DNA of 64,000 bases from a bacterium. GTDB taxonomy: Bacteria; Electryoneota; RPQS01; DYHQ01. The notes under the pieces were generated by a model. That model ran no database searches and had not been told where the DNA came from. It saw only the letters and a program-made list of their open reading frames with translations. A program made the translations under genes and the position numbers. Every line of letters begins with the position of its first letter. The first letter of the stretch is position 1. This document shows, in pieces, positions 1-64,000 of the stretch. Location of the stretch: contig JAUXGA010000001.1 of the NCBI GenBank assembly GCA_030622545.1, positions 372,001-436,000 on the forward strand, read 5' to 3'.

Positions 1-680
1 TGATCTTGAGCGATGAGAGGACGGATTGTCCAGCGGTAAGCAACGGAGTAGAAGACCAACCCAATTAAAAAAGCAACGACCTCGGCAATGATGATTGCCA
101 AAAGTGAATAGGCGAATTGGGTGACATAAAGAATGCTGGCGAGACGCACGAAATTATAAAATAAAAGGATCCAGAAAATAACTCGCTGCCTAAACAGACC
201 GCTGAGTAGCGTCCGAAAATTTTCCTGCACGAGATAGGCAAGGGCTCCTATCGAAAAGATTCTCAGAGTCGTTTCCGATCCCGGAAACTTTATTAAGATG
301 GCGAGATTGGGAGCAAAGATAAAGGCAATCAACAGCAACAGGAATGCCACCCCGATCTGCAGCAAATTAGCTCTCTGGAAAAGCCGGTTAATCGTCCGGA
401 ATCGAGACTGGGAGAAGAGTTCAGGGGTGAAGCGGAGAAGAAAATTGGGAATACCCAACCGGGCGAAATAGGTAAGATAGAGCATGATGCCCGCGAAAAG
501 CACCGCGTAGAGACCATACTCCTCAACAGCCATGGCATGAAGTAATAACCGAGTAATAATGTATGAGAAAATGGCCCCTTGTGCTTTGCCGAAAATCGAA
601 AAGAAGACATTTTGGAATACGCGGCGCCGCGGCTGAGGAGGCGTAGGGGAGTCGGTAGATGTAGTCTTACTTTCAGACAT
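1..680 (-). CDS. Wzx-like polysaccharide flippase, C-terminus off the window edge
   Basis: I read this frame directly from the reverse complement: ATG at 680-678, open for 226 codons to the window edge. After a polar, Pro/Thr-rich start (MSESKTTSTDSPTPPQPRRR) come repeated hydrophobic stretches separated by basic loops, such as FQNVFFSIFGKAQGAIFSYI and VAFLLLLIAFIFAPNLAILI. The order (FGKAQG, then EEYGLYAV, then LGIPNFLLRF) is that of the MOP-superfamily flippases (Wzx/RfbX type) that move lipid-linked sugar repeats across the inner membrane. The neighbouring methyltransferase and propeller gene fit a surface-polysaccharide locus. The substrate cannot be read from this fragment, and a MurJ-type function is less likely given the context. 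Confidence 0.75.
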   Translation of the reverse strand, partial: MSESKTTSTDSPTPPQPRRRVFQNVFFSIFGKAQGAIFSYIITRLLLHAMAVEEYGLYAVLFAGIMLYLTYFARLGIPNFLLRFTPELFSQSRFRTINRLFQRANLLQIGVAFLLLLIAFIFAPNLAILIKFPGSETTLRIFSIGALAYLVQENFRTLLSGLFRQRVIFWILLFYNFVRLASILYVTQFAYSLLAIIIAEVVAFLIGLVFYSVAYRWTIRPLIAQD

Positions 681-805
681 AGATTCTTGACCTTGAGAAG
701 AAAACGTTTCGATTGAATTTACTAAAAAGTGACTATAGTTGCAAGTTGTGAGTTATAGGTTCGCGTTGGTGATTGATCTTCGTTTAACAGAGAGTTTTTG
801 GTGCT

Positions 806-2140
806 ATGAGCCGTAGAGAACAGTGTTGGATAACAAAAAAGCTCTTGATATATTTTCCTGAATTGACATTGAGGGTATGGCAATTCTATCAACTTGTATG
901 CTTTTCGTTTTCTCGAAGTCGACAGCATGCGCTTAACATAGATGATCATGCCAAGCTCATAACACCTTGGGACTGGGCAGGTGTGCCGTCTGAATCCGGG
1001 GAGTTGTTCTTTGGCTACTTCGACAAATCTCCTTGGTCTCCGAACGGAGACAGAATGATTCTCCATTTCCGGAAAAGGAGAGCAAGCCGTCGAGTAGAGA
1101 TTCGTGTTTTTGATAAGGAGAAAAACACTTGCCAAAAAGTAGGCGAGTCGAGTGCCTGGAATTTTCAACAGGGGACAATGGCTCAATGGCTGCATGATTC
1201 CAGTGGCGCTCGCATTATCTTCAATGACGTCGTTAATGATGAGCTTGTCGCGCGTATCGTTTCAAGCAATGGAGTGGAAGAATCCGTCATCCCATTTCCG
1301 ATTCAGACGGTTCATCCAAATGGTCAAGAAGCTTTCACTCTAAACTATAAGCGCCTTCTGAAACTTCGACCTGAATACGGTTATTATCCGCGGGTGAAAA
1401 ATTTCACTCCGAATCAACAGCTTGAGAAGGATGGTATTTGGCGAGTGGATCTCTTGTCTGGTAAAGGAGAGCTCGTTGTGAGTCTGGCAGAGCTCTTAAC
1501 AATGCCACCTCGAAGAGAAATGAATCCAGTGAAAACGAAGATCAACGCCATCTTCTTCTCTCCAACGGGGAAGAGATGTGCTTTTGTGCATCGTTGGTTT
1601 CTCCCGAAAGACAAGTACACTCGCCTTTATGTGATGGATTCGAATGGAATGAATCTTCGCCTTCTGCTTGATAGTGGATTGCCTGCTGAGAATCACTGGC
1701 ATAGTCTTCTCGCCTCTCACTACTACTGGCGTGATGATGATCACTTAATCGTTTGTGGATGGACTCCTGATAAGCGAGGTAGATATTTCCAGTTGAATGT
1801 TGTAACAGGATATTGTCAAGGAATCGGTGAAGGTGCTTTGGATGATTTTGGGGACGGCCATCCCTCCTATTCACCTGACCGTCACTGGATTGTAACGGAT
1901 ACATATCCAGATGAGAATTTTCAGCAGCATCTACTGTTGTATAGAATCCATCAAAATGAACTTTTAGAGGTGGGCAGGTTCCTGCATTCGCCGAGATTCT
2001 TTGGATTGACTCGGTGCGATTTGCATCCACGTTGGAGCCCCGATGGAGAGAACATATCCATTGATTCTGTTTGGAAAGGCTTTAGAAGTTCTTACATCCT
2101 TGAGGTTTCGTCCGTCATGCAGACGATGTCCAATAGTTAG
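806..2140 (+). CDS. WD40-like (PD40/TolB-type) beta-propeller protein
   Basis: 444 residues from ATG 806, with AGAGAG upstream as ribosome site. Repeated blade motifs of the PD40 type are visible: SPNGDRMILHF near residue 79, FFSPTGKRCAFVHRW near 250, HPSYSPDRHWIVTDTY near 353 and HPRWSPDGENISIDS near 411. This predicts a six- or seven-bladed propeller. There is no clear signal peptide, only a moderately hydrophobic N-terminus. Related propellers occur in polysaccharide loci and resemble oligogalacturonide-lyase folds, but I see no basis for claiming lyase activity. Its position between a flippase and a methyltransferase suggests a role in making or trimming a surface glycan; this is inference. 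Confidence 0.6.
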   Translation: MSRREQCWITKKLLIYFPELTLRVWQFYQLVCFSFSRSRQHALNIDDHAKLITPWDWAGVPSESGELFFGYFDKSPWSPNGDRMILHFRKRRASRRVEIRVFDKEKNTCQKVGESSAWNFQQGTMAQWLHDSSGARIIFNDVVNDELVARIVSSNGVEESVIPFPIQTVHPNGQEAFTLNYKRLLKLRPEYGYYPRVKNFTPNQQLEKDGIWRVDLLSGKGELVVSLAELLTMPPRREMNPVKTKINAIFFSPTGKRCAFVHRWFLPKDKYTRLYVMDSNGMNLRLLLDSGLPAENHWHSLLASHYYWRDDDHLIVCGWTPDKRGRYFQLNVVTGYCQGIGEGALDDFGDGHPSYSPDRHWIVTDTYPDENFQQHLLLYRIHQNELLEVGRFLHSPRFFGLTRCDLHPRWSPDGENISIDSVWKGFRSSYILEVSSVMQTMSNS

Positions 2141-2552
2141 GATTGAATTGCCGTGTAGTTCTTGAGCGGTATCTTGACCGAATATCTCTTTTTGAAGCCT
2201 GCATTAGTACAAGCGAGGTAGATTAATGAGATGACTTGCATGGGAACTGACATCTACGCAGGATATCCTAATATACAACCAAGATATGAACCGTATCAGC
2301 TTGCTGACAAAGTCCTTATGCCGTGTTGGCTGCTTGCAGCCGACCGGTTCGCTCAAGAACTTTGAGACAACCTGAGAGATTTCGGCAAAGATTGAGAACC
2401 AGTTTCCAGTGTCTTAAGTCATATAATCAAACCCCGCCTTTAGAAGACAGGGTTTGTCAACAGTCTGGTATTCTCGTATTTTACGATTTGCTAAATGTGT
2501 ATTCCCTCCATATTTAACTTTTAGTCGCTTTTCGTGCAACCAAGGAAGAACT
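2141..2552. other. Non-coding gap upstream of the methyltransferase gene
   Basis: About 410 bases without a convincing gene. Short open frames lack ribosome sites and family resemblance. Near its end TTGCTA (2488-2493), 17 bases, TATTTA (2511-2516) could be the promoter of the next gene. Nothing else is recognised. Confidence 0.5.
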
Positions 2553-3389
2553 ATGTCAAAATCAAAGCCAATCAAAAACTCTACGATTACCAATCAAGAT
2601 GATTTGTTGATGATCAACGAAGCCGTAGGAGATTACCGGACGAGGTATGAATTACCCGATCATTGGGTTTTCAGCCCAAATGGTCCCTTTGGTATGGAGT
2701 ATTTGGGCTATATTTCCATTGCGGTGAATATTTTGCGCAAATACATCCCTATTTCGGGTGGTACTGGAACATCACCTCTGGTATTTGATATCGGGTGTGG
2801 CGATGGGAGATTTAGCGCTGAAATCATAAGAGCAGGATATCGGCTATCTGGCTTCGACTATAACGAGCGTGCCTTGGGTTTCGCACGGGTCTTTAATCCG
2901 GAAGCTTCTTTTCAGCTTGCGGATCTCACCTCTACGGAAGTCCTCCCATCTCAAGAAGGAAAAGAACGTCCGCAAGCGATTGCTATGATCGAGGTATTGG
3001 AACATATACATCCTAAACACTATAAGAATCTCTTAGGACTCCTCCGGGATATTATCGATGCAAATGGGGTATTTCTGATCAGTGTCCCCAACAAAGAGCT
3101 TCCCTTGAATAGACTGTGGCATTATTTGCATTTTTCGGAAGAGGATTTTCAGTCAGTTTTGGAAAAAAATGGTTGGCATATCGAGGAGCGCATATACAAC
3201 TACCGTCTGTCACATCCCATAGTCTGGTTCATTCGATACGGTTGGCGGTTTATTGATAACCGTCTTTGGCGCTTTCATTTTTTGTGTGGATGGTTTGCTA
3301 AGATGTATACGAGATGGTGTAATACGTGCAAAGCAAATCAAAGGCCGGGTCGATTTATTTTTGTCTGTAAACCAAAGGTATCTCCTTAG
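2553..3389 (+). CDS. Class I SAM-dependent methyltransferase
   Basis: 278 residues from ATG 2553. That start is preferred over an upstream TTG because AAGGAAGAA sits just before it and the protein then begins MSKSKPIKNSTITNQDD. The Rossmann SAM-binding signature is clear: VFDIGCGDGRFSAEI (motif I), GFDYNERALGFAR (acidic end of strand 2) and AIAMIEVLEHIHP (motif IV, UbiG/Methyltransf_11 style). The C-terminus is rich in Trp, Arg and aromatic residues. In a polysaccharide locus such enzymes usually O-methylate a sugar or a lipid carrier, but the acceptor is unknown. Start and fold are well supported; substrate is not. Confidence 0.8.
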   Translation: MSKSKPIKNSTITNQDDLLMINEAVGDYRTRYELPDHWVFSPNGPFGMEYLGYISIAVNILRKYIPISGGTGTSPLVFDIGCGDGRFSAEIIRAGYRLSGFDYNERALGFARVFNPEASFQLADLTSTEVLPSQEGKERPQAIAMIEVLEHIHPKHYKNLLGLLRDIIDANGVFLISVPNKELPLNRLWHYLHFSEEDFQSVLEKNGWHIEERIYNYRLSHPIVWFIRYGWRFIDNRLWRFHFLCGWFAKMYTRWCNTCKANQRPGRFIFVCKPKVSP

Positions 3390-3826
3390 TCTTTTCGCGA
3401 GCGTTGCTAGGAGCACATGCATATCCATTCGAGTCTAAGGATTCGAGAGAATGCTGGCCCTATGTAGCCCGAGAGGGAATGCCGTCATAGTAAATAATGA
3501 AGTAGATGATTTGGCTGATCACAGAGAGGCATTGGCAAAAATCATGTCTTTTCCGAGAGGCACATGGTAGGAGGAGAGCAGGTGCGATTTCTTTGGGGCG
3601 AGTTTGTATGTTATGTATTATTAGGAAGATAACGAAATTGGAGGAACTTCGCATAACGTTAGGAAAGTTCATCATTTTTCGCGAAGCAACGCATATTGAA
3701 AGCAGAATAGTAAACATAATAGTTTGATAATTACAAACTTATGTCAATTCTTTTATTCTGTTTGACCTCGATGAATCAGCGATTTTCATCAAGGGGCTAA
3801 AACGAAACGCATGTAAGAAAAATGAC
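3390..3826. other. Gap between polysaccharide locus and ribosomal operon
   Basis: About 440 bases with only short, unsupported open frames on both strands (longest about 85 codons). I recognise no family, no tRNA-like fold and no transposase remnant. It separates the AT-richer polysaccharide genes from the ribosomal super-operon and may contain decayed coding DNA. Confidence 0.4.
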
Positions 3827-3855
3827 TTGACAAAATAGGAAAAATTTTATATTAT
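3827..3855 (+). promoter_or_regulatory. Promoter of the ribosomal super-operon
   Basis: TTGACA at 3827-3832, a 17-base spacer, then TATTAT at 3850-3855. It lies 30 bases before the rpsL start, so the leader is very short and leaves little room for an attenuator. Confidence 0.75.
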
Positions 3856-3885
3856 TACAAAGATTAGCCTTTTCTGGAGATATCA

Positions 3886-4269
3886 GTGCCTACGATTCAA
3901 CAACTAATTCGCTTAGGGCGGAAAACGGTGACGTCAAAAACGTCTGCACCAGCCCTGTCTCGATGCCCGCAACGTCGCGGTGTATGTACGCGAGTTTACA
4001 CGACAACGCCTAAGAAGCCGAATTCAGCCTTGCGCAAGGTTGCGCGTGTCAAGTTGACGAACGGCATTGAAGTAACCGCGTATATTCCGGGCGAGGGTCA
4101 CAATCTTCAAGAGCACTCGATTGTGTTGGTGCGCGGGGGGCGTGTCAAGGATCTGCCCGGTGTCCGCTATCATATCGTCCGCGGGACACTCGATGCGTCC
4201 GGAGTCGATGGGCGCAACCAGAGTCGCTCCCGATACGGGACGAAAAAGAAGAAAGCCGCAAGTACGTAA
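3886..4269 (+). CDS. rpsL: 30S ribosomal protein S12
   Basis: 127 residues, GTG start with GGAG about 8 bases upstream. S12 sits at the decoding centre of the 30S subunit. The two conserved loops are intact: [19 protein letters not shown] (the lysine altered in streptomycin-resistant mutants elsewhere) and [13 protein letters not shown] (with the Asp that carries the methylthio modification in many bacteria). C-terminal RYGTKKKK is normal. First gene behind the operon promoter and followed by rpsG, the universal str order. Confidence 0.98.
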
Positions 4270-4331
4270 GCCGTCATTTGCCCTTCAAGCGAATTGTTCC
4301 AACGAAACATTTTATAAAGTGAATAGCGATT

Positions 4332-4802
4332 ATGCCTCGCCGTAAACGTGTCATAAAAAGAGTATTGTTACCGGATCCGAAGTATCACAATGTGCTTGTC
4401 ACCCGGTTTATCAACGGATTTCTTCGCCGCGGCAAGAGGTCGATTGCGGAAACCGTTCTTTATCGAGCGCTTAATCAGATTGAGGAAAAAATAAAAACGG
4501 ATCCTCTCGAAGTCTTTCAAAAAGCGATTCGGAATGTGGAACCCAAAGTCGAGGTGAAATCTCGGCGTGTTGGGGGGTCTACCTATCAGGTGCCCGTGGA
4601 AGTTCGCACAAACCGACGAGAAGCTTTAGCGATTCGATGGATTATCAGTTTCGCAAAAAGCCGCGGAGAGAAGAACATGGCTGACAAGCTTGCCGCCGAA
4701 TTAATCGCCGCTTCCAAAGGCGAAGGCGCATCAATTAAGAAACGTGAGGATACTCATCGCATGGCCGAAGCCAATAAGGCTTTTGCTCACTTCCGGTGGT
4801 AA
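4332..4802 (+). CDS. rpsG: 30S ribosomal protein S7
   Basis: 156 residues from ATG 4332, normal family length. S7 nucleates assembly of the 30S head and contacts E-site tRNA. Begins [20 protein letters not shown] and carries [20 protein letters not shown], the S7 hallmark, and [20 protein letters not shown]. Its stop overlaps an ATG (TAATG at 4800-4804) that opens an 18-codon frame ending at 4858, out of frame with fusA; this may couple translation to fusA or be chance. Confidence 0.98.
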
Positions 4803-4868
4803 TGAAACAGGAATTTGGACGTCACCCTTTTGGAACTTCAAAAAATAAAAAAGGTTAAGTCGCGAAAA

Positions 4869-6947
4869 GTGGCTTCGAGTCGTAAAGAGTCTCTGGATGC
4901 AACGCGTAATATCGGTATCATGGCGCATATTGATGCCGGTAAGACGACGACGACCGAACGCATGCTCTTCTACTCGGGTCGGCTTCATCGAATGGGGGAA
5001 GTGGATGAAGGCGCTTCCACGATGGATTGGATGGCTCAGGAGAAAGAGCGCGGCATCACGATTACCAGTGCGGCGACGACGTTCTACTGGCAAAATCATC
5101 GTATTAATCTGCTTGATACTCCCGGTCATGTCGATTTCACCGTTGAGGTCGAACGTTCGCTTCGGATTTTAGACGGCGCTGTGGCACTTTTTTGCGCTGT
5201 TGGCGGGGTGGAACCTCAGAGCGAGACCGTCTGGCGGCAAGCCGATAAATACAATGTTTCCCGCATCGCTTTTATCAATAAGATGGACCGCACCGGAGCC
5301 GATTTCTTTCGTGCGTTGGACATGATTCGTACGCGGCTTTCGGCGAATCCCGTTCCGATTCAAATCCCGATTGGTTCCGGCGACATGTTCACCGGGATTA
5401 TCGATTTGCTCCTGTTCAAGTCGGTTATCTGGCGTGAAGATTCGCAGGGAATGCACTTCGATGAATTTGATGTTCCGCAGGATATGTATGCGGAAGCCCA
5501 TCACTGGCGTGAAAAAATGATCGAAGCGGTATCGGAATACGATGAAGCTCTTCTCGATAAATTCCTCGAAGGAACACCGATTCCTGCTCATGAACTTCAT
5601 CAGGCAATCCGCCGCGCGACGATTGACAATAAAATCACCCCGGTACTCACCGGCGCTGCTTATAAGAACAAGGGAATCCAGCGACTGTTGGACGCTGTTG
5701 TTCGCTATTTGCCTTCTCCTTTGGACAGGGGCGAGGTCATGGGTATTCATCCCAAGACAGAACAGGTGATTGAACGTCCTCCGGATGATGAGGCTCCGCT
5801 CGCAGCGTTGGCGTTTAAAATAATGACGGATCCCTATGTCGGCAAGCTGACCTATTTGCGGGTATATTCAGGGAAGCTCAAAGCGGGGGGCACAGTACAG
5901 AACGCCGTACTGGGCAAACGTGAGCGCATCGGCAGGTTACTGCTGATGTCCGCCAACAAGAGACAGGACATCGACACCGCTTTTACGGGGGATATTGTTG
6001 CCGCCATCGGTCTGAAGGGAACCCGGACAGGCGATACGTTATGCGATCCATCTCATCCGATTATTCTGGAGCAGATGGAATTTCCAGTGCCGGTCATTTC
6101 CGTTGCCGTTGAGCCTAAGACCGTGGCTGATCAGGATCGCCTGACAGAAGCGCTCGCAAAGCTCTCCGACGAAGATCCGACGTTCCGGATTCACTATGAT
6201 GACGAAACAGGACAGACGATTCTTTCGGGTATGGGGGAATTGCATCTCGATATTCTCGTGGATCGTCTGCTCAGGGAGTTCCGTTTAGAGGCTCGCATCG
6301 GAAAACCTCAGGTAGCGTACAAAGAGTGTCTCCGCGAAAAAGTTACTCAGACGACCAAGTTTGCGCGGCAAACAGGAGGTCGGGGTCTGTATGCGCACGT
6401 GGTGCTGGAATTTGAGCCGAATGAACCGGGCAAGGGATTCGTTTTCGAGAGTAAAATAACCGGCGGAGGCGTTCCACGGGAATATATTCCATCTATTGAG
6501 CAGGGCATTCGGGAAGCGATGAAGACCGGAATTCTGGCAGGCTATCCTGTCGAAGACGTTCGCGCCACGCTTTTGGATGGTTCGACTCATGAAGTGGATT
6601 CGTCGGATATCGCTTTTAAAATGGCGGGGTCTCTGGCGTTTCGAGAAGCGGCGGCGAAAGCAGATCCGGCGCTGATGGAACCGGTGATGAAAGTCGAAAT
6701 CGTTCTTCCGGATACGTATCTGGGGAGCGTCGTCGGAGATTTAAATTCACGTCGGGGGCGGATTCAGGGAATGCATCCACGACCGGATGCGCAGGTTGTG
6801 ACCGCACAGGTACCGTTGGCGGAGATGTTCGGCTATGCGACCGTGCTGCGCAGTCTGACTCAGGGACGGGCGATTTTCTCGATGCATTTTGACCATTTTG
6901 AGGAAGTTCCGGACTCCGTCAGAGATAAAATCTTTGCGAAGATTTAA
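4869..6947 (+). CDS. fusA: Elongation factor G
   Basis: EF-G, the GTPase that drives ribosomal translocation. There is no ATG at the N-terminus. I prefer GTG 4869, giving [20 protein letters not shown] and 692 residues, close to 691-704 in well-known homologues. In-frame TTG codons at 4815 and 4830 would add 18 or 13 lysine-rich residues. G motifs are intact: [13 protein letters not shown] (G1), [12 protein letters not shown] (switch), DTPGHVDF (G3), [10 protein letters not shown] (G4) and SGAAY-like G5. Domains II to V follow, with GGRGLYAHV and [13 protein letters not shown] in domain IV. tuf, which usually follows, is absent; rpsJ comes next after 53 bases. Confidence 0.96.
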
Positions 6948-7000
6948 GCAAGAACAACACATCTTTATAGAACTTAAACGCGTCTAATTTTTAATCGACT

Positions 7001-7312
7001 ATGGCTACTCAGGCTTCTATTCGTATCCGGTTGAAATCCTACGATCACAATTTGATCGACAAATCAACCGAGAAAATCGTCCGAACCGCAAAGGCAACCG
7101 GAGCGCTTGTATCCGGCCCAATTCCTCTGCCGACGCGTCGGACCATCGTCACGGTTAATCGCAGTGTTCACGTGGATAAGAAATCCAGAGAACAATTCGA
7201 GACGCGTATTCACAAGCGGTTGATTGACATTCATAATTCGACGGGTAAAACCATTGATGCACTTATGAAAATCGAACTCCCGTCGGGAGTGGATATCGAG
7301 ATTAAAACATGA
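7001..7312 (+). CDS. rpsJ: 30S ribosomal protein S10
   Basis: 103 residues from ATG 7001. S10 is a 30S head protein and also the NusE transcription-elongation partner. Conserved blocks [38 protein letters not shown] and [15 protein letters not shown] are all present. It starts the S10 segment and overlaps rplC by four bases (ATGA), suggesting coupled translation. The 53-base gap from fusA shows no obvious separate promoter. Confidence 0.98.
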
Positions 7313-7929
7313 TAGGCTTACTCGGTAAAAAAATCGGTATGACCCGCATCTTTAATCAGAAGGGTCAGCATGTCCCGGTGACTGTGGTGGAATTGGGGCC
7401 GTGTCACGTCGTTGATGTGCGAACCCTCGAGCGAGATAAGTATCGGGCGGTTCAGCTCGGCTTCGGCGACATCCGCGAAAAGTTAGTCACGAAACCGCGC
7501 GCTGGACACTTCAAGAAAGCAGGAATTGCCCCAGCGCGATGGGTGCGGGAAATTCGGGACATGGATCCCGAAAGCGTCAAAATCGGTGAGGCTCTTTCCT
7601 GCGATATCTTCAAAGAAGGTGATCGCGTTAAAGTGACGGCTTCGACGAAGGGACGCGGATTTCAGGGCGTCATGAAGCGCCACGGTTTTCATGGAGCTAA
7701 GGCCAGTCATGGTGCGCATGAGGTTCACCGGCATGGCGGCGCTATCGGAGCGCATACGGATCCGGGTCGCGTCTGGAAAAATACGAAAATGCCGGGACGC
7801 ATGGGCGGGGACCAACAGACGGTGAAGAATTTGGAAGTCGTGCGCGTGGATACCGAAGCCAATCTGGTGATGATAAAGGGATGTGTTCCCTGTCCCGCGG
7901 GAAGCTTTATAATCGTGAGAAAAGGATAA
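7309..7929 (+). CDS. rplC: 50S ribosomal protein L3
   Basis: 206 residues. L3 is an early-assembly 50S protein whose loop reaches toward the peptidyl transferase centre. Starts [19 protein letters not shown], with the loop [15 protein letters not shown] and [20 protein letters not shown]. Family-typical length. Overlaps rpsJ by four bases and is separated from rplD by four. Confidence 0.98.
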
Positions 7930-7933
7930 AGGG

Positions 7934-8569
7934 ATGAAACTGCCTGTGTATGCACGGGATGGCTCTCAGCTTTCTGAAGAAGTCGAAATTCCGGATGAGT
8001 TGGTCAGTCAGGAACCGAATGATCACGCTATCTGGCTTGCCGTGCGCAGTGAAATGCTTCATCGGAGACAAGGAACGTCCGCCACAAAGACGCGCGGCAA
8101 AGTGCGCGGAGGCGGGCGCAAACCTTGGCGCCAAAAAGGTCGTGGAGCCGCTCGTGTCGGAACGATTCGCAGCCCTATATGGAAGGGAGGGGGGCGCACA
8201 TTTGGCCCGATTCCTCGTTCGTATGAATCAGCGATTCCGGCGAAAGTAAAGAAATTAGCTCGCCGTTCCGCATTAGCTTATATCCTGCGCGAGGGAAAGG
8301 TTCGTTTGATCGAGGATTTTTCACTCGACGCTCCCAAAACACAAGACATGGTGGTGGTTTTCGAATCGCATGGCTTGACCGGTGAAAAAACCCTCTTCCT
8401 AACAACGGATTTTGACACGATACTCTATAAATCCTGTCGTAATCTTCCCAAAGTTCAGGTCAAGAAAGCGGTAACGGCTTCAACCCGTGATTTAATGGAT
8501 TGCACAACGCTGCTCGTTCAGCGGGGCGCGATTGAGCCTTTCTATAAGGGGGTTCTTCATGCTGGCTAA
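7934..8569 (+). CDS. rplD: 50S ribosomal protein L4
   Basis: 211 residues, about ten longer than the E. coli protein. L4 lines the peptide exit tunnel. The tunnel loop RGGGRKPWRQKGRGAARVG, preceded by RRQGTSATKTRG, is intact. In E. coli L4 represses the S10 operon, but no S10-type leader is evident here. Its 3' end overlaps rplW by 11 bases. Confidence 0.97.
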   Translation: MKLPVYARDGSQLSEEVEIPDELVSQEPNDHAIWLAVRSEMLHRRQGTSATKTRGKVRGGGRKPWRQKGRGAARVGTIRSPIWKGGGRTFGPIPRSYESAIPAKVKKLARRSALAYILREGKVRLIEDFSLDAPKTQDMVVVFESHGLTGEKTLFLTTDFDTILYKSCRNLPKVQVKKAVTASTRDLMDCTTLLVQRGAIEPFYKGVLHAG

Positions 8570-8849
8570 GCGAAATGTCCTCAAACGGCCGCTCTTGACG
8601 GAAAAAATTGCTTTTCTGCAGGATATCAACAACCAATACGGATTTGTGGTAGATCGCGGCGCGAATAAAATCGAAATCAAACGCGCGGTTGAACAAAAAT
8701 ATCAGGTCACTGTCAAGTCAGTGCGGACCATGCGCGTTCGAGGGAAAGTCAAAACTCTGGGTCGCTTTAGCGGCAAACGAGCGGATTGGAAAAAGGCCAT
8801 CGTGACGCTGATTCCCGAAGACCATATCGAGATGGCTGAAAACGTCTAA
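8559..8849 (+). CDS. rplW: 50S ribosomal protein L23
   Basis: 96 residues from ATG 8559, chosen because AAGGGGG (8546-8552) precedes it and the protein then begins MLAKRNVLKRPLLTEKIAFL as in the family; an upstream TTG is not needed. L23 sits at the tunnel exit and docks SRP and trigger factor. FVVDRGANKIEIKRAVEQKY and the basic GRFSGKRADWKKAIVTL segment are conserved. Overlaps rplD, so translation is probably coupled. Confidence 0.96.
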   Translation: MLAKRNVLKRPLLTEKIAFLQDINNQYGFVVDRGANKIEIKRAVEQKYQVTVKSVRTMRVRGKVKTLGRFSGKRADWKKAIVTLIPEDHIEMAENV

Positions 8850-8889
8850 CGTTCGATTGAATTTTTTGTAAGATAGGTGAAAAGAACTC

Positions 8890-9729
8890 ATGCCGGTTAA
8901 GAAATTTCGTCCCACGACTCCTTCGCTTCGCTTCCGAACCGTCTTGGATCGTTCGGATCTGACGAAGAAGCCGCCGGAGAAAAGTCTGCTTGTTGCGATG
9001 TCCAAGAGTGGCGGGCGCAATAACCGGGGCCGTATCACTGCTCGGCACCGCGGTGGAGGACACCGGCGTCATTATCGGATTATCGATTTCAAGCGAGACA
9101 AGTTCGATGTTCCTGCGCGGGTGGCGAGTCTGGAATACGATCCGAATCGCAGCGCGAATATCGCTTTACTGCATTATATGGACGGTGAAAAGCGCTACAT
9201 TCTCGCGCCGGAAGGTCTTCATGTTGATGACCGCATTGTCAGCAGCCGGACTGAAACGGAAATTCACGTCGGAAACGCTTTGCCTCTTTCGCAGATTCCA
9301 CTGGGAACCTTTGTCCATAATATCGAAATGAAGTTGGGCAAGGGAGGCCAGATGGTGCGGGGAGCAGGCGCGGCGGCTCAGTTGATGGCTCGCGATGAGA
9401 AGTATGCACTGCTTAAGCTGCCGTCCGGAGAAGTCCGCAAGATTCCAATGGTCTGTTTGGCGACCATCGGTCAGGTGGGAAATCTTGACCACGAAAAAGT
9501 CGTTTATGGTAAAGCGGGGCGCACGCGCTGGGCTGGGCGGAGACCTCATACGCGCGGTGTGGCCATGAATCCGGTGGATCATCCGATGGGCGGCGGCGAA
9601 GGAAAATCATCCGGTGGTCGGCATCCCTGTACCCCTTGGGGAAAGATAACCAAAGGACTCAAAACAAGATCGCGTCGGAAGCGCTCATCGAAACTGATTG
9701 TGAAGCGACGCAAAGGGAGTGCAAAATAA
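8890..9729 (+). CDS. rplB: 50S ribosomal protein L2
   Basis: 279 residues from ATG 8890. L2 is required for subunit joining and peptidyl transferase activity. Conserved: [20 protein letters not shown] near the start, and [20 protein letters not shown] with the critical histidine, followed by [13 protein letters not shown]. Normal length. Its stop overlaps the rpsS start (TAATG). Confidence 0.98.
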
Positions 9730-10022
9730 TGGCACGGTCGCTGAAAAAAGGCCCGTATATTGAAGCGAGGCTCATGGGTCGCATCGAAGAGATGAATCGG
9801 ACGAATGCAAAGAAGGTACTGCGGACGTGGTCGAGACGTTCGGTGATTTCACCTGAGTTCGTCGGTCATACACTTGCGGTCCACAATGGGAAAAAATTCC
9901 TACCGGTCTTCATCACAGAAAACATGGTAGGACATAAGTTAGGCGAATTTGCTCCCACCCGCACCTTCCGAGGGCATGGAGGCAAAAAGAGTAGTGAGAA
10001 GACGGCGGGAAAGTCGGGCTAA
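9729..10022 (+). CDS. rpsS: 30S ribosomal protein S19
   Basis: 97 residues from ATG 9729, which overlaps the rplB stop. Begins [19 protein letters not shown], the expected S19 N-terminus, so the longer in-frame TTG extension inside rplB is rejected. [18 protein letters not shown] and the C-terminal [12 protein letters not shown] are conserved. S19 forms a head complex with S13 near the A site. Confidence 0.97.
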
Positions 10023-10041
10023 GAGGAAAGGGTAAGTGACA

Positions 10042-10452
10042 ATGCTGGAAGCCCGTTGTTTAACGCGCTTTATTCGAGTAGCGCCTCGTAAGATGCGCTT
10101 GCTTGCTGACCTCGTCCGAGGCCGCAAGGTCAACGATGCTTTAGAGGTTCTGCAGTTCAGTCCGAAAGCGGCTGCTCGACCTGTCGAAAAGGCGATTCGG
10201 TCGGCGCTTGCCAATCTGCTGCAGGATGAAGGGGCGAAGGATATTGATATTGATGACGCCTTTGTACGCACCGTTTTTGTGGACGGAGGCCCCACAATGA
10301 AGCGATATCTCCCAAGGGCAATGGGACGGGCGACGGTGATTCGGAAACGCACCAGTCACCTGACCGTTTGGGTCGCCGGGGATACGTCTGAAAACGCTGG
10401 GGAAGAGGAAACGAAGAAAAAAAGGTCGCGCCGAAAAAAAGCGGCCCAATAG
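10042..10452 (+). CDS. rplV: 50S ribosomal protein L22 with basic C-terminal tail
   Basis: 136 residues from ATG 10042 (an in-frame GTG at 10036 is closer to the ribosome site and less likely). L22 helps form the exit-tunnel constriction. RVAPRKMRLLADLVRGRKV and PRAMGRATVIRKRTSHLTV are conserved. After the normal end it has about 20 extra residues, acidic then strongly basic (EEETKKKRSRRKKAAQ), one of several charged tails on ribosomal proteins in this operon. Confidence 0.95.
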   Translation: MLEARCLTRFIRVAPRKMRLLADLVRGRKVNDALEVLQFSPKAAARPVEKAIRSALANLLQDEGAKDIDIDDAFVRTVFVDGGPTMKRYLPRAMGRATVIRKRTSHLTVWVAGDTSENAGEEETKKKRSRRKKAAQ

Positions 10453-10461
10453 GGAGTTCGT

Positions 10462-11100
10462 GTGGGACAAAAAACACATCCAGTCGGACTTCGACTCGGA
10501 ATTATCAAAACCTGGGACAGCAACTGGTTCGATGAGAAGAACTTCGCGGACAAGTTGCATGAGGATTTGTACCTCCGCCGTTATCTTTCAAGTCGCTTGA
10601 AAGGCGCCGGCGTGGCAAAAGTGCAGATTGAACGCACGCCCAAGAAAATCATCCTAACGATTTCCACGGCGCGCCCGGGGATTGTCATCGGTCGAAAAGG
10701 GGCGGAAGTTGACAAGCTGAAAGCCGAGCTTCGGCAGATTACTCAGAAGGAAGTCCAGGTCAATATTTTCGAAATCAAGCGTCCGGAACTCGAAGCGGCG
10801 CTGGTTGCCGATACGATTGCCCGGCAGTTGGAAGGACGTGTTTCTTTCCGCCGCGCGATGAAAAAGGCTCTGCAGACCACCCGCCGCATGGGAGCGGAAG
10901 GCGTCAAGATTATCTGCTCGGGACGCTTGGGCGGTGCGGAAATGTCCCGGTCGGAAGGGTATAAAGACGGCCGAATTCCTCTGCATACTCTGAGAGCCGA
11001 TATTGACTACGCTCTCGCGGTCGCAAAAACAACCTACGGCACGATTGGTGTCAAGGTTTGGATTTGCAAAGGCGAGATTTTAGGAAAGAAAGAAGTTTAG
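10462..11100 (+). CDS. rpsC: 30S ribosomal protein S3
   Basis: 212 residues, GTG start behind AGGGAG. S3 forms the mRNA entry channel and has helicase-related function. Starts [22 protein letters not shown] domain motif [16 protein letters not shown], then [20 protein letters not shown] and [20 protein letters not shown]. Shorter C-terminus than E. coli S3 (233), as in many phyla. Confidence 0.97.
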
Positions 11101-11152
11101 TTTTGAAGATGCCGGTGAATCGGCAATGAAACTGTAAGAATGGGGTGCGAAC

Positions 11153-11569
11153 GTGCTTGCACCAAAGCGAATTAAATATCGGAAGCAGCAGCGGGGTCGC
11201 CGCAAAGGAAAAGCGCAGCGCGGCTCTCAAGTCTCTTTCGGCGAATACGGTTTGAAAGCGATGCAATGCTGCTGGATGACCAGCCGTCAAATCGAAGCCG
11301 CCCGTGTAGCGATGACGCGCTATATTCGGCGAGGCGGTAAAGTCTGGATACGCGTCTTTCCGGACAAACCGGTGTCGAAAAAACCCGCCGAAACCCGGAT
11401 GGGAAAGGGCAAAGGAGCTCCGGAATTCTGGGCGGCGGTTATACGTCCCGGAAGGATACTTTTTGAAATCGAAGGAGTCTCCGAAACCATGGCAAAAGAA
11501 GCGCTGCGTTTGGCGTCGCACAAGTTGCCGATTAAAACTCATTTCGTCCGACGCGAGATAACGCATTAG
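11153..11569 (+). CDS. rplP: 50S ribosomal protein L16
   Basis: 138 residues from GTG 11153 ([20 protein letters not shown]). L16 positions the CCA end of A-site tRNA. The loop with the arginine hydroxylated in E. coli lies in [20 protein letters not shown], followed by [19 protein letters not shown]. Gap of 52 bases after rpsC holds no gene. Confidence 0.97.
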
Positions 11570-11585
11570 TAGAAGGACAGCAAGC

Positions 11586-11828
11586 ATGGCGAAACAAGAA
11601 GATACTCCACTAAAAATGACGGAATTAAAAGAGCTGTCCCTGCAGGAACTCCAGCAAAAACTTCACGACTGGGATGAAAAGCTGGAAGCTCTTAGGTTTC
11701 AGTTAAGCTCAGGGCAACTCCCCAACACGGCTCGCGTCACGTTGATTCGTCGGGATATTGCCCGGCTAAAAACCGTCCTCCAAGAAATTGAATTGGGAAT
11801 TCGTAAGCCAAAGGGAGCCGTTTCATGA
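11586..11828 (+). CDS. rpmC: 50S ribosomal protein L29
   Basis: 80 residues, somewhat longer than the usual 60-70 because of an N-terminal [10 protein letters not shown] segment. L29 is a two-helix protein near the tunnel exit. Core: [19 protein letters not shown], then [20 protein letters not shown] and [13 protein letters not shown]. Four-base ATGA overlap with rpsQ. Confidence 0.95.
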
Positions 11829-12100
11829 GCGCGGAAACTGCCGTACCGACTCGCGCACTTCGGAAAACCCGCGAAGGCGTTGTCGTTTCGAATAAGATGG
11901 ACAAGTCTGTCGTGGTCGCCGTTGAGCGCCGGGTTGCTCACCCGCTTTATAAAAAATATCTTCGCAAGACCAATACCTTCATGGCTCACGATGCCGAGAA
12001 TATCTGTCAGATTGGTGATCGCGTTCGGATTATGGAAACGCGGCCGCTGTCAAAGCATAAGCATTGGCGGCTTGTCGAAGTCCTTGAAAGGAAGAAGTAG
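11825..12100 (+). CDS. rpsQ: 30S ribosomal protein S17
   Basis: 91 residues. S17 is a primary 16S-binding OB-fold protein. [38 protein letters not shown] and [19 protein letters not shown] are the expected family blocks. Overlaps rpmC by four bases and is followed three bases later by rplN. Confidence 0.97.
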
Positions 12101-12103
12101 CCA

Positions 12104-12472
12104 ATGATTCGCGAACAAACCCGACTAACCGTTGCGGATAATACCGGGGCGAAGAAGGTACAATGTTTTCGTGTCCTCGGAGGGACGAGGCGACGCACGG
12201 CTTCAATCGGTGATGTGATTGTTGTTTCCGTGAAATCGGCGATTCCGCGCGCGTCTGTCAAAAAAGGGGAAGTTTCTAAAGCGGTGATTGTCCGCACCAA
12301 AAAAGAAATCCGGCGAAAAGACGGAACCTATATCCGCTTCGATGAAAACGCCGCCGTGCTTTTGGATGCTCAGGGAGAACCGCGCGGTACACGTATTTTC
12401 GGTCCAGTCGCACGCGAGCTTCGTGAGAAACAATATATGAAAATCGTTTCGCTGGCTCCCGAGGTTGTATAG
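12104..12472 (+). CDS. rplN: 50S ribosomal protein L14
   Basis: 122 residues, exactly the family length. L14 forms an intersubunit bridge and is the docking site of the silencing factor Rsf[21 protein letters not shown] at the start and [20 protein letters not shown] near the end are textbook L14. Confidence 0.98.
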
Positions 12473-12501
12473 AATCCGACAACACAAACAGAAATTGTCC
12501 T

Positions 12502-12831
12502 ATGAGAATTAACAAAAACGATATAGTTCTGGTCATCGCCGGAAATGAAAGAGGAAAACGCGGGCGCGTTTTAAAGGTTTATCCTGAAAAGCAGCGGATT
12601 ATTGTCGAAGGTGTCCGCTTCGTCAAGCGACATATGAAGCCGACCCAGCAGAGTCCTCAGGGGGGTATTGTCGAGAAAGAAGGATCCATCCACGTGTCGA
12701 ATGTCATGCTGATTGATCCCAAGACCAACAAGCCGACGCGCGTGGGACGAGTCGTCCTGACCGGTGGTGAGAAGAAACAACGTGTCCGTATTGCAAAAGT
12801 CAGTAAAGAGATGATTCCTGATGGCCGCTGA
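12502..12831 (+). CDS. rplX: 50S ribosomal protein L24
   Basis: 109 residues. L24 starts 50S assembly. KOW motif [20 protein letters not shown] near the N-terminus, then [20 protein letters not shown] and [17 protein letters not shown]. Its last 11 bases overlap the start of rplE. Confidence 0.97.
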
Positions 12832-13525
12832 TAAGAAGAAAAAAGGGGGGGCTTCCCCTCAAGGAAAACCCGCTAAGGGCAAAGGCAAGGGCAAATCCAA
12901 AGGTAAAGCTAAAGCCGCTGTCGGCGAACGACCGCCGCTGCCGAAGGACTATGAACCACGACTTCGCAAAGAGTACCGTGAACGGATTGCTCCCGCGATG
13001 AAAGAGAAATTCGCCTATAAGAGTGCCATGCAGATTCCGAAAATCACCAAAATCGTACTGAACATCGGAGCGGGAGACGCCAGTCAAAATCCAAAACTGC
13101 TGGAGTCGGTGATCGCGGATTTGGGAGTGATTGCGGGACAAAAACCGATGACGGCGCGAGCGCGCAAATCGATCTCCAATTTTAAGCTGCGCGAGGGCAT
13201 GCCCATTGGAGCGTTCGTTACGCTTCGGAATGTTCAGATGTATGAGTTTCTTGATCGTCTGCTGACGATTGCTATCCCGCGCATTCGAGATTTCCGCGGC
13301 GTTTCGGACCGCAGCTTCGATGGACGGGGAAATTATACGCTGGGCATCAAAGAACAAATCGTTTTTCCTGAGATTGATTACGATAAAATCGAAAAGATTC
13401 GCGGAATGGATATCACCCTTGTGACGTCGGCTCAGACGGATGAAGAGGCGTTTGAACTGTTAAAGCAGTTTGGGATGCCTTTCCAGAAAAGAGAGGTAGC
13501 GGCAGAGGAAGCTGCTGCAGCCTAA
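12821..13525 (+). CDS. rplE: 50S ribosomal protein L5 with a lysine-rich N-terminal extension
   Basis: 234 residues, against about 180 in the family. L5 binds 5S rRNA and contacts P-site tRNA. The normal core begins near residue 45 ([18 protein letters not shown], then [56 protein letters not shown]). In front lies a low-complexity Lys/Gly/Ala/Pro segment containing [15 protein letters not shown]. It is translated from ATG 12821, which overlaps the rplX stop; no ATG, GTG or TTG lies between it and the core, so the extension is probably real. The C-terminus adds an alanine tail. Confidence 0.94.
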
Positions 13526-13582
13526 CACGAATCCTGTTTCATTTGCTTAAAAAGAATTTCACGTTTTTGAAAGCGGAGTATC

Positions 13583-13768
13583 ATGGCTCGTCGTGCAATG
13601 ATTGTTAAGGCAGCGAGGCCGCCAAAATTTCAAGTTCGTCAGCATAATCGGTGTCGCCGATGCGGCAGGCCGCGGGCTTATATTCGTAAGTACGGTCTAT
13701 GCCGGATCTGTTTCCGACAATTGGCTCTCGCTGGTGAGATACCGGGAGTTGTCAAGGCCAGTTGGTAG
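13583..13768 (+). CDS. rpsN: 30S ribosomal protein S14, zinc-binding short form
   Basis: 61 residues, the short type Z. The zinc ligands are [20 protein letters not shown] (two CxxC pairs). S14 is a late-assembling head protein. Presence of this zinc form, with zinc-type S4 and L36 in the same operon, suggests zinc is normally available to the organism; a second zinc-free copy elsewhere cannot be excluded. GTATC-ATG context with AGCGGAG upstream. Confidence 0.97.
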
Positions 13769-13828
13769 ATAATCCGGCCTGATTCAGGTGGATTGTCGTC
13801 CTGTTCTGTTCGACGAGTGGAGTAAAGC

Positions 13829-14227
13829 ATGTTAACAACCGATCCTATTGCAGATTTTTTAACACGCATTCGTAATGCGATTCATGCCCGTCATATGACG
13901 GTGGATATTCCTTTTTCGAAGATGAAGAAGTCCATGTCCCAAATTTTGCTGGACACCGGTTTTATCCGCGATTATGTCTTTGTAGATACCGGGGTGCAGG
14001 GTTTCCTGCGGCTGTATTTGAAATACGGAGCCAATGGGAAATCCGCGATTGCCGGCATCAAGCGCATTTCCACACCCGGCCTGCGCCGCTATGTCGGGAA
14101 GGACAAAATTCCGCGCGTTTTCAATGGACTTGGGATTTCCATTCTTTCCACGCCGCAGGGAATACTGAACGGCGGACGGGCATCCCAGCTTGGGATTGGC
14201 GGTGAAGTGTTGGCGTACGTCTGGTAG
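13829..14227 (+). CDS. rpsH: 30S ribosomal protein S8
   Basis: 132 residues from ATG 13829. S8 is a primary 16S-binding protein and in E. coli the spc operon repressor. [18 protein letters not shown] at the start and [20 protein letters not shown] near the end are conserved, ending with EVLAYVW. Confidence 0.97.
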
Positions 14228-14268
14228 GCGGAATCGCAGAAGAGAGAAGATCGTTTTAGAGGTTAATA

Positions 14269-14805
14269 GTGTCGCGTATAGGTCGAAAACCAATTCCGGT
14301 TCCTGAAAAAGTCAACGTGGCGATTTCGGGTACCCATGTCAAAGTCAAGGGACCCTTGGGGGAAATCGAACGCACGTTTCATCCGGATATGGAGATTGTC
14401 TCCGAAGGAAAAGAACTGCTGGTTCGCAGACCGTCGGATACCAAAAATCACAAATCCCTGCATGGACTGACCCGGGCGCTGCTCGGAAATATGGTAACTG
14501 GCGTTTCGCAGGGATTCAAGAAAGAACTGGAGATTGTCGGTGTCGGATACCGTGCGGAAGCCAAGAAGCTCGGTGTCCTGCTGAGTATCGGCTACAGTCA
14601 CGGCGTCTTTTTTGTCACTCCTCCGGATATCAAAATTGAAGTTCCTAAACCGACGTCTATTGTTATTTCGGGTGTGGACCGCGAACAGGTTGGAGAAGTG
14701 GCGGCGCAAATCCGCAGCGTGCGCAAACCGGAACCCTATAAAGGCAAAGGAATCCGGTACGTCGGCGAACATGTCCATCGCAAGGCGGGGAAGACCGCAA
14801 AGTAG
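14269..14805 (+). CDS. rplF: 50S ribosomal protein L6
   Basis: 178 residues, GTG start. Two L6 repeats: MSRIGRKPIPVPEKVNVAIS with VKGPLGEIERTFHPDM, then KKELEIVGVGYRAEAKKLGV and RKPEPYKGKGIRYVGEHVHR. L6 sits at the factor-binding site near the sarcin-ricin loop. Confidence 0.97.
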   Translation: MSRIGRKPIPVPEKVNVAISGTHVKVKGPLGEIERTFHPDMEIVSEGKELLVRRPSDTKNHKSLHGLTRALLGNMVTGVSQGFKKELEIVGVGYRAEAKKLGVLLSIGYSHGVFFVTPPDIKIEVPKPTSIVISGVDREQVGEVAAQIRSVRKPEPYKGKGIRYVGEHVHRKAGKTAK

Positions 14806-14865
14806 TTTAAATGAATTCGCCGCAAGGGAAGGGTGTTGCCCTTCAGGTCGGCAAGGAGATAGGAT

Positions 14866-15240
14866 ATGCTGCAGAAGGCAGTCCTGAAACGTAAGTTGAC
14901 GCGCGAACGGCGCAAGAAACATATTCGCAAAATCGTCAGTGGAACCGCGGAGCGGGCCAGGTTGGTGGTTCATCGCACCAACAGCCACATCTATGCTCAA
15001 CTCGTGGATGATGCCAACGAACGGACCCTGTCGGGAGTATCGTCCCTCTCACCTGCGCTGAGGGAAGAGCTGAAAGGGAAGACACCGCTGGAAAAAGCCA
15101 CACGTGTCGGTGAAGCTGTCGCGCAAAAAGCAAAAGAAATACAGATTGAAAACGTTGTCTTCGACCGAAATGGATTTCTTTATCATGGTCGAGTGAAAGC
15201 GGTTGCAGAGGCTGCACGGGCAGCCGGTTTGAAATTCTAA
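14866..15240 (+). CDS. rplR: 50S ribosomal protein L18
   Basis: 124 residues from ATG 14866 with AAGGAGATA upstream. L18 binds 5S rRNA with L5 and L25. [38 protein letters not shown] and the C-terminal [15 protein letters not shown] are conserved. Confidence 0.97.
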
Positions 15241-15250
15241 GCAAGAGTTT

Positions 15251-15802
15251 ATGGTAGCAAGAGAACGAGAACGCGGAAGTCGAGGTCGTGACCGGCGCAG
15301 ACCGGACGATGACCCTTCTTCCGAATCCCTGATTGAAAAAGTGGTTCACATCAATCGAGTTGCGAAGGTTGTCAAGGGTGGCCGGAACTTCTCGTTTAAT
15401 GCGGTCGTGGTTGTCGGCGATGGGCATGGGCGTGTTGGTTTTGGACTTGGGAAAGCCAATGAAGTCACCGATGCCATTACCAAAGGAACCGAAGCCGCCA
15501 AGCGCTCGATGAAGCGCTACCCTCTGGTGGGGACGACGCTCCCTCATACCAGTCAAGGGAAATTCGGCGCGGGACGCGTCGTGATAAAACCCGCTTCGCC
15601 GGGAACGGGTGTTATCGCCGGCGGAACCGTCCGGGCTGTCATGGAATGTCTGGGCGTGCGGGATGTCTTAACGAAGATTCTGGGAACCAACAATCCCCAC
15701 AATGTCGTCAAAGCAACCTTGACCGCTCTGGACAATATGATGGATGTTCGCATGACGGCAGAGAAACGTGGTATTAGTGTTCGAGAAGTTTTTGAAGCGT
15801 AG
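15251..15802 (+). CDS. rpsE: 30S ribosomal protein S5
   Basis: 183 residues with a basic N-terminal lead ([20 protein letters not shown]) before the double-stranded RNA-binding core: [40 protein letters not shown] and [21 protein letters not shown]5 lies at the mRNA entry site and affects decoding fidelity. Confidence 0.97.
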
Positions 15803-15813
15803 GGATTCTCCCA

Positions 15814-16023
15814 ATGCCAACGGCAAATAAGTTGAAAATTACTTTGGTTCGCAGTACCATCGGTCGCCATTATCGTCAGAAGCGAACGATTGAGGCGCTG
15901 GGATTCAACAGGCTGCATCAGACAAGAGTGCTTCCTGACCATCCCGCGATTCGCGGTATGCTGGCGAAAGTACCGCATCTTGTCACTTGGGAAGTGGTTA
16001 AAGAAGAGGGAGCCACCTCATGA
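15814..16023 (+). CDS. rpmD: 50S ribosomal protein L30
   Basis: 69 residues. LKITLVRSTIGRHYRQKRTI and VLPDHPAIRGMLAKVPHLV identify the short bacterial L30, a peripheral 50S protein. ATGA overlap with rplO. Confidence 0.96.
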   Translation: MPTANKLKITLVRSTIGRHYRQKRTIEALGFNRLHQTRVLPDHPAIRGMLAKVPHLVTWEVVKEEGATS

Positions 16024-16457
16024 GTCTTCACGATTTGAAACCTGCTCCCGGTTCGAGGCAAAAGCGGAAGCGCCTCGGCCGCGGCTCCGGTTCCGGAAGA
16101 GGCGGAACTGCGACACGCGGAGAAAACGGACAGATGTGCCGGAGCGGAGCTCGTCGCAAGCTGGGATTCGAAGGCGGACAGATGCCGATTTATCGACGTC
16201 TCCCCAAGCGCGGATTCAAGAATATCTGGCGCAAAGAGGTGCAAATTGTCCACCTTCGGGATTTGGCGAAATTGCCCCCGGAAGCGGACGTCGAACCTGA
16301 GACCCTGAAACAGGCGGGTTTGATCGATTCCACAACCAATCCCGTGAAACTTCTGGGGAATGAGGACGTGGAACGCGCTTATACGGTTCGTTCGCTCACC
16401 CTTTCAAAATCAGCCCGTGAGAAAATTACTTCAGCGGGTGGAGTGGTCACGGAATAA
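16020..16457 (+). CDS. rplO: 50S ribosomal protein L15
   Basis: 145 residues. Starts MSLHDLKPAPGSRQKRKRLG, followed by the glycine-rich RNA-binding stretch GRGSGSGRGGTATRG and GFEGGQMPIYRRLPKRGFKN. Late 50S assembly protein. Its stop overlaps the secY start. Confidence 0.97.
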   Translation: MSLHDLKPAPGSRQKRKRLGRGSGSGRGGTATRGENGQMCRSGARRKLGFEGGQMPIYRRLPKRGFKNIWRKEVQIVHLRDLAKLPPEADVEPETLKQAGLIDSTTNPVKLLGNEDVERAYTVRSLTLSKSAREKITSAGGVVTE

Positions 16458-17785
16458 TGTTAGATCGCTATACATCTATTTTCAAAATACCTGAACTCAG
16501 GACTCGCATCTTTTTCACGTTGGGAATTTTTCTTGTCTACCGGATCGGTGGGCATGTTCCCGTGCCGGGAATCGATGCGGCGGCGCTGGGTGAATTCTTC
16601 AATCAAAACGCCGGGACGCTCTTTGGCCTTTATGACATGTTCGTTGGCGGTGCGTTCCAGCGAGCGACGGTGTTTGCATTGGGGATTATGCCCTATATCT
16701 CCGCTTCGATTATTTTCCAGTTGCTGGGCACCGTGGTTCCCTATTTCCAGAAACTTCAGAAGGAAGGGGAAGAGGGACGGAAGAAAATCACGCAGCTTAC
16801 GCGTTACGGGACGGTTGTCATCGCCGCACTTCAAGCCGGCGGCGCGTCCATCTTTCTAACGCGGCTTGTCGCCCCTTCGGGAGCCCAGATTGTTCTTAAT
16901 CCGGGTTTTGGTTTTAATTTCCTGACCATGATAACACTGGCCGCGGGCACGACCATGATTATGTGGCTCGGTGAACAGATTACGGAGCGAGGCATCGGGA
17001 ACGGCATCAGCCTGCTGATTTTCGTCGGCATTATTGACCGCTTCCCTTATGCTGTCATGGAAGAAATACAGATGGTGCAGGCGGGAAATAGGCACATCCT
17101 GACTGACGTCTTTTTCGTTGTTCTGCTTTTTGTGGTGACGATGGCGGTCGTCGCCATCACTCAGGGAATGCGCAAGATACCCGTGCAGTATGCCAAGCGC
17201 GTCGTCGGGCGCAAAATCTACGGCGGTCAGTCCACACATATCCCGCTTCGTGTCAATACGGCGGGCGTCATGCCGATTATTTTCGCTCAGTCGATTATGT
17301 TTATTCCGTCATCAGTGGCCATGATGCTGCCCGAAGGCGGATTTCGCGATGCCCTGCAGATATATTTTGACACGAATTCAGCGATGTATATGCTCTTCTA
17401 TTTCACCATCATTGTCTTTTTTACCTATTTCTATACTGCAATTGTGCTGAACCCCATCGAACTTGCCGACAATATGAAGAAACAGGGGGGATTTATCCCC
17501 GGTATCCGACCGGGCAAGCACACATCCGAGTTCATTGATAATGTTCTTTCAAGAGTAACCTTCCCGGGTGCGGTCTTTTTAGGGCTTGTTGCGATTGTGC
17601 CGTCGATTATCCTTACTCAGTTCACCGTAAGCTGGACCTTTGCATCGTTCTATGGGGGGACGAGTATTCTCATTATTGTGGGAGTCGGACTCGATACGCT
17701 GCAGCAAGTCGAATCGCATCTGGTTATGCGGCATTATGATGGTCTCATGACCAGTGGGCGGCTTCGCGGTCGGCGTCGGATGTAG
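16457..17785 (+). CDS. secY: Preprotein translocase subunit SecY
   Basis: 442 residues, ten predicted membrane segments. SecY is the protein-conducting channel of the inner membrane. MPYISASIIFQLLGTVVPYF (transmembrane segment 2 region), RGIGNGISLLIFVGI and the cytoplasmic loops IPVQYAKRVVGRKIYGGQ and NMKKQGGFIPGIRPGK, which contact SecA and the ribosome, are intact. C-terminus GRLRGRRRM. Usual place after rplO and before adk. Confidence 0.98.
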   Translation: MLDRYTSIFKIPELRTRIFFTLGIFLVYRIGGHVPVPGIDAAALGEFFNQNAGTLFGLYDMFVGGAFQRATVFALGIMPYISASIIFQLLGTVVPYFQKLQKEGEEGRKKITQLTRYGTVVIAALQAGGASIFLTRLVAPSGAQIVLNPGFGFNFLTMITLAAGTTMIMWLGEQITERGIGNGISLLIFVGIIDRFPYAVMEEIQMVQAGNRHILTDVFFVVLLFVVTMAVVAITQGMRKIPVQYAKRVVGRKIYGGQSTHIPLRVNTAGVMPIIFAQSIMFIPSSVAMMLPEGGFRDALQIYFDTNSAMYMLFYFTIIVFFTYFYTAIVLNPIELADNMKKQGGFIPGIRPGKHTSEFIDNVLSRVTFPGAVFLGLVAIVPSIILTQFTVSWTFASFYGGTSILIIVGVGLDTLQQVESHLVMRHYDGLMTSGRLRGRRRM

Positions 17786-17787
17786 CT

Positions 17788-18435
17788 ATGGCAATGATGC
17801 TGATTCTCCTCGGGGCTCCCGGTGTGGGAAAGGGAACTCAGGCACAAAAGCTTATGGCGCATTTTGGGGTGCCGCAAATCTCGACCGGAGATATTCTTCG
17901 CGCGGAGGTTCGCAGGAAAACACCCCTCGGACAGCAGGCTCTGACCTATATGAACAAGGGCGAACTGGTTCCCGATAACGTCATTCTCGATATGGTTGCC
18001 CAGCGTCTAAAAGCCTCGAACGCGAAGAACGGTGTGATCTTTGACGGATTTCCTCGCACGATTGCACAGGCACAAGGCTTGGATGGAATCCTGAAACAGT
18101 CAGGTAAGAAGCTCGACGCCGTGCTTTCCATCGAAGTGCCTGTACAGCGTATCGAAGAAAGGCTGTCATCTCGCCGGAGCTGTGCCACATGCGGTGCAGT
18201 CTTTAATGTGCTGCTGAATCCGGACGAAATCGACAACCACGAATGTCCTAAGGGACAGCCGCTTATTGTGCAGCGGGAGGATGATCGCCCTGAAACCATT
18301 GAGCGCCGGCTGAAAGTCTATACCGAGCAGACAGAGCCGTTGAAAGACTACTACCGTCAAACCGGTCTGCTCAAAGAAGTGCCGGGTGAAGGAACGGTTA
18401 GCGAAGTTTTCAGCAGATTACTTCAGGCTCTGTAG
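17788..18435 (+). CDS. adk: Adenylate kinase, long form with cysteine LID
   Basis: 215 residues. Interconverts ATP+AMP and 2 ADP in the cytoplasm. P-loop GAPGVGKGTQAQKL, AMP-site STGDILRAEVR and FDGFPRTIAQAQGL, then the long-form LID. The LID has CATC but the second half reads HECPKGQ, so only three of the usual four cysteines are present; a nearby His may complete a zinc site, or zinc may be lost. Starts two bases after secY, as in many spc operons. Confidence 0.96.
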   Translation: MAMMLILLGAPGVGKGTQAQKLMAHFGVPQISTGDILRAEVRRKTPLGQQALTYMNKGELVPDNVILDMVAQRLKASNAKNGVIFDGFPRTIAQAQGLDGILKQSGKKLDAVLSIEVPVQRIEERLSSRRSCATCGAVFNVLLNPDEIDNHECPKGQPLIVQREDDRPETIERRLKVYTEQTEPLKDYYRQTGLLKEVPGEGTVSEVFSRLLQAL

Positions 18436-18444
18436 GGGACGGAT

Positions 18445-19215
18445 ATGATTTCGATAAAAACACCGGCAGAGCTGGACGCGATTCGAGAAGCGTGCCGGAT
18501 TGTCGCTTGCGCTTTTCAAGCTATTGAATCGCTGATGGTGCCGGGAACACCGACCATCAAAATTGATGAGGCCGTCGAGAAATATATCCGTAGTCAGGGA
18601 GCGCGGCCTGCATTCAAAGGTTATCCCAATCCGGAAGGGAAAGCATTCCCGGCGTCGGCCTGCATTTCGATTGATGAAGAGGTGGTTCACGGTATTCCCG
18701 ATGGACGTGCTCTAAAAGCCGGTCAGATTGTCGGGGTGGACATCGGAGCGGAAAAGGAAGGCTTTTTCGGAGATTCAGCGGTAACCTACGCGATACATCC
18801 GATTGATGAGCTGAGAAAACGATTGATGCAAGCCACCAGCGAAGCGCTGATGTGCGGTATTGCAAAGGCTCGAGAAGGAAATCGGCTTTCAGATATTTCT
18901 CACGCGGTCGAATCGCATGCTCGGACCTATCATTTCTCAGTTGTGCGGGATCTTGTGGGACATGGCATTGGACGGAAGCTCCACGAGGAGCCTCAGATTC
19001 CGAACTACGGTTCGCCCGGACGAGGGCCTGCGTTGCGGGAGAATATGGTTTTTGCCATCGAACCGATGGTCAATGCCGGAACATATGAAGTGGAAACGAT
19101 TGGTGATTGGCTCGTGGTCACGCGTGACCGGAAGCCTTCGGCACATTTCGAACACACCATCGTAGTGAAAAATGGGGACGCTGAAATTCTTACCTTACGA
19201 AATCAATCGGGATAA
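18445..19215 (+). CDS. map: Methionine aminopeptidase, type I
   Basis: 256 residues. Removes the initiator Met from nascent proteins. Metal ligands of the pita-bread fold are visible: VGVDIGAEKEGFFGDSAV (two Asp), GHGIGRKLHEEPQI (His), MVFAIEPMVNAGT (Glu) and HFEHTIVV (Glu). No N-terminal SH3-like or zinc-finger extension, hence type Ia-like. Ends 12 bases before the apparent infA start. Confidence 0.97.
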   Translation: MISIKTPAELDAIREACRIVACAFQAIESLMVPGTPTIKIDEAVEKYIRSQGARPAFKGYPNPEGKAFPASACISIDEEVVHGIPDGRALKAGQIVGVDIGAEKEGFFGDSAVTYAIHPIDELRKRLMQATSEALMCGIAKAREGNRLSDISHAVESHARTYHFSVVRDLVGHGIGRKLHEEPQIPNYGSPGRGPALRENMVFAIEPMVNAGTYEVETIGDWLVVTRDRKPSAHFEHTIVVKNGDAEILTLRNQSG

Positions 19216-19227
19216 ACGGAGGTTCCT

Positions 19228-19446
19228 ACGGCCAAAGAGCAACCGATAAAGGTCGACGGCATTGTTACGGAAACGCTTCCGAATGCCACCTTTCGGGTCG
19301 AACTGGAAAATGGTCATTTGATTCTGGCCCATATTTCCGGAAAAATGAGAATGCACTTCATCAAGATTCTTCCCGGAGATCGAGTCACGGTGGAACTTTC
19401 CCCTTATGATTTACGGCGCGGCCGTATTACGTATCGATACAAATAA
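19228..19446 (+). CDS. infA: Translation initiation factor IF-1, apparent ACG start codon
   Basis: IF-1 binds the A site of the 30S subunit during initiation. The frame reads [20 protein letters not shown], then [39 protein letters not shown] and ends RYK, an OB fold colinear with E. coli IF-1. No ATG, GTG or TTG lies between the in-frame map stop (19213-19215) and the conserved core. The codon aligned with Met1 is ACG (19228-19230), five bases after a perfect GGAGG (19218-19222). Starting there gives exactly 72 residues, the E. coli length. By analogy with the AUU start of E. coli infC, a poor start codon on an initiation factor could serve autoregulation; that is inference. A sequencing error (ATG to ACG) is the alternative. 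Confidence 0.9.
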
Positions 19447-19508
19447 AGCGAACAAAAGCCGCCGGTTACCCGGCAGCTTGGGGGATTCTCAAACAAGAGG
19501 CGACAGCT

Positions 19509-19625
19509 ATGAAGGTTCGTTCATCCGTAAAAAAAATGTGCGATTATTGCAAAATTATCCGGCGCCACGGAAAAGTAATGGTGATTTGCAGCCGTTCAAA
19601 AAAGCATAAGCAGCGCCAGGGATAA
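19509..19625 (+). CDS. rpmJ: 50S ribosomal protein L36, zinc form
   Basis: 38 residues from ATG 19509, read directly from the sequence. [20 protein letters not shown], then [18 protein letters not shown]. The zinc ligands Cx2C, C and H are all present, so this is the C+ form. Usual place between infA and rpsM. Confidence 0.97.
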
Positions 19626-19650
19626 ACGCTTAAGGAATTTGAGGTAAAAA

Positions 19651-20031
19651 ATGGCGCGTATTGCCGGAGTGGATATTCCACGGGACAAGAGAATTGAGGT
19701 AGCACTGACCTATGTATTCGGAATTGGGCGTCCTCTATCGCAGAGGATTTTAACGTCCTGTGGTGTGGATTGGAATAAGCGGACGTTTCAGTTGACGGAC
19801 GAAGAACTCAACAGTATCCGTTCGGCGATTTCAGACCTGAAAGTGGAAGGCCCGCTGCGTACGGAAATCACGATGAGTATCAAGCGGCTGATGGATATTG
19901 GCTGCTATCGTGGGATTCGCCATCGGCGAGGTCTGCCGGTGAGAGGGCAGAATACGAAGAACAACGCCCGAACACGCAAAGGGAAGAAGAGGGGCACTCC
20001 CATTAAGGTCAAGAGACAAGTCGGGAAGTAG
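19651..20031 (+). CDS. rpsM: 30S ribosomal protein S13
   Basis: 126 residues. [19 protein letters not shown] at the start, [17 protein letters not shown] and the basic tail [18 protein letters not shown]13 bridges the 30S head to the 50S subunit and contacts P-site tRNA. Confidence 0.98.
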
Positions 20032-20090
20032 CCGGATTTTTCAATTTAGATTCTTCCGATGCTGCCTGAAAGAGATAAGGAGATATTTTC

Positions 20091-20483
20091 GTGGCCACGA
20101 CAAAAAAGAAGCGAACGAAAAAGAAAAAAGAACGTGTCGAAGCCAATGGCCTCGCGCATATAAAAGCCTCGTTCAATAATACTAAAATCACGATAACCGA
20201 CAACTATGGGAATGTGATCTCGTGGGCCACAGGCGGACGAATGGGCTTTAAAGGCTCGCGGAAGAATACGTCTTTTGCCTCGCAGCTTGCGGCCAGTTCA
20301 GCGGCGAAAGCAGCGATGGAACTGGGACTTGCCAAAGTTGCCATCCGTGTCAAAGGACCGGGTGCGGGACGCGAGAGCGCGATTCGTGGATTGGCGGCGG
20401 CGGGACTGTCGGTTAGCTCTATTCAGGACGTCACACCGATTCCACATAACGGTTGTCGTCCGCGGAAGCGTCGCCGGGTATAA
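20091..20483 (+). CDS. rpsK: 30S ribosomal protein S11
   Basis: 130 residues, GTG start behind [43 protein letters not shown], and the invariant C-terminus [17 protein letters not shown]11 forms the mRNA exit platform. The lysine-rich N-terminus ([11 protein letters not shown]) is within family variation. Confidence 0.98.
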
Positions 20484-20498
20484 ATCGTTTTCTCCGTG

Positions 20499-20533
20499 AA
20501 TTCCCTTGCATAGGGGATTTCGCATTACGAAAT
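20499..20533 (+). promoter_or_regulatory. Two mutually exclusive hairpins in the rpsD leader
   Basis: The 99-base gap before rpsD can fold AATTCCC (20499-20505) with GGGGATT (20513-20519), a 7-bp stem with one G-T pair, or ATTTCG (20517-20522) with CGAAAT (20528-20533). The two share bases 20517-20519, so only one can form. No T-run follows. S4 autoregulates through mRNA structure in other bacteria; a similar role here is only a possibility. Confidence 0.35.
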
Positions 20534-20582
20534 AGAAAAACACTGACTGAAAAGATTGTTGAAAGCATAGGAAATACCGCGT

Positions 20583-21212
20583 ATGTCACAGTATCATGGA
20601 TCGGCTTGTAAAATTTGCCGCCGTGAAAGCAAGAAGCTGTTTCTGAAAGGAGATCGCTGCCACAGCCCCAAGTGTTCTTTTGAGCGCAAAGGTTATCCTC
20701 CCGGTATGCAGGGACGGCGGCGCCGTTCAAAGGTCTCCGAGTACGGTCTGCAGCTTCGCGAAAAACAGAAAATCCGTTATGCCTATGGACTGGGAGAACG
20801 TCAGTTCCACCGCTTTTTCACAGAGGCGCAGCGCAAAAAGGGTGTGACGGGAGAAATTCTGCTGCAGCTTCTCGAAAGCCGACTGGATAACGTCATCTAT
20901 CGGATGGGGTTTGCCAATTCGCGGCGTCAAGCGCGGCAACTGGTTCGTCACCGCCATTTTCTTGTGAATGATAGGATTGTTGATATTCCTTCGTATTGTC
21001 TCCGACCTGACGATGTTATTCGTGTGAAAGAACGTTCGAAAAAGCTTGCGGCGGTTCACGACGCAATGCAAAAAGTGAGAGAAGGCAAGACGGTTCCCTT
21101 TCTTTCGCTTGACAAAGCCAAAATGGAAGGGGTATTTTTGGAACGCCCGAATCGGGCGGACATCCCTTTCGATGTGAACGAACAATTGGTTGTGGAGCTC
21201 TATTCCCGGTAA
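20583..21212 (+). CDS. rpsD: 30S ribosomal protein S4, zinc form
   Basis: 209 residues. S4 is a primary 16S-binding protein. N-terminal zinc ligands CKIC and CHSPKC are present, then KGYPPGMQGRRRRSKVSEYG and the S4 RNA-binding domain LESRLDNVIYRMGFANSRRQ with ARQLVRHRHFLVND. Preceded by an unusually long leader for this operon, with the hairpins noted at 20499-20533. Confidence 0.98.
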   Translation: MSQYHGSACKICRRESKKLFLKGDRCHSPKCSFERKGYPPGMQGRRRRSKVSEYGLQLREKQKIRYAYGLGERQFHRFFTEAQRKKGVTGEILLQLLESRLDNVIYRMGFANSRRQARQLVRHRHFLVNDRIVDIPSYCLRPDDVIRVKERSKKLAAVHDAMQKVREGKTVPFLSLDKAKMEGVFLERPNRADIPFDVNEQLVVELYSR

Positions 21213-21229
21213 CGAGGTCAGAGGGTTTT

Positions 21230-22222
21230 ATGAATGGATTGAACTTTCAAATGCCCGAAGTCATTGAGCTGGACGAAGCAAATCACACGGATATCTACGG
21301 AAAATTTGTCGTCCAGCCTTTGGAACGCGGCTACGGAGTTACCATCGGTAATGCGTTGCGTCGAGTGTTGTTGGCTTCTTTGCAGGGGGCATCGATTGTA
21401 TCTATGCGCATCGCTGGAATCCTGCATGAGTTTTCGACGGTTCCGGGGCTCGCGGAGGATGTGACGGAACTCGCTCTCAATTTGAAGAATGTTCGCTTCA
21501 AACTGCTGAGCAAAAAACCCGATAAGGTTGTCATTGATCTCCGAGGACCTTGCGATTTCACGGCGCGTGATCTGCAGGCAGGGAATACGGATTTTGAAGT
21601 GCTGAATCCTGATTTGCATCTGGCGACTCTAAACAAGGATGCGCGTCTAAAGGCGGAACTCATTATTCGGAAGGGACGTGGTTATATTCCTGCGGAAGAG
21701 AACCGCGTGCCGGATGCGCCCATCGGCACGATTCCTCTGGATTCCGTCTTTTCCCCAATTCGAAATGTGACGTATTCCATCGAGAATACTCGCGTCGGCC
21801 AGCGGACGGACTACGAAAAGCTTATTCTTGAAATCTGGACGGATGGGTCTATCACTCCGGATGATGCTCTGACGTTTGCAGGTCGGATTCTTCGCGATCA
21901 CATTCAGCTCTTCATCAATTTCGACCTCAAACCTGAGAAAGAGGAAGAAGAAGATATTGATGAAGAAGTGCTTCGCATTCGCAAGCTTCTGCGCAAACCC
22001 GTCGAGGATTTGGAACTTTCCGTGCGAAGCGCCAACTGCCTGAAAGAAGCGAAGATTCGCACGATTGCGGATTTGGTAGGCCGCGATGAAAATGAAATGC
22101 TGAAGTTTAAAAACTTCGGACGTAAATCACTGACCGAACTCTCGCAGATTCTACGAAACAAGAGTCTGGAGTTCGGTATGGATATTGACAAGTATCTTAA
22201 CCCGGATTATGGTCGCAAATGA
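21230..22222 (+). CDS. rpoA: RNA polymerase alpha subunit
   Basis: 330 residues. N-terminal dimerisation domain with EPLERGYG-like [20 protein letters not shown], and [14 protein letters not shown]-like [20 protein letters not shown]; an acidic linker (EKEEEEDID); then the C-terminal DNA-binding domain [19 protein letters not shown] and [13 protein letters not shown]. Starts assembly of the polymerase core and contacts UP elements. ATGA overlap with rplQ. Confidence 0.98.
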
Positions 22223-22776
22223 GACATCGTAAAACAGGCCGCAGACTATCGAGAACCGTGAGCCATCGTCGGGCTTTGTACGCCAATTTGGCGCAGGCCC
22301 TTTTTGAACATAAGCGCATTCGCACGACGCTGGGAAAAGCTCGTGCCGTGCGGCCCTTCGCAGAACGCCTGATTACGTATTCAAAAAAGGGAGATTTGGC
22401 GGCGCGCCGTCATGTGCTTCGGTATCTGAGCAAGAAACCCGTCGTGAAATCCCTATTTGAAGAAATCGCTCCGACGTTCGAGGAGCGTCCCGGCGGCTAT
22501 ACGCGCATTATTAAGCTGGGGCAGCGTGTCGGGGACGCCGCTCCGATGGCTATGCTTGAGCTGGTCGGCTTTGAAGGAACCGCGCCGACGAAGAAGGAAG
22601 AAAAGGCCAAGGGCACCAAGAGCGAGAAGAAACCCAAACGTCCCGCGAGTCCAGCGAAAGCAGCGAAATCCACGCCCAAGAAATCCGCTAAGTCGAAGAG
22701 CGAGACGAGCGAAAAGTCTTCGCGGAAAAAAGCTCCGCGAAAGAAGAAGGCTGAAGGGGGAAGTCAAGAGGATTAA
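22219..22776 (+). CDS. rplQ: 50S ribosomal protein L17 with long basic tail
   Basis: 185 residues. The first 115 or so are normal L17: [40 protein letters not shown] and [20 protein letters not shown]. The remaining 65-70 are a Lys/Ser/Ala/Pro repeat-like tail (for example [18 protein letters not shown]). Histone-H1-like tails of this kind on L17 are seen in scattered lineages; function unknown. Last gene before the terminator at 22811. Confidence 0.96.
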
Positions 22777-22810
22777 GTGGATTTGCGAATTCAAATCTCT
22801 GCCATATCAA

Positions 22811-22842
22811 GGGCGGTCGCCTGTGTGCACCGTCCTTTTTTT
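22811..22842 (+). terminator. Terminator of the ribosomal super-operon
   Basis: GGGCGGT and ACCGTCC arms with one mismatch around an 11-base loop, followed by seven T. About 35 bases after the rplQ stop. Confidence 0.8.
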
Positions 22843-22861
22843 CGTTTGTTGCGTAGGGACG

Positions 22862-22890
22862 TTGATATTATACTTTCAAATTGTTATATT
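22862..22890 (+). promoter_or_regulatory. Promoter of hutU
   Basis: TTGATA (22862-22867), 17-base spacer, TATATT (22885-22890), 44 bases before the hutU start. Confidence 0.65.
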
Positions 22891-22934
22891 GAATTGGTTT
22901 ACTACGAAAGAAGTTTTTTTGACGAAGGTTTGTC

Positions 22935-24587
22935 ATGATTTCTATACCGAAAACACCAACCGGAACGTCGATGTCGTGCAAGGGCTGGATACAAGAAGCC
23001 GCCCTGCGAATGCTGCTGAATAACCTTGATCCGGCGGTGGCTGAGAACCCGCAGGAGCTGATTGTCTATGGGGGAACGGGACGCGCGGCTCGCAATGAAG
23101 AAGCGCTGAAGAATCTTATCAGCAGTCTGCAAAAGCTGAAAGATGATGAAACGCTTCTCGTGCAGTCCGGCAAGCCTGTCGGAGTCGTGCGAACACACGA
23201 GGATGCTCCGCGTGTTCTGATTGCGAATTCAAATCTTGTTCCCAATTGGGCGACGTGGGAGAAATTCAATGAGCTGGAGCGGCGCGGACTCATCATGTAC
23301 GGCCAGATGACAGCCGGTTCATGGATTTATATCGGGACGCAGGGAATTCTGCAGGGAACGTATGAAACATTGACTTCCGTCGCGCGCAAGCATTTCGGAG
23401 GTTCTCTACGCGGACGTCTTGTATTAACGGGCGGACTGGGAGGTATGGGTGGAGCGCAGCCTCTGGCAGTGACTCTGAACGAAGGAGTCGCGTTGGTGGT
23501 TGAAGTCGATCCGGCTCGCATCGAGCGTCGTATTTCCATGGGCTTTTGCGACCGATGGACGGAGTCTCTTGATGAAGCGTTGACATGGGTTGAAAAAGCC
23601 AAATCTTCCGGCGAAGCTCTCTCTGTAGGCCTCTTGGGAAATTGCGCTGACGTTTTACCGGAAATGCTTCGTCGTGGCGTAAAACCCGATATTGTGACAG
23701 ACCAGACATCGGCTCACGACGAGCTGAACGGCTATGTGCCTCACGGTATTTCCTTTGATGATGCGCTTGAATTACGCAAGAATAATCCCGACAAGTATAT
23801 CGAAATGAGCATGCGTTCGATGGCGGTTCATACCGAAGCGATGGTCGGATTTCTTGATAAGGGTGTTGTGGTTTTCGACTATGGAAACAACCTGCGAGGT
23901 CAGGCGCAAAAGGCGGGTTTTGAGCGAGCCTTTGCCTATCCGGGTTTCGTTCCCGCTTACATCCGTCCGCTCTTTTGTCAGGGAAAAGGGCCTTTTCGTT
24001 GGGCGGCGATATCGGGAGACAAGAATGATATTTTAGAAACAGACCGGGAAGTTTTGCGATTGTTTCCGAAAGATGAAGCGCTGCGCCGGTGGATTGAACA
24101 GGCGGGACCGAAAATTCCATTTCAGGGATTGCCATCGCGCATCTGCTGGCTCGGACAAGGAGAGCGAGCCGAATTCGGATTGGCAATCAACGAGCTGGTC
24201 AAGAAAGGCAAACTCAAAGCGCCCATCGTGATTGGACGAGACCATCTTGATACAGGCTCCGTGGCGTCTCCCTATCGTGAAACCGAGGGCATGAAAGATG
24301 GGTCGGATGCCATTGCCGATTGGCCGATTCTGAACGCGCTGGTCAATACGGCGTCGGGAGCGTCGTGGGTATCCTATCATCACGGGGGGGGAGTCGGTAT
24401 CGGCTACTCACTGCACGCCGGTCAGGTTATCGTCGCAGATGGAACTCCCGCCGCTGCGCGCAGACTCGAACGAGTGCTGACGAACGACCCTGCAACAGGA
24501 GTCATCCGTCATGCCGACGCGGGTTATGAAGATGCTATTGCCTGCGCGAAAGAGAAAGACGTTAAAATCCCCGGAATTAATTACTAA
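22935..24587 (+). CDS. hutU: Urocanate hydratase
   Basis: 550 residues from ATG 22935. Converts urocanate to imidazolonepropionate, the second step of histidine breakdown, with tightly bound [23 protein letters not shown], the NAD-binding [20 protein letters not shown] and [14 protein letters not shown] are family signatures. The next two genes add a YjbQ-like protein and HutI. Histidine ammonia-lyase and the last hut enzyme are not in this window. Own promoter, no visible regulator gene. Confidence 0.96.
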
Positions 24588-24625
24588 CGATTAATACACC
24601 CGCCGCAGCGAAAATTTCATACTAG

Positions 24626-24644
24626 CCGCGACCTCCGGTCGCGG
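24626..24644. repeat. Short palindrome in the hutU-yjbQ gap
   Basis: CCGCGACC, three bases, GGTCGCGG: an 8-bp perfect stem without a following T-run. More like a dispersed palindromic repeat than a terminator. Confidence 0.5.
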
Positions 24645-24709
24645 ACGAACACGCAGAATTTCTAACAACCGGCATACGCGAACTACGATAGATTCAGTCG
24701 AGGAAAAAC

Positions 24710-25129
24710 ATGCCTGTCAAGAATTACCATATTTCCCTTTCGACAAAAGGAGACGGCGATATCCGTGATTTGACCGAACAGGTCGCATCGATGTTGTCCG
24801 AGACGAAACTGAAGGATGGAACTGTGACGGTTTTTGTGCCGGGTTCGACCGCTTCCATTACGACGATTGAGTTTGAACCGGGTCTGAAGAAAGATATTCC
24901 GGAAGTTTTGAACCGGCTCATACCATCAGGTGTTCGCTATCACCATGACGACACTTGGGGAGACGGTAACGGCTATGCTCACGTGCGCGCGGCATTTGTT
25001 GGGCCGGGAATCACCGTTCCTTTCACAAGCGGCAGGCTGAGTCTCGGAACTTGGCAGCAAATCGTCTTATTGGAATTCGATAATCGCTCCCGCCGCCGGG
25101 AAATCGTTGTGCAGTTCATCGGCGAGTGA
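24710..25129 (+). CDS. YjbQ/UPF0047 family protein
   Basis: 139 residues. YjbQ_YjbQ family: TVTVFVPGSTASITTIEFEP, YHHDDTWGDGNGYAHVRAAF and LGTWQQIVLLEFDNRSRRRE cover all conserved blocks including the His-His-Asp-Asp cluster. Some members have weak thiamine-phosphate synthase activity, but the true role is unsettled. Inserted between two histidine-catabolism genes, three bases before hutI, so it is probably co-translated with it; whether it acts in that pathway is unknown. Confidence 0.88.
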   Translation: MPVKNYHISLSTKGDGDIRDLTEQVASMLSETKLKDGTVTVFVPGSTASITTIEFEPGLKKDIPEVLNRLIPSGVRYHHDDTWGDGNGYAHVRAAFVGPGITVPFTSGRLSLGTWQQIVLLEFDNRSRRREIVVQFIGE

Positions 25130-25132
25130 CAG

Positions 25133-26389
25133 ATGGATTTATTTATAAAAAATATCAGCCGTCTTTACACTCCTCGCGTTGCTGATTCAGAAGATATTTC
25201 CCGGCCAGTGATGGATATTTCCGATGCGGCAATATTCATTTCACAGGGGCGTATTGAAGCCGTCGGAACGGAAAAAGAAATTGCATCGCTCGTTCCTGAG
25301 AAAGTGCCGGTTTTAGACGCTCAACAGCGTGTGGCTCTGCCGGGATTTGTAGATTGCCACGCGCATCCGGTTTTTGCGGGTGAACGTTCGCATGAATTCC
25401 ACAAGCGAAACGCAGGTGCGACCTATCTTCAGATTGCCAAAGAAGGCGGCGGCATTGCGTCATCGGCTCAAGCACTGAAGAATGCGTCCGTCGAAGCTCT
25501 CGTCCAAGAAACTCTTCCGCGACTCAACCGTTTTCTTCTGTCCGGCACGACGACGCTCGAAGCTAAATCCGGTTACGGGCTCGAATGGGAACAGGAGCGC
25601 AAACAACTCGCGGCTATCGATGAACTCAATAAGAAGCATCCGATTGAATTAATACCGACATATCTTGTGCATTCGATTCCTGCATCGAGGAAGAACGACC
25701 GCGAAGCTTTCATCGATGAAGTCTGCGAAACGATGTTGCCGGAAGTCGCTCGAAATCATTTAGCTCAAGCGGTGGACATTTTCTGCGAGGAAGGTGTCTT
25801 TTCCGAAGAGGAGAGTCGTAAGATACTGCTGCGAGCGAAACAGCTTGGATTCGACATAAAACTTCATGCGAATCAATTTGGTCACTCTGGCGGAGCGCGA
25901 CTGGCTGCTGAACTTGGCGCGGTATCGGCGGACCATTTAGAGCATTTGAACGATAAAGAAATCGATGCACTTATCGAAAATAAAGTTACGTGCGTGCTGC
26001 TGCCCGCGTGTGTTTTCTTTTTAGGGGATTTGCCCTATCCTCCCGCAAGGAAATTAATTGAGCGGGGCGCACGCGTAGCGATTGCGACAGACATGAATCC
26101 CGGTTCGTCCATGACGGAGTCGCTGCCGCTTGCGATGACCATCGCAGCGATTTATTGTCACATGACTCCCGCCGAGCTTCTCTGGGCGGCTACCTTCGAC
26201 GCGGCACGTGCGTTGAAGCGCGAAACCTCTATCGGTTCGTTGGAAGTAGGGAAAGAAGGAAATGTCACGCTATGGGATATTCCTCATCTAAGGTATCTCA
26301 GCTATCATTTCGGCAACACGTTTCTGACCGATGCGGTGATTAGCGGGCAGGTCGTGGTTGCGAACGGTCAATTGAGTGATGAAAGTTAG
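25133..26389 (+). CDS. hutI: Imidazolonepropionase
   Basis: 418 residues. Amidohydrolase that opens the imidazolone ring to N-formimino-glutamate, third step of histidine breakdown. Metal site DCHAHPVFAGERSHEF, GTTTLEAKSGYGLEWEQE, KLHANQFGHSGGARLAAELG, DHLEHLND and ATDMNPGSS are all in order. Its 3' end overlaps the DUF72 gene by 14 bases. Confidence 0.95.
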   Translation: MDLFIKNISRLYTPRVADSEDISRPVMDISDAAIFISQGRIEAVGTEKEIASLVPEKVPVLDAQQRVALPGFVDCHAHPVFAGERSHEFHKRNAGATYLQIAKEGGGIASSAQALKNASVEALVQETLPRLNRFLLSGTTTLEAKSGYGLEWEQERKQLAAIDELNKKHPIELIPTYLVHSIPASRKNDREAFIDEVCETMLPEVARNHLAQAVDIFCEEGVFSEEESRKILLRAKQLGFDIKLHANQFGHSGGARLAAELGAVSADHLEHLNDKEIDALIENKVTCVLLPACVFFLGDLPYPPARKLIERGARVAIATDMNPGSSMTESLPLAMTIAAIYCHMTPAELLWAATFDAARALKRETSIGSLEVGKEGNVTLWDIPHLRYLSYHFGNTFLTDAVISGQVVVANGQLSDES

Positions 26390-27200
26390 AGTCGGGACTT
26401 GCGGTTGGAGTTTTGATGATTGGGTGGGGGTCTATTATCCCTATAAACTGAAAAAGACTGACTGGATTCGCTATTACGCTCGCGATTTTCGTGTCGCAGA
26501 AATCAATTCGACCTATTATCGCATTCCGCCGCCGCGAATGTTTGAATCTCTGGCGCAGCGAACGCCGCCGGATTTTGAGTTCTTTGTTAAGTCTCACGCG
26601 GATGTCACGCATAAACGGAAAGACGCGGCATCCTCTATGAAAGCGCTTTCTGAATGTACCCAACCACTGCGAGATTCGGAGAAACTGAAAGGCTACGTTG
26701 CCCAATTCCCACAGAATTTTCGGTGGACACAAGGGGCACGAGACTACCTGCTGAAAGTACGGGATATCACGAAGGAGATTCCACTTTTTGTCGAGTTCCG
26801 TCACGAAAGCTGGTGGCATGACGACGTTTTTGGTTTTCTCCGCGAAGCCGGTCTGTACTATGTTTCCGTTGATGAGCCAAAGTTTCCCGGATTGATGGTT
26901 TCAGGGATGAGGGTTTCGCACGATGTTCTCTATGCACGACTGCATGGACGCAATGCGGACGCTTGGTGGAACCAAAGCAAAGGGGATCGCTATGATTATT
27001 TATATTCTGCAAGTGAGTTGGAATCGTTTGGGGAAACGGCTTTAAATTTTACTGAACAGGTCAATCGGATCTATTTGTTGCTCAACAATTGCCATGCGGG
27101 TCGGGCGGTTCAAAACGCACGGCAACTGAGAGAATGGTTTGTGCAAAGGACAGGCGAAGCCGAGGAGATAACGCCGGATGACGACATCTTCACTGAATAA
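26376..27200 (+). CDS. DUF72 (YecE-like) family protein
   Basis: 274 residues, TIM-barrel DUF72 family. Signatures: VGTCGWSFDDWVGVYYP at the start, EINSTYYRIPPPRMFESLAQ, FVKSHADVTHKRK, FVEFRHESWW and YARLHGRNADAWW. No biochemical function is established for the family. Overlaps hutI by 14 bases and the GGDEF gene by 23 bases, so all three are likely one transcription unit. Confidence 0.92.
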   Translation: MMKVRVGTCGWSFDDWVGVYYPYKLKKTDWIRYYARDFRVAEINSTYYRIPPPRMFESLAQRTPPDFEFFVKSHADVTHKRKDAASSMKALSECTQPLRDSEKLKGYVAQFPQNFRWTQGARDYLLKVRDITKEIPLFVEFRHESWWHDDVFGFLREAGLYYVSVDEPKFPGLMVSGMRVSHDVLYARLHGRNADAWWNQSKGDRYDYLYSASELESFGETALNFTEQVNRIYLLLNNCHAGRAVQNARQLREWFVQRTGEAEEITPDDDIFTE

Positions 27201-28779
27201 ATTGCTGGGAACGGAATCGGCAGGCCGTTTCGAAGAAGCCCGGTTCGGTGGCGAGGAGCTTCTGGAATTACTCCGTTTGTTTCTGATTGCGGGAGATGAC
27301 ACTGAGGCGGAACGAGTCTGTCTGGTGCATACTCCATTGGATTTTCCGACGGTTTGGGCGATAACTCCGGCGATGCTTCAAGCGAAAGTGCCTCGTCTGT
27401 TCGTTCTCCATCCCGGCAAAAAATCTGCGGGATTACGTTCGATTCAAAGTCCGTTTCGCTTTCAGAATCTTCTGCTGGCCATCGTCATTCGGCAGGGCGC
27501 GGCGAGTGTTCTCTTCGCAGAGAAAGTTCCGTCGGAAAATCGCTTGTTTCAGGAAAGTCGGGAGCTTTTTCGTGTCGTTGTCTGTGATGATCCAAAGCTG
27601 CTGAAGCCGCTCTTTCGAAAATTGAAAACTCCTCTTGGTGAGCGAACGAAAGAACTTCTGAATTTATGGAATCCAGCAGCTATATCACCTCCGCAGTTTT
27701 CACAGGTTTTGGAATTGCTTCACAAGAAACGGGAGCAGTTCTTTGAAATGCAGGTCCGCATTCGAATTCACGATTCCCTTGCTCGAACATTGCCCATCGA
27801 ACTGGAAGGGGAACCGTTCTTTTTAGCGTTGAATCGCTGTTTTCGACAAATACTCCATTTCGATTATTTAGAATTGCAGATTCCGAATCCCGATGATTTC
27901 TGGCCTGGGCGCGGCCCCGGCTGGGTATGGCGAGATACGGAATGGACTGGACAACTCCTCTCGATTCTCCTTCGACAGGAAAAACTCGCCTCGGCTGTGC
28001 GCGAAGGAGAACCCGTTATCATTCACGATGTCTCCAAAGCTCAGAGCTTGATGAATCCTCGCCTTTTAAGAATTATGGGACTTAAATCCGGTATCCTGTT
28101 GCCGATGTCGCTGAAGAGCCGCACATTGGGATGGCTGAAGATATTCTACCATCAACAACCTCTAATCACAGATAAAGAAATTTCGCTATTAAAATTTCTA
28201 TCGACATCCGTCGCAGATGTCTTGGTGCGCAGTCGCATGTATTTGCGCACGCAGAGACTCGCGACGGTCGATGGGCTGACTGGTTTATTCAATCATCGAT
28301 TTTTTCATGAACAGCTTCGCAAAGAATACCAGCGCGCAAAACGCTACCATAATTCACTGACGTTGATTATGGTGGATGTCGATGATTTTAAACAATACAA
28401 TGATGCGAACGGGCATCTCGCCGGGGATCAGGCGCTGGAGACATTGGCGTCTGTGATTAAGCGCACCGTACGCGATATTGATTTTGTTGCGCGGTATGGA
28501 GGAGAGGAATTCGCCCTCATTCTCCCGGAGGTGGATACGCGCAGAGGATTCATCGTCGCCGAGAAAATCCGGCGGTCGGTGGAGTCGGAAACCTTTGAGG
28601 GCGAGCATCGTTTAAAATCCAAGAAGATAACGATATCAGCGGGGATTTGTGATAATGCTCTGGTACGGGGCCCGGAAGAGATGATTGAACAAGCAGATCA
28701 AGCTCTCTATTGGGTCAAGCGCCATGGGCGAAACAGGTGTCGAGCAGCACGAAAGGAGAAGAATGCAAGAAAAGCGTAA
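27178..28779 (+). CDS. Diguanylate cyclase with GAF-like sensor region
   Basis: 533 residues. The C-terminal GGDEF domain (about 360-525) makes cyclic di-GMP: GLTGLFNHRFFHEQLRKEY, MVDVDDFKQYNDANGHLAGD and GGEEFALIL at 441-449, a catalytically valid signature. An inhibitory RxxD site (RDID) lies exactly five residues before GGEEF. Residues 200-350 look like a GAF fold (EGEPVIIHDVSKAQSLMNPR, LLPMSLKSRTLGWLKIFYHQ). The N-terminal 200 residues are not recognised. No membrane segments. Overlaps both neighbours. Confidence 0.92.
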   Translation: MTTSSLNKLLGTESAGRFEEARFGGEELLELLRLFLIAGDDTEAERVCLVHTPLDFPTVWAITPAMLQAKVPRLFVLHPGKKSAGLRSIQSPFRFQNLLLAIVIRQGAASVLFAEKVPSENRLFQESRELFRVVVCDDPKLLKPLFRKLKTPLGERTKELLNLWNPAAISPPQFSQVLELLHKKREQFFEMQVRIRIHDSLARTLPIELEGEPFFLALNRCFRQILHFDYLELQIPNPDDFWPGRGPGWVWRDTEWTGQLLSILLRQEKLASAVREGEPVIIHDVSKAQSLMNPRLLRIMGLKSGILLPMSLKSRTLGWLKIFYHQQPLITDKEISLLKFLSTSVADVLVRSRMYLRTQRLATVDGLTGLFNHRFFHEQLRKEYQRAKRYHNSLTLIMVDVDDFKQYNDANGHLAGDQALETLASVIKRTVRDIDFVARYGGEEFALILPEVDTRRGFIVAEKIRRSVESETFEGEHRLKSKKITISAGICDNALVRGPEEMIEQADQALYWVKRHGRNRCRAARKEKNARKA

Positions 28780-30235
28780 AATCCTAATGGTGGCTTCCGA
28801 AGTCGTCCCTTTTGCCAAGACGGGGGGATTAGCGGATGTATGCGGCGCATTACCGAAGGCGTTGCAGGAGTTGGGACATGATGTCCGTCTTCTGATGCCG
28901 CTTTACAAGCAGGTGGATGTCAAAGGACATCGCATTCGCCGGGCGGCGGCTTTGAAGAATATCCCGTTGAAAATCGGGAGCGACAAGATACAAATAGATT
29001 TCCGAACGGGAAAGTTGCCGGACAGCAAAGTCAAAACGTACTTTCTGGACTATGATGAGTTCTACAATCGCGATGAACTTTATGTGGATCCGGAAACCGG
29101 GAAAGACTATCCTAACAATGACCGACGTTTTATCGCGCTCAGCCGAGCCGCTTTCGCCCTGTGTGAGAGCTTGGACTGGATTCCGGATGTAATTCATTGT
29201 CACGATTGGCAAACCGCTCTGATACCGCTTCTGATAAAAAATGAGGAGCGTTTCGCAGGGACGCGCACTGTCCTGACGATTCACAATCTTGGTTACCAAG
29301 GGAATTTCCCACCGGAAACTATCGAGCTTATCGGCGATTATGCTCACCTTATGCAGCCGATGGGGCCGATGGAATATTTTGGGAAGGTGAGTTTCTTGAA
29401 AACAGGTGTGCATTTCGCGGACAAACTGAACGCTGTTTCTCCGACCTATGCGCGTGAGATTCAGGGAAGCGAAGAATACGGCTATGGTTTTCAGGGTATT
29501 CTGCAGGAAAGGGCAGCCGACCTTGTCGGTATTTTGAATGGACTGGATGTCGACGTCTGGAATCCGAAAGGTGACAGCAATATCGCAGTGAACTATGATG
29601 TCGCAACTCTGGATAAGAAAATCGAAAATAAAAAAGCTCTTTGCGAACGGGTTGGATTCACCTTCAGCGAGACGGTGCCGCTCTTTGGTGTCATCTCGCG
29701 TTTGGCCGATCAAAAAGGATTCGATCTTTTCGCGGAAATCAAAGAGGCTCTTGTTGCGTTGCCGTTCCAGTTTGTTCTGTTGGGGACGGGAGACAAGAAG
29801 TATGAAGAACTCTTTCGCGGTCTCGCAAAGTCAAATCCGAAAAAATTTCACGCCATCATCGGTTTCAACAATAAGCTGGCGCATCGGATTGAAGCTGGTG
29901 TCGATTGTTTCATGATGCCGTCTCGCTATGAACCCTGCGGATTGAACCAGATGATGAGCATGCGCTATGGAACGGTGCCTCTGGTTCGCGCGACAGGCGG
30001 TCTGGCAGACACGGTGATAGATGTCGACGCTGAACCGGAGCGCGGAAATGGATTCACATTCGATGCCTATGACGCAGAGCTTCTCTTGGAAACAATCAAA
30101 CGCGCGGTAAAAACCTTTGAAAATCAATCGCGGTGGATAGCCATGCAGGAACGAGGCATGAAACACGATTTTTCTTGGACGGCTTCCGCCAATAAATATG
30201 GTGAACTCTATGAACAAGCGCTGCAAAAATCCTAA
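28763..30235 (+). CDS. glgA: Glycogen synthase (ADP-glucose type)
   Basis: 490 residues from ATG 28763, chosen because AAAGGAGAAG precedes it and MQEKRKILMVASEVVPFAKT is the normal N-terminus; an upstream in-frame TTG is ignored. GT5 glycosyltransferase extending alpha-1,4-glucan from ADP-glucose. KTGGLADVCGALPKAL binds ADP-glucose; HCHDWQTALIPLL and PSRYEPCGLNQMMSMRYG are family motifs. No glgB or glgC nearby. Starts inside the GGDEF gene (17-base overlap). Confidence 0.95.
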   Translation: MQEKRKILMVASEVVPFAKTGGLADVCGALPKALQELGHDVRLLMPLYKQVDVKGHRIRRAAALKNIPLKIGSDKIQIDFRTGKLPDSKVKTYFLDYDEFYNRDELYVDPETGKDYPNNDRRFIALSRAAFALCESLDWIPDVIHCHDWQTALIPLLIKNEERFAGTRTVLTIHNLGYQGNFPPETIELIGDYAHLMQPMGPMEYFGKVSFLKTGVHFADKLNAVSPTYAREIQGSEEYGYGFQGILQERAADLVGILNGLDVDVWNPKGDSNIAVNYDVATLDKKIENKKALCERVGFTFSETVPLFGVISRLADQKGFDLFAEIKEALVALPFQFVLLGTGDKKYEELFRGLAKSNPKKFHAIIGFNNKLAHRIEAGVDCFMMPSRYEPCGLNQMMSMRYGTVPLVRATGGLADTVIDVDAEPERGNGFTFDAYDAELLLETIKRAVKTFENQSRWIAMQERGMKHDFSWTASANKYGELYEQALQKS

Positions 30236-31172
30236 TTTGTCGCGTACAATATTGAGCAAAGTCAAGGTGGGGGTCCTTGACTTTTCTTTTTGGCGCACGT
30301 TTGTTTTTGCAATCGGCGTTGCGGTTTTCCTTCAATTGGTACATGCTCAGGAGAACTTTACACTGTTGATTGACAGGGAATCCGGATTGCTGCGCGATGC
30401 GCGTGCTATTTCTGTTGCTCCCGATGGAACGATTTACATCGCCGATACCGGCCATCATCGCATTGTGCAAGTCGGAGCGGATGGGACTCTGCTCGGAGAA
30501 ATCGGCGGCTTGGGCAAGGAGCACGGTCAGTTTCAATGGCCGATTGATGTGGCCGCGCAGCAGGGAACGAGCATCTGGGTATCCGATTTCGGCAACCGCC
30601 GCATCGAACGATTTACCCGCCGTTTTACATGGCAGGGGACGATTGAAATTCCATCCATCGATGGAGATATCGCCGGACAACCCGGAGCGCTGGCTGTAAC
30701 GGCAATGGGAGACCTTTTTGTCGTTGATCAGGATGGACAGCGCCTGTTGAAATTCAATCCGTTGGGAATTTTGCAGGCGGAGCATGGAGCGCATAGAGGA
30801 GTGCGGTGGGTTTCTCAAATCGATAATCTGGCCGCGAACAGCGAATTCGGAATTGTCTGGGCGGATAGAGAAGCGAATCTTGTACGCAGGATGGATCTCT
30901 TCGGCAGCGGCTTGGGAGATTTAGGACGAGGACAATTACGCAGCCCGGAGCGAGTGGCTTTTTCGGAGCGAACGCTGTGGGTGAGTGATTCATCGGGAAT
31001 TCTTCGCGCCGATATTGAACAGGGAGAGTTTATTCGGATACTCGAAACACAAACGCTACAGGAAAACGGTATCCGGAAACTGAGCGATTTTGCTTGCGTT
31101 AATAACTCTTACCTGTATCTTTTGGATGGGTCTCAAGGACAACTTTGGCGAGTTTCTCTTCTCTCGAAATAG
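30210..31172 (+). CDS. NHL-repeat beta-propeller, exported
   Basis: 320 residues from ATG 30210 (ATG 30198 also possible). A basic start is followed by a hydrophobic segment FVFAIGVAVFLQLVHAQ, a likely signal peptide with cleavage after HAQ near residue 46. NHL blades follow: PDGTIYIADTGHHRIVQVGA, HGQFQWPIDVAAQQGTSIWV with DFGNRRIERF, and DLFVVDQDGQRLLKFNPLG. Probably periplasmic or surface exposed and binding protein or glycan. Overlaps glgA by 26 bases and precedes a giant barrel gene by nine bases, suggesting joint expression with the outer-membrane pair. Confidence 0.78.
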   Translation: MNKRCKNPNLSRTILSKVKVGVLDFSFWRTFVFAIGVAVFLQLVHAQENFTLLIDRESGLLRDARAISVAPDGTIYIADTGHHRIVQVGADGTLLGEIGGLGKEHGQFQWPIDVAAQQGTSIWVSDFGNRRIERFTRRFTWQGTIEIPSIDGDIAGQPGALAVTAMGDLFVVDQDGQRLLKFNPLGILQAEHGAHRGVRWVSQIDNLAANSEFGIVWADREANLVRRMDLFGSGLGDLGRGQLRSPERVAFSERTLWVSDSSGILRADIEQGEFIRILETQTLQENGIRKLSDFACVNNSYLYLLDGSQGQLWRVSLLSK

Positions 31173-31181
31173 GCTTTCCGG

Positions 31182-34100
31182 ATGACTAAAGTGCATCACT
31201 CCGAAGCGAAAATCGAGTGCGTTAGGCGAGCGTTTTGGCTCTTGCCTATCGTACTCGTTTTTTTTGTCGGGACAGTGTACGGACAGATTCCAGCGCGACG
31301 CGGGAACATAACCTTCGTTGGAGGGATGCAGCAGGACAGCCTTTTTGTTTTGCCGGCGACATGGGTATTGCCGGATTCTCTTTTTGTTTTTCGCAATGAC
31401 AAACAGCAAAGCGAGTTCTCCGATTGGCGACGAACCGCCGCCGGAAATTCCATCTGGCTTTATCGTCCGCTTCTTTTGGGAGATTCGCTTAAAATCGAAT
31501 TCAGCTACCTCCCCTTCCCGGTCATCCGCAGCTATGCCCGGCATCGTTTAAGAGAAGTCAGTGTCACGACTCCAAGCGGTGATACACTGAAAACATATAA
31601 AGAAATTCCTGCACTCAGGGAGCACGATCCGAATTGGTCGGAGCTGAATAAGTCCGGCAGTCTCTTGCGCAGCATTTCCATCGGGACGAATCAGGATATG
31701 GCAATGGAAAGCGCGTTGAATTTGCAGTTGACCGGGAAAGTAGGAAAGGACGTAGAAGTCGTCGCGGCATTGACGGATCAGTCGTCACCGATAGAGCCGG
31801 AAGGAACGACGGAAACGATTCAGGAACTCGATAAAGTGTATGTGCAGGTGCGGAGTCCTCATCTGCGAGGAACTCTTGGCGATTACACGCTGGACTTGCC
31901 CGGTGGGCGCTATGATACCTACACGAGGAAACTGTCGGGAATTCAGATGGAAGCTCTCTTTCCGAATGTGAACGTCACCGCAGCGGGCGCGGTAAGTGAA
32001 GGAGAATTCTTCACGAATAATTTCATGGGGCAGGAGAGCAATCAGGGGCCCTATACACTCACGGGTAAGAACGGCGAACTCAGTGTTAAGGTTTTGGCGG
32101 GGACGGAAAAAGTTTGGTTGGATGGAGAACTGCTCCGGCGTGGTGAAGGGAATGATTATGTGATTGACTATTCGAGCGGGCAAATCACGTTCACCAGTCG
32201 GCGGCTTATCACATCGGATACGCGCATCACAGTAGATTTCGAATATGCCACGGAACGCTTCCAGAAGTTCTACGGCGCGGCGCGAGCCGAAGGCGAAATT
32301 CTGAATGGAAAAGTAAAAAGCAGTTGGACATGGATTGACGAAGCCGACAATAGAAATCAACCGCTGCTGACAACCTTCGATGAAGAAGACAGAGCCGCAC
32401 TCGCATCAGCAGGAGATAATCCCTTGCTCGCGATTGTGCCCTCGGCGGATTCGCTGGGACCCGGACTTGGAGAGTACACTCGCAGAGATACAGTTGTGAG
32501 TGGCACGACGTATTCGATGTTTGTCCTTGTCGCTCGAGACAGTACCGGTCAGCTTCAAGGAGAGTGGCGAGTCACGTTTGATTATTTCGGACAAGGAAAC
32601 GGCGAGTACGAACTTCGCGTGGATCCACTGGGGCAAACCTATCATATCTGGGTAGGGCCGGGCGCAGGTGAATACCGACCGCAGCGCAAATTGCCGCTGC
32701 CAACCGACCATCAGCTTGGAGATTTCCGACTTCAGACGGAAGTGGTGAAAGGAATTCGAGCGGGAACCGAAATAGCTCTGAGTCGCTATGACCAAAATAC
32801 CTTTTCAGGTTTGGACGATAACGATAATAATGGCTTGGCTGTTGAATCGAATTTGGAAATCGTTCCTGAAAATCTGAAGATCGGAAGTTACCGTCCGGAT
32901 TATCTGAGACTCTTCGGCTCTCTGCGATATCGCGACGACCGCTTTCAAGATATTACACGCAGTGACCTCGTGGAATTCCAGCGCGAATGGGATACCGAAC
33001 GTCTCTCCGGCACAGAAGAAACCATTCAAGAAGTCGGCGGCCAAGTGAGACCCTATCGCTTTTTGGGTCTTTCCGGCGCTTACGGAAGATTGTCAAGAGG
33101 ACAGCGGTTTGAGTCGCGCAAGAGAACCGGGCAACTGCAATTGCGGCCGTTTCAGCACTGGGAAGCGACCTACAATATTTTTCATTTGACGTCGGATGAC
33201 AGCTTAAGCGGGCGCAACAGTCGCTGGACGCGGCAGAAAACCGGAGCGAAAGGAAAGTGGTGGCGATTCGAGCCGCGTGGAGGGTTGAACTGGGAAAATC
33301 GCCGCGATAAATACACGACGCAGAGTTCCGGATTTCGATTCTGGGAATGGCACAGCGGACTCGGCATCGAGCTGCCTGCAGACGTCGATATAGATGGCGA
33401 ATATCGTCGTCGGCTCGATGACAAAATTGCTGCGTCGAATTTCTATCGCTTCTCGAATGCGTACACCGCTTCCATGCAGGCGAGTTGGAATCCATCCGTA
33501 TGGGGTCGGACGCTGCTTCGCTACAATCATCGCGAAAAAGATTACACACTTCCCGACTCTGCGGATGTGCGTACGGACATGGCGAGGTGGGAAGCTTTTT
33601 TCGTGCCGCCGTCCCGTCTCTTCGAAGCCAACTGGACTTATGAGGTCGCAAGCACACGTTCGCAAAATCAGGTGCTTATCGCTCTCGAAGTTCCTCCCGG
33701 AACCGGAGACTATCGCCGGGAAGGCGGGACCTATTTGCCGGATGATCAGGGCGACATTATCTTGGTGCCGCGGAATACGGGTTTGTTTATTCCGGTGACG
33801 GAAGTCCGCTTGACATCCATCTTTTGGCTTAGACCCGACGAAGCAAAATCGAGAATTTCTCTGCCCGATTGGCTTCATCCTTTTTCATCGGAGACGGAGT
33901 TGCAAGTCGAAGAAAACACTCGCGAGCGCTCCAACCTGCGTCTGTTTTTCTTCGACCCGTCTGTCTATCAGAGCGATTCTACGATTTACGGAAACTTTTC
34001 GATACGCGAAGATATTCATTTCCAGCGACTGAATCGGAAATTCGCCGTGCGATTTCGTTATCGCCAGAGCAGCAGTCTGCAGAATCAATATCTCAACGGA

Positions 34101-34625
34101 GGTGAAGAAAGACGGTTTCGACAGGGAGCCGTGCGCGTACGAGCGATTTATCTTGCGGGACTTCGCGGAACAACAGAACTCGATGGTGAACGCGAAACAC
34201 ATCTCTATCGAACGACGCCGTTGCCCAGTCGAGAAATTCGTCGCGCGTCTCTGGAAGAAACGGTTACATATAATTTTGGAACTCGCTGGGAATGGGGAGG
34301 AAGTCTCAGTGGTTCCTATGTCGAGGATCAACTCAGCGAAATCGTTGCCAGACTCTACAGCGTAGAACCGCGAGCGTCGTATATGTTACTGGGTCGCGGG
34401 CGCGCCGATGCAGAAATTCAGATGATTTACGCGCAATCCACGACCGACCAAATCCCATGGGAGCTTGCTCGCGGAGCAAACAAAGGAATAAATTGGCGCT
34501 GGGAGTTTACTGCGAATTATCAGTTCGCCCGCAACTTCTCGAGTTCACTGACGTATTCGGGATGGGCGGACGCGAGAGAACGAACGCTGCACACCGGCCG
34601 GGTTGAAGTGAGGGCATCGTTTTGA
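31182..34625 (+). CDS. Large putative outer membrane beta-barrel protein
   Basis: 1147 residues. Signal peptide: AFWLLPIVLVFFVGTVYGQ near residues 17-36. N-terminal half contains LTGKVGKDVEVVAALTDQ (about 182-200), QELDKVYVQVRSPHLRGTLG and a pre-strand repeat with VWLDGELLRRGEGNDYVIDY (about 312-332). These blocks occur in large FCB-group outer membrane proteins, some labelled SprA-like, though SprA is over twice this size. The C-terminal 600 residues alternate charged and aromatic residues as in wide barrels and end in Phe (GRVEVRASF), a BAM recognition feature. Function unknown. Next gene, an Omp85 protein, overlaps by four bases. Confidence 0.65.
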   Translation: MTKVHHSEAKIECVRRAFWLLPIVLVFFVGTVYGQIPARRGNITFVGGMQQDSLFVLPATWVLPDSLFVFRNDKQQSEFSDWRRTAAGNSIWLYRPLLLGDSLKIEFSYLPFPVIRSYARHRLREVSVTTPSGDTLKTYKEIPALREHDPNWSELNKSGSLLRSISIGTNQDMAMESALNLQLTGKVGKDVEVVAALTDQSSPIEPEGTTETIQELDKVYVQVRSPHLRGTLGDYTLDLPGGRYDTYTRKLSGIQMEALFPNVNVTAAGAVSEGEFFTNNFMGQESNQGPYTLTGKNGELSVKVLAGTEKVWLDGELLRRGEGNDYVIDYSSGQITFTSRRLITSDTRITVDFEYATERFQKFYGAARAEGEILNGKVKSSWTWIDEADNRNQPLLTTFDEEDRAALASAGDNPLLAIVPSADSLGPGLGEYTRRDTVVSGTTYSMFVLVARDSTGQLQGEWRVTFDYFGQGNGEYELRVDPLGQTYHIWVGPGAGEYRPQRKLPLPTDHQLGDFRLQTEVVKGIRAGTEIALSRYDQNTFSGLDDNDNNGLAVESNLEIVPENLKIGSYRPDYLRLFGSLRYRDDRFQDITRSDLVEFQREWDTERLSGTEETIQEVGGQVRPYRFLGLSGAYGRLSRGQRFESRKRTGQLQLRPFQHWEATYNIFHLTSDDSLSGRNSRWTRQKTGAKGKWWRFEPRGGLNWENRRDKYTTQSSGFRFWEWHSGLGIELPADVDIDGEYRRRLDDKIAASNFYRFSNAYTASMQASWNPSVWGRTLLRYNHREKDYTLPDSADVRTDMARWEAFFVPPSRLFEANWTYEVASTRSQNQVLIALEVPPGTGDYRREGGTYLPDDQGDIILVPRNTGLFIPVTEVRLTSIFWLRPDEAKSRISLPDWLHPFSSETELQVEENTRERSNLRLFFFDPSVYQSDSTIYGNFSIREDIHFQRLNRKFAVRFRYRQSSSLQNQYLNGGEERRFRQGAVRVRAIYLAGLRGTTELDGERETHLYRTTPLPSREIRRASLEETVTYNFGTRWEWGGSLSGSYVEDQLSEIVARLYSVEPRASYMLLGRGRADAEIQMIYAQSTTDQIPWELARGANKGINWRWEFTANYQFARNFSSSLTYSGWADARERTLHTGRVEVRASF

Positions 34626-36361
34626 AACGGCTTCTTTACATAGTCATCCTACTTACCCTCGTGCAGGTGTCATTTGCGAGTACGCTTCGTAAGATTCGAT
34701 TCCCCGGAGTGCGAGCGTTTTCGACGGCGGAGCTTTCTCATTTTCTGGGACTCTCGAAAGGAGACAGCTTATATAATTTACCGCAGCACTTGCGCGCGCT
34801 TGAGGATTCTCTTATCACCGCGGATTATCTTTTCGCACGCGTGGATTCCGTGCAGATTGATACATCGCGTCGAGGTCGCCTGATTCTTTCTGTCTATGTA
34901 AATCTCGGCGCGCTCACTCGCGTAGGACAGATACGCTGGCAGGGAGACAGTCTTTTCATTTCGCCTCGCATCGCCCGTAGCGCAAGACTTCAACCGGGAG
35001 CGGTTTTTCGCTGGGCGTCGCTTCATTCGGATATTGCCGAGATTTTGAGCGACATGGGAAATCATGGGTTCCCGTTTGCGCGCGTCACGATTCTGAGTAT
35101 CACTCCGTACATGGCAGAGGAACATTTCGTGGATGTGATTCTGCGAATACAAAAAGGCCCGCAAGCGAATGTGAATTTTCTGGAATTCTCTGGAAACCGT
35201 CTGACGAAATCTGAACTGCTTGAGCGCGAAACACGTTTGAAACCGGGAGTGTCCTATTCCGAAATCGGAGCGACACGTGCGCGGCGTTATCTGCAAAGGC
35301 TTCCTTATATTGCCGCTGTGCAAAACCCCGAAATTGTTTTTAGTCCACAGGGACAAACCGGATTGGCTTTCGCGATTACGGAAGCGCCATCGACTCGTAT
35401 CGATTTGGTTGCAGGGTATCTTCCTGGTGTTGAGGAGGGAGAGAAGGGAGTCCTGACCGGGCTTGTTGACTTGAGTTTCTTGAATCTTTTCGGCACGGGT
35501 CGGCGCGCTCTCGTTCATTGGGCTCGTCCCGACCGTTCCGTGCAGACGATTCAACTCGAATACGAAGAACCTTGGGTTGCAAAGATGCCGCTGTCTTTGG
35601 CCGTAGGATTCGGTCAGCGCATTGAGGATACTCTCTATGTGGACCGAAACGTTCATCTGCGCGCGACGGTGACACTGACGGAAGCGCTTCAAGTTTGGGG
35701 ACAAGGACATTTTAAAGAGGTGATTCCGGATAGCGTTAGCCGGGAAGTTTTAGGGCTCCCGGCGACTCGCACACGCGGTTTGGAAGCCGGATTTGTCTGG
35801 GATACGCGCGATTGGCCGCTGAATCCGAGGTCAGGCGCGATGTTTTCGACATTCGCGGGCGTGGGTTGGCGGCGTGTTTCGGCTGCGCAGGCTTACGGTG
35901 GAGAAAGTCATCGCAGACAACATTCGGCGGGTGTGGATGCGGAGGTTGCTCTGGAGGTTTTCCCGCGATGGGTTTTTGATGCGGCCTTTCATGGGAAAGC
36001 GCTGGAGTCGAATGAGCCGGAAATCCTGCTGCCGGACCTTTATCGATTGGGAGGAGCGCGCTCGCTACGCGGCTATCGCGAGGAACAGTTCACCGGCTCT
36101 CGCATCGGCTGGATGAATCTGGAACTGCGGTATTTGCTGGGAGGAGCGTCGCGTTTCTTCGGGTTTGTCGATGGAGGCGCCTATTTCCGTGAGCAATGGA
36201 TAGAGGAAACCCCGATAACCCAGCAGGATTACAAAATCGGCGTCGGAACCGGCATCCGTGTGGAAACAGGCTTGGGGATTTGGGGTTTCGATTACGCATT
36301 GGGAGAAGGGGATGCTTTGCTGTCGGGGAAGGTGCATATCTCTCTGCGAAGTGAATTCTAA
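34622..36361 (+). CDS. Omp85-family outer membrane protein with POTRA repeats
   Basis: 579 residues, TTG start at 34622 overlapping the previous stop (TTGA), with GTGAGGG upstream. Signal peptide LLYIVILLTLVQVSFAS. Two or three POTRA-like domains (about 22-250; KIRFPGVRAFSTAELSHFLG and VNFLEFSGNRLTKSELLERE), then a 16-strand barrel with FVWDTRDWPLNPRSG and the loop-6 motif LGGARSLRGYREEQF (LRGY in place of VRGF). Ends in LRSEF. Smaller than BamA and closer in size to TamA or a dedicated two-partner transporter. Its tight pairing with the giant barrel gene suggests it helps insert or export that protein; inference. Confidence 0.82.
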   Translation: MKRLLYIVILLTLVQVSFASTLRKIRFPGVRAFSTAELSHFLGLSKGDSLYNLPQHLRALEDSLITADYLFARVDSVQIDTSRRGRLILSVYVNLGALTRVGQIRWQGDSLFISPRIARSARLQPGAVFRWASLHSDIAEILSDMGNHGFPFARVTILSITPYMAEEHFVDVILRIQKGPQANVNFLEFSGNRLTKSELLERETRLKPGVSYSEIGATRARRYLQRLPYIAAVQNPEIVFSPQGQTGLAFAITEAPSTRIDLVAGYLPGVEEGEKGVLTGLVDLSFLNLFGTGRRALVHWARPDRSVQTIQLEYEEPWVAKMPLSLAVGFGQRIEDTLYVDRNVHLRATVTLTEALQVWGQGHFKEVIPDSVSREVLGLPATRTRGLEAGFVWDTRDWPLNPRSGAMFSTFAGVGWRRVSAAQAYGGESHRRQHSAGVDAEVALEVFPRWVFDAAFHGKALESNEPEILLPDLYRLGGARSLRGYREEQFTGSRIGWMNLELRYLLGGASRFFGFVDGGAYFREQWIEETPITQQDYKIGVGTGIRVETGLGIWGFDYALGEGDALLSGKVHISLRSEF

Positions 36362-36423
36362 GAGCTTGTTTTTTCCGTTTATTCTTCGTAACTTAGTAAG
36401 TTAAAATAAAGGTATAATTGTTC

Positions 36424-37953
36424 GTGAAAAAAGAGCTCATTATTAATTCTACGACGACGGAAGCTCGCATTGCGCTGTTGGAAGACGGGCAGCTTGTGGA
36501 ACTTTTTGTCGAGCGGCCGGAAACCGAGCGGAATATCGGGGATATCTATAAAGGCGTCGTTCATCGAGTCGCTGCGGGTATGAAGGCGGCTTTCATCAAC
36601 ATAGGCTGGCCTATGGACGGCTTTATTCACTTCTCGGATGTGGGCACAGGCGCCTCAGAGTTGCTGGGAGGAGTGGACGAGCATATCCAGGTAGAGGGAA
36701 AGCGGTCACGTACGGCGCACTACAAACGACCGAACTTGAAAGTCGGGCAAGAAATCCTTGTTCAGATTGTCAAGGAACCTCTGGGCAAGAAAGGGCCCCG
36801 CGTAACCTCCGAAATCAGTCTGCCGGGACGGTTTCTGGTGCTGGTGCCGGGAGCATCACATATCGGGGTTTCGCGCCGCATTGAAAATTTCAAAGAGAAA
36901 AAGAGACTCAAGGCGATTCTTCAAAAAATTCAGCCGGAAGGATTTGGGCTTATCGGTCGGACCGTTGCCGAGAAGAGAACAGAAGAAGACTTAACGAAGG
37001 ATCTGAAAAGGATACAACGGCTCTGGAATATGGTAAGCACTCGCGTCAGCAAAACGAGCGCACCGGCGCGAGTTCATAAAGAGCAGCCTCTGACCTCCAG
37101 TGTCATCCGGGATCTTTTCGCCGCGGATATTGAACGAGTTTTAGTGGATTCGAAAACGCTCTACCGCGAAATTCGTACCTATGTTCGGTCGGTGGCTCCC
37201 GGTCTCCTCGAACGTATCCAATTGCACAAAGAACACGGGCCGATTTTTGACGTTACAAATGTTGAAGGCGAGATTGAAAAAGGACTAGCGCGGAAAGTCT
37301 GGTTTGGAAGCGGCTCTTATCTTATCATCGAGCAGACAGAAGCCGTGGTAACTATCGACGTCAACTCGGGGCGTTTTCGTGGGAAGAAAGATCAGGAAGA
37401 GAATAATTTAAAAGTAAACTTGCTCGCCGCGCGGGAACTCTGCCGCCAGATTCGCTTCCGCGATTTGGGAGGCATCCTCATCGTTGATTTCATTGACATG
37501 TCTCAGGATAAGAATCAAAAACGCGTGCTCGATGAGATGCGAAAGGAATTGAGAAAAGACCGCGCGAAATGGGACATGGCTCCGATTTCACGATTCGGCA
37601 TTATGGAACTCACGCGCCAGAGAACCAAACCCAGTCTGGTCTTTACCTTCAATGAACCCTGCCCTATGTGCGATGGTTCCGGGATGGTGGTTTCCAAAGA
37701 AACGGCTGTGACGCAGTTGGAAAACTGGGTGCGGCGTTTCAAAAGTCGCTCCGGCGAATTGGGATTAACGGTGCGGGCTCATCCGGAAATCGTTGAGTTT
37801 ATCACGAAAGGCCTCAAATCACATATTCGTCAAATTATGTGGGCAAATCTCATGTATATCAAACTGGAATCAGACGATAGCCTGAAATTAGAGGATTTCA
37901 GATGCTACAGTTGGAAGCGCGGGGAAGATGTAACGGCTGAATTTCGGACTTGA
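36424..37953 (+). CDS. rng: Ribonuclease G/E family endoribonuclease
   Basis: 509 residues from GTG 36424, giving MKKELIINSTTTEARIALLE, the usual N-terminus; an in-frame TTG at 36418 has better SD spacing and cannot be excluded. S1 domain with NIGDIYKGVVHRVAAGMKAA, 5' sensor region, then the catalytic Asp pair D312 (TIDVNSGRF) and D355 (IVDFIDM), 43 residues apart as in E. coli RNase E, and the zinc-link cysteines C413 and C416 (CPMC), 101 residues after D312 as in E. coli. No long C-terminal scaffold, hence RNase G-like. Usually next to rplU-rpmA, as here. Confidence 0.94.
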   Translation: MKKELIINSTTTEARIALLEDGQLVELFVERPETERNIGDIYKGVVHRVAAGMKAAFINIGWPMDGFIHFSDVGTGASELLGGVDEHIQVEGKRSRTAHYKRPNLKVGQEILVQIVKEPLGKKGPRVTSEISLPGRFLVLVPGASHIGVSRRIENFKEKKRLKAILQKIQPEGFGLIGRTVAEKRTEEDLTKDLKRIQRLWNMVSTRVSKTSAPARVHKEQPLTSSVIRDLFAADIERVLVDSKTLYREIRTYVRSVAPGLLERIQLHKEHGPIFDVTNVEGEIEKGLARKVWFGSGSYLIIEQTEAVVTIDVNSGRFRGKKDQEENNLKVNLLAARELCRQIRFRDLGGILIVDFIDMSQDKNQKRVLDEMRKELRKDRAKWDMAPISRFGIMELTRQRTKPSLVFTFNEPCPMCDGSGMVVSKETAVTQLENWVRRFKSRSGELGLTVRAHPEIVEFITKGLKSHIRQIMWANLMYIKLESDDSLKLEDFRCYSWKRGEDVTAEFRT

Positions 37954-37978
37954 CTTTTATTAGTAATTTTTATATATT
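37950..37978 (+). promoter_or_regulatory. Promoter of rplU-rpmA overlapping the rng stop codon
   Basis: TTGACT (37950-37955), 17-base spacer, TATATT (37973-37978). The TGA of the -35 box is the rng stop codon. Confidence 0.75.
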
Positions 37979-38012
37979 TAAGATTCTGAAAGAAGACCAA
38001 TTTTTAATTGTT

Positions 38013-38040
38013 TTCCTATTGTAATTACTGCAATTAGGAA
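38013..38040 (+). promoter_or_regulatory. Hairpin in the rplU leader
   Basis: TTCCTATTG pairs with CAATTAGGAA: nine base pairs with one bulged T and a nine-base loop, directly before the rplU ribosome site. It could be a site for autoregulation by L21, as leaders upstream of rplU do in other bacteria; no match to a known leader class was tested. Confidence 0.35.
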
Positions 38041-38050
38041 GTGAGGATTC

Positions 38051-38359
38051 ATGTACGCTGTATGTCGCATAGGCGGACAACAATTTCGCGTCGAAGCAGA
38101 CAAGGTTCTGCGGGTACCGAAACTTCAGGCGGCCAAAGGTGAAACGCTGGAACTCAGGGATATTCTGATGATTTCCGACGATAATGGGGCGCGCTTTGGA
38201 CAGCCGACGGTTGAAGGAAAAGTCACGGCACGAGTTTTGGGACATGGCCGTGATGAAAAAGTCATTGTGTTCAAGAAAATTCGTCGCATGGATTATAAGC
38301 GCAAACGCGGACATCGTCAGCATTTTACGGAACTGAAGATCGAAGCAATCGAAGCTTAG
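38051..38359 (+). CDS. rplU: 50S ribosomal protein L21
   Basis: 102 residues. [20 protein letters not shown] at the start, [20 protein letters not shown] and [15 protein letters not shown] near the end are L21 signatures. Has its own promoter and a 70-base leader. Paired with rpmA 20 bases downstream, the standard arrangement. Confidence 0.97.
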
Positions 38360-38379
38360 GATTTCTAAAAGGAGTTATT

Positions 38380-38640
38380 ATGGCGCATAAGAAAGGACAG
38401 GGAGCTTCGCGCAACGGTCGGGATTCCAATCCCAAGATGTTGGGTGTGAAGCGCTATGGCGGGCAGTTCGTTCATGCGGGTGAAATTCTGGTTCGCCAGC
38501 GGGGGACGAAAATACGCCCGGGCCGCAATGTCGGTCTAGGAAAAGATGACACGCTTTTCGCCATGAAAGAAGGGCATGTTCAATTCGCTGCTCATCGAAG
38601 CGGACGCCGTCAAGTTCATATTATTCCTGCCGAAGTTTAA
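38380..38640 (+). CDS. rpmA: 50S ribosomal protein L27
   Basis: 86 residues from ATG 38380 behind [27 protein letters not shown] then [20 protein letters not shown]. The N-terminus begins MAHKKG, so there is no cleavable Firmicutes-type presequence. L27's N-terminal arm reaches the peptidyl transferase centre. Confidence 0.98.
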
Positions 38641-38653
38641 TCTTCCCAATACT

Positions 38654-38690
38654 CCCCCTGTTGAAATTTTCGGCAGGGGGTCAATTTCTT
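38654..38690 (+). terminator. Terminator after rpmA
   Basis: CCCCCTG and CAGGGGG, seven perfect pairs around a 13-base loop, followed by TCAATTTCTT. T-run is weak. Confidence 0.6.
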
Positions 38691-38731
38691 AAATACTTGA
38701 TACACATTTCACAAACATTGCGGAGAGTACA

Positions 38732-39655
38732 ATGAAGATCACCGTCATTGGAGCCGGAAATGTAGGCGCGACAACTGCATTGATGTTGGCTCAACAACAG
38801 TTGGCGAAGGAAGTTGTTGTCGTGGATATTCTGGAAGGAATCCCTGAAGGTAAAAGCCTTGATATGCTTCAAAGCGGGCCTGTTCATGGATCCGATACGT
38901 TTGTTCGCGGAACGACGGACTACAACGAAACCGCTAATTCGGACATTATCGTCATGACAGCAGGGTTGGCGCGTAAACCCGGCATGTCTCGTGACGATCT
39001 CCTCGCAGCCAATACAAAGATTGTCAAAGATGCCATCGGAAGTGCGTCCGCGAAGTCTCCGAATGCTATCATCGTCGTTGTATCGAATCCTCTGGATGTG
39101 ATGACCTACGTCGCGCTCAAAGTTTCCAAGTTCCCTCACAAGCGCGTCTTTGGAATGGCAGGAATTCTGGATACCGCTCGCCTGCGCGCTTTTATTGCGA
39201 TGGAATTGAATGTATCCGTGCGGGATATCTCAGCGATGGTGCTGGGCGGTCATGGAGACACGATGGTTCCGCTACCGCGCTTAACGACGGTTGGCGGTAT
39301 TCCTATCGGAAATCTGATGCCGCAGGAACGCGTGGATGCGATTATGCAGCGCACGCGCGGCGGTGGAGCGGAGATTGTGAAGTTCTTGAAGACAGGTTCC
39401 GCTTATTATGCTCCTGCCGCAGCCGCGGCGGAAATGGTCGATTCGATTGTGAAAGATCGCAAACGCATTCTGCCCTGTTGCGCGTATCTCACTGGCGAAT
39501 ATGGCGAAAAAGATATCTACATGGGAGTGCCTGTCGTGTTGGGTCGCGGCGGAGCCGAGCGCATTCTCGAGATGCCTTTGAATGACGAAGAAAAGGCGCT
39601 CTTCAAGAAGAGTATTGACCACGTTCGCGGGACGATTGCCAAGGCAAACATCTAA
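38732..39655 (+). CDS. mdh: Malate dehydrogenase, LDH-like type
   Basis: 307 residues. NAD-dependent interconversion of malate and oxaloacetate. Rossmann motif VIGAGNVGATTALMLAQQ, GLARKPGMSRDDLL with Arg where lactate dehydrogenases have Gln (malate specificity), substrate Arg in GILDTARLR, and catalytic His in LGGHGDTMVPLPR. No promoter of the usual form is obvious upstream, though a terminator precedes it. Followed after 26 bases by elbB. Confidence 0.95.
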   Translation: MKITVIGAGNVGATTALMLAQQQLAKEVVVVDILEGIPEGKSLDMLQSGPVHGSDTFVRGTTDYNETANSDIIVMTAGLARKPGMSRDDLLAANTKIVKDAIGSASAKSPNAIIVVVSNPLDVMTYVALKVSKFPHKRVFGMAGILDTARLRAFIAMELNVSVRDISAMVLGGHGDTMVPLPRLTTVGGIPIGNLMPQERVDAIMQRTRGGGAEIVKFLKTGSAYYAPAAAAAEMVDSIVKDRKRILPCCAYLTGEYGEKDIYMGVPVVLGRGGAERILEMPLNDEEKALFKKSIDHVRGTIAKANI

Positions 39656-39681
39656 TTCCGACGAATACGTGAGGTTGTCTC

Positions 39682-40350
39682 ATGGCGAAAGTAGCGGTTA
39701 TTCTTTCCGGCTGTGGGTATCTTGACGGCGCGGAAATTCACGAGTCTGTTCTAACGCTTTTAGCGCTTGACAGAGCTGGTATTTCTTATCAATGTCTCGC
39801 GCCGAATATTCCTCAGATGCATGTCGTTGACCATACGAAAGGTCAGCCTGTTTCCGGAGAAACACGCAATGTACTGACGGAAGCGGCGCGCATTGCCCGC
39901 GGGGAAATCAAAGAGCTCTCGTCGGTCAGCGCTGCTGATTTTGCAGGAGTGATTTTGCCCGGCGGATTTGGCGCGGCGAAGAATTACTGTGACTATGCGA
40001 CTCAGGGTGATACCTGTCAGATGAATTCGCTTGTTCAGGAATTCCTTGTGGAAATGGTTGAAGCGAAGAAGCCTGTCGGTGTCATTTGCATTTCACCGGT
40101 GATTTTAGCCCGCGCTTTGAAAGGGCATGATATTCACCCGAAGCTTACCATTGGAACGGACGCGGGAACGGCGAAATCCATTGAAAACTTCGGCTCAAAG
40201 CATGTGAATTGTCCGACAAATGATTGTGTCGTGGACGAGGCACATCGAATTGTCTCCACCCCGGCTTATATGACAGGACAGAATATCGCTGAAGTCGCCG
40301 CTGGTATTGAGAGGCTTGTCGCCGAATTCGGAAGATTTCTCAGTGCATAG
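39682..40350 (+). CDS. elbB: ElbB-type DJ-1/PfpI family protein
   Basis: 222 residues. Matches the ElbB (isoprenoid biosynthesis protein with amidotransferase-like domain) family: VILSGCGYLDGAEIHESVL, GVILPGGFGAAKNYCDYA, nucleophile Cys in VGVICISPVILARALKG and CVVDEAHRIVSTPAYM. E. coli ElbB has weak glyoxalase activity; physiological role unclear. Pairing with mdh is probably just co-transcription. Its terminator lies at 40574. Confidence 0.9.
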   Translation: MAKVAVILSGCGYLDGAEIHESVLTLLALDRAGISYQCLAPNIPQMHVVDHTKGQPVSGETRNVLTEAARIARGEIKELSSVSAADFAGVILPGGFGAAKNYCDYATQGDTCQMNSLVQEFLVEMVEAKKPVGVICISPVILARALKGHDIHPKLTIGTDAGTAKSIENFGSKHVNCPTNDCVVDEAHRIVSTPAYMTGQNIAEVAAGIERLVAEFGRFLSA

Positions 40351-40573
40351 TGCGTGTTTTGGAGCTTCAAGAGGGTTCTTAGCGTTGAAATCTAATCGAA
40401 AAATCAACGCCCTGCTGGAGAAACAGGAGGTTACGAGTCCACGTATCATTGCTGTGGGGTTTGAAGAAATTTAATTCTGCACGTAAAACCACTTGCGAAA
40501 TGATGTCACGATATGTATATTGAAACTGCCGGTTGAAATAAGGCAGACGAATCTGTACCAACATAATTGACCC

Positions 40574-40612
40574 AAGGGACCGGCGGAAAACTTCCGTTCG
40601 GTCCCTTTTTAT
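40574..40612 (+). terminator. Strong terminator before the sensor kinase gene
   Basis: AAGGGACCG and CGGTCCCTT form nine perfect pairs, extended by GCGGAA/TTCCGT, followed by TTTTTATTTTT. Lies 224 bases after the elbB stop; the intervening stretch has no supported gene. Confidence 0.9.
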
Positions 40613-40644
40613 TTTTCCTTTAAAAACGGGAATAGTATCTCGAT

Positions 40645-42765
40645 TTGGAATCGAAAGTTGCAACCATACTGATTGTCGATGATGATCCGAATATCCTAAA
40701 AATGCTGAGAGCGTTTTTGGAGCAGGAGGGGTATCGGGTGTGGTCGGCGGCGACTGGCGAAGAAGCGTCCGCGTTGCCCAATCTGAAAGATGTGGATGTT
40801 GCGCTGCTGGATCTCCGTCTGCCCGGAGAAATCGACGGGCTTGCCCTCGTGCGCGATTTCAATGAACGATTTCCGCAGATGCTCAAGATTGTCATCTCCG
40901 GGATGGGTGAATTGGACGATGCCATCGCGGCGATTGAAGAACACATCTTTGCCTATATCAAAAAGCCTTTCCCGAACCTGCGGGAAGTTGGGCTTCTGGT
41001 GCAGCGTGCGTTGGAACAGGCGCATCTGATAAGAGAGAATGCCAGTTATCAGCAGCGGTTGGAAACGCTGAACCGTGAGTTGGAAAAGACGATTGAAGAT
41101 CGCACGGCTGAAGTTGTCCATTACCGCGATACGTTGTCGTATCTTTTCCAGACAAGCTCTCACATTGCAACGCTTGAAACCATCGACCGCATGTTGGAAT
41201 TCATCTGTCAGGCGCTTGTGGATGCCGGGCTCTTCAAGCGAGCAGTTTTGTTAATAGCCGATGAACGGTTTCTGGTCAATTATGTTGGCGGCGCGTTTGC
41301 GGAAGGTTCGAAAGAAGCTCTGGCGAGGGAATTGGCGGCGTTGCGGGGAAGCCCTTTGCGGCCTTATGAGTTCAATTCTCAGCCGCAGATGATTGGGGGT
41401 GCCTACTATGTTCCTGATCAGACGAAGATGAATCAAATGCGGGAAACCGATGGAGATACTTGGCAATCCGGTGACCGCCTCTTCTTTCCCTTTCGCAGAC
41501 AGGACGGTCGTATCTTCGGATTCTTAAGTGTGGCGGAACCGCGTGACGGTCGTATTCCCGGTGAAGAAACCATCCAAATGCTTCACCTGTTGCTGAATCA
41601 CACCGCGTTGCATATTGAGAGTCACGGCATGAAGCAACAACTCCTGCAGCATGCCAGCACACTGGAGCGTCGCATTCTCGAACGCACGCGGGAGCTTGAA
41701 GAAAGTCAGGAGAAATTCAGCCGACTGGTGAATTGTACCAGTGATATTGTTTATATTGTGGACGAGAAAGGAATCGTTGTCTATCTTAATGAAGCGTTCC
41801 ATAAAACACTGGGCTACAACCGCGAAGATTATGTCGGTCGCTCGCTTGTGGCCTTTTTCGATGATTTATGCACCGACAATCCGATGAATCTGCGAGTGCA
41901 GAATTTCGTGCAATCGCCAGAGGCCGTGGAAGGACTCCTGACGGTGGAATTGGTGGCGCGCAGTGGTGATAAAACCGTTTTGGAAATCAACAGTACGCCC
42001 ATTCGCCATGCAGGACGTTTCCGCGGAAGTCAGGGAATTGCCCGGGATGTCACAGAGAGACGCGCTCTCCTGCAGCGGCTGGTGGCGGTGGAGCGTTTGG
42101 CGGCGACGGGTCGTTTAGCTGCGGGGATCGCGCACGAAATCAACAATCCGTTGCAGGCGATTTCCTCTCACCTGACGGTGGTAACATCGAAGGTTAAAGA
42201 CACGACAGAAATTCAGCCGAATCTCGACATGATTCGTGAAGGGATTCATCGGATACGCGATATCGTATTACAGATGCTGGATGTTCATCGTCCCTCTCCG
42301 CAGGAAAAAATACCGACGGATGTGAATCGGATTATCGAGGAAGTTCTGGCGCTTACGGGGAATCAACTCGTGAAGTCACGTATTCAAGTCAAGATGGAGT
42401 TGGCGAAAGAAATCTCTATGGTGCAGGGGGAGACTCAGGAGTTTCACCAGATATTTTTGAATCTGATTTTGAACGCGGAAGAAGCGATGCCGGACGGAGG
42501 AGGCTTAACGATTCGCACACTGAACTCAGGTGAAGAAATTATTTGCGAGATAGTCGACACCGGTGTCGGAATTCCTCCGGAACATCTGGAAACTGTCTTC
42601 GAACCCTTCTTTACTTATCGGGCAACCGGAAACGGAATGGGACTCGGCCTCTATCTGGTACGAAATCTGATTCAGAAATATGAAGGTACCATTGATGTCG
42701 AATCCAAGGTCGGTGAAGGCTCGACGTTCCGCGTAAAATTCCCCGTCATCCCCAAAGATTCATAA
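40645..42765 (+). CDS. Sensor histidine kinase with N-terminal receiver domain
   Basis: 706 residues, TTG start (MESKVATILIVDDDPNIL). Order: receiver domain 1-125 with phosphoacceptor D56 (VALLDLRLPG), a short coiled coil, a GAF-like domain (about 165-330), a second coiled coil, a PAS domain (about 350-465; DIVYIVDEKGIVVYLNEAF), HisKA (GRLAAGIAHEINNPLQAIS, His near 497) and HATPase (NLILNAEEAMPDGGGL, VDTGVGIPPEHLETVFEPFF, GLGLYLV). No membrane segments, so cytoplasmic. No partner regulator adjacent. The receiver probably lets an upstream kinase control this one. Confidence 0.9.
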   Translation: MESKVATILIVDDDPNILKMLRAFLEQEGYRVWSAATGEEASALPNLKDVDVALLDLRLPGEIDGLALVRDFNERFPQMLKIVISGMGELDDAIAAIEEHIFAYIKKPFPNLREVGLLVQRALEQAHLIRENASYQQRLETLNRELEKTIEDRTAEVVHYRDTLSYLFQTSSHIATLETIDRMLEFICQALVDAGLFKRAVLLIADERFLVNYVGGAFAEGSKEALARELAALRGSPLRPYEFNSQPQMIGGAYYVPDQTKMNQMRETDGDTWQSGDRLFFPFRRQDGRIFGFLSVAEPRDGRIPGEETIQMLHLLLNHTALHIESHGMKQQLLQHASTLERRILERTRELEESQEKFSRLVNCTSDIVYIVDEKGIVVYLNEAFHKTLGYNREDYVGRSLVAFFDDLCTDNPMNLRVQNFVQSPEAVEGLLTVELVARSGDKTVLEINSTPIRHAGRFRGSQGIARDVTERRALLQRLVAVERLAATGRLAAGIAHEINNPLQAISSHLTVVTSKVKDTTEIQPNLDMIREGIHRIRDIVLQMLDVHRPSPQEKIPTDVNRIIEEVLALTGNQLVKSRIQVKMELAKEISMVQGETQEFHQIFLNLILNAEEAMPDGGGLTIRTLNSGEEIICEIVDTGVGIPPEHLETVFEPFFTYRATGNGMGLGLYLVRNLIQKYEGTIDVESKVGEGSTFRVKFPVIPKDS

Positions 42766-42786
42766 GCGGAATTGTAAAGAGAGAAT

Positions 42787-42823
42787 AAAAAAGAACCTCG
42801 GAATAACCGGGGTTCTTTTTTTA
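42787..42823 (+). terminator. Terminator after the sensor kinase
   Basis: AAGAACCTCGG, five bases, CCGGGGTTCTT with one mismatch, then TTTTTT. Confidence 0.9.
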
Positions 42824-42824
42824 T

Positions 42825-43008
42825 CTCCCCCCGCTTGCGGCGGGGCATAAGGGGGGTAGCTATAGCAAGTACTTTCGCCGTTGTGGGTCTCCAGATCCGC
42901 AATGGATTTATAACGTTTCGAATATTTTTGTCCGATGATGGGCAGGCAGGAGCCAGCCCTTAGGTCGGGAATATGGAAAACAACCCTAGCGGCTGGCTCC
43001 TGCCCGCC
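42825..43008. repeat. Two palindromic repeats in the kinase-radC gap
   Basis: A GC-rich palindrome lies at 42825-42856 (CCCCGC and GCGGGG arms within flanking runs of C and G). A second has 18-base arms at 42941-42958 and 42991-43008 (GGCAGGAGCCAGCC versus GGCTGGCTCCTGCC) around a 32-base centre, one mismatch. The rest of the 240-base gap holds nothing recognised. Such palindromes are typical of dispersed intergenic repeats; only one copy of each is in the window. Confidence 0.6.
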
Positions 43009-43026
43009 GTTTCTGCAATACGAAGG

Positions 43027-43422
43027 CTATAGCAAATGCGAGTTCCGAAAACTTGTCCACTGATTGTCAGTCACAATAATGTGATCGAGAAGCTCGATAC
43101 CCATCGCTTTCCCCGCTTGAACGAGTCGTCGAGTCAATTCGATATCTTCAGGTGACGGACTGGGATGACCGGAAGGATGATTATGGCAAAGGATAAATGC
43201 AACGGCGTTGTGATGCGTTGCTTGCCTAAAAATCTCTCGGGGATACAAACGTGCGGAAGCGCGAGTGCCGGTTGCGATTTCGATTTTTTCAAATCGCTTG
43301 CGCAATCGGGATGCGACGTCATCGGTTTCCGTTCCAATAAGAAGAGCCCGGTGACCGCGAAGGCGACCGAGCGCTGTCTCGAGTGTTTCGGAAAAGATTT
43401 TAATGCTAACTGATGGAAGCAC
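43027..43422 (-). CDS. RadC-like JAB/MPN domain protein, short form
   Basis: 131 residues. JAMM metal motif HNHPSGHPSPSPED is complete, with ARLYPREIFRQATHHNAVAF before it and GIELLDHIIVTDNQWTSFRN after it, the RadC pattern. It lacks the usual N-terminal helix-hairpin-helix region of RadC, so only the JAB domain remains. Either a genuine stand-alone form or a degraded radC. RadC proteins are not in fact proven repair factors. Last gene of a five-gene minus-strand string; overlaps metG by 17 bases. Confidence 0.82.
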   Translation of the reverse strand: MLPSVSIKIFSETLETALGRLRGHRALLIGTETDDVASRLRKRFEKIEIATGTRASARLYPREIFRQATHHNAVAFILCHNHPSGHPSPSPEDIELTRRLVQAGKAMGIELLDHIIVTDNQWTSFRNSHLL

Positions 43423-45331
43423 CGCTTGGAATTTCTTTGTCGATGGTTATGAGTGAAAGCTCATCATCAGAAGATGCCGCCAAGAGCATTCCTTGTGATT
43501 CCTCGCCCCGAAGTTTGACGGGTTTCAGATTGGTGACGACAATGACGGTCTTCCCTATGAGAGATTCAGGTGAATAGTGCTTGGCGATACCGGCGATAAT
43601 CTGCCGCGTCTCATCGCCAATCTCGACGCGCAATTTCAGCAGCTTGTTGGCTTTGGGAATAGGTTCGGCGGAAAGGACGCGGGCAACCTTGAGTTGCACT
43701 CGCGAGAAATCTTCGATACCGATGATGTCCATCTTCTTGTCCTCGGCGGATACTTTCTTGGTCTCTTTTGGTTTGCGTGTTTTCCCGATAATCTCCGGTA
43801 ACAATTCAGCCAGCTCATCTTCGGGAATGCGCGGGAAGAGTGGAGGCCCTTCGGTGATGCGAGTGCCGGCACGCAGGCGTCCCCAGCGCGCATGAGGCTC
43901 GAAGCGGAACTCTTCGATGGGTTGCCCCAGTCGAGTGAGCAGCTCGGTTGTTTTTTCCGGCATCACAGGCGAAAGGAAAACCGCAGCAATCCGCAGCGTT
44001 TCGAGACCTTCGTAAATAATTTCTCCGGCGCGCGCGCGATTCTCTTTGACGAGCTTCCACGGAGCATTCGCTTCAAGATAGCGGTTGGTCGCGCGAATGA
44101 GCTGTAGAATTTCCTCGATGACATTATGCAATCGGAACTCGCTGAGTTCTTCCGGAATTCTTTCCGTCAGTGAAGCGATTTGGGTCATCAGAGGGCCGGG
44201 CTTTTCCGGCGCTTCCGGCGCTTTGCCGTCGAAATGAGCGGACGTCAGTTTCGTCAACCGCGAAAGCAGATTTCCAAAGTCATTCGCTAAGTCGCTGTTG
44301 AGGCGATTCGCGAGAGATGCGATGGAGAATTTTGCATCGAGACCAACGACCATATCCCGCATCAAAAAATACCGCAGAGCATCTGTTCCGAAAACTTTCA
44401 CAAGCGGCAACGGAGCTAACGGAGTTCCGTGCGATTTGGAAATTTTAGTATCCTCGAAATTCCAATAGCCGTGGACAGTCAGGTGGGCGAAGGGAGGAAT
44501 ACCTGCGGCTTTCAGCATCGTCGGCCAATAAACGCCGTGCGGTTTCAGAATGTCTTTCCCGATGAGGTGTTCCGTTCGCGCCCAGTAATCCTGCCAGTTA
44601 CTTTCATCCGGATAGCCGATGCCTGTCAGGTAGTTAATCAGAGCATCAAACCATACATAGGTGACGTATTTATCATCAAAAGGAATCGGAACGCCCCATG
44701 AAAGTCTGCTTGTCGGACGGGAAATACACAAGTCTTCGAGCGGTTCGCGCAGGAAGCCCAGCACCTCATTGCGATACCGTTCCGGTCGGATAAAATCCGG
44801 ATGGTCTGCGATATAATTTCCCAACCACTCTTGATATTTGCTCATGCGGAAGAAATAATTCTTTTCTTCGATGAATTCCGGAGCGACTTTATGATCAGGA
44901 CACAAGCCATCCACCAACTCTTTTTCCGTATAGAACCGTTCGCATCCGAGACAATAGAGCCCGCCGTATTCGCCGAAATAAATATCTCCGGCGTCATAGA
45001 CTTTCCGGAGAATATGGTGCACGGTTCGAATGTGGTCCGCGTCCGTTGTGCGGATGAATCGGTCAGGATGAACATGAAGCTGAGGCCAAAGCTGGCGGAA
45101 TTTCCCGCTGATGCGGTCCACAAACGCCTGAGGAGTTTCTCCCGTCGCGGCGGCGCTGCGCGCGATTTTATCTCCGTGCTCATCGGTTCCGGTCAAAAAG
45201 AACGTGGAGCGACCGAGCAGCCGATGATAGCGCGCCAGTGTATCCGCTAATATAGTTGTGTAGGATGTCCCGATGTGGGGTTCCGCATTGACATAGTAAA
45301 TCGGAGTCGTAATATAGAACGTCTGTGTCAT
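43406..45331 (-). CDS. metG: Methionyl-tRNA synthetase with C-terminal tRNA-binding domain
   Basis: 641 residues. Class I synthetase charging initiator and elongator tRNA-Met. HIGH motif AEPHIGTSYTT, KMSKS variant KISKSHGTPL, one zinc knuckle with CLGC and a CPDH half, so the fourth ligand would be His. The C-terminal 105 residues are an EMAP/Trbp111 domain (FSRVQLKVARVLSAEPIPKA, EESQGMLLAASSDD) that gives dimerisation and tRNA affinity. ATGA-type overlap with the upstream RicT-like gene. Confidence 0.97.
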   Translation of the reverse strand: MTQTFYITTPIYYVNAEPHIGTSYTTILADTLARYHRLLGRSTFFLTGTDEHGDKIARSAAATGETPQAFVDRISGKFRQLWPQLHVHPDRFIRTTDADHIRTVHHILRKVYDAGDIYFGEYGGLYCLGCERFYTEKELVDGLCPDHKVAPEFIEEKNYFFRMSKYQEWLGNYIADHPDFIRPERYRNEVLGFLREPLEDLCISRPTSRLSWGVPIPFDDKYVTYVWFDALINYLTGIGYPDESNWQDYWARTEHLIGKDILKPHGVYWPTMLKAAGIPPFAHLTVHGYWNFEDTKISKSHGTPLAPLPLVKVFGTDALRYFLMRDMVVGLDAKFSIASLANRLNSDLANDFGNLLSRLTKLTSAHFDGKAPEAPEKPGPLMTQIASLTERIPEELSEFRLHNVIEEILQLIRATNRYLEANAPWKLVKENRARAGEIIYEGLETLRIAAVFLSPVMPEKTTELLTRLGQPIEEFRFEPHARWGRLRAGTRITEGPPLFPRIPEDELAELLPEIIGKTRKPKETKKVSAEDKKMDIIGIEDFSRVQLKVARVLSAEPIPKANKLLKLRVEIGDETRQIIAGIAKHYSPESLIGKTVIVVTNLKPVKLRGEESQGMLLAASSDDELSLITIDKEIPSGASIS

Positions 45332-46476
45332 GATGTCGAATGGCTCTTTGGAGGTTTCTTTTTTCGAGGGCGCTTGTGTCGGCGCGGAATATTTTTTGCC
45401 GTCTTAGATGTATCTTTGGATTTTTCAGGACTGCGTTTAGGCTGAGTAGATGGTTGTTTGTCGTCTTTCGCCTGTACTGGTTTGCCGGGCTCTTTCTTTC
45501 GTTTCTTTTTCTTAGGCTTTCCCGAGGAGCTTTTCTCTTTAACCGGCGGCGGCTTTTTCGCGGGTTTTTCAGGTGGCGGAGGTTCCGGTTCCGTGATGGG
45601 TTCCGGACGTGCGCATACCGTAATGAGCTGATCTTTTTTCATCCCGATTTTCCAGTCGGTGATGTTTTTAAATTCCTCCAGGCTCAACTTTTCCGTTTCT
45701 CCGCCTTCGTACCGAACATGGATTTGTTCAGTAATCACATCCACTTTTTCGATGATGCCCGCTCCTTTTTTCGGATCGGAAACTTTTTGATCCGGGATTG
45801 GAGAATGCTCAAGGAATTCCTTGTACGTATCCAGCTCATAACGCAGGCAGCATTTCAGGCGACCGCAAAGCCCGGAAAGTTTCGACGGGTTCAGCGGGAG
45901 AGATTGGTCACGCGGCATTTGAGTCGTTATCGGATGAAATTCGGACAACCACGTGGCGCAGCAAAGCTGGCGGCCGCAAATGCCGTAGCCGTCTAATTTC
46001 CTCGTCTCGTCGCGAGCGCCGATTTGTCGCAAGTCAATTCGCGTGCGATACGTCGCCGCAAAATCTTTGACCAGCTCCCGAAAATCGATTCGACCGTCTG
46101 CCGTAAAGTAAAAGGTTATCTTGCGCCCGTCCCATTGAAGCTCTACTCCAATGAACTTCATCTCGAGCTGATGTTCCCGAGCTTTCTGACGCGCAACGGT
46201 TAGAGCAGCTTTTTCTTTCTCGCGATTCTGCTGAAGAATATGCAAATCCTCTGGGAGAGCTTTCCGCACGAGTTGAAAGGGAGGAGACTCGTCTTCCTGT
46301 TCGCCTTTCTTCCAACCCGCGTGCGAGACAGTTCCTAAATCTTCACCTTTTTCCACCTGAACGACGGTATTGTCTCCCACTTCGAAAGGAAACTCCTGCG
46401 GGTTGGAAAAATAGCCTCGCCGGTTGCCTTTGAATTCTATTTCAAAAACAGATACTATTTCTAATGAGTCTTTCAT
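45328..46476 (-). CDS. PSP1 domain protein (RicT/YaaT-like) with long basic tail
   Basis: 382 residues. The PSP1 region (about 20-260) has the RicT cysteine clusters GYGICGRQLCCATWL and GLCGRLKCCLRYE, which in B. subtilis RicT help bind Fe-S clusters. There RicT acts in the Y-complex that promotes RNase Y-dependent mRNA maturation. After about residue 275 comes a 105-residue Pro/Lys/Ser-rich tail (for example SSGKPKKKKRKKEPGK) probably disordered and RNA-binding. Next to holB and metG, as is common for yaaT. Confidence 0.9.
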   Translation of the reverse strand: MKDSLEIVSVFEIEFKGNRRGYFSNPQEFPFEVGDNTVVQVEKGEDLGTVSHAGWKKGEQEDESPPFQLVRKALPEDLHILQQNREKEKAALTVARQKAREHQLEMKFIGVELQWDGRKITFYFTADGRIDFRELVKDFAATYRTRIDLRQIGARDETRKLDGYGICGRQLCCATWLSEFHPITTQMPRDQSLPLNPSKLSGLCGRLKCCLRYELDTYKEFLEHSPIPDQKVSDPKKGAGIIEKVDVITEQIHVRYEGGETEKLSLEEFKNITDWKIGMKKDQLITVCARPEPITEPEPPPPEKPAKKPPPVKEKSSSGKPKKKKRKKEPGKPVQAKDDKQPSTQPKRSPEKSKDTSKTAKNIPRRHKRPRKKKPPKSHSTS

Positions 46477-46499
46477 AGGTCAATTACTTGTGTCCTTCC

Positions 46500-47741
46500 T
46501 CAGGCCGCCCGCTGTGATTTTCGCTTGCGCCCTAATGCATGGGACAGTTGATAACTTAATTCTGTCAGGATGTTGATGGGTGTATAGAGCCTGTCCAAAT
46601 GGTCTCGCGCTGTTTGAACCGCGCGCACGGCAAGTTCGGAATTCGCATCTGGAAAGGCATCGAGTAATTTCTCCGCCCGATCTTTCACACTGGAAAGCAT
46701 CAACTGAAGTGACATATCTTTCCCTGCTCGCCGTGCCGTCTGCAGGGTTGCAACATCGCGCAGGAAAAGCTGCAGAGTTCCCAGTGTAAGATGAACCCCT
46801 CTGTAATCGTTAGAGTAATCGTCAGGCAATAATTTCTTGAAAATAGCAGCAAGCTCTATCGGATTGCGATTGGCGCAGGCGGCCAGATAGTTCACGACCA
46901 GTGATTGCAGCGCGTTCCAGTCCATCTGAGTTAATTCCAGAGCTTGGTGGAGGCTTCCCCCGGACAATTGTGAAATCAAAGGAGCCGCATCACCAATATC
47001 CGGCTGACGAACCCTCAGTTCCGCTTCAATATCTTTTGCCGCAAGTGGCTGAAAAATGAGATGCTGACAGCGGGAGCGAATAGTCTCCAATAGCGCTCCT
47101 TCACGCTCGGCCATCAGAAGAAGATGCGTGTCTTCCGGAGGTTCTTCTAAGATTTTCAGGAAAGCGTTTTGCGCGTTGAGATTCATTTTGTCCGCGTAAA
47201 AAATGACAAAGACCTTTCGCTTCGCCTGATACGGTACACGCGAAGCTTGATTAATCAGCAAACGGATATGCTCAATGAGAATGTCTCTTGCTCGGGGGAG
47301 CAGTACCGGGAAGTAGTGGTCAGTAGCTTTCTTCTTAAGGGCTTCGAGAAGTTTTTTGTCAAAAAATTCCGTTGTTCCGTCTTGATGCTCGCTCTCCATT
47401 CGAGTCCGGCTTGTTTTTCCGGGACGGGGAGCGGTGATGTGCAAATCCGGATGCTGCAAACGAGCCGCAAGCAGGCACTGAGGGCACGTGCGGCAGGGAG
47501 CTTCTTCCGGCGATGTTTCAAACTTATCGCACAACAACGCCGTCGCAAAATCCAGTGCGACCGCATCTTTTCCTACACCGGGAGCGCCTGTGAACAGATA
47601 GGCGTGGGCGAGACGTTGATGTCCGATGGCTTTCTTGAGGTAGGAGCAGATGACTTTTTGCCCGACAACCCGCGAAAAGAAAGGCCCGGTTATCGTTTCG
47701 CCAGCCAGTGAAGAGGATTGTGTTTTTGTTTTCCTTCCCAT
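46500..47741 (-). CDS. holB: DNA polymerase III delta-prime subunit
   Basis: 413 residues. Clamp-loader AAA+ protein. Starts with a polar lead, then VVGQKVICSYLKKAIGHQRL and AHAYLFTGAPGVGKDAVAL, a P-loop with GKD rather than the degenerate form of E. coli. Zinc cysteines in PCRTCPQCLLAARLQHPDLH. Sensor motif MNLNAQNAFLKILEEPPEDT and LLETIRSRCQ are diagnostic. Its start lies inside the envC-like gene (52-base overlap). Confidence 0.93.
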   Translation of the reverse strand: MGRKTKTQSSSLAGETITGPFFSRVVGQKVICSYLKKAIGHQRLAHAYLFTGAPGVGKDAVALDFATALLCDKFETSPEEAPCRTCPQCLLAARLQHPDLHITAPRPGKTSRTRMESEHQDGTTEFFDKKLLEALKKKATDHYFPVLLPRARDILIEHIRLLINQASRVPYQAKRKVFVIFYADKMNLNAQNAFLKILEEPPEDTHLLLMAEREGALLETIRSRCQHLIFQPLAAKDIEAELRVRQPDIGDAAPLISQLSGGSLHQALELTQMDWNALQSLVVNYLAACANRNPIELAAIFKKLLPDDYSNDYRGVHLTLGTLQLFLRDVATLQTARRAGKDMSLQLMLSSVKDRAEKLLDAFPDANSELAVRAVQTARDHLDRLYTPINILTELSYQLSHALGRKRKSQRAA

Positions 47742-48907
47742 AGTTCGAAATGTATGCGATAGGTTCCGTTAGAACCGTTAACGCTGGCGGTTCCGAGGCT
47801 CTGTCCAGCGCGTACAAGATTCCCGCGCTTCAAGCTGAGTTGCTGCAGATGCCCATAGACAGAAAAGAAGCTGCCGGGATGTTCGACGATAATCACATTC
47901 CCAAATCCGCGGAGCCATGTGCTCGATGCTACGCGTCCTTCGGCAATACACGCGACCTCTTCGCCGGCAATCGCGGATATATCAATGCCCGGATTGTCAA
48001 TCACGGTTGCCAGCGTGCGATTTTTTTGCATGCCGAAATGCGTCAGAATATTTCCCTGTACAGGCCAAGGGAGGGAACCTTTCAGCGGAGTCAGAAGAGC
48101 GCCGGTAATCGGTTCTTCCGAAACGGAAGAACGCTGAGCCGAAGCGATCATCTCTTCGATTTTGCGCAGAGCTTCCTGAATCTCTTGCCGTTGTTTTTCC
48201 AGCAGGACTTTATCATTGCGCACCTGACTTAAATCGGCGGTCAGTTGAGATTGCTGCTGTTTCAACTCTTTTTGTTGAGACTTCAGAGCTTTCTCGGCTT
48301 TGGAAACTTTTCGCCGTGCGGTTACGATGCGTTCCTGCTCGCTGCTTAGTTGGCGCTTCTTCGTGATGATGTTTTCTTGAAGTTGATTTAATTCCTTATC
48401 TTGAATCGCCAGTTGCGCAAGATACTTTTCTTCAAATCTGTTTATGGTTGTGAGGACTCGCCGCCGCTTGAAAAGCTCCGGCAAACTCCGGGCTCCCAAA
48501 AGGAATTCATACGCAGCCCACTTCGATAATCTGCGCCGCGCTCCGATATGTCGCACATAAGCTGTCTGAAGTACCCGGCGATGTTCTTCCACATGGTTCT
48601 TCTCGATGGAGGAACTCGCCAAATCCTCGCGGCTCTCTTTCAGGGATTTTTCGAGGTCTCTAAATGTATTACTTAATCTCTTACGCTCCTTTTTCTGCGT
48701 ATGAATGAGCTGCGACTGTAAAGCGATTTGCTTGCGGCGAGTATCGATCTCTTCAAGGATATCCGTCTCCCGAAAGCTGTCCTGAAGCAATTTTCGTTCG
48801 ACATCCGCAAGCGCGCGTTTCAGGGAGTCCAAAGCGGCTTGATCCTGTGCGCAAAGAACGGAAGTCGCTATAAATAATAATGATATCAGAAAGACAGCGC
48901 GTCTCAG
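47690..48907 (-). CDS. EnvC-like murein hydrolase activator, apparent CTG start
   Basis: 405 residues if started at the CTG at 48907-48905. The frame then begins with a clean signal peptide, RRAVFLISLLFIATSVLCA then QDQ, behind GGAGG with eight bases spacing. The first ATG/GTG/TTG codon (TTG 48832) would remove that signal peptide. Coiled coil about 30-260, then a LytM/M23 domain: NPGIDISAIAGEEV, VYGHLQQL and RIHFELWEG. The first zinc His is Asn and the His of the HxH pair is Arg, so it should not cut peptidoglycan, as with EnvC that activates amidases at septation. Overlaps holB by 52 bases. Confidence 0.82.
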   Translation of the reverse strand: MRRAVFLISLLFIATSVLCAQDQAALDSLKRALADVERKLLQDSFRETDILEEIDTRRKQIALQSQLIHTQKKERKRLSNTFRDLEKSLKESREDLASSSIEKNHVEEHRRVLQTAYVRHIGARRRLSKWAAYEFLLGARSLPELFKRRRVLTTINRFEEKYLAQLAIQDKELNQLQENIITKKRQLSSEQERIVTARRKVSKAEKALKSQQKELKQQQSQLTADLSQVRNDKVLLEKQRQEIQEALRKIEEMIASAQRSSVSEEPITGALLTPLKGSLPWPVQGNILTHFGMQKNRTLATVIDNPGIDISAIAGEEVACIAEGRVASSTWLRGFGNVIIVEHPGSFFSVYGHLQQLSLKRGNLVRAGQSLGTASVNGSNGTYRIHFELWEGKQKHNPLHWLAKR

Positions 48908-48950
48908 GCTCTTGTCCTCCGTCTTGAAGTTGCGTGGAACTTAAACATAT

Positions 48951-48979
48951 AAATTAACAGTTTAATAGCGGAATTGCAA
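48951..48979 (-). promoter_or_regulatory. Promoter of the envC-holB-ricT-metG-radC string
   Basis: On the minus strand: TTGCAA (48979-48974), 17-base spacer, TAATTT (48956-48951). Confidence 0.5.
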
Positions 48980-49007
48980 GTCATATTTTGTATACTTGAT
49001 TCTTATC

Positions 49008-49036
49008 TTGATTTTGCCGTCGCCATAGGCTAAATT
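49008..49036 (+). promoter_or_regulatory. Promoter of the M1 peptidase gene
   Basis: TTGATT (49008-49013), 17-base spacer, TAAATT (49031-49036). Divergent from the minus-strand promoter just upstream. Confidence 0.5.
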
Positions 49037-49088
49037 ATAGCTGAAATGACTTCTTTACGCGGTTATCACCGTTTATTTGGAGGCTCTC

Positions 49089-51044
49089 ATGCAATGGCTT
49101 GCCTTTTTAATGATTCTCAGTTTCGCTCTGCAGGCTGCCTTCGCTCATGACATCCCTAAGGACGCTCTGCAGGCGTACGAACTACTGCGTGAATTCAATT
49201 GCAATAAGGAAGCCGCTTGGAGAACTACTCATCTTGATGCGGACAGTGTGCACGAGTATGATGTCCTCGATATGAATCTGGATATAAGCATCGAATCAGA
49301 GCCGGCGCCGCTGACAGGTCTGGCGCAGCTTTCTGTTTATATTCGTGATTTTCAAGATATCCTCTGGTTGAATGCAGAGAGCTTGACTATCGAAGATGTG
49401 ACCACGTCTCATGGGATACGTGCCTATGTTCATTGGGCAAATTGGTTGGGAATCGCGGGCCCTTGGCAGGTGGGTGATACGGTTGACTTTTCCATAACAT
49501 ACTCAGCGCCTGTTGTTGATAACCACAATCAAACCGGATTTCATTACGGCTGGCAAATTGCCTACACCTTTTCGGAACCCTATGGCGCGCGGCAGTGGTT
49601 TCCCTGCTATGATGAACCTTTCGATAAGGTTGACAGAGCGAGGATTGCCGTCGAGATGCCGGAGGGATGGCATCTGGCTTCCAACGGACGCCTCGATTCT
49701 ACCACATATCCTGCCCCCGGACGCGTGCGAGAAGCGTATGGCAATGACGAACCGATTTGCACCTATCTGATGTCCATCGCCGCCGCACCTTATGCACGCT
49801 GGTATGATGACCTTCCCGGCGGAGGACAGGTGCGGTATTTCGCCTTCCGGCAGGACAGCGCCGCCGCTGTTTTCGACTGGGAGCGAACGCCTCAGATGAT
49901 TTCCTTGTTTGAAACGCTGTTCGGGCCTTATCCTTTTCAGGATTATGGTATGGCGCAGGCTGACTTGTTTTATGGCTGGGGAGCGATGGAACATCAGACA
50001 TTTACGACGATGGGCTATCGGCTTATCGACAGCAACCGGACGTATGAAGGAATCGTCGCCCATGAATTGGCTCACCAATGGTTTGGTGACGCTCTTTCGC
50101 CGGTTGATTTCAGACATATGTGGCTCAACGAAGGCTTCGCGACTTACAGCGATGGTCTCTGGAAAGAACATTCGGAGGATTCGTCGGCTTTAGAGGATTA
50201 TTTGTGCACCATCGCGGATGGCTATTTCGCGGAAGATCAACGAATGCGCTATCCGATTTATGATCCGCCCGAGGGATACCTCTTTGGCGCTGCGGTTTAC
50301 TATAAAGGAGCGTGGGTGCTGCACATGCTTCGCGAGCAGATTCTCGGCGACGCCGGCTTTTCTGACGCTCTGCAAACCTATACAGACCGTTTTCTCTATG
50401 GGCATGTGGAAACAGACGATTTTCAGGAAGTCTGCGAAGAAGTCGCAAGTGAAAACCTCGATTGGTTTTTCGACCAATGGGTCTATCAGGCCGGATTCCC
50501 GGTTTTAAGTGTGGGTTTCGTCATCGCTGGTGAAACAGAGGTTAGCATAATAGTATCGCAACTGCAAACCGATGCACCCATCTTTAAATTTCCATTGACC
50601 TTCTATATTACTTTGGAAGACAGTGTTATCAATTTTACTCACTGGTTTGAATTCCCACTTGAAACGTATCTTATTACAATGCCCGGACCTGTTTTGGATG
50701 TTGGATTAACTCCTTTCCAGCCGCTTCTGTATCAGGGAACAGGAGCGGACGTGCCTCGTGATAATATCGCAGTTCCAATCGAGATTTCACTTGGACAAAA
50801 CTGGCCGAACCCATTCAACAGCACGACAACCTTTCCGCTGAGCTTAAGCAAAGCGAGCGTGGTTGAGCTCGCGCTCTACAATCTCTTAGGGCAGCGGATT
50901 GCGACCATAGTACAGTCACTCTATGAACCGGGAACTCACTCAATTTCATTTGAAGCGCCAGCTTCTCTGGCGACCGGAATCTATTTCGTCACGGCAAAAG
51001 CGGGAGATATGACAACCACACGCCGTGTGCTTTTCTTAAAATAG
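49089..51044 (+). CDS. Secreted M1 aminopeptidase with C-terminal sorting domain
   Basis: 651 residues from ATG 49089, behind GGAGG. Signal peptide MQWLAFLMILSFALQAAFA. Zinc peptidase core: GAMEHQTFTTMG (GAMEN-like), HELAHQWFGD with H325, E326 and H329, and zinc Glu E348 in NEGFATYSDGLW. The last 90 residues are a sorting module, LGQNWPNPFNSTTTFPLSLS, ALYNLLGQRIATIV, ATGIYFVTAKAGD and a basic end (TTRRVLFLK), of the type-A T9SS/FlgD-like group found in FCB bacteria. Probably surface-attached or secreted, feeding on peptides. Whether a type IX secretion system exists cannot be told here. Confidence 0.9.
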   Translation: MQWLAFLMILSFALQAAFAHDIPKDALQAYELLREFNCNKEAAWRTTHLDADSVHEYDVLDMNLDISIESEPAPLTGLAQLSVYIRDFQDILWLNAESLTIEDVTTSHGIRAYVHWANWLGIAGPWQVGDTVDFSITYSAPVVDNHNQTGFHYGWQIAYTFSEPYGARQWFPCYDEPFDKVDRARIAVEMPEGWHLASNGRLDSTTYPAPGRVREAYGNDEPICTYLMSIAAAPYARWYDDLPGGGQVRYFAFRQDSAAAVFDWERTPQMISLFETLFGPYPFQDYGMAQADLFYGWGAMEHQTFTTMGYRLIDSNRTYEGIVAHELAHQWFGDALSPVDFRHMWLNEGFATYSDGLWKEHSEDSSALEDYLCTIADGYFAEDQRMRYPIYDPPEGYLFGAAVYYKGAWVLHMLREQILGDAGFSDALQTYTDRFLYGHVETDDFQEVCEEVASENLDWFFDQWVYQAGFPVLSVGFVIAGETEVSIIVSQLQTDAPIFKFPLTFYITLEDSVINFTHWFEFPLETYLITMPGPVLDVGLTPFQPLLYQGTGADVPRDNIAVPIEISLGQNWPNPFNSTTTFPLSLSKASVVELALYNLLGQRIATIVQSLYEPGTHSISFEAPASLATGIYFVTAKAGDMTTTRRVLFLK

Positions 51045-51098
51045 CTGTCGTGGCGAGTTAATTGGTAGTGTCGCACGGCAGTGCACTTGGATTTGAAA

Positions 51099-51170
51099 AT
51101 TCCGGCCGGGTTACGCGCGATAAATTCATCGTTTGGCATACAGGAACCTGCGCTGAACCCAGCTCGGCGG
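51099..51170. repeat. Dispersed palindromic element, copy A
   Basis: Left arm ATTCCGGCCGGGTTACGCG..., 28-base centre, right arm CGCTGAACCCAGCTCGGCGG. The arms are imperfect inverted repeats of each other (CCGGCCGGGTT-GCG versus CGC-AACCCAGCTCGG). A near-identical element lies inverted at 57689-57761. Confidence 0.8.
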
Positions 51171-51212
51171 AAGATGTTCCTATGCGAAGTTGATTATGAA
51201 AAGGTGTAACGC

Positions 51213-51686
51213 ATGAAAATTGTTCTTGTGGCTGTAGGCCGGATACGCGAGCCGTATTACCGCGCCGGTATTGATGACTATGTGCATCGAATCGGGCGCT
51301 ACGTTCCTATCGAAGAAGTGGAGGTCGGAGCCGGGAGTGGAGAGGAGGGCAACGGCAGAGGTACGCGAACGCTGATTGTCGAAGGAGAACGTCTTCAAAA
51401 AGCCCTCGACCGCGATAAATACATCATTTGTCTTGACCAGACGGGAAAGGAATTTCGTTCGGAAGAATTCTCTGATTGGCTGCAGTCTCGGATGAACGAA
51501 TCAGTTTCACGGCTGGCCTTCGTCATTGGAGGAGCATGGGGGCTTTCACCGTCACTGCTTGAAAAAGCAACCCTCCGCCTGAGCCTCTCGAAAATGACTC
51601 TGCCGCACGAACTGGCGCGGCTGGTTCTGGCGGAGCAAATTTACCGCGCTTTGACTCTATGGAAGGGAGAGAAATATCATAAATAA
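51213..51686 (+). CDS. rlmH: 23S rRNA pseudouridine-1915 N3-methyltransferase
   Basis: 157 residues. SPOUT-class enzyme acting on 23S helix 69 in the assembled ribosome. MKIVLVAVGRIREPYYRAGI, the knot FVIGGAWGLSPSLLEKAT and MTLPHELARLVLAEQIYRAL are diagnostic, ending GEKYHK (usually YHK or YHH). No operon partner; flanked by palindromes. Confidence 0.95.
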   Translation: MKIVLVAVGRIREPYYRAGIDDYVHRIGRYVPIEEVEVGAGSGEEGNGRGTRTLIVEGERLQKALDRDKYIICLDQTGKEFRSEEFSDWLQSRMNESVSRLAFVIGGAWGLSPSLLEKATLRLSLSKMTLPHELARLVLAEQIYRALTLWKGEKYHK

Positions 51687-51688
51687 AG

Positions 51689-51850
51689 AAAGGCCTTTTC
51701 CTCCTTGCGGTCGCCAACATAAATAGCTTCTACGGTGGAAAAGGCCTGAAATCCGCACAATGAGAGTGCGAATCAATCACGAAGCTAAAATAAGTTTTAA
51801 AGTGCCCCATGTCAAGTCCCGGACGACAGAGAGTCCGGGATTTCTCATTT
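51689..51850 (+). terminator. Hairpins between rlmH and mrp
   Basis: AAAGGCCTTTTCC (51689-51701) pairs with GGAAAAGGCCT (51737-51747) across a long loop. Further on TCCCGGAC (51817-51824) and GTCCGGGA (51833-51840), eight perfect pairs, is followed by TTTCTCATTTTT, a good terminator of rlmH. Confidence 0.7.
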
Positions 51851-51923
51851 TTATCCGCGTTTAAAACTATATCTACTTTAGTTGTTACCGTGAGCAAAAT
51901 AATTCGCCGATGAATTTAAGTTC

Positions 51924-51952
51924 TTGACTTTTAAAAACCCGTTCTGTATATT
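51924..51952 (+). promoter_or_regulatory. Promoter of mrp
   Basis: TTGACT (51924-51929), 17-base spacer, TATATT (51947-51952), 35 bases before the mrp start. Confidence 0.8.
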
Positions 51953-51987
51953 TAGGGCGTTTGAACTTCGAGAAGGATAGAATTCTT

Positions 51988-53067
51988 ATGGCGCAGTCGC
52001 AGATGCCTCTCACTCGAAAGGCAATTGAAGATGTTTTAAAATCCATCCAGTACCCGGGATACTCCCGGGATATTCTCTCTTTTGGGTTACTTAAGAACAT
52101 AGAAATCACTGGACGAGATGTTCATGTCAAATTAGAAGGAACCTCGAAAGACACAGCGATTCCGAAGAAAATCGAACAAGATGTCCAGCAAGGTCTGGAA
52201 GCGATAGAGGGAATCGGTAAGGTTGAGGTGTCGGTTTACTGGTCAACCGCGAAGGCGAAAGGAACTCAATCCTCTGAGAAACCCGAACCTCTACTGACTC
52301 AAATTCGAGTCAAAATCGCCGTTGCATCTGGAAAAGGCGGTGTGGGCAAATCCACTGTTGCCGTTCATCTGGCGTTGGCGTTGGTAAAACAGGGTTTGAA
52401 AGTCGGACTTCTGGATTTGGATATCTATGGTCCGAGTCTGCCGATGATGCTTGGGTTAGACGAACGACCGCATATGAATGAAGCGAATAAAATTATCCCA
52501 TTGGAAAAATTTGGCTTACGTCTCATGTCGATCGGTTTTATGATTGAGCGGGATACCCCGATGGCTTGGCGGGGACCGATGGTACATAAGGCCGCTGAGC
52601 AGTTTATGCAAGATGTGGATTGGGGAGAACTCGATGTTCTAATCGTGGATCTGCCTCCCGGTACTGGCGATGCTCAAATGACGCTTTCTCAGCGCGCCAA
52701 GCTTTCTGGAGCCGTCATAGTTTCGACACCGCAGGATTTGGCGCTGATTGATGCCCGCAAAGGAGTGCGAATGTTTCAGATGATGGATGTGCCTATCATG
52801 GGTATCATCGAAAACATGAGCACATTCGTCTGCCCTCACTGCGGCACGGTCACACCCATTTTCGGTGAAGGAGGAGCGGAGAAGACGGCAAAGGAAATGA
52901 ACGTGCCGATTCTGGGACGTATCCCGATTCTGCCTATATTGAGAGAGATTAGTGACGCGGGAACCCCGCTCGAAGGATTAGAGGAGTTCCCTCAGGTACG
53001 GGAGGTCTTTGAAAGTGTCTCAAAGGCTGTTATGAAAGCCGCAGCGCTGACTCCAAAAGTGCAGTAA
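51988..53067 (+). CDS. mrp: Mrp/ApbC family Fe-S cluster carrier ATPase
   Basis: 359 residues from ATG 51988, behind AGAAGGATA; an in-frame TTG at 51961 lies within the leader and is rejected. N-terminal MIP18-like domain (about 1-80), then the deviant Walker A VASGKGGVGKSTVAVHLALA, VDLPPGTGDAQMTLSQRAKL and the cluster-binding CPHC of FVCPHCGTV. Transfers Fe-S clusters to apoproteins. Heads a run with a MIP18 protein and a NifU-like scaffold. Confidence 0.95.
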   Translation: MAQSQMPLTRKAIEDVLKSIQYPGYSRDILSFGLLKNIEITGRDVHVKLEGTSKDTAIPKKIEQDVQQGLEAIEGIGKVEVSVYWSTAKAKGTQSSEKPEPLLTQIRVKIAVASGKGGVGKSTVAVHLALALVKQGLKVGLLDLDIYGPSLPMMLGLDERPHMNEANKIIPLEKFGLRLMSIGFMIERDTPMAWRGPMVHKAAEQFMQDVDWGELDVLIVDLPPGTGDAQMTLSQRAKLSGAVIVSTPQDLALIDARKGVRMFQMMDVPIMGIIENMSTFVCPHCGTVTPIFGEGGAEKTAKEMNVPILGRIPILPILREISDAGTPLEGLEEFPQVREVFESVSKAVMKAAALTPKVQ

Positions 53068-53101
53068 ACAGCAAGAAACAAAAAATATCTGAAGAGAGAA
53101 G

Positions 53102-53401
53102 ATGCCGACAAAAGATGAGATTATGCAAGCCCTTTCAAAAGTGATTGATCCGGAAATCAGGATATCCATTACGGATTTGGGGCTGATATACGATGTGGAC
53201 GTTGATGGTGGAAAAGCAAATGTCAAAATGACCTTAACGACTCCGGGATGTCCCATGGCAAGCATTCTGCGACAAATGGCGGAGGATGCTGTGGCCGGTG
53301 TCAGCGGTGTGACCGAAGCGCTGGTGGAATTGGTGTGGGACCCCCCTTGGAATCCCGGTATGGTCAGTGAGGAAGCGCGCGCGAAATTGGGTATTATGTG
53401 A
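53102..53401 (+). CDS. MIP18/DUF59 family Fe-S assembly protein (SufT/PaaD-like)
   Basis: 99 residues. VIDPEIRISITDLGLIYDVD, MTLTTPGCPMASILRQMAED with the conserved Cys, and VWDPPWNPGMVSEEARAKLG. Stand-alone version of the N-terminal domain of the Mrp protein just upstream (34 bases). Such proteins help mature Fe-S enzymes; the exact client is unknown. Confidence 0.92.
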   Translation: MPTKDEIMQALSKVIDPEIRISITDLGLIYDVDVDGGKANVKMTLTTPGCPMASILRQMAEDAVAGVSGVTEALVELVWDPPWNPGMVSEEARAKLGIM

Positions 53402-53509
53402 TTGATCGTATGTGACCGGCTTTTGGTGAGTAAGGAATTTAGGGCTTGCAGCCAACAAAATAGACCTGTTTTATTAAACAAGTTGCCTTAGTCGCGGGGA
53501 GGTCGCTAC

Positions 53510-53941
53510 ATGTACTCCGAACAGTTCTTGTACCACTTTCAATCCCCACGTTATGTGGGAGCCATGCCGGATGCGACAGCGGAAGTCGAGGTGTGTTATG
53601 AAGAAAATGGCTGTATGGATTGGATTCGTCTTTATTTGAAACTTGATGATGGGTTGATACGTGATGCTCGGTTTCATGTGCGAGGATGTTCGGGGGTTGT
53701 CGCGGCTTGCTCGGCAATGTGCACTCTGGTCGTAGGGCGACGCATTGAAGTCGCTTCAAAATTGGATCCCATGACCATAGCGATTGAACTCGGAGGAGTT
53801 CCGCCAAGTAAGGAGCATTCTCTGCGGTTGGCAAAGAAAGCTCTACTGGCAGCGCTCAACGGGACAATACCGACGTGGAAAGCGCCTGTTCACGAAAAGA
53901 GAGCCCCTTCTCAAGATGTGGCCTTAGCGCCGGGCGCTTAG
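53510..53941 (+). CDS. NifU/IscU-like Fe-S scaffold, third cysteine replaced
   Basis: 143 residues. YSEQFLYHFQSPRYVGAMPD, FHVRGCSGVVAACSAMC and the PPSKEHSLRLAKKALLAAL region match IscU/NifU_N. C35 and C60 align with the first two scaffold cysteines and D37 with the conserved Asp, but the third position is S104. Extra Cys occur at 29, 67 and 71. It may be a divergent scaffold, a carrier, or hold its cluster with other ligands. GGGGAGG ribosome site eight bases before ATG. Clustered with mrp and a MIP18 protein. Confidence 0.85.
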   Translation: MYSEQFLYHFQSPRYVGAMPDATAEVEVCYEENGCMDWIRLYLKLDDGLIRDARFHVRGCSGVVAACSAMCTLVVGRRIEVASKLDPMTIAIELGGVPPSKEHSLRLAKKALLAALNGTIPTWKAPVHEKRAPSQDVALAPGA

Positions 53942-54025
53942 AAATTTGGTGATGGTTTTTTTCGCAAGCAAATCTTTTATGGGTTCCAAGAACCCGAATG
54001 AACCTTAAATGCAGGAGTATCTCAA

Positions 54026-54601
54026 ATGACATTGCGAAGCTGGTTTCTTAGCGGGATTTTAATTGTGTTGGTTTTTTCGTTTTTGAGCGTCTCGGCTTTG
54101 GCTCAATCGGATATCGGTTTTAAAGGAATCGGTGGAAAGATTGGTTACGTTATGCCTGAGGGCGACCTCGACGCAACCTTCACGTTTGGCGCCGTCGCGG
54201 ATCTGGGAACGTTCATGCCCGCACTCCACTGGGACGCCTCCGTCCAATATTGGGGAGTCAGTTATGAGCTGGGCTTCTATGAATGGTCCTATTCTGATAT
54301 CGCGCTCAAGTCAACGGTTCGCTATCATTTTTCTTCCGGCGGTAAAGTCACGCCCTATGCCGGTGGAGGTTTGGGGATACATATGTTCAGTTGGGAATGG
54401 GATTGTCCCGACTGCCAGGGCTGGTGGGGAGGTTCGACATCTTTGAGCGGTGATGATACCGAGTTTGGATTTCACGGCGTTGGAGGCATTGAATTTATGC
54501 TTGCGCCTAAGTGGAAAGCTCAGGTCGAAGCCGAATATGCCATCGTGGACCTTGACCAGTTCAGCATCGTCGCGAATTTCATTTATTTGCTTGGCAAGTA
54601 A
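54026..54601 (+). CDS. Small outer membrane beta-barrel protein
   Basis: 191 residues. Signal peptide FLSGILIVLVFSFLSVSALA then QSD. The rest alternates like an eight-stranded barrel: VGSE-free KIGYVMPEGDLDATFTFGAV, YEWSYSDIALKSTVRYHF, VTPYAGGGLGIHMFSW, FGFHGVGGIEFMLAPKWK, VEAEYAIVD. A pair CPDC sits in one loop. OmpW/OprF-like fold, function unknown. Confidence 0.75.
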   Translation: MTLRSWFLSGILIVLVFSFLSVSALAQSDIGFKGIGGKIGYVMPEGDLDATFTFGAVADLGTFMPALHWDASVQYWGVSYELGFYEWSYSDIALKSTVRYHFSSGGKVTPYAGGGLGIHMFSWEWDCPDCQGWWGGSTSLSGDDTEFGFHGVGGIEFMLAPKWKAQVEAEYAIVDLDQFSIVANFIYLLGK

Positions 54602-54611
54602 TCCAGGGGAG

Positions 54612-54640
54612 TTGCATTCGTCTGAAGGTTTTTGTATATT
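54612..54640 (+). promoter_or_regulatory. Promoter of the pyr operon
   Basis: TTGCAT (54612-54617), 17-base spacer, TATATT (54635-54640). Transcription would start near 54647, giving a leader of about 150 bases. Confidence 0.7.
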
Positions 54641-54690
54641 AGGTGTGAATACCATTCAGACAGTGCTTCCTTAAATAGTTCACCCTTTAA

Positions 54691-54710
54691 GCTGAACCCG
54701 TGAGCTCGGC
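54691..54710 (+). promoter_or_regulatory. Possible PyrR-binding loop in pyr leader
   Basis: GCTGA and TCGGC can pair (five pairs, one G-U) around the loop ACCCGTGAGC, which contains CCNGNGAG, the core of the PyrR-binding consensus. It lies between the promoter and a terminator and just upstream of pyrR itself. Matches outside the core are poor. Confidence 0.45.
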
Positions 54711-54720
54711 AAGGGAAATT

Positions 54721-56275
<1,555 letters not shown>

Positions 56276-56321
56276 ACTTCCTGATAGCTCTCGTTTATTC
56301 CTTTTACTAAAAAGGTCGTTT

Positions 56322-57635
56322 ATGCAAACACAAGATTTCTTTCAGACAAAACCAACGCGCCTGCTTCACTTGAAAGGAGCGCGCGTCGTGGATCCGGCAA
56401 CAAAGCTTGATAAGGTCACGGACATCCTTATCAAGGATGGCAAAATAGCGGAAGTCGGATTTGCAGACGATAATCCCGAAGCTGAAAAAATCGAGCTAAC
56501 GGGAAAGATGATTACACCCGGTTGGTTCGATATGCATGTTCATTTTCGAGAGCCGGGCAAAGAGGTCGCGGAAACAGTCGCCAGCGGTTGTCTGGCGGCA
56601 TTGAACGGCGGTTTTACAGGAGTGGCGGTGATGCCGAATACGTCGCCGCCTCTGGATAACGCCGGGATTGTCGGCTGGGTTCAAGCGCAGGCGGAGCCGT
56701 TTCCGGTCGAACTGCAGGTGATTGCAGCCGTATCCAAAGGACGCCAAGGGAAAGAGCTCGTGGAAATGGCAGAGCTCTGCGATTCCGGCGTGCGTGCTTT
56801 TTCCGATGATGGTTCGCCTGTGGGGAGCAGCGCTCTGCTTCGGCATGCTCTGGAGTATGCGGATATGCTGAAAGCCGTCATCTGCGAGCACGCGGAAGAT
56901 ATCAGCCTTGCTGAAGGCGGCGTGATGCACGAGGGAGCGGTTTCCACGAAGCTGGGATTGCCGGGCATCCCGTCGGTTGCTGAAGTTATCGGCGTCGTGC
57001 GTGCACTTCTGCTTGCCGAATATACCGGGGCTCACATTCACATCTGCCACATTTCCACCGCCGCGGCGATAGAGTGGGTGCGCTGGGCGAAGGCGAAAGG
57101 AATCCGTGTCACCGCCGAAGTAACCCCGCATCATCTTTTGCTGACATGTGATGAATGTACGTCCTTTCAGACATCCACCAAGATGAATCCTCCCCTGCGG
57201 GAGGAAGCCGACAGGCAGGCGTGCCTCGAAGCGCTAACGGACGGCACCATTGATGTCATCGCGACAGACCATGCGCCTCATCCGGTCGAAACGAAAGAAG
57301 ACGAGTTTATACAAGCGCCATTTGGCATCGTCGGTCTGGAAACGATGCTGGGGTTATGCTTGACGCATCTTTGCCCAAAGCATCTCTCGCTGGAAGCATT
57401 GCTGGAGAGAGTCGTTTTTGCTCCGAGACAGGTTTTGGGTTTGCCGCAGCCGAGCATCACTGCCGGGGAGGAAGCAAATCTGACGATTATAGATCCGGAC
57501 ATTGATTGGACAGTCAATCCGGAAGACTTCCTCAGCAAATCGAGGAATACGCCTTTTGCCGGCTGGAATCTGAAAGGACGCGCTGTTGGAACGATTTCAA
57601 AGGGGCAGTGTTTAATGAAAGGCGACCGAGCTTAA
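56322..57635 (+). CDS. pyrC: Dihydroorotase
   Basis: 437 residues from ATG 56322 behind AAAAAGG. Amidohydrolase closing the dihydroorotate ring. Metal ligands DMHVHFREPGKEVAET, a His in HICHIS, and ATDHAPHPVETKEDEF. The 437-residue size indicates the long class I type (as in B. subtilis PyrC), not the short E. coli type. Forty-six bases after pyrB, with no intervening promoter seen. Confidence 0.96.
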   Translation: MQTQDFFQTKPTRLLHLKGARVVDPATKLDKVTDILIKDGKIAEVGFADDNPEAEKIELTGKMITPGWFDMHVHFREPGKEVAETVASGCLAALNGGFTGVAVMPNTSPPLDNAGIVGWVQAQAEPFPVELQVIAAVSKGRQGKELVEMAELCDSGVRAFSDDGSPVGSSALLRHALEYADMLKAVICEHAEDISLAEGGVMHEGAVSTKLGLPGIPSVAEVIGVVRALLLAEYTGAHIHICHISTAAAIEWVRWAKAKGIRVTAEVTPHHLLLTCDECTSFQTSTKMNPPLREEADRQACLEALTDGTIDVIATDHAPHPVETKEDEFIQAPFGIVGLETMLGLCLTHLCPKHLSLEALLERVVFAPRQVLGLPQPSITAGEEANLTIIDPDIDWTVNPEDFLSKSRNTPFAGWNLKGRAVGTISKGQCLMKGDRA

Positions 57636-57653
57636 GAAAACCGGAAAACAAAG

Positions 57654-57795
57654 AGCCGCAAAGCTTTATTGACATTTCTTCTGATGTCCCGCCGAGCCGG
57701 GTTCAGCGCTCTCTACTTTGCCCCTGCGTGAGGACGCTATCGCGCGTAACCCGGCCGGAATCTAAAACAAGCCGCATCAAAGCTTTATTGACATT
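57654..57795. repeat. Palindromic element, copy B, within a 23-26 bp direct repeat
   Basis: The element itself is 57689-57761 and is the inverted counterpart of copy A (arms CCGCCGAGCCGGGTTCAGCG and CGCGTAACCCGGCCGGAAT; different centre). It is bracketed by AGCCGCA-AAGCTTTATTGACATT at 57654-57676 and AGCCGCATCAAAGCTTTATTGACATT at 57770-57795, identical apart from three extra bases. The bracketing repeat contains a TTGACA or TTGACA-like -35 box. Confidence 0.75.
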
Positions 57796-57816
57796 GACAA
57801 ATTGATTTTTTATATT
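57788..57816 (+). promoter_or_regulatory. Promoter of the lipoprotein-barrel pair
   Basis: TTGACA (57788-57793), 17-base spacer, TATATT (57811-57816). A second TTGACA follows at 57794 but has poor spacing. Confidence 0.75.
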
Positions 57817-57846
57817 ATAAAACTTTATAGAATTTGGAGGATGGTT

Positions 57847-59040
57847 TTGGGGCAGAAGCTCTGGAATCGATTTATCGTACTTTGCCTGACAGGGCTCGTG
57901 CTGGCGGGATGCGCACAGCGGGAGACATCCATCGGAGAGGATGCCGCTGGACCGCGTTCGGAAGTGGAATTCACCGAAGTGAGTATCTTGTGCACACAGG
58001 ATACCGTCTGGCAACCGCAGGCATCCAACGGCTATGGCTTGTCCTTGCAATGGGGAACCGCGAGCAATTTTCGTGCGGTTTGTGTGCTTCGATTCGAACC
58101 GTCCTTTGCACTGCCGGATAGTTTCCGCGTCGATTCGAATCGGCTGGTACTTCGTGGTGTCACCACGGCTCCAGACGATAACTTTCCCTCAGAGTTTGCT
58201 CAACTTCGACTCATCACAGACCCGTGGTCGGAAGACAGCGTACGCATAGACAATCTACCCGGACTTGAAACTTATCCCATTCTTCTGGACAACCTTCCGA
58301 TGACTGCGGGGGCGAATGACTCATTCACAGTTCACTTGCCCGATACATTGGTCGCAAAGTGGATTGCGGGCGATACGCTCAATTGGGGGATTTGGCTCGA
58401 GCCTCAGGATTCCGCTGAATTCATGCGGGAGTTCTACAGCGGCGAATCCGGAATAAACTTCGCGCCTGTTCTGTATCTCTACGGTGTACGCTACGACACT
58501 ACGGATGAAGGTGTGTGGGAATCTTCGGAGCTGGACACCTTCGCGCAAACCACAGACGATGCCTATCTGGCATGGGATTATCAGCCTCCTCTCGAAGGGC
58601 GAATGATGGTCATGCAGGGTTTCGCACAGCGGTGTTTGCTCTATTTCCCCCTTGAAGATGTATTTCCCGATTTTGGAGTGTCCGTTGTTCATTCGGAATT
58701 AATCCTCTGGGCGGATGTTTTCAGTGAAGCCAATTTCGGAAGCGTCACGCTCTTGAAGCATGGAACGCTGCTCTCAGATGCATGGCTTACGGATTTAGAT
58801 TCCGTGGAAACGGACCAGATTTCTATCACATCAACGGCTTTCGATGCCGAAGAACGCGTGATTTTCGATGTCACGGCGCTTATTTCCGACTGGGTGCAGG
58901 AGCCGGAACATAACAGCGGCTTCTTTATCAGCGCTTCCGGGGAAGACCAAGCCTTGGGGCGTCGCGTTTTATATAATCGTTTGGCAGAAGATACAACTTT
59001 CGTTCCTGAGTTACGAATTTGGTACGCTACAGCACAATAA
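57847..59040 (+). CDS. Lipoprotein with C-terminal DNRLRE-like domain
   Basis: 397 residues from TTG 57847. The GGAGG (57836-57840) touches ATG 57841 but is six bases from TTG 57847, so TTG is preferred; the two differ by only two residues. Lipobox LVLAGC with Cys near residue 22. Contents are extracellular-like: repeated long beta regions and a C-terminal VIFDVTALISDWVQEPEHNS then FVPELRIWY, the pattern of DNRLRE-type domains. Substrate unknown. Overlaps the next gene by 22 bases. Confidence 0.78.
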   Translation: MGQKLWNRFIVLCLTGLVLAGCAQRETSIGEDAAGPRSEVEFTEVSILCTQDTVWQPQASNGYGLSLQWGTASNFRAVCVLRFEPSFALPDSFRVDSNRLVLRGVTTAPDDNFPSEFAQLRLITDPWSEDSVRIDNLPGLETYPILLDNLPMTAGANDSFTVHLPDTLVAKWIAGDTLNWGIWLEPQDSAEFMREFYSGESGINFAPVLYLYGVRYDTTDEGVWESSELDTFAQTTDDAYLAWDYQPPLEGRMMVMQGFAQRCLLYFPLEDVFPDFGVSVVHSELILWADVFSEANFGSVTLLKHGTLLSDAWLTDLDSVETDQISITSTAFDAEERVIFDVTALISDWVQEPEHNSGFFISASGEDQALGRRVLYNRLAEDTTFVPELRIWYATAQ

Positions 59041-60233
59041 TCATTCTACTGTTTATCGGTTCTTGGACTCTCGCATGGGCTGGAGGCTCGATTTACGGCG
59101 CGAACGGTCTGGGGGAAACCCTTCCTCCCGGCGGAACGCGCGCCGCGGGACTGGCGGCGGGAGGACTCGCGCTTGCGGACAGCCAAGGGGCGAATTTCTC
59201 GAATCCAGCTCTGCTCGGGCTGATTGAGCGCACGCAGGTTCGCCTCGGAGGCCGTATGGCCTTTTGGTCAACCACCAGCGCGGGGGAAACCGATGCCGAT
59301 GCGGATGCAGGCATACAGGAATTTTATCTGTGTTTTCCGCTGAGTTCTATCTGGAAGTTTGGATTCGGATTTATCCCGATGCGCCAGATGGACATCAGGA
59401 CATTTGAATGGAAGACGACGGGAGCTCAGACGTATGAAGAACGTACGCGCTCCTCTGGGGGCGAAGCGGAAGTGCAAATCGTCAATGCTTTCAAATTCTC
59501 GCCTCGTTTCTCTATCGGTGTTGCTGTGGGGTACGCATTTCGCCGCTACGAACGCTGGACGATAATCGATTTCCAATCGTCCGATTGGCAGGATGCCGAA
59601 TTCCATTTCGATGATTCCTGGCGAGGATGGGCGACGACCATCGGTTTGGTCTACCAACCTCATCCGAATTTGTCACTGGGCGTGCTTTATCATCCCCGGC
59701 TTGATGGCAACTGGACGACCCAATTCAGCTACTCAGAGCAGGATTCTGTTGACGAGGCTGAGAAGTCCGGGAGAAGTCCGGGAGAGTGGGGAGCAGGCGC
59801 AGCTCTTAGATTCGCAAAAAGATGGATGGTTGTCGGTGACGCTCGAGCAGGTTTGTGGCAAGAGGGCGACCTCGGACCGCGCGATACTCGCACGCCGGTA
59901 AATCCCCTTTGGCTTTCCGTGGGCGTGGAAAGATTGGCTCTCACCAAAACGCGGATTTCGTCTTTTGAAAAGTGGGGCTATCGCGCGGGATTTTTCTATC
60001 GGAAGCACTACTGGCCGGAACAAAATGGCGAAACCGTGCTGGATTTTGGAGGCACGGCGGGTGTAACGATTCCCGCGCCCGAGCAGAGAGGATTTCTTCA
60101 CTTAGCTGCTGAAGTCGGAAAGCGTGGAAGCGAAGAATTCGGCGCGGAAGAGACTTTTTTCCGCTTCTCCCTGATGCTGGAAGCCCATGAAAGCTGGTTT
60201 AAGCGACCGAAACCCCGCCTTCCAAACCCATAA
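59019..60233 (+). CDS. FadL-like outer membrane protein
   Basis: 404 residues, TTG start at 59019. Signal peptide STIIILLFIGSWTLAWA. After it GGTRAAGLAAGGLALADSQG and ANFSNPALLG, the FadL/PorV-type pattern (aligned Gly-rich plug and Asn-Pro-Ala), then a barrel rich in aromatic residues. Probably moves hydrophobic compounds or acts as a shuttle partner for the lipoprotein encoded just upstream. No C-terminal Phe motif. Substrate unknown. Confidence 0.72.
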   Translation: MVRYSTIIILLFIGSWTLAWAGGSIYGANGLGETLPPGGTRAAGLAAGGLALADSQGANFSNPALLGLIERTQVRLGGRMAFWSTTSAGETDADADAGIQEFYLCFPLSSIWKFGFGFIPMRQMDIRTFEWKTTGAQTYEERTRSSGGEAEVQIVNAFKFSPRFSIGVAVGYAFRRYERWTIIDFQSSDWQDAEFHFDDSWRGWATTIGLVYQPHPNLSLGVLYHPRLDGNWTTQFSYSEQDSVDEAEKSGRSPGEWGAGAALRFAKRWMVVGDARAGLWQEGDLGPRDTRTPVNPLWLSVGVERLALTKTRISSFEKWGYRAGFFYRKHYWPEQNGETVLDFGGTAGVTIPAPEQRGFLHLAAEVGKRGSEEFGAEETFFRFSLMLEAHESWFKRPKPRLPNP

Positions 60234-60241
60234 AAAATATT

Positions 60242-60685
60242 ATGAAAATTGCCGTCGCTTCGGACCATGCGGGTTTCGACTTAAAGGAATACATCAAGAA
60301 AAAGCTGACCGCTTCCGGGCACAGCGTCATTGATGTGGGAACCGATTCTGCGCAATCCGTGGACTATGCTGATTTCGCGCATCCGGCAGCCTGCATGGTA
60401 GAGAAAGGCGAGGCCGAGCGCGGAATTTTCTTTTGCGGCAGCGGCGCGGGAATGTCGATTACTGCCAACCGTTACAAAGGCATTCGCGCTGTGGTTGGGT
60501 ACATCACTGAAATAGCTCGCCTCGCACGGGCGCACAACGACGCCAATGTCCTCTGCCTCGCCGCACGCTTCATTGGCAACGAGATGGCTTGGCAGATAAC
60601 GCAGGTCTTTCTTTCAGAGCCTTTTGAAAAAGGACGGCACTTGCAGCGTATCGAAAAGATAGACGACAATCCCGCTTGCGATTGA
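60242..60685 (+). CDS. rpiB: Ribose-5-phosphate isomerase B
   Basis: 147 residues. Interconverts ribose and ribulose 5-phosphate. [37 protein letters not shown] and [20 protein letters not shown] with the catalytic Cys are the RpiB signature, [18 protein letters not shown] closes it. Eight bases after the FadL-like gene. Confidence 0.96.
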
Positions 60686-60744
60686 TTTTTTTTTGCGCAA
60701 GTAAAAGAATTATTTCCCAAAGATTTTCCCCGAGTGAATTCATT

Positions 60745-62034
60745 ATGACAATGCAGTATCTCCCCAAAACAGATCCCGAAGTCTATTCGGCGATTCGAAG
60801 CGAATATCAGCGTCAGAACGACGGCCTCGAACTCATAGCGTCCGAGAATTTTGTCTCGGTCGCGGTGCTTGAAGCCTTGGGCACGGCGCTGACGAATAAA
60901 TACGCCGAAGGTCTTCCGGGCAAACGTTATTACGGCGGCTGCGAATTCGTGGACGTGGCCGAAACGCTCGCGATTGAGCGCGCGAAGGAACTCTTCGGTG
61001 CAAGCTGGGTGAATGTCCAACCGCATTCCGGCGCTCAGGCGAATACCGCCACCTACCTGACATTTTTAAAGCCCGGCGATACGTTTATGGGTATGGACTT
61101 GGCTCACGGCGGGCATCTTACGCATGGCAGCCCGGTGAATTTTTCCGGTCGCCTTTTCAACGTCGTGCATTACGGCGTGCAGAAGGAAACTGGCCGTATT
61201 GACTATGACAAAATCGCTAAAACCGTCCGCGAAACCAAACCCAAACTTATCATGACTGGCGCGAGCGCTTATCCACGCGAATGGGATTTTCCGCGCTTCC
61301 GTGAGATTGCCGATGAAGTCGGCGCGTATCTCATCTGTGATATGGCGCATTTCGCAGGGCTTGTCGCGACGAAACTGCATTCGGATCCGCTGCCGTATTG
61401 TCACGCGGTCACAACGACTACCCACAAGACACTGCGAGGGCCTCGCGGTGGGATGATTATTTCCAGCGAAGAAGGCGGCGAACTTCTGCTGTCAGGGATG
61501 CCGAAGCCCAAGACATATTGGGAAGCTTTGGATAGTTGGGTTTTCCCGGGCGCGCAGGGCGGGCCGCTGATGCATGTTATCGCCGCGAAAGCGGTGGGGT
61601 TTGGTGAGGCGCTGAAGCCTGAATTCCGTCAGTACTCCGAGCAGGTCATCAAAAACGCCAAGGCGCTGGCCGAGGCTTTGATGAGCAAGGGATGGAAACT
61701 GGTATCCGGCGGCACGGACAATCACCTTGTCCTGATGGATTTAACTCCCAAAGCGATGAAGGGCAAAGTGTGCGAAAAGGCTCTTGAACGTGCGGGGATT
61801 ACGGTCAATAAAAATATGATTCCTTTCGACCCTGAAAAACCCTTCACGACGAGTGGTATTCGTTTGGGAACACCAGCATTGACGTCGCGCGGCATGAAAG
61901 AGGACGAGATGCGCCGCGTTGGAGCGATGATTGACGATGTGCTGAGTCACCTTAAAGATAAAGCGGTCGAAGCGCGTGTCCGAGAAGAAGTCCGCGAGTT
62001 TTGCGGGCAATTCCCCCTGTATGAGCTTCCGTAA
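60745..62034 (+). CDS. glyA: Serine hydroxymethyltransferase
   Basis: 429 residues from ATG 60745, preferred over an upstream TTG because [20 protein letters not shown] fits the family. PLP enzyme moving one carbon from serine to tetrahydrofolate. [30 protein letters not shown] and the PLP lysine in [14 protein letters not shown] are all intact. GAGTGA ribosome site. Follows rpiB by 59 bases. Confidence 0.97.
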
Positions 62035-62040
62035 CGACAA

Positions 62041-62148
62041 CTCGCCGAGGTAGATCACGACGGACAAGGCAGGCCTTGTCCCTACGAATCCTCGCCGAGG
62101 AGAGTTGCGGATAACTCGCCGAGCAGGGTCCCCGACCCTGCCGCAACT
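62041..62148. repeat. Cluster of palindromes after glyA
   Basis: CTCGCCGAG occurs three times (62041, 62091, 62115). Between them lie GGACAAGGC-AG-GCCTTGTCC (62062-62081, nine pairs) and GCAGGGTC-CCC-GACCCTGC (62123-62141), the latter nested inside AGTTGCGG (62103-62110) and CCGCAACT (62141-62148). It may end glyA transcription or be a dispersed repeat; no clear T-run. Confidence 0.65.
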
Positions 62149-62205
62149 TAAAAATTATTTTCCCACTTATTATAAATTTAAGCCGCAAGGCAAGAGGGGC
62201 ATCGT

Positions 62206-62679
62206 ATGAAATGCCCATTTTGTGGAAGTGAAGAGGATCGAGTCATCGATTCACGACCGGCGAGAGAAGGAAGCGCGATTCGCCGACGCCGGGAATGCGT
62301 CCAATGCTCACAACGGTTCACCACCTACGAATTTATTGAAGAAGTGGGAACCTTTGTTCTGAAAGCCAACGGCTCGCGTGAACCCTTCGACCGCACGAAG
62401 GTATTGAAAGGCATAAAGATAGCCTGCACGAAGCGTCCGGTCGGTTTGGAGCTTATTGAACAGGTTGTCGCAGCGGTCGAGGCGAAAGTTCAGTCCGCTG
62501 AGACCCGGGAAATACCGTCCAGCCAGATAGGTGAGTGGGTGATGGGAGAGCTGCGGGGAGTCGATGAAGTCGCGTATGTCCGCTTTGCTTCCGTTTACCG
62601 CCGGTTCGAGAATGTAGATGAATTCGTACGGGAACTTCAAACGCTTCGGCCTGTGAGGGATTCTTCACAAAGTAATTGA
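62206..62679 (+). CDS. nrdR: Transcriptional repressor NrdR
   Basis: 157 residues. Zinc ribbon CPFCGSEEDRVIDSRPAREG with ECVQCSQRFTTYE, then an ATP-cone domain (FVLKANGSREPFDRTKVLKG and VAYVRFASVYRRFENVDEF). Represses ribonucleotide reductase genes by binding NrdR boxes; none was searched for. Its stop overlaps the next promoter. Confidence 0.96.
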   Translation: MKCPFCGSEEDRVIDSRPAREGSAIRRRRECVQCSQRFTTYEFIEEVGTFVLKANGSREPFDRTKVLKGIKIACTKRPVGLELIEQVVAAVEAKVQSAETREIPSSQIGEWVMGELRGVDEVAYVRFASVYRRFENVDEFVRELQTLRPVRDSSQSN

Positions 62680-62704
62680 CTTTTTCCTTTTATTTCTATA
62701 TATT
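62676..62704 (+). promoter_or_regulatory. Promoter of nuoJKL overlapping the nrdR stop codon
   Basis: TTGACT (62676-62681), 17-base spacer, TATATT (62699-62704). The TGA in the -35 box is the nrdR stop codon, the same layout as at 37950. Confidence 0.8.
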
Positions 62705-62741
62705 TCGGTCAATCTTAAGTAAATGATAAGCTCCAATCTGA

Positions 62742-63242
62742 ATGGAAACTGTCCTCTTCATTCTGTTCGCCCTCGGATCCATTATTTCCGCCATTCTGGT
62801 TATCACGACTCCCGCCCCGATTAACAGCGCCCTTTATTTAGTTGTGACCTTTTTCTGTCTGGCCGGGTTTTATGTCCTCTTAGCGGCACCTCTCTTGGCG
62901 GCGTTGCAGATTATTGTCTATGCCGGGGCTGTGCTTGTCCTGATTATTTTCGTAATTATGTTATTAAATTTACAGAAAATAGAAGAAAAAACCGCTCCGG
63001 CATGGAAATCCCTTGGTATCATTATCACCCTGCTTTTCTTGGGGATGGGCTTCATGATTGTAGCGATGAGCACATCGCTTCTCGGCCCGATGATGCAGAC
63101 ACCGGCTGGATTCGGCAAGGTTGCGACAATCGGCGAGCTGCTTTTTACTAAATATCTTTATCCTTTTGAAGTCGTTTCCGTCTTGCTGCTGCTGGCGATT
63201 ATTGGAGCGGTGGCGCTGATTCGCAAACAGGAACCCGAATGA
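62742..63242 (+). CDS. nuoJ: NADH-quinone oxidoreductase subunit J
   Basis: 166 residues, five predicted membrane segments. [40 protein letters not shown] and [20 protein letters not shown] are NuoJ signatures. Membrane-arm subunit of complex I. Own promoter, so nuoJKL can be expressed apart from the other nuo genes, which are not in the window. ATGA overlap with nuoK. Confidence 0.95.
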
Positions 63243-63544
63243 CGATACAGCTTTCGCATTACCTCTTACTATCGGCAGTCCTCTTCAGCATCGGGGTTGC
63301 GGGGGTGCTGACGCGCAAAAACCTCATCGTGATTTTTATGGCGCTTGAGCTCATGATGAATGCGGTCAATCTCAGTTTCGTGGCGTTGGCGCGCTATATG
63401 GGAGATTCGGCGGGGCAGGTCATCGTCTTTTTCGTAATTTGCGTTGCGGCGGCGGAGGTTGCCGTTGGCCTGGCGATTTTAATCGCTTTATGGCGGCACA
63501 AGGGCTCGATGCACACCGATGCGCTCGCCGTAATGAAATGGTAG
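63239..63544 (+). CDS. nuoK: NADH-quinone oxidoreductase subunit K
   Basis: 101 residues, three membrane segments. The two essential buried glutamates of NuoK are in [15 protein letters not shown] and [11 protein letters not shown]. Forms part of the proton path with NuoJ. Eleven bases before nuoL. Confidence 0.97.
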
Positions 63545-63554
63545 AATAACCGGA

Positions 63555-64000
63555 ATGTCCCACCTGATTTTCCTGATTATCCTCTTCCCCCTGATTGGTG
63601 TCATCACCAATACGTTTTTCACTCGCCGCTGGAGTGAAGCCGCTATCGGCATCTTCAGTTCGGCGATGGTGGGAGCGTCGTTTGTGCTCTCTGTGGCGGC
63701 GTTTATCTCGCTATTGGGTATGGAAGCCTCGGCGCGTCACATCGAGCAGGTTCTCTTCGATTGGATTCGTGTCGGGAGTTTTCATGCTCCCGCGGCGCTC
63801 CTCGTCGATACGCTCTCCTGCGTCATGATTCTTACCGTCAGCGCCGTTTCTTTCCTGATTCACATCTATTCCATCGGTTATATGCACGGCGATACGGGAT
63901 TCCGGCGCTATTTTATTTTCCTGAATCTCTTCGTCTTTTTCATGCTGCTGCTGGTACTCGGCAGTAACTTCCTAGTGATGTTCATCGGCTGGGAAGGCGT
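63555..64000 (+). CDS. nuoL: NADH-quinone oxidoreductase subunit L, cut by the window edge
   Basis: First 148 residues from ATG 63555: MSHLIFLIILFPLIGVITNT, DTLSCVMILTVSAVSFLIHI, YSIGYMHGDTGFRRYFIF and MFIGWEG, the antiporter-like subunit L N-terminus. Read directly; runs off the right edge. The expected nuoM and nuoN should follow outside. Confidence 0.95.
   Translation, partial: MSHLIFLIILFPLIGVITNTFFTRRWSEAAIGIFSSAMVGASFVLSVAAFISLLGMEASARHIEQVLFDWIRVGSFHAPAALLVDTLSCVMILTVSAVSFLIHIYSIGYMHGDTGFRRYFIFLNLFVFFMLLLVLGSNFLVMFIGWEG

Follow-up and report, generated by a model that had tools for sequence, protein, structure and literature searches.

The window, a 64,000-nt stretch of DNA from the source genome (G000), carries on its minus strand a gene for an EnvC-like protein, at 47690..48907 when read from a CTG codon (405 aa plus stop). 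The CTG (48905..48907) is preceded by a GGAGG Shine-Dalgarno motif (48916..48920) with an 8-nt spacer, and opens a predicted signal peptide of about 20 residues (48848..48907, judged by eye) with likely cleavage between LCA and Q. The product begins (M)RRAVFLISLLFIATSVLCA-QDQ..., in which two arginines lead into a hydrophobic stretch closed by small residues. In this frame, which ends at the stop at 47690, an upstream stop leaves 11 codons before the CTG, and ATG, GTG and TTG are absent until a TTG at 48830..48832, 25 codons past the CTG. Weak codons besides this one are ATA, TTA and another CTG, the last within the hydrophobic core, and a listing of the frame shows no Shine-Dalgarno match of at least 4 bases at any other near-cognate before the TTG. 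The maximum mean Kyte-Doolittle hydropathy (13 residues) is 2.61 from CTG and -0.06 from TTG. Frame and hydropathy thus bear out the first-pass annotation, which had named CTG 48907, with GGAGG eight bases upstream, as the sole start giving a signal peptide, and TTG 48832 as the first conventional start, from which that peptide is lost. On these features of the sequence, CTG 48907 is very probably the real start of the gene.

The encoded protein has a LytM/Peptidase_M23-type domain at residues 306-398 (47714..47992, minus strand; PF01551, 5.7e-21), a coiled coil before it (by eye) and the hydrophobic N-terminus read from CTG. PDB EnvC chains are among its best matches (6tpi, 8.7e-21; 8hd0; 4bh5), with an EnvC chain aligned over residues 164-403. 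Signal peptide, coiled coil and LytM-type domain are common to this protein and the EnvC murein hydrolase activator. However, the NCBIfam EnvC equivalog, NF008644, which is the best-scoring NCBIfam model and matches over nearly the full length, gives 72.5 bits against a cut-off of 270, and the protein is therefore named EnvC-like and not EnvC. Active M23 enzymes carry HxxxD and HxH; at these zinc-ligand positions the EnvC-like protein reads, by eye, NPGID and RIH.

EnvC-like matches were found in 60 of the 61 genomes searched. The comparison within the family covers the source genome and one other, G001, which belongs to a different genus and whose EnvC-like protein is 56% identical; read from CTG, the two align ungapped over the first 18 columns. 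The G001 gene starts AGT CTG AAG GTG, and its GGAGGTGA motif contains a stop codon, which leaves only CTG or GTG as possible starts before the TTG at frame residue 25. The CTG lies 6 nt behind GGAGG and the GTG, two codons later and in frame, 12 nt; the CTG is the better placed, with a start at GTG possible. Since CTG and GGAGG are found in both genomes at 56% identity, a sequencing error in a single assembly is unlikely. Comparison of N-termini with relatives, the check proposed in the first-pass annotation, thus finds CTG behind GGAGG in G001, and a relative with a standard start, which was to speak against the CTG, is absent in that one genome. Translation from TTG 48832 to give a cytoplasmic protein, for which the conventional codon and a weak AGGA 10 nt upstream may be cited, would lose a hydrophobic N-terminus shared with G001 and leave a coiled-coil/LytM protein without export, while the GGAGG sits before the CTG; this reading is extremely improbable. 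In other families of the order and phylum the envC starts differ, being ATG in some (L004, L009) and often weak or ambiguous, some others having TTG or GTG and no evident Shine-Dalgarno. As the more distant envC genes of the order do not use CTG, it is a family trait for this gene. A scan of named genomes for the EnvC-like gene returned the G001 contig (C132, L031; DYHQ01000002.1) again, plus two remote matches. This contig carries relatives of window genes over ~50 kb, and its deposited name, Candidatus Puniceispirillum sp., looks wrong for the lineage.

Upstream of the gene, a short ORF (48904..48948, minus strand; ATG, 14 codons, TGA) ends with its stop overlapping the envC CTG. It was rejected as a meaningful feature, since short ORFs end on 29% of CTGA sites (898/3058), which is the chance level. 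The same figure counts against two readings in which this ORF would matter. In one, the assembly lacks a base, or a -1 frameshift takes place, and the protein begins at ATG 48948 with an extended signal peptide; the frame of this ATG does reach the CTG in the neighboring frame. However, the ATG has no Shine-Dalgarno, the G001 frame ending on the overlapping TGA has TTG and no ATG, and the own frame of the G001 gene has a stop inside the Shine-Dalgarno, making this account very unlikely. In the other, translation terminates on the short ORF and reinitiates at the CTG, coupling the two. The CTGA overlap is seen in both genomes, with a TTG-started frame there in G001, but no Shine-Dalgarno is seen for either short ORF (G000, G001) and the GGAGG suffices; coupling is an unlikely explanation. 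A promoter scan around the envC start was uninformative (1 weak match vs 0.5 expected).

The window also carries infA, encoding IF1, on the plus strand (19228..19446). Its start is ACG (19228-19230) behind GGAGG (19218-19222) with a 5-nt spacer, the sequence reading GGAGG-TTCCT-ACG-GCC-AAA-GAG, in agreement with the ACG start assigned to infA previously. The gene is present in 12 of the 13 genomes of the order and was not found in G012, which is 56% complete. All 12 have a near-cognate start (ACG in 10 and ATT in 2, both of one genus); a conventional codon lies 2 to 5 codons upstream in three of these frames (G004, G009, G011), less well placed. By pattern search, infA with ACG occurs in 10 of 39 phylum genomes, all within this order. 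Elsewhere in the phylum, our own reading of 13 genomes gave GTG in 5, TTG in 5 and ATG in 3, taken from the best 30 matches, with 4 further loci falling outside the motif of the script.

A third gene, rsfS, which encodes the ribosome silencing factor, lies outside the window. In G000 it starts at CTG 449823 of contig C18 (L126:13823-14296), and its product matches Pfam RsfS (9.2e-31). Thus envC, infA and rsfS of G000 are all led by a Shine-Dalgarno and lack a conventional start at the N-terminus. rsfS was found in all 13 genomes of the order, the G006 copy ending at a contig edge, and CTG stands behind a Shine-Dalgarno-like motif in all 12 informative genomes, the residues that follow being variable. 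A conventional codon occurs further upstream in 4 of these 12 frames (G001, G002, G010, G011), again less well placed. In the sample, CTG accounts for 0.287 of Leu codons, so that 12/12 CTG would arise by chance with a probability of 3e-7, assuming independence, which does not hold. Outside the order, rsfS was found in 24 of the 25 phylum genomes searched. By our own reading, the start is near-cognate in all six genomes of another family (ACG 5, CTG 1), and in the other 18 is CTG in 1, TTG in 14, GTG in 2 and ambiguous in 1, with none clearly ATG. The E. coli K-12 gene starts at TTG, as excerpts of PMC10917681 also state. E. coli and the order thus share a weak start on the same gene, although TTG is conventional, whereas the order has CTG and the other family ACG or CTG.

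A near-cognate start is expected for infC, which encodes IF3. In G000 this gene starts at ACG 334145 of the contig. By our own reading, infC of the order starts at ACG in G000 and G010 and at ATC in G003, G007 and G009, while the G004 sequence suggests that ATG may be used there; G001, G008 and G012 yielded no infC.

The first-pass annotation had called for a genome-wide scan for such starts. A looser scan was rich in adjacent-codon false matches, and stricter scans were therefore used, counting Shine-Dalgarno matches of at least 5 bases where a conventional start was absent or lay far downstream (strong motifs only). In a 456-kb sample of G000 (the window plus 392 kb, 17% of the genome), near-cognates stood behind the motif in 8 of 38 cases vs 7.8% expected (P 0.008). 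Scanning this sample is also what brought out rsfS at its CTG and infC at its ACG. The 400-kb controls, G002 from the same order (2/28) and the unrelated G049 (1/21), show no excess, and G000 differs from the two pooled with a Fisher P of 0.040. With envC and infA, the cases that prompted the question, removed, the G000 excess is borderline (6/36, P 0.058). Two of the eight matches (ATA 384469 and ACG 213485) look wrong and are taken as false. In G002, the infA and rsfS near-cognates follow weaker motifs and lie outside the sampled part or below the motif threshold. Between the window and the syntenic G001 contig, 58 homologous frames were compared by eye, and only infA and envC lack a conventional start near the conserved N-terminus.

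Three candidates from the sample appear in G000 only. A ROK-family kinase (L117:10432-11355) has ATT behind AAGGAGG, with a Pfam domain from residue 9 and the first ATG 75 codons in; its G001 relative starts at ATG. An SDF dicarboxylate symporter (L118:4502-5791, minus strand) has ATC preceded by GAGGT; its first conventional codon comes 15 codons later, and its relatives mostly start at ATG. For rmuC (L115:8020-9180), an ATC start would add a hydrophobic N-terminus, and the ATG 33 codons on also has AAGGAG; the search gave only two distant relatives, Pfam matches the product from residue 73 on, and the ATC assignment is tentative. For all three near-cognates, assembly error is a possible cause. 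A separate frame, L117:16887-17339, has AAGGAGGT with TCA 6 nt on and no conventional start for 25 codons.

These three cases would fit a genome in which start discrimination is generally relaxed, so that starts drift to near-cognates and the envC CTG is a start without regulation. However, near-cognates are kept at infA and rsfS across the order, which is more like selection than drift, and the initiator tRNA is ordinary; unregulated drift is a serious contender that falls somewhat short of an even chance. The preferred reading is real near-cognate initiation, which is known at infC and in Streptomyces at sigR and on this view also takes in IF1, RsfS and EnvC. An altered initiator tRNA was considered and rejected, as G000 and the other loci read (12 of 14, L241 being an elongator and L247 left out) retain both the CAT anticodon and the GGG/CCC stem. 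Given an ordinary initiator tRNA, the simple reading is that normal fMet-tRNA pairs with the near-cognates; a single base separates each of CTG, ACG, ATT and ATC from ATG.

In the proposed mechanism, GGAGG would direct ordinary fMet-tRNA to the CTG, and translation from there would yield a Sec-exported EnvC-like amidase activator. Pairing of CTG with the CAU anticodon is imperfect at codon position 1, predicting weak initiation, and the CTG may be retained for its low output and its sensitivity to start-codon stringency (IF3 with IF1), by analogy with infC and sigR. From the sequence we infer initiation at this CTG, low output and control by IF3/IF1; the control itself, argued by analogy, is plausible at somewhat less than even odds. 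The same analogy suggests that infA and rsfS would be under control of the infC/sigR type, with envC at least held at low output. Weak starts likewise mark IF1 (ACG/ATT), IF3 (ACG among others) and RsfS (CTG) in this order, three proteins with ribosomal subunits as their target. A more speculative proposal, and one that is on balance doubtful, is a start-codon-stringency regulon in which IF1, IF3, RsfS and, in one family, EnvC share near-cognate starts and rise together when IF3/IF1 are short relative to 30S. If such a regulon were real, subunit anti-association and cell-wall splitting would be tied to initiation fidelity.

Rare start codons under IF3 control are of a known kind. In the excerpts consulted, IF3, helped by IF1, polices start codons (PMC5472188, PMC11497404), infC has a near-cognate start with feedback (ATT in E. 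coli, ATC in Streptomyces; PMC5472188), and Streptomyces sigR has a GTC start that is repressed by IF3 and misannotated by start callers (PMC5472188). The present cases resemble infC autocontrol in having a conserved near-cognate behind a Shine-Dalgarno, and G000 infC itself starts at ACG; the difference is that here infA, rsfS and envC have such starts too, and any feedback on them would be hypothetical. Like sigR, envC is a gene outside the initiation factors with a rare start missed by start callers, although sigR encodes a sigma factor, starts at GTC and has demonstrated repression, whereas envC starts at CTG and encodes an exported cell-wall protein. Annotated bacterial genes very seldom have near-cognate starts: excerpts put CUG at 0.024% of annotated ORFs (PMC9845219) and AUG-to-CUG switches at 2 among 61,358 ancestral AUG starts (PMC5622118). 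A search of open-licence literature, seen mostly as listings, returned no near-cognate start for bacterial infA or rsfS and no CTG start for envC. Within the literature searched, the persistence of near-cognates at infA and rsfS throughout an order, together with a CTG on an exported EnvC-like protein, looks new. Near-cognates are kept in relatives of all three genes (envC CTG 2/2 in the family; infA 12/12 and rsfS CTG 12/12 in the order). Retention of such starts by IF1, and of CTG by RsfS, throughout an order, together with the CTG of an exported protein, would extend selected near-cognate use past infC and sigR.

With such starts, genes called in the standard way in this lineage can lose signal peptides and conserved N-termini. 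The first-pass annotation had offered two readings, a wider tolerance of near-cognate starts and mis-trimming of genes called from standard starts; infA, infC and rsfS support the former, and the latter, also supported, is compatible with it. A different discrepancy is seen in the gene divergent from envC (49077-51044, plus strand), whose product is an M1 peptidase carrying a type IX sorting tail. TTG 49077 is the start given in the ORF list, but GGAGG precedes by 5 nt an ATG that comes four codons later, so that standard calling would over-extend this gene.
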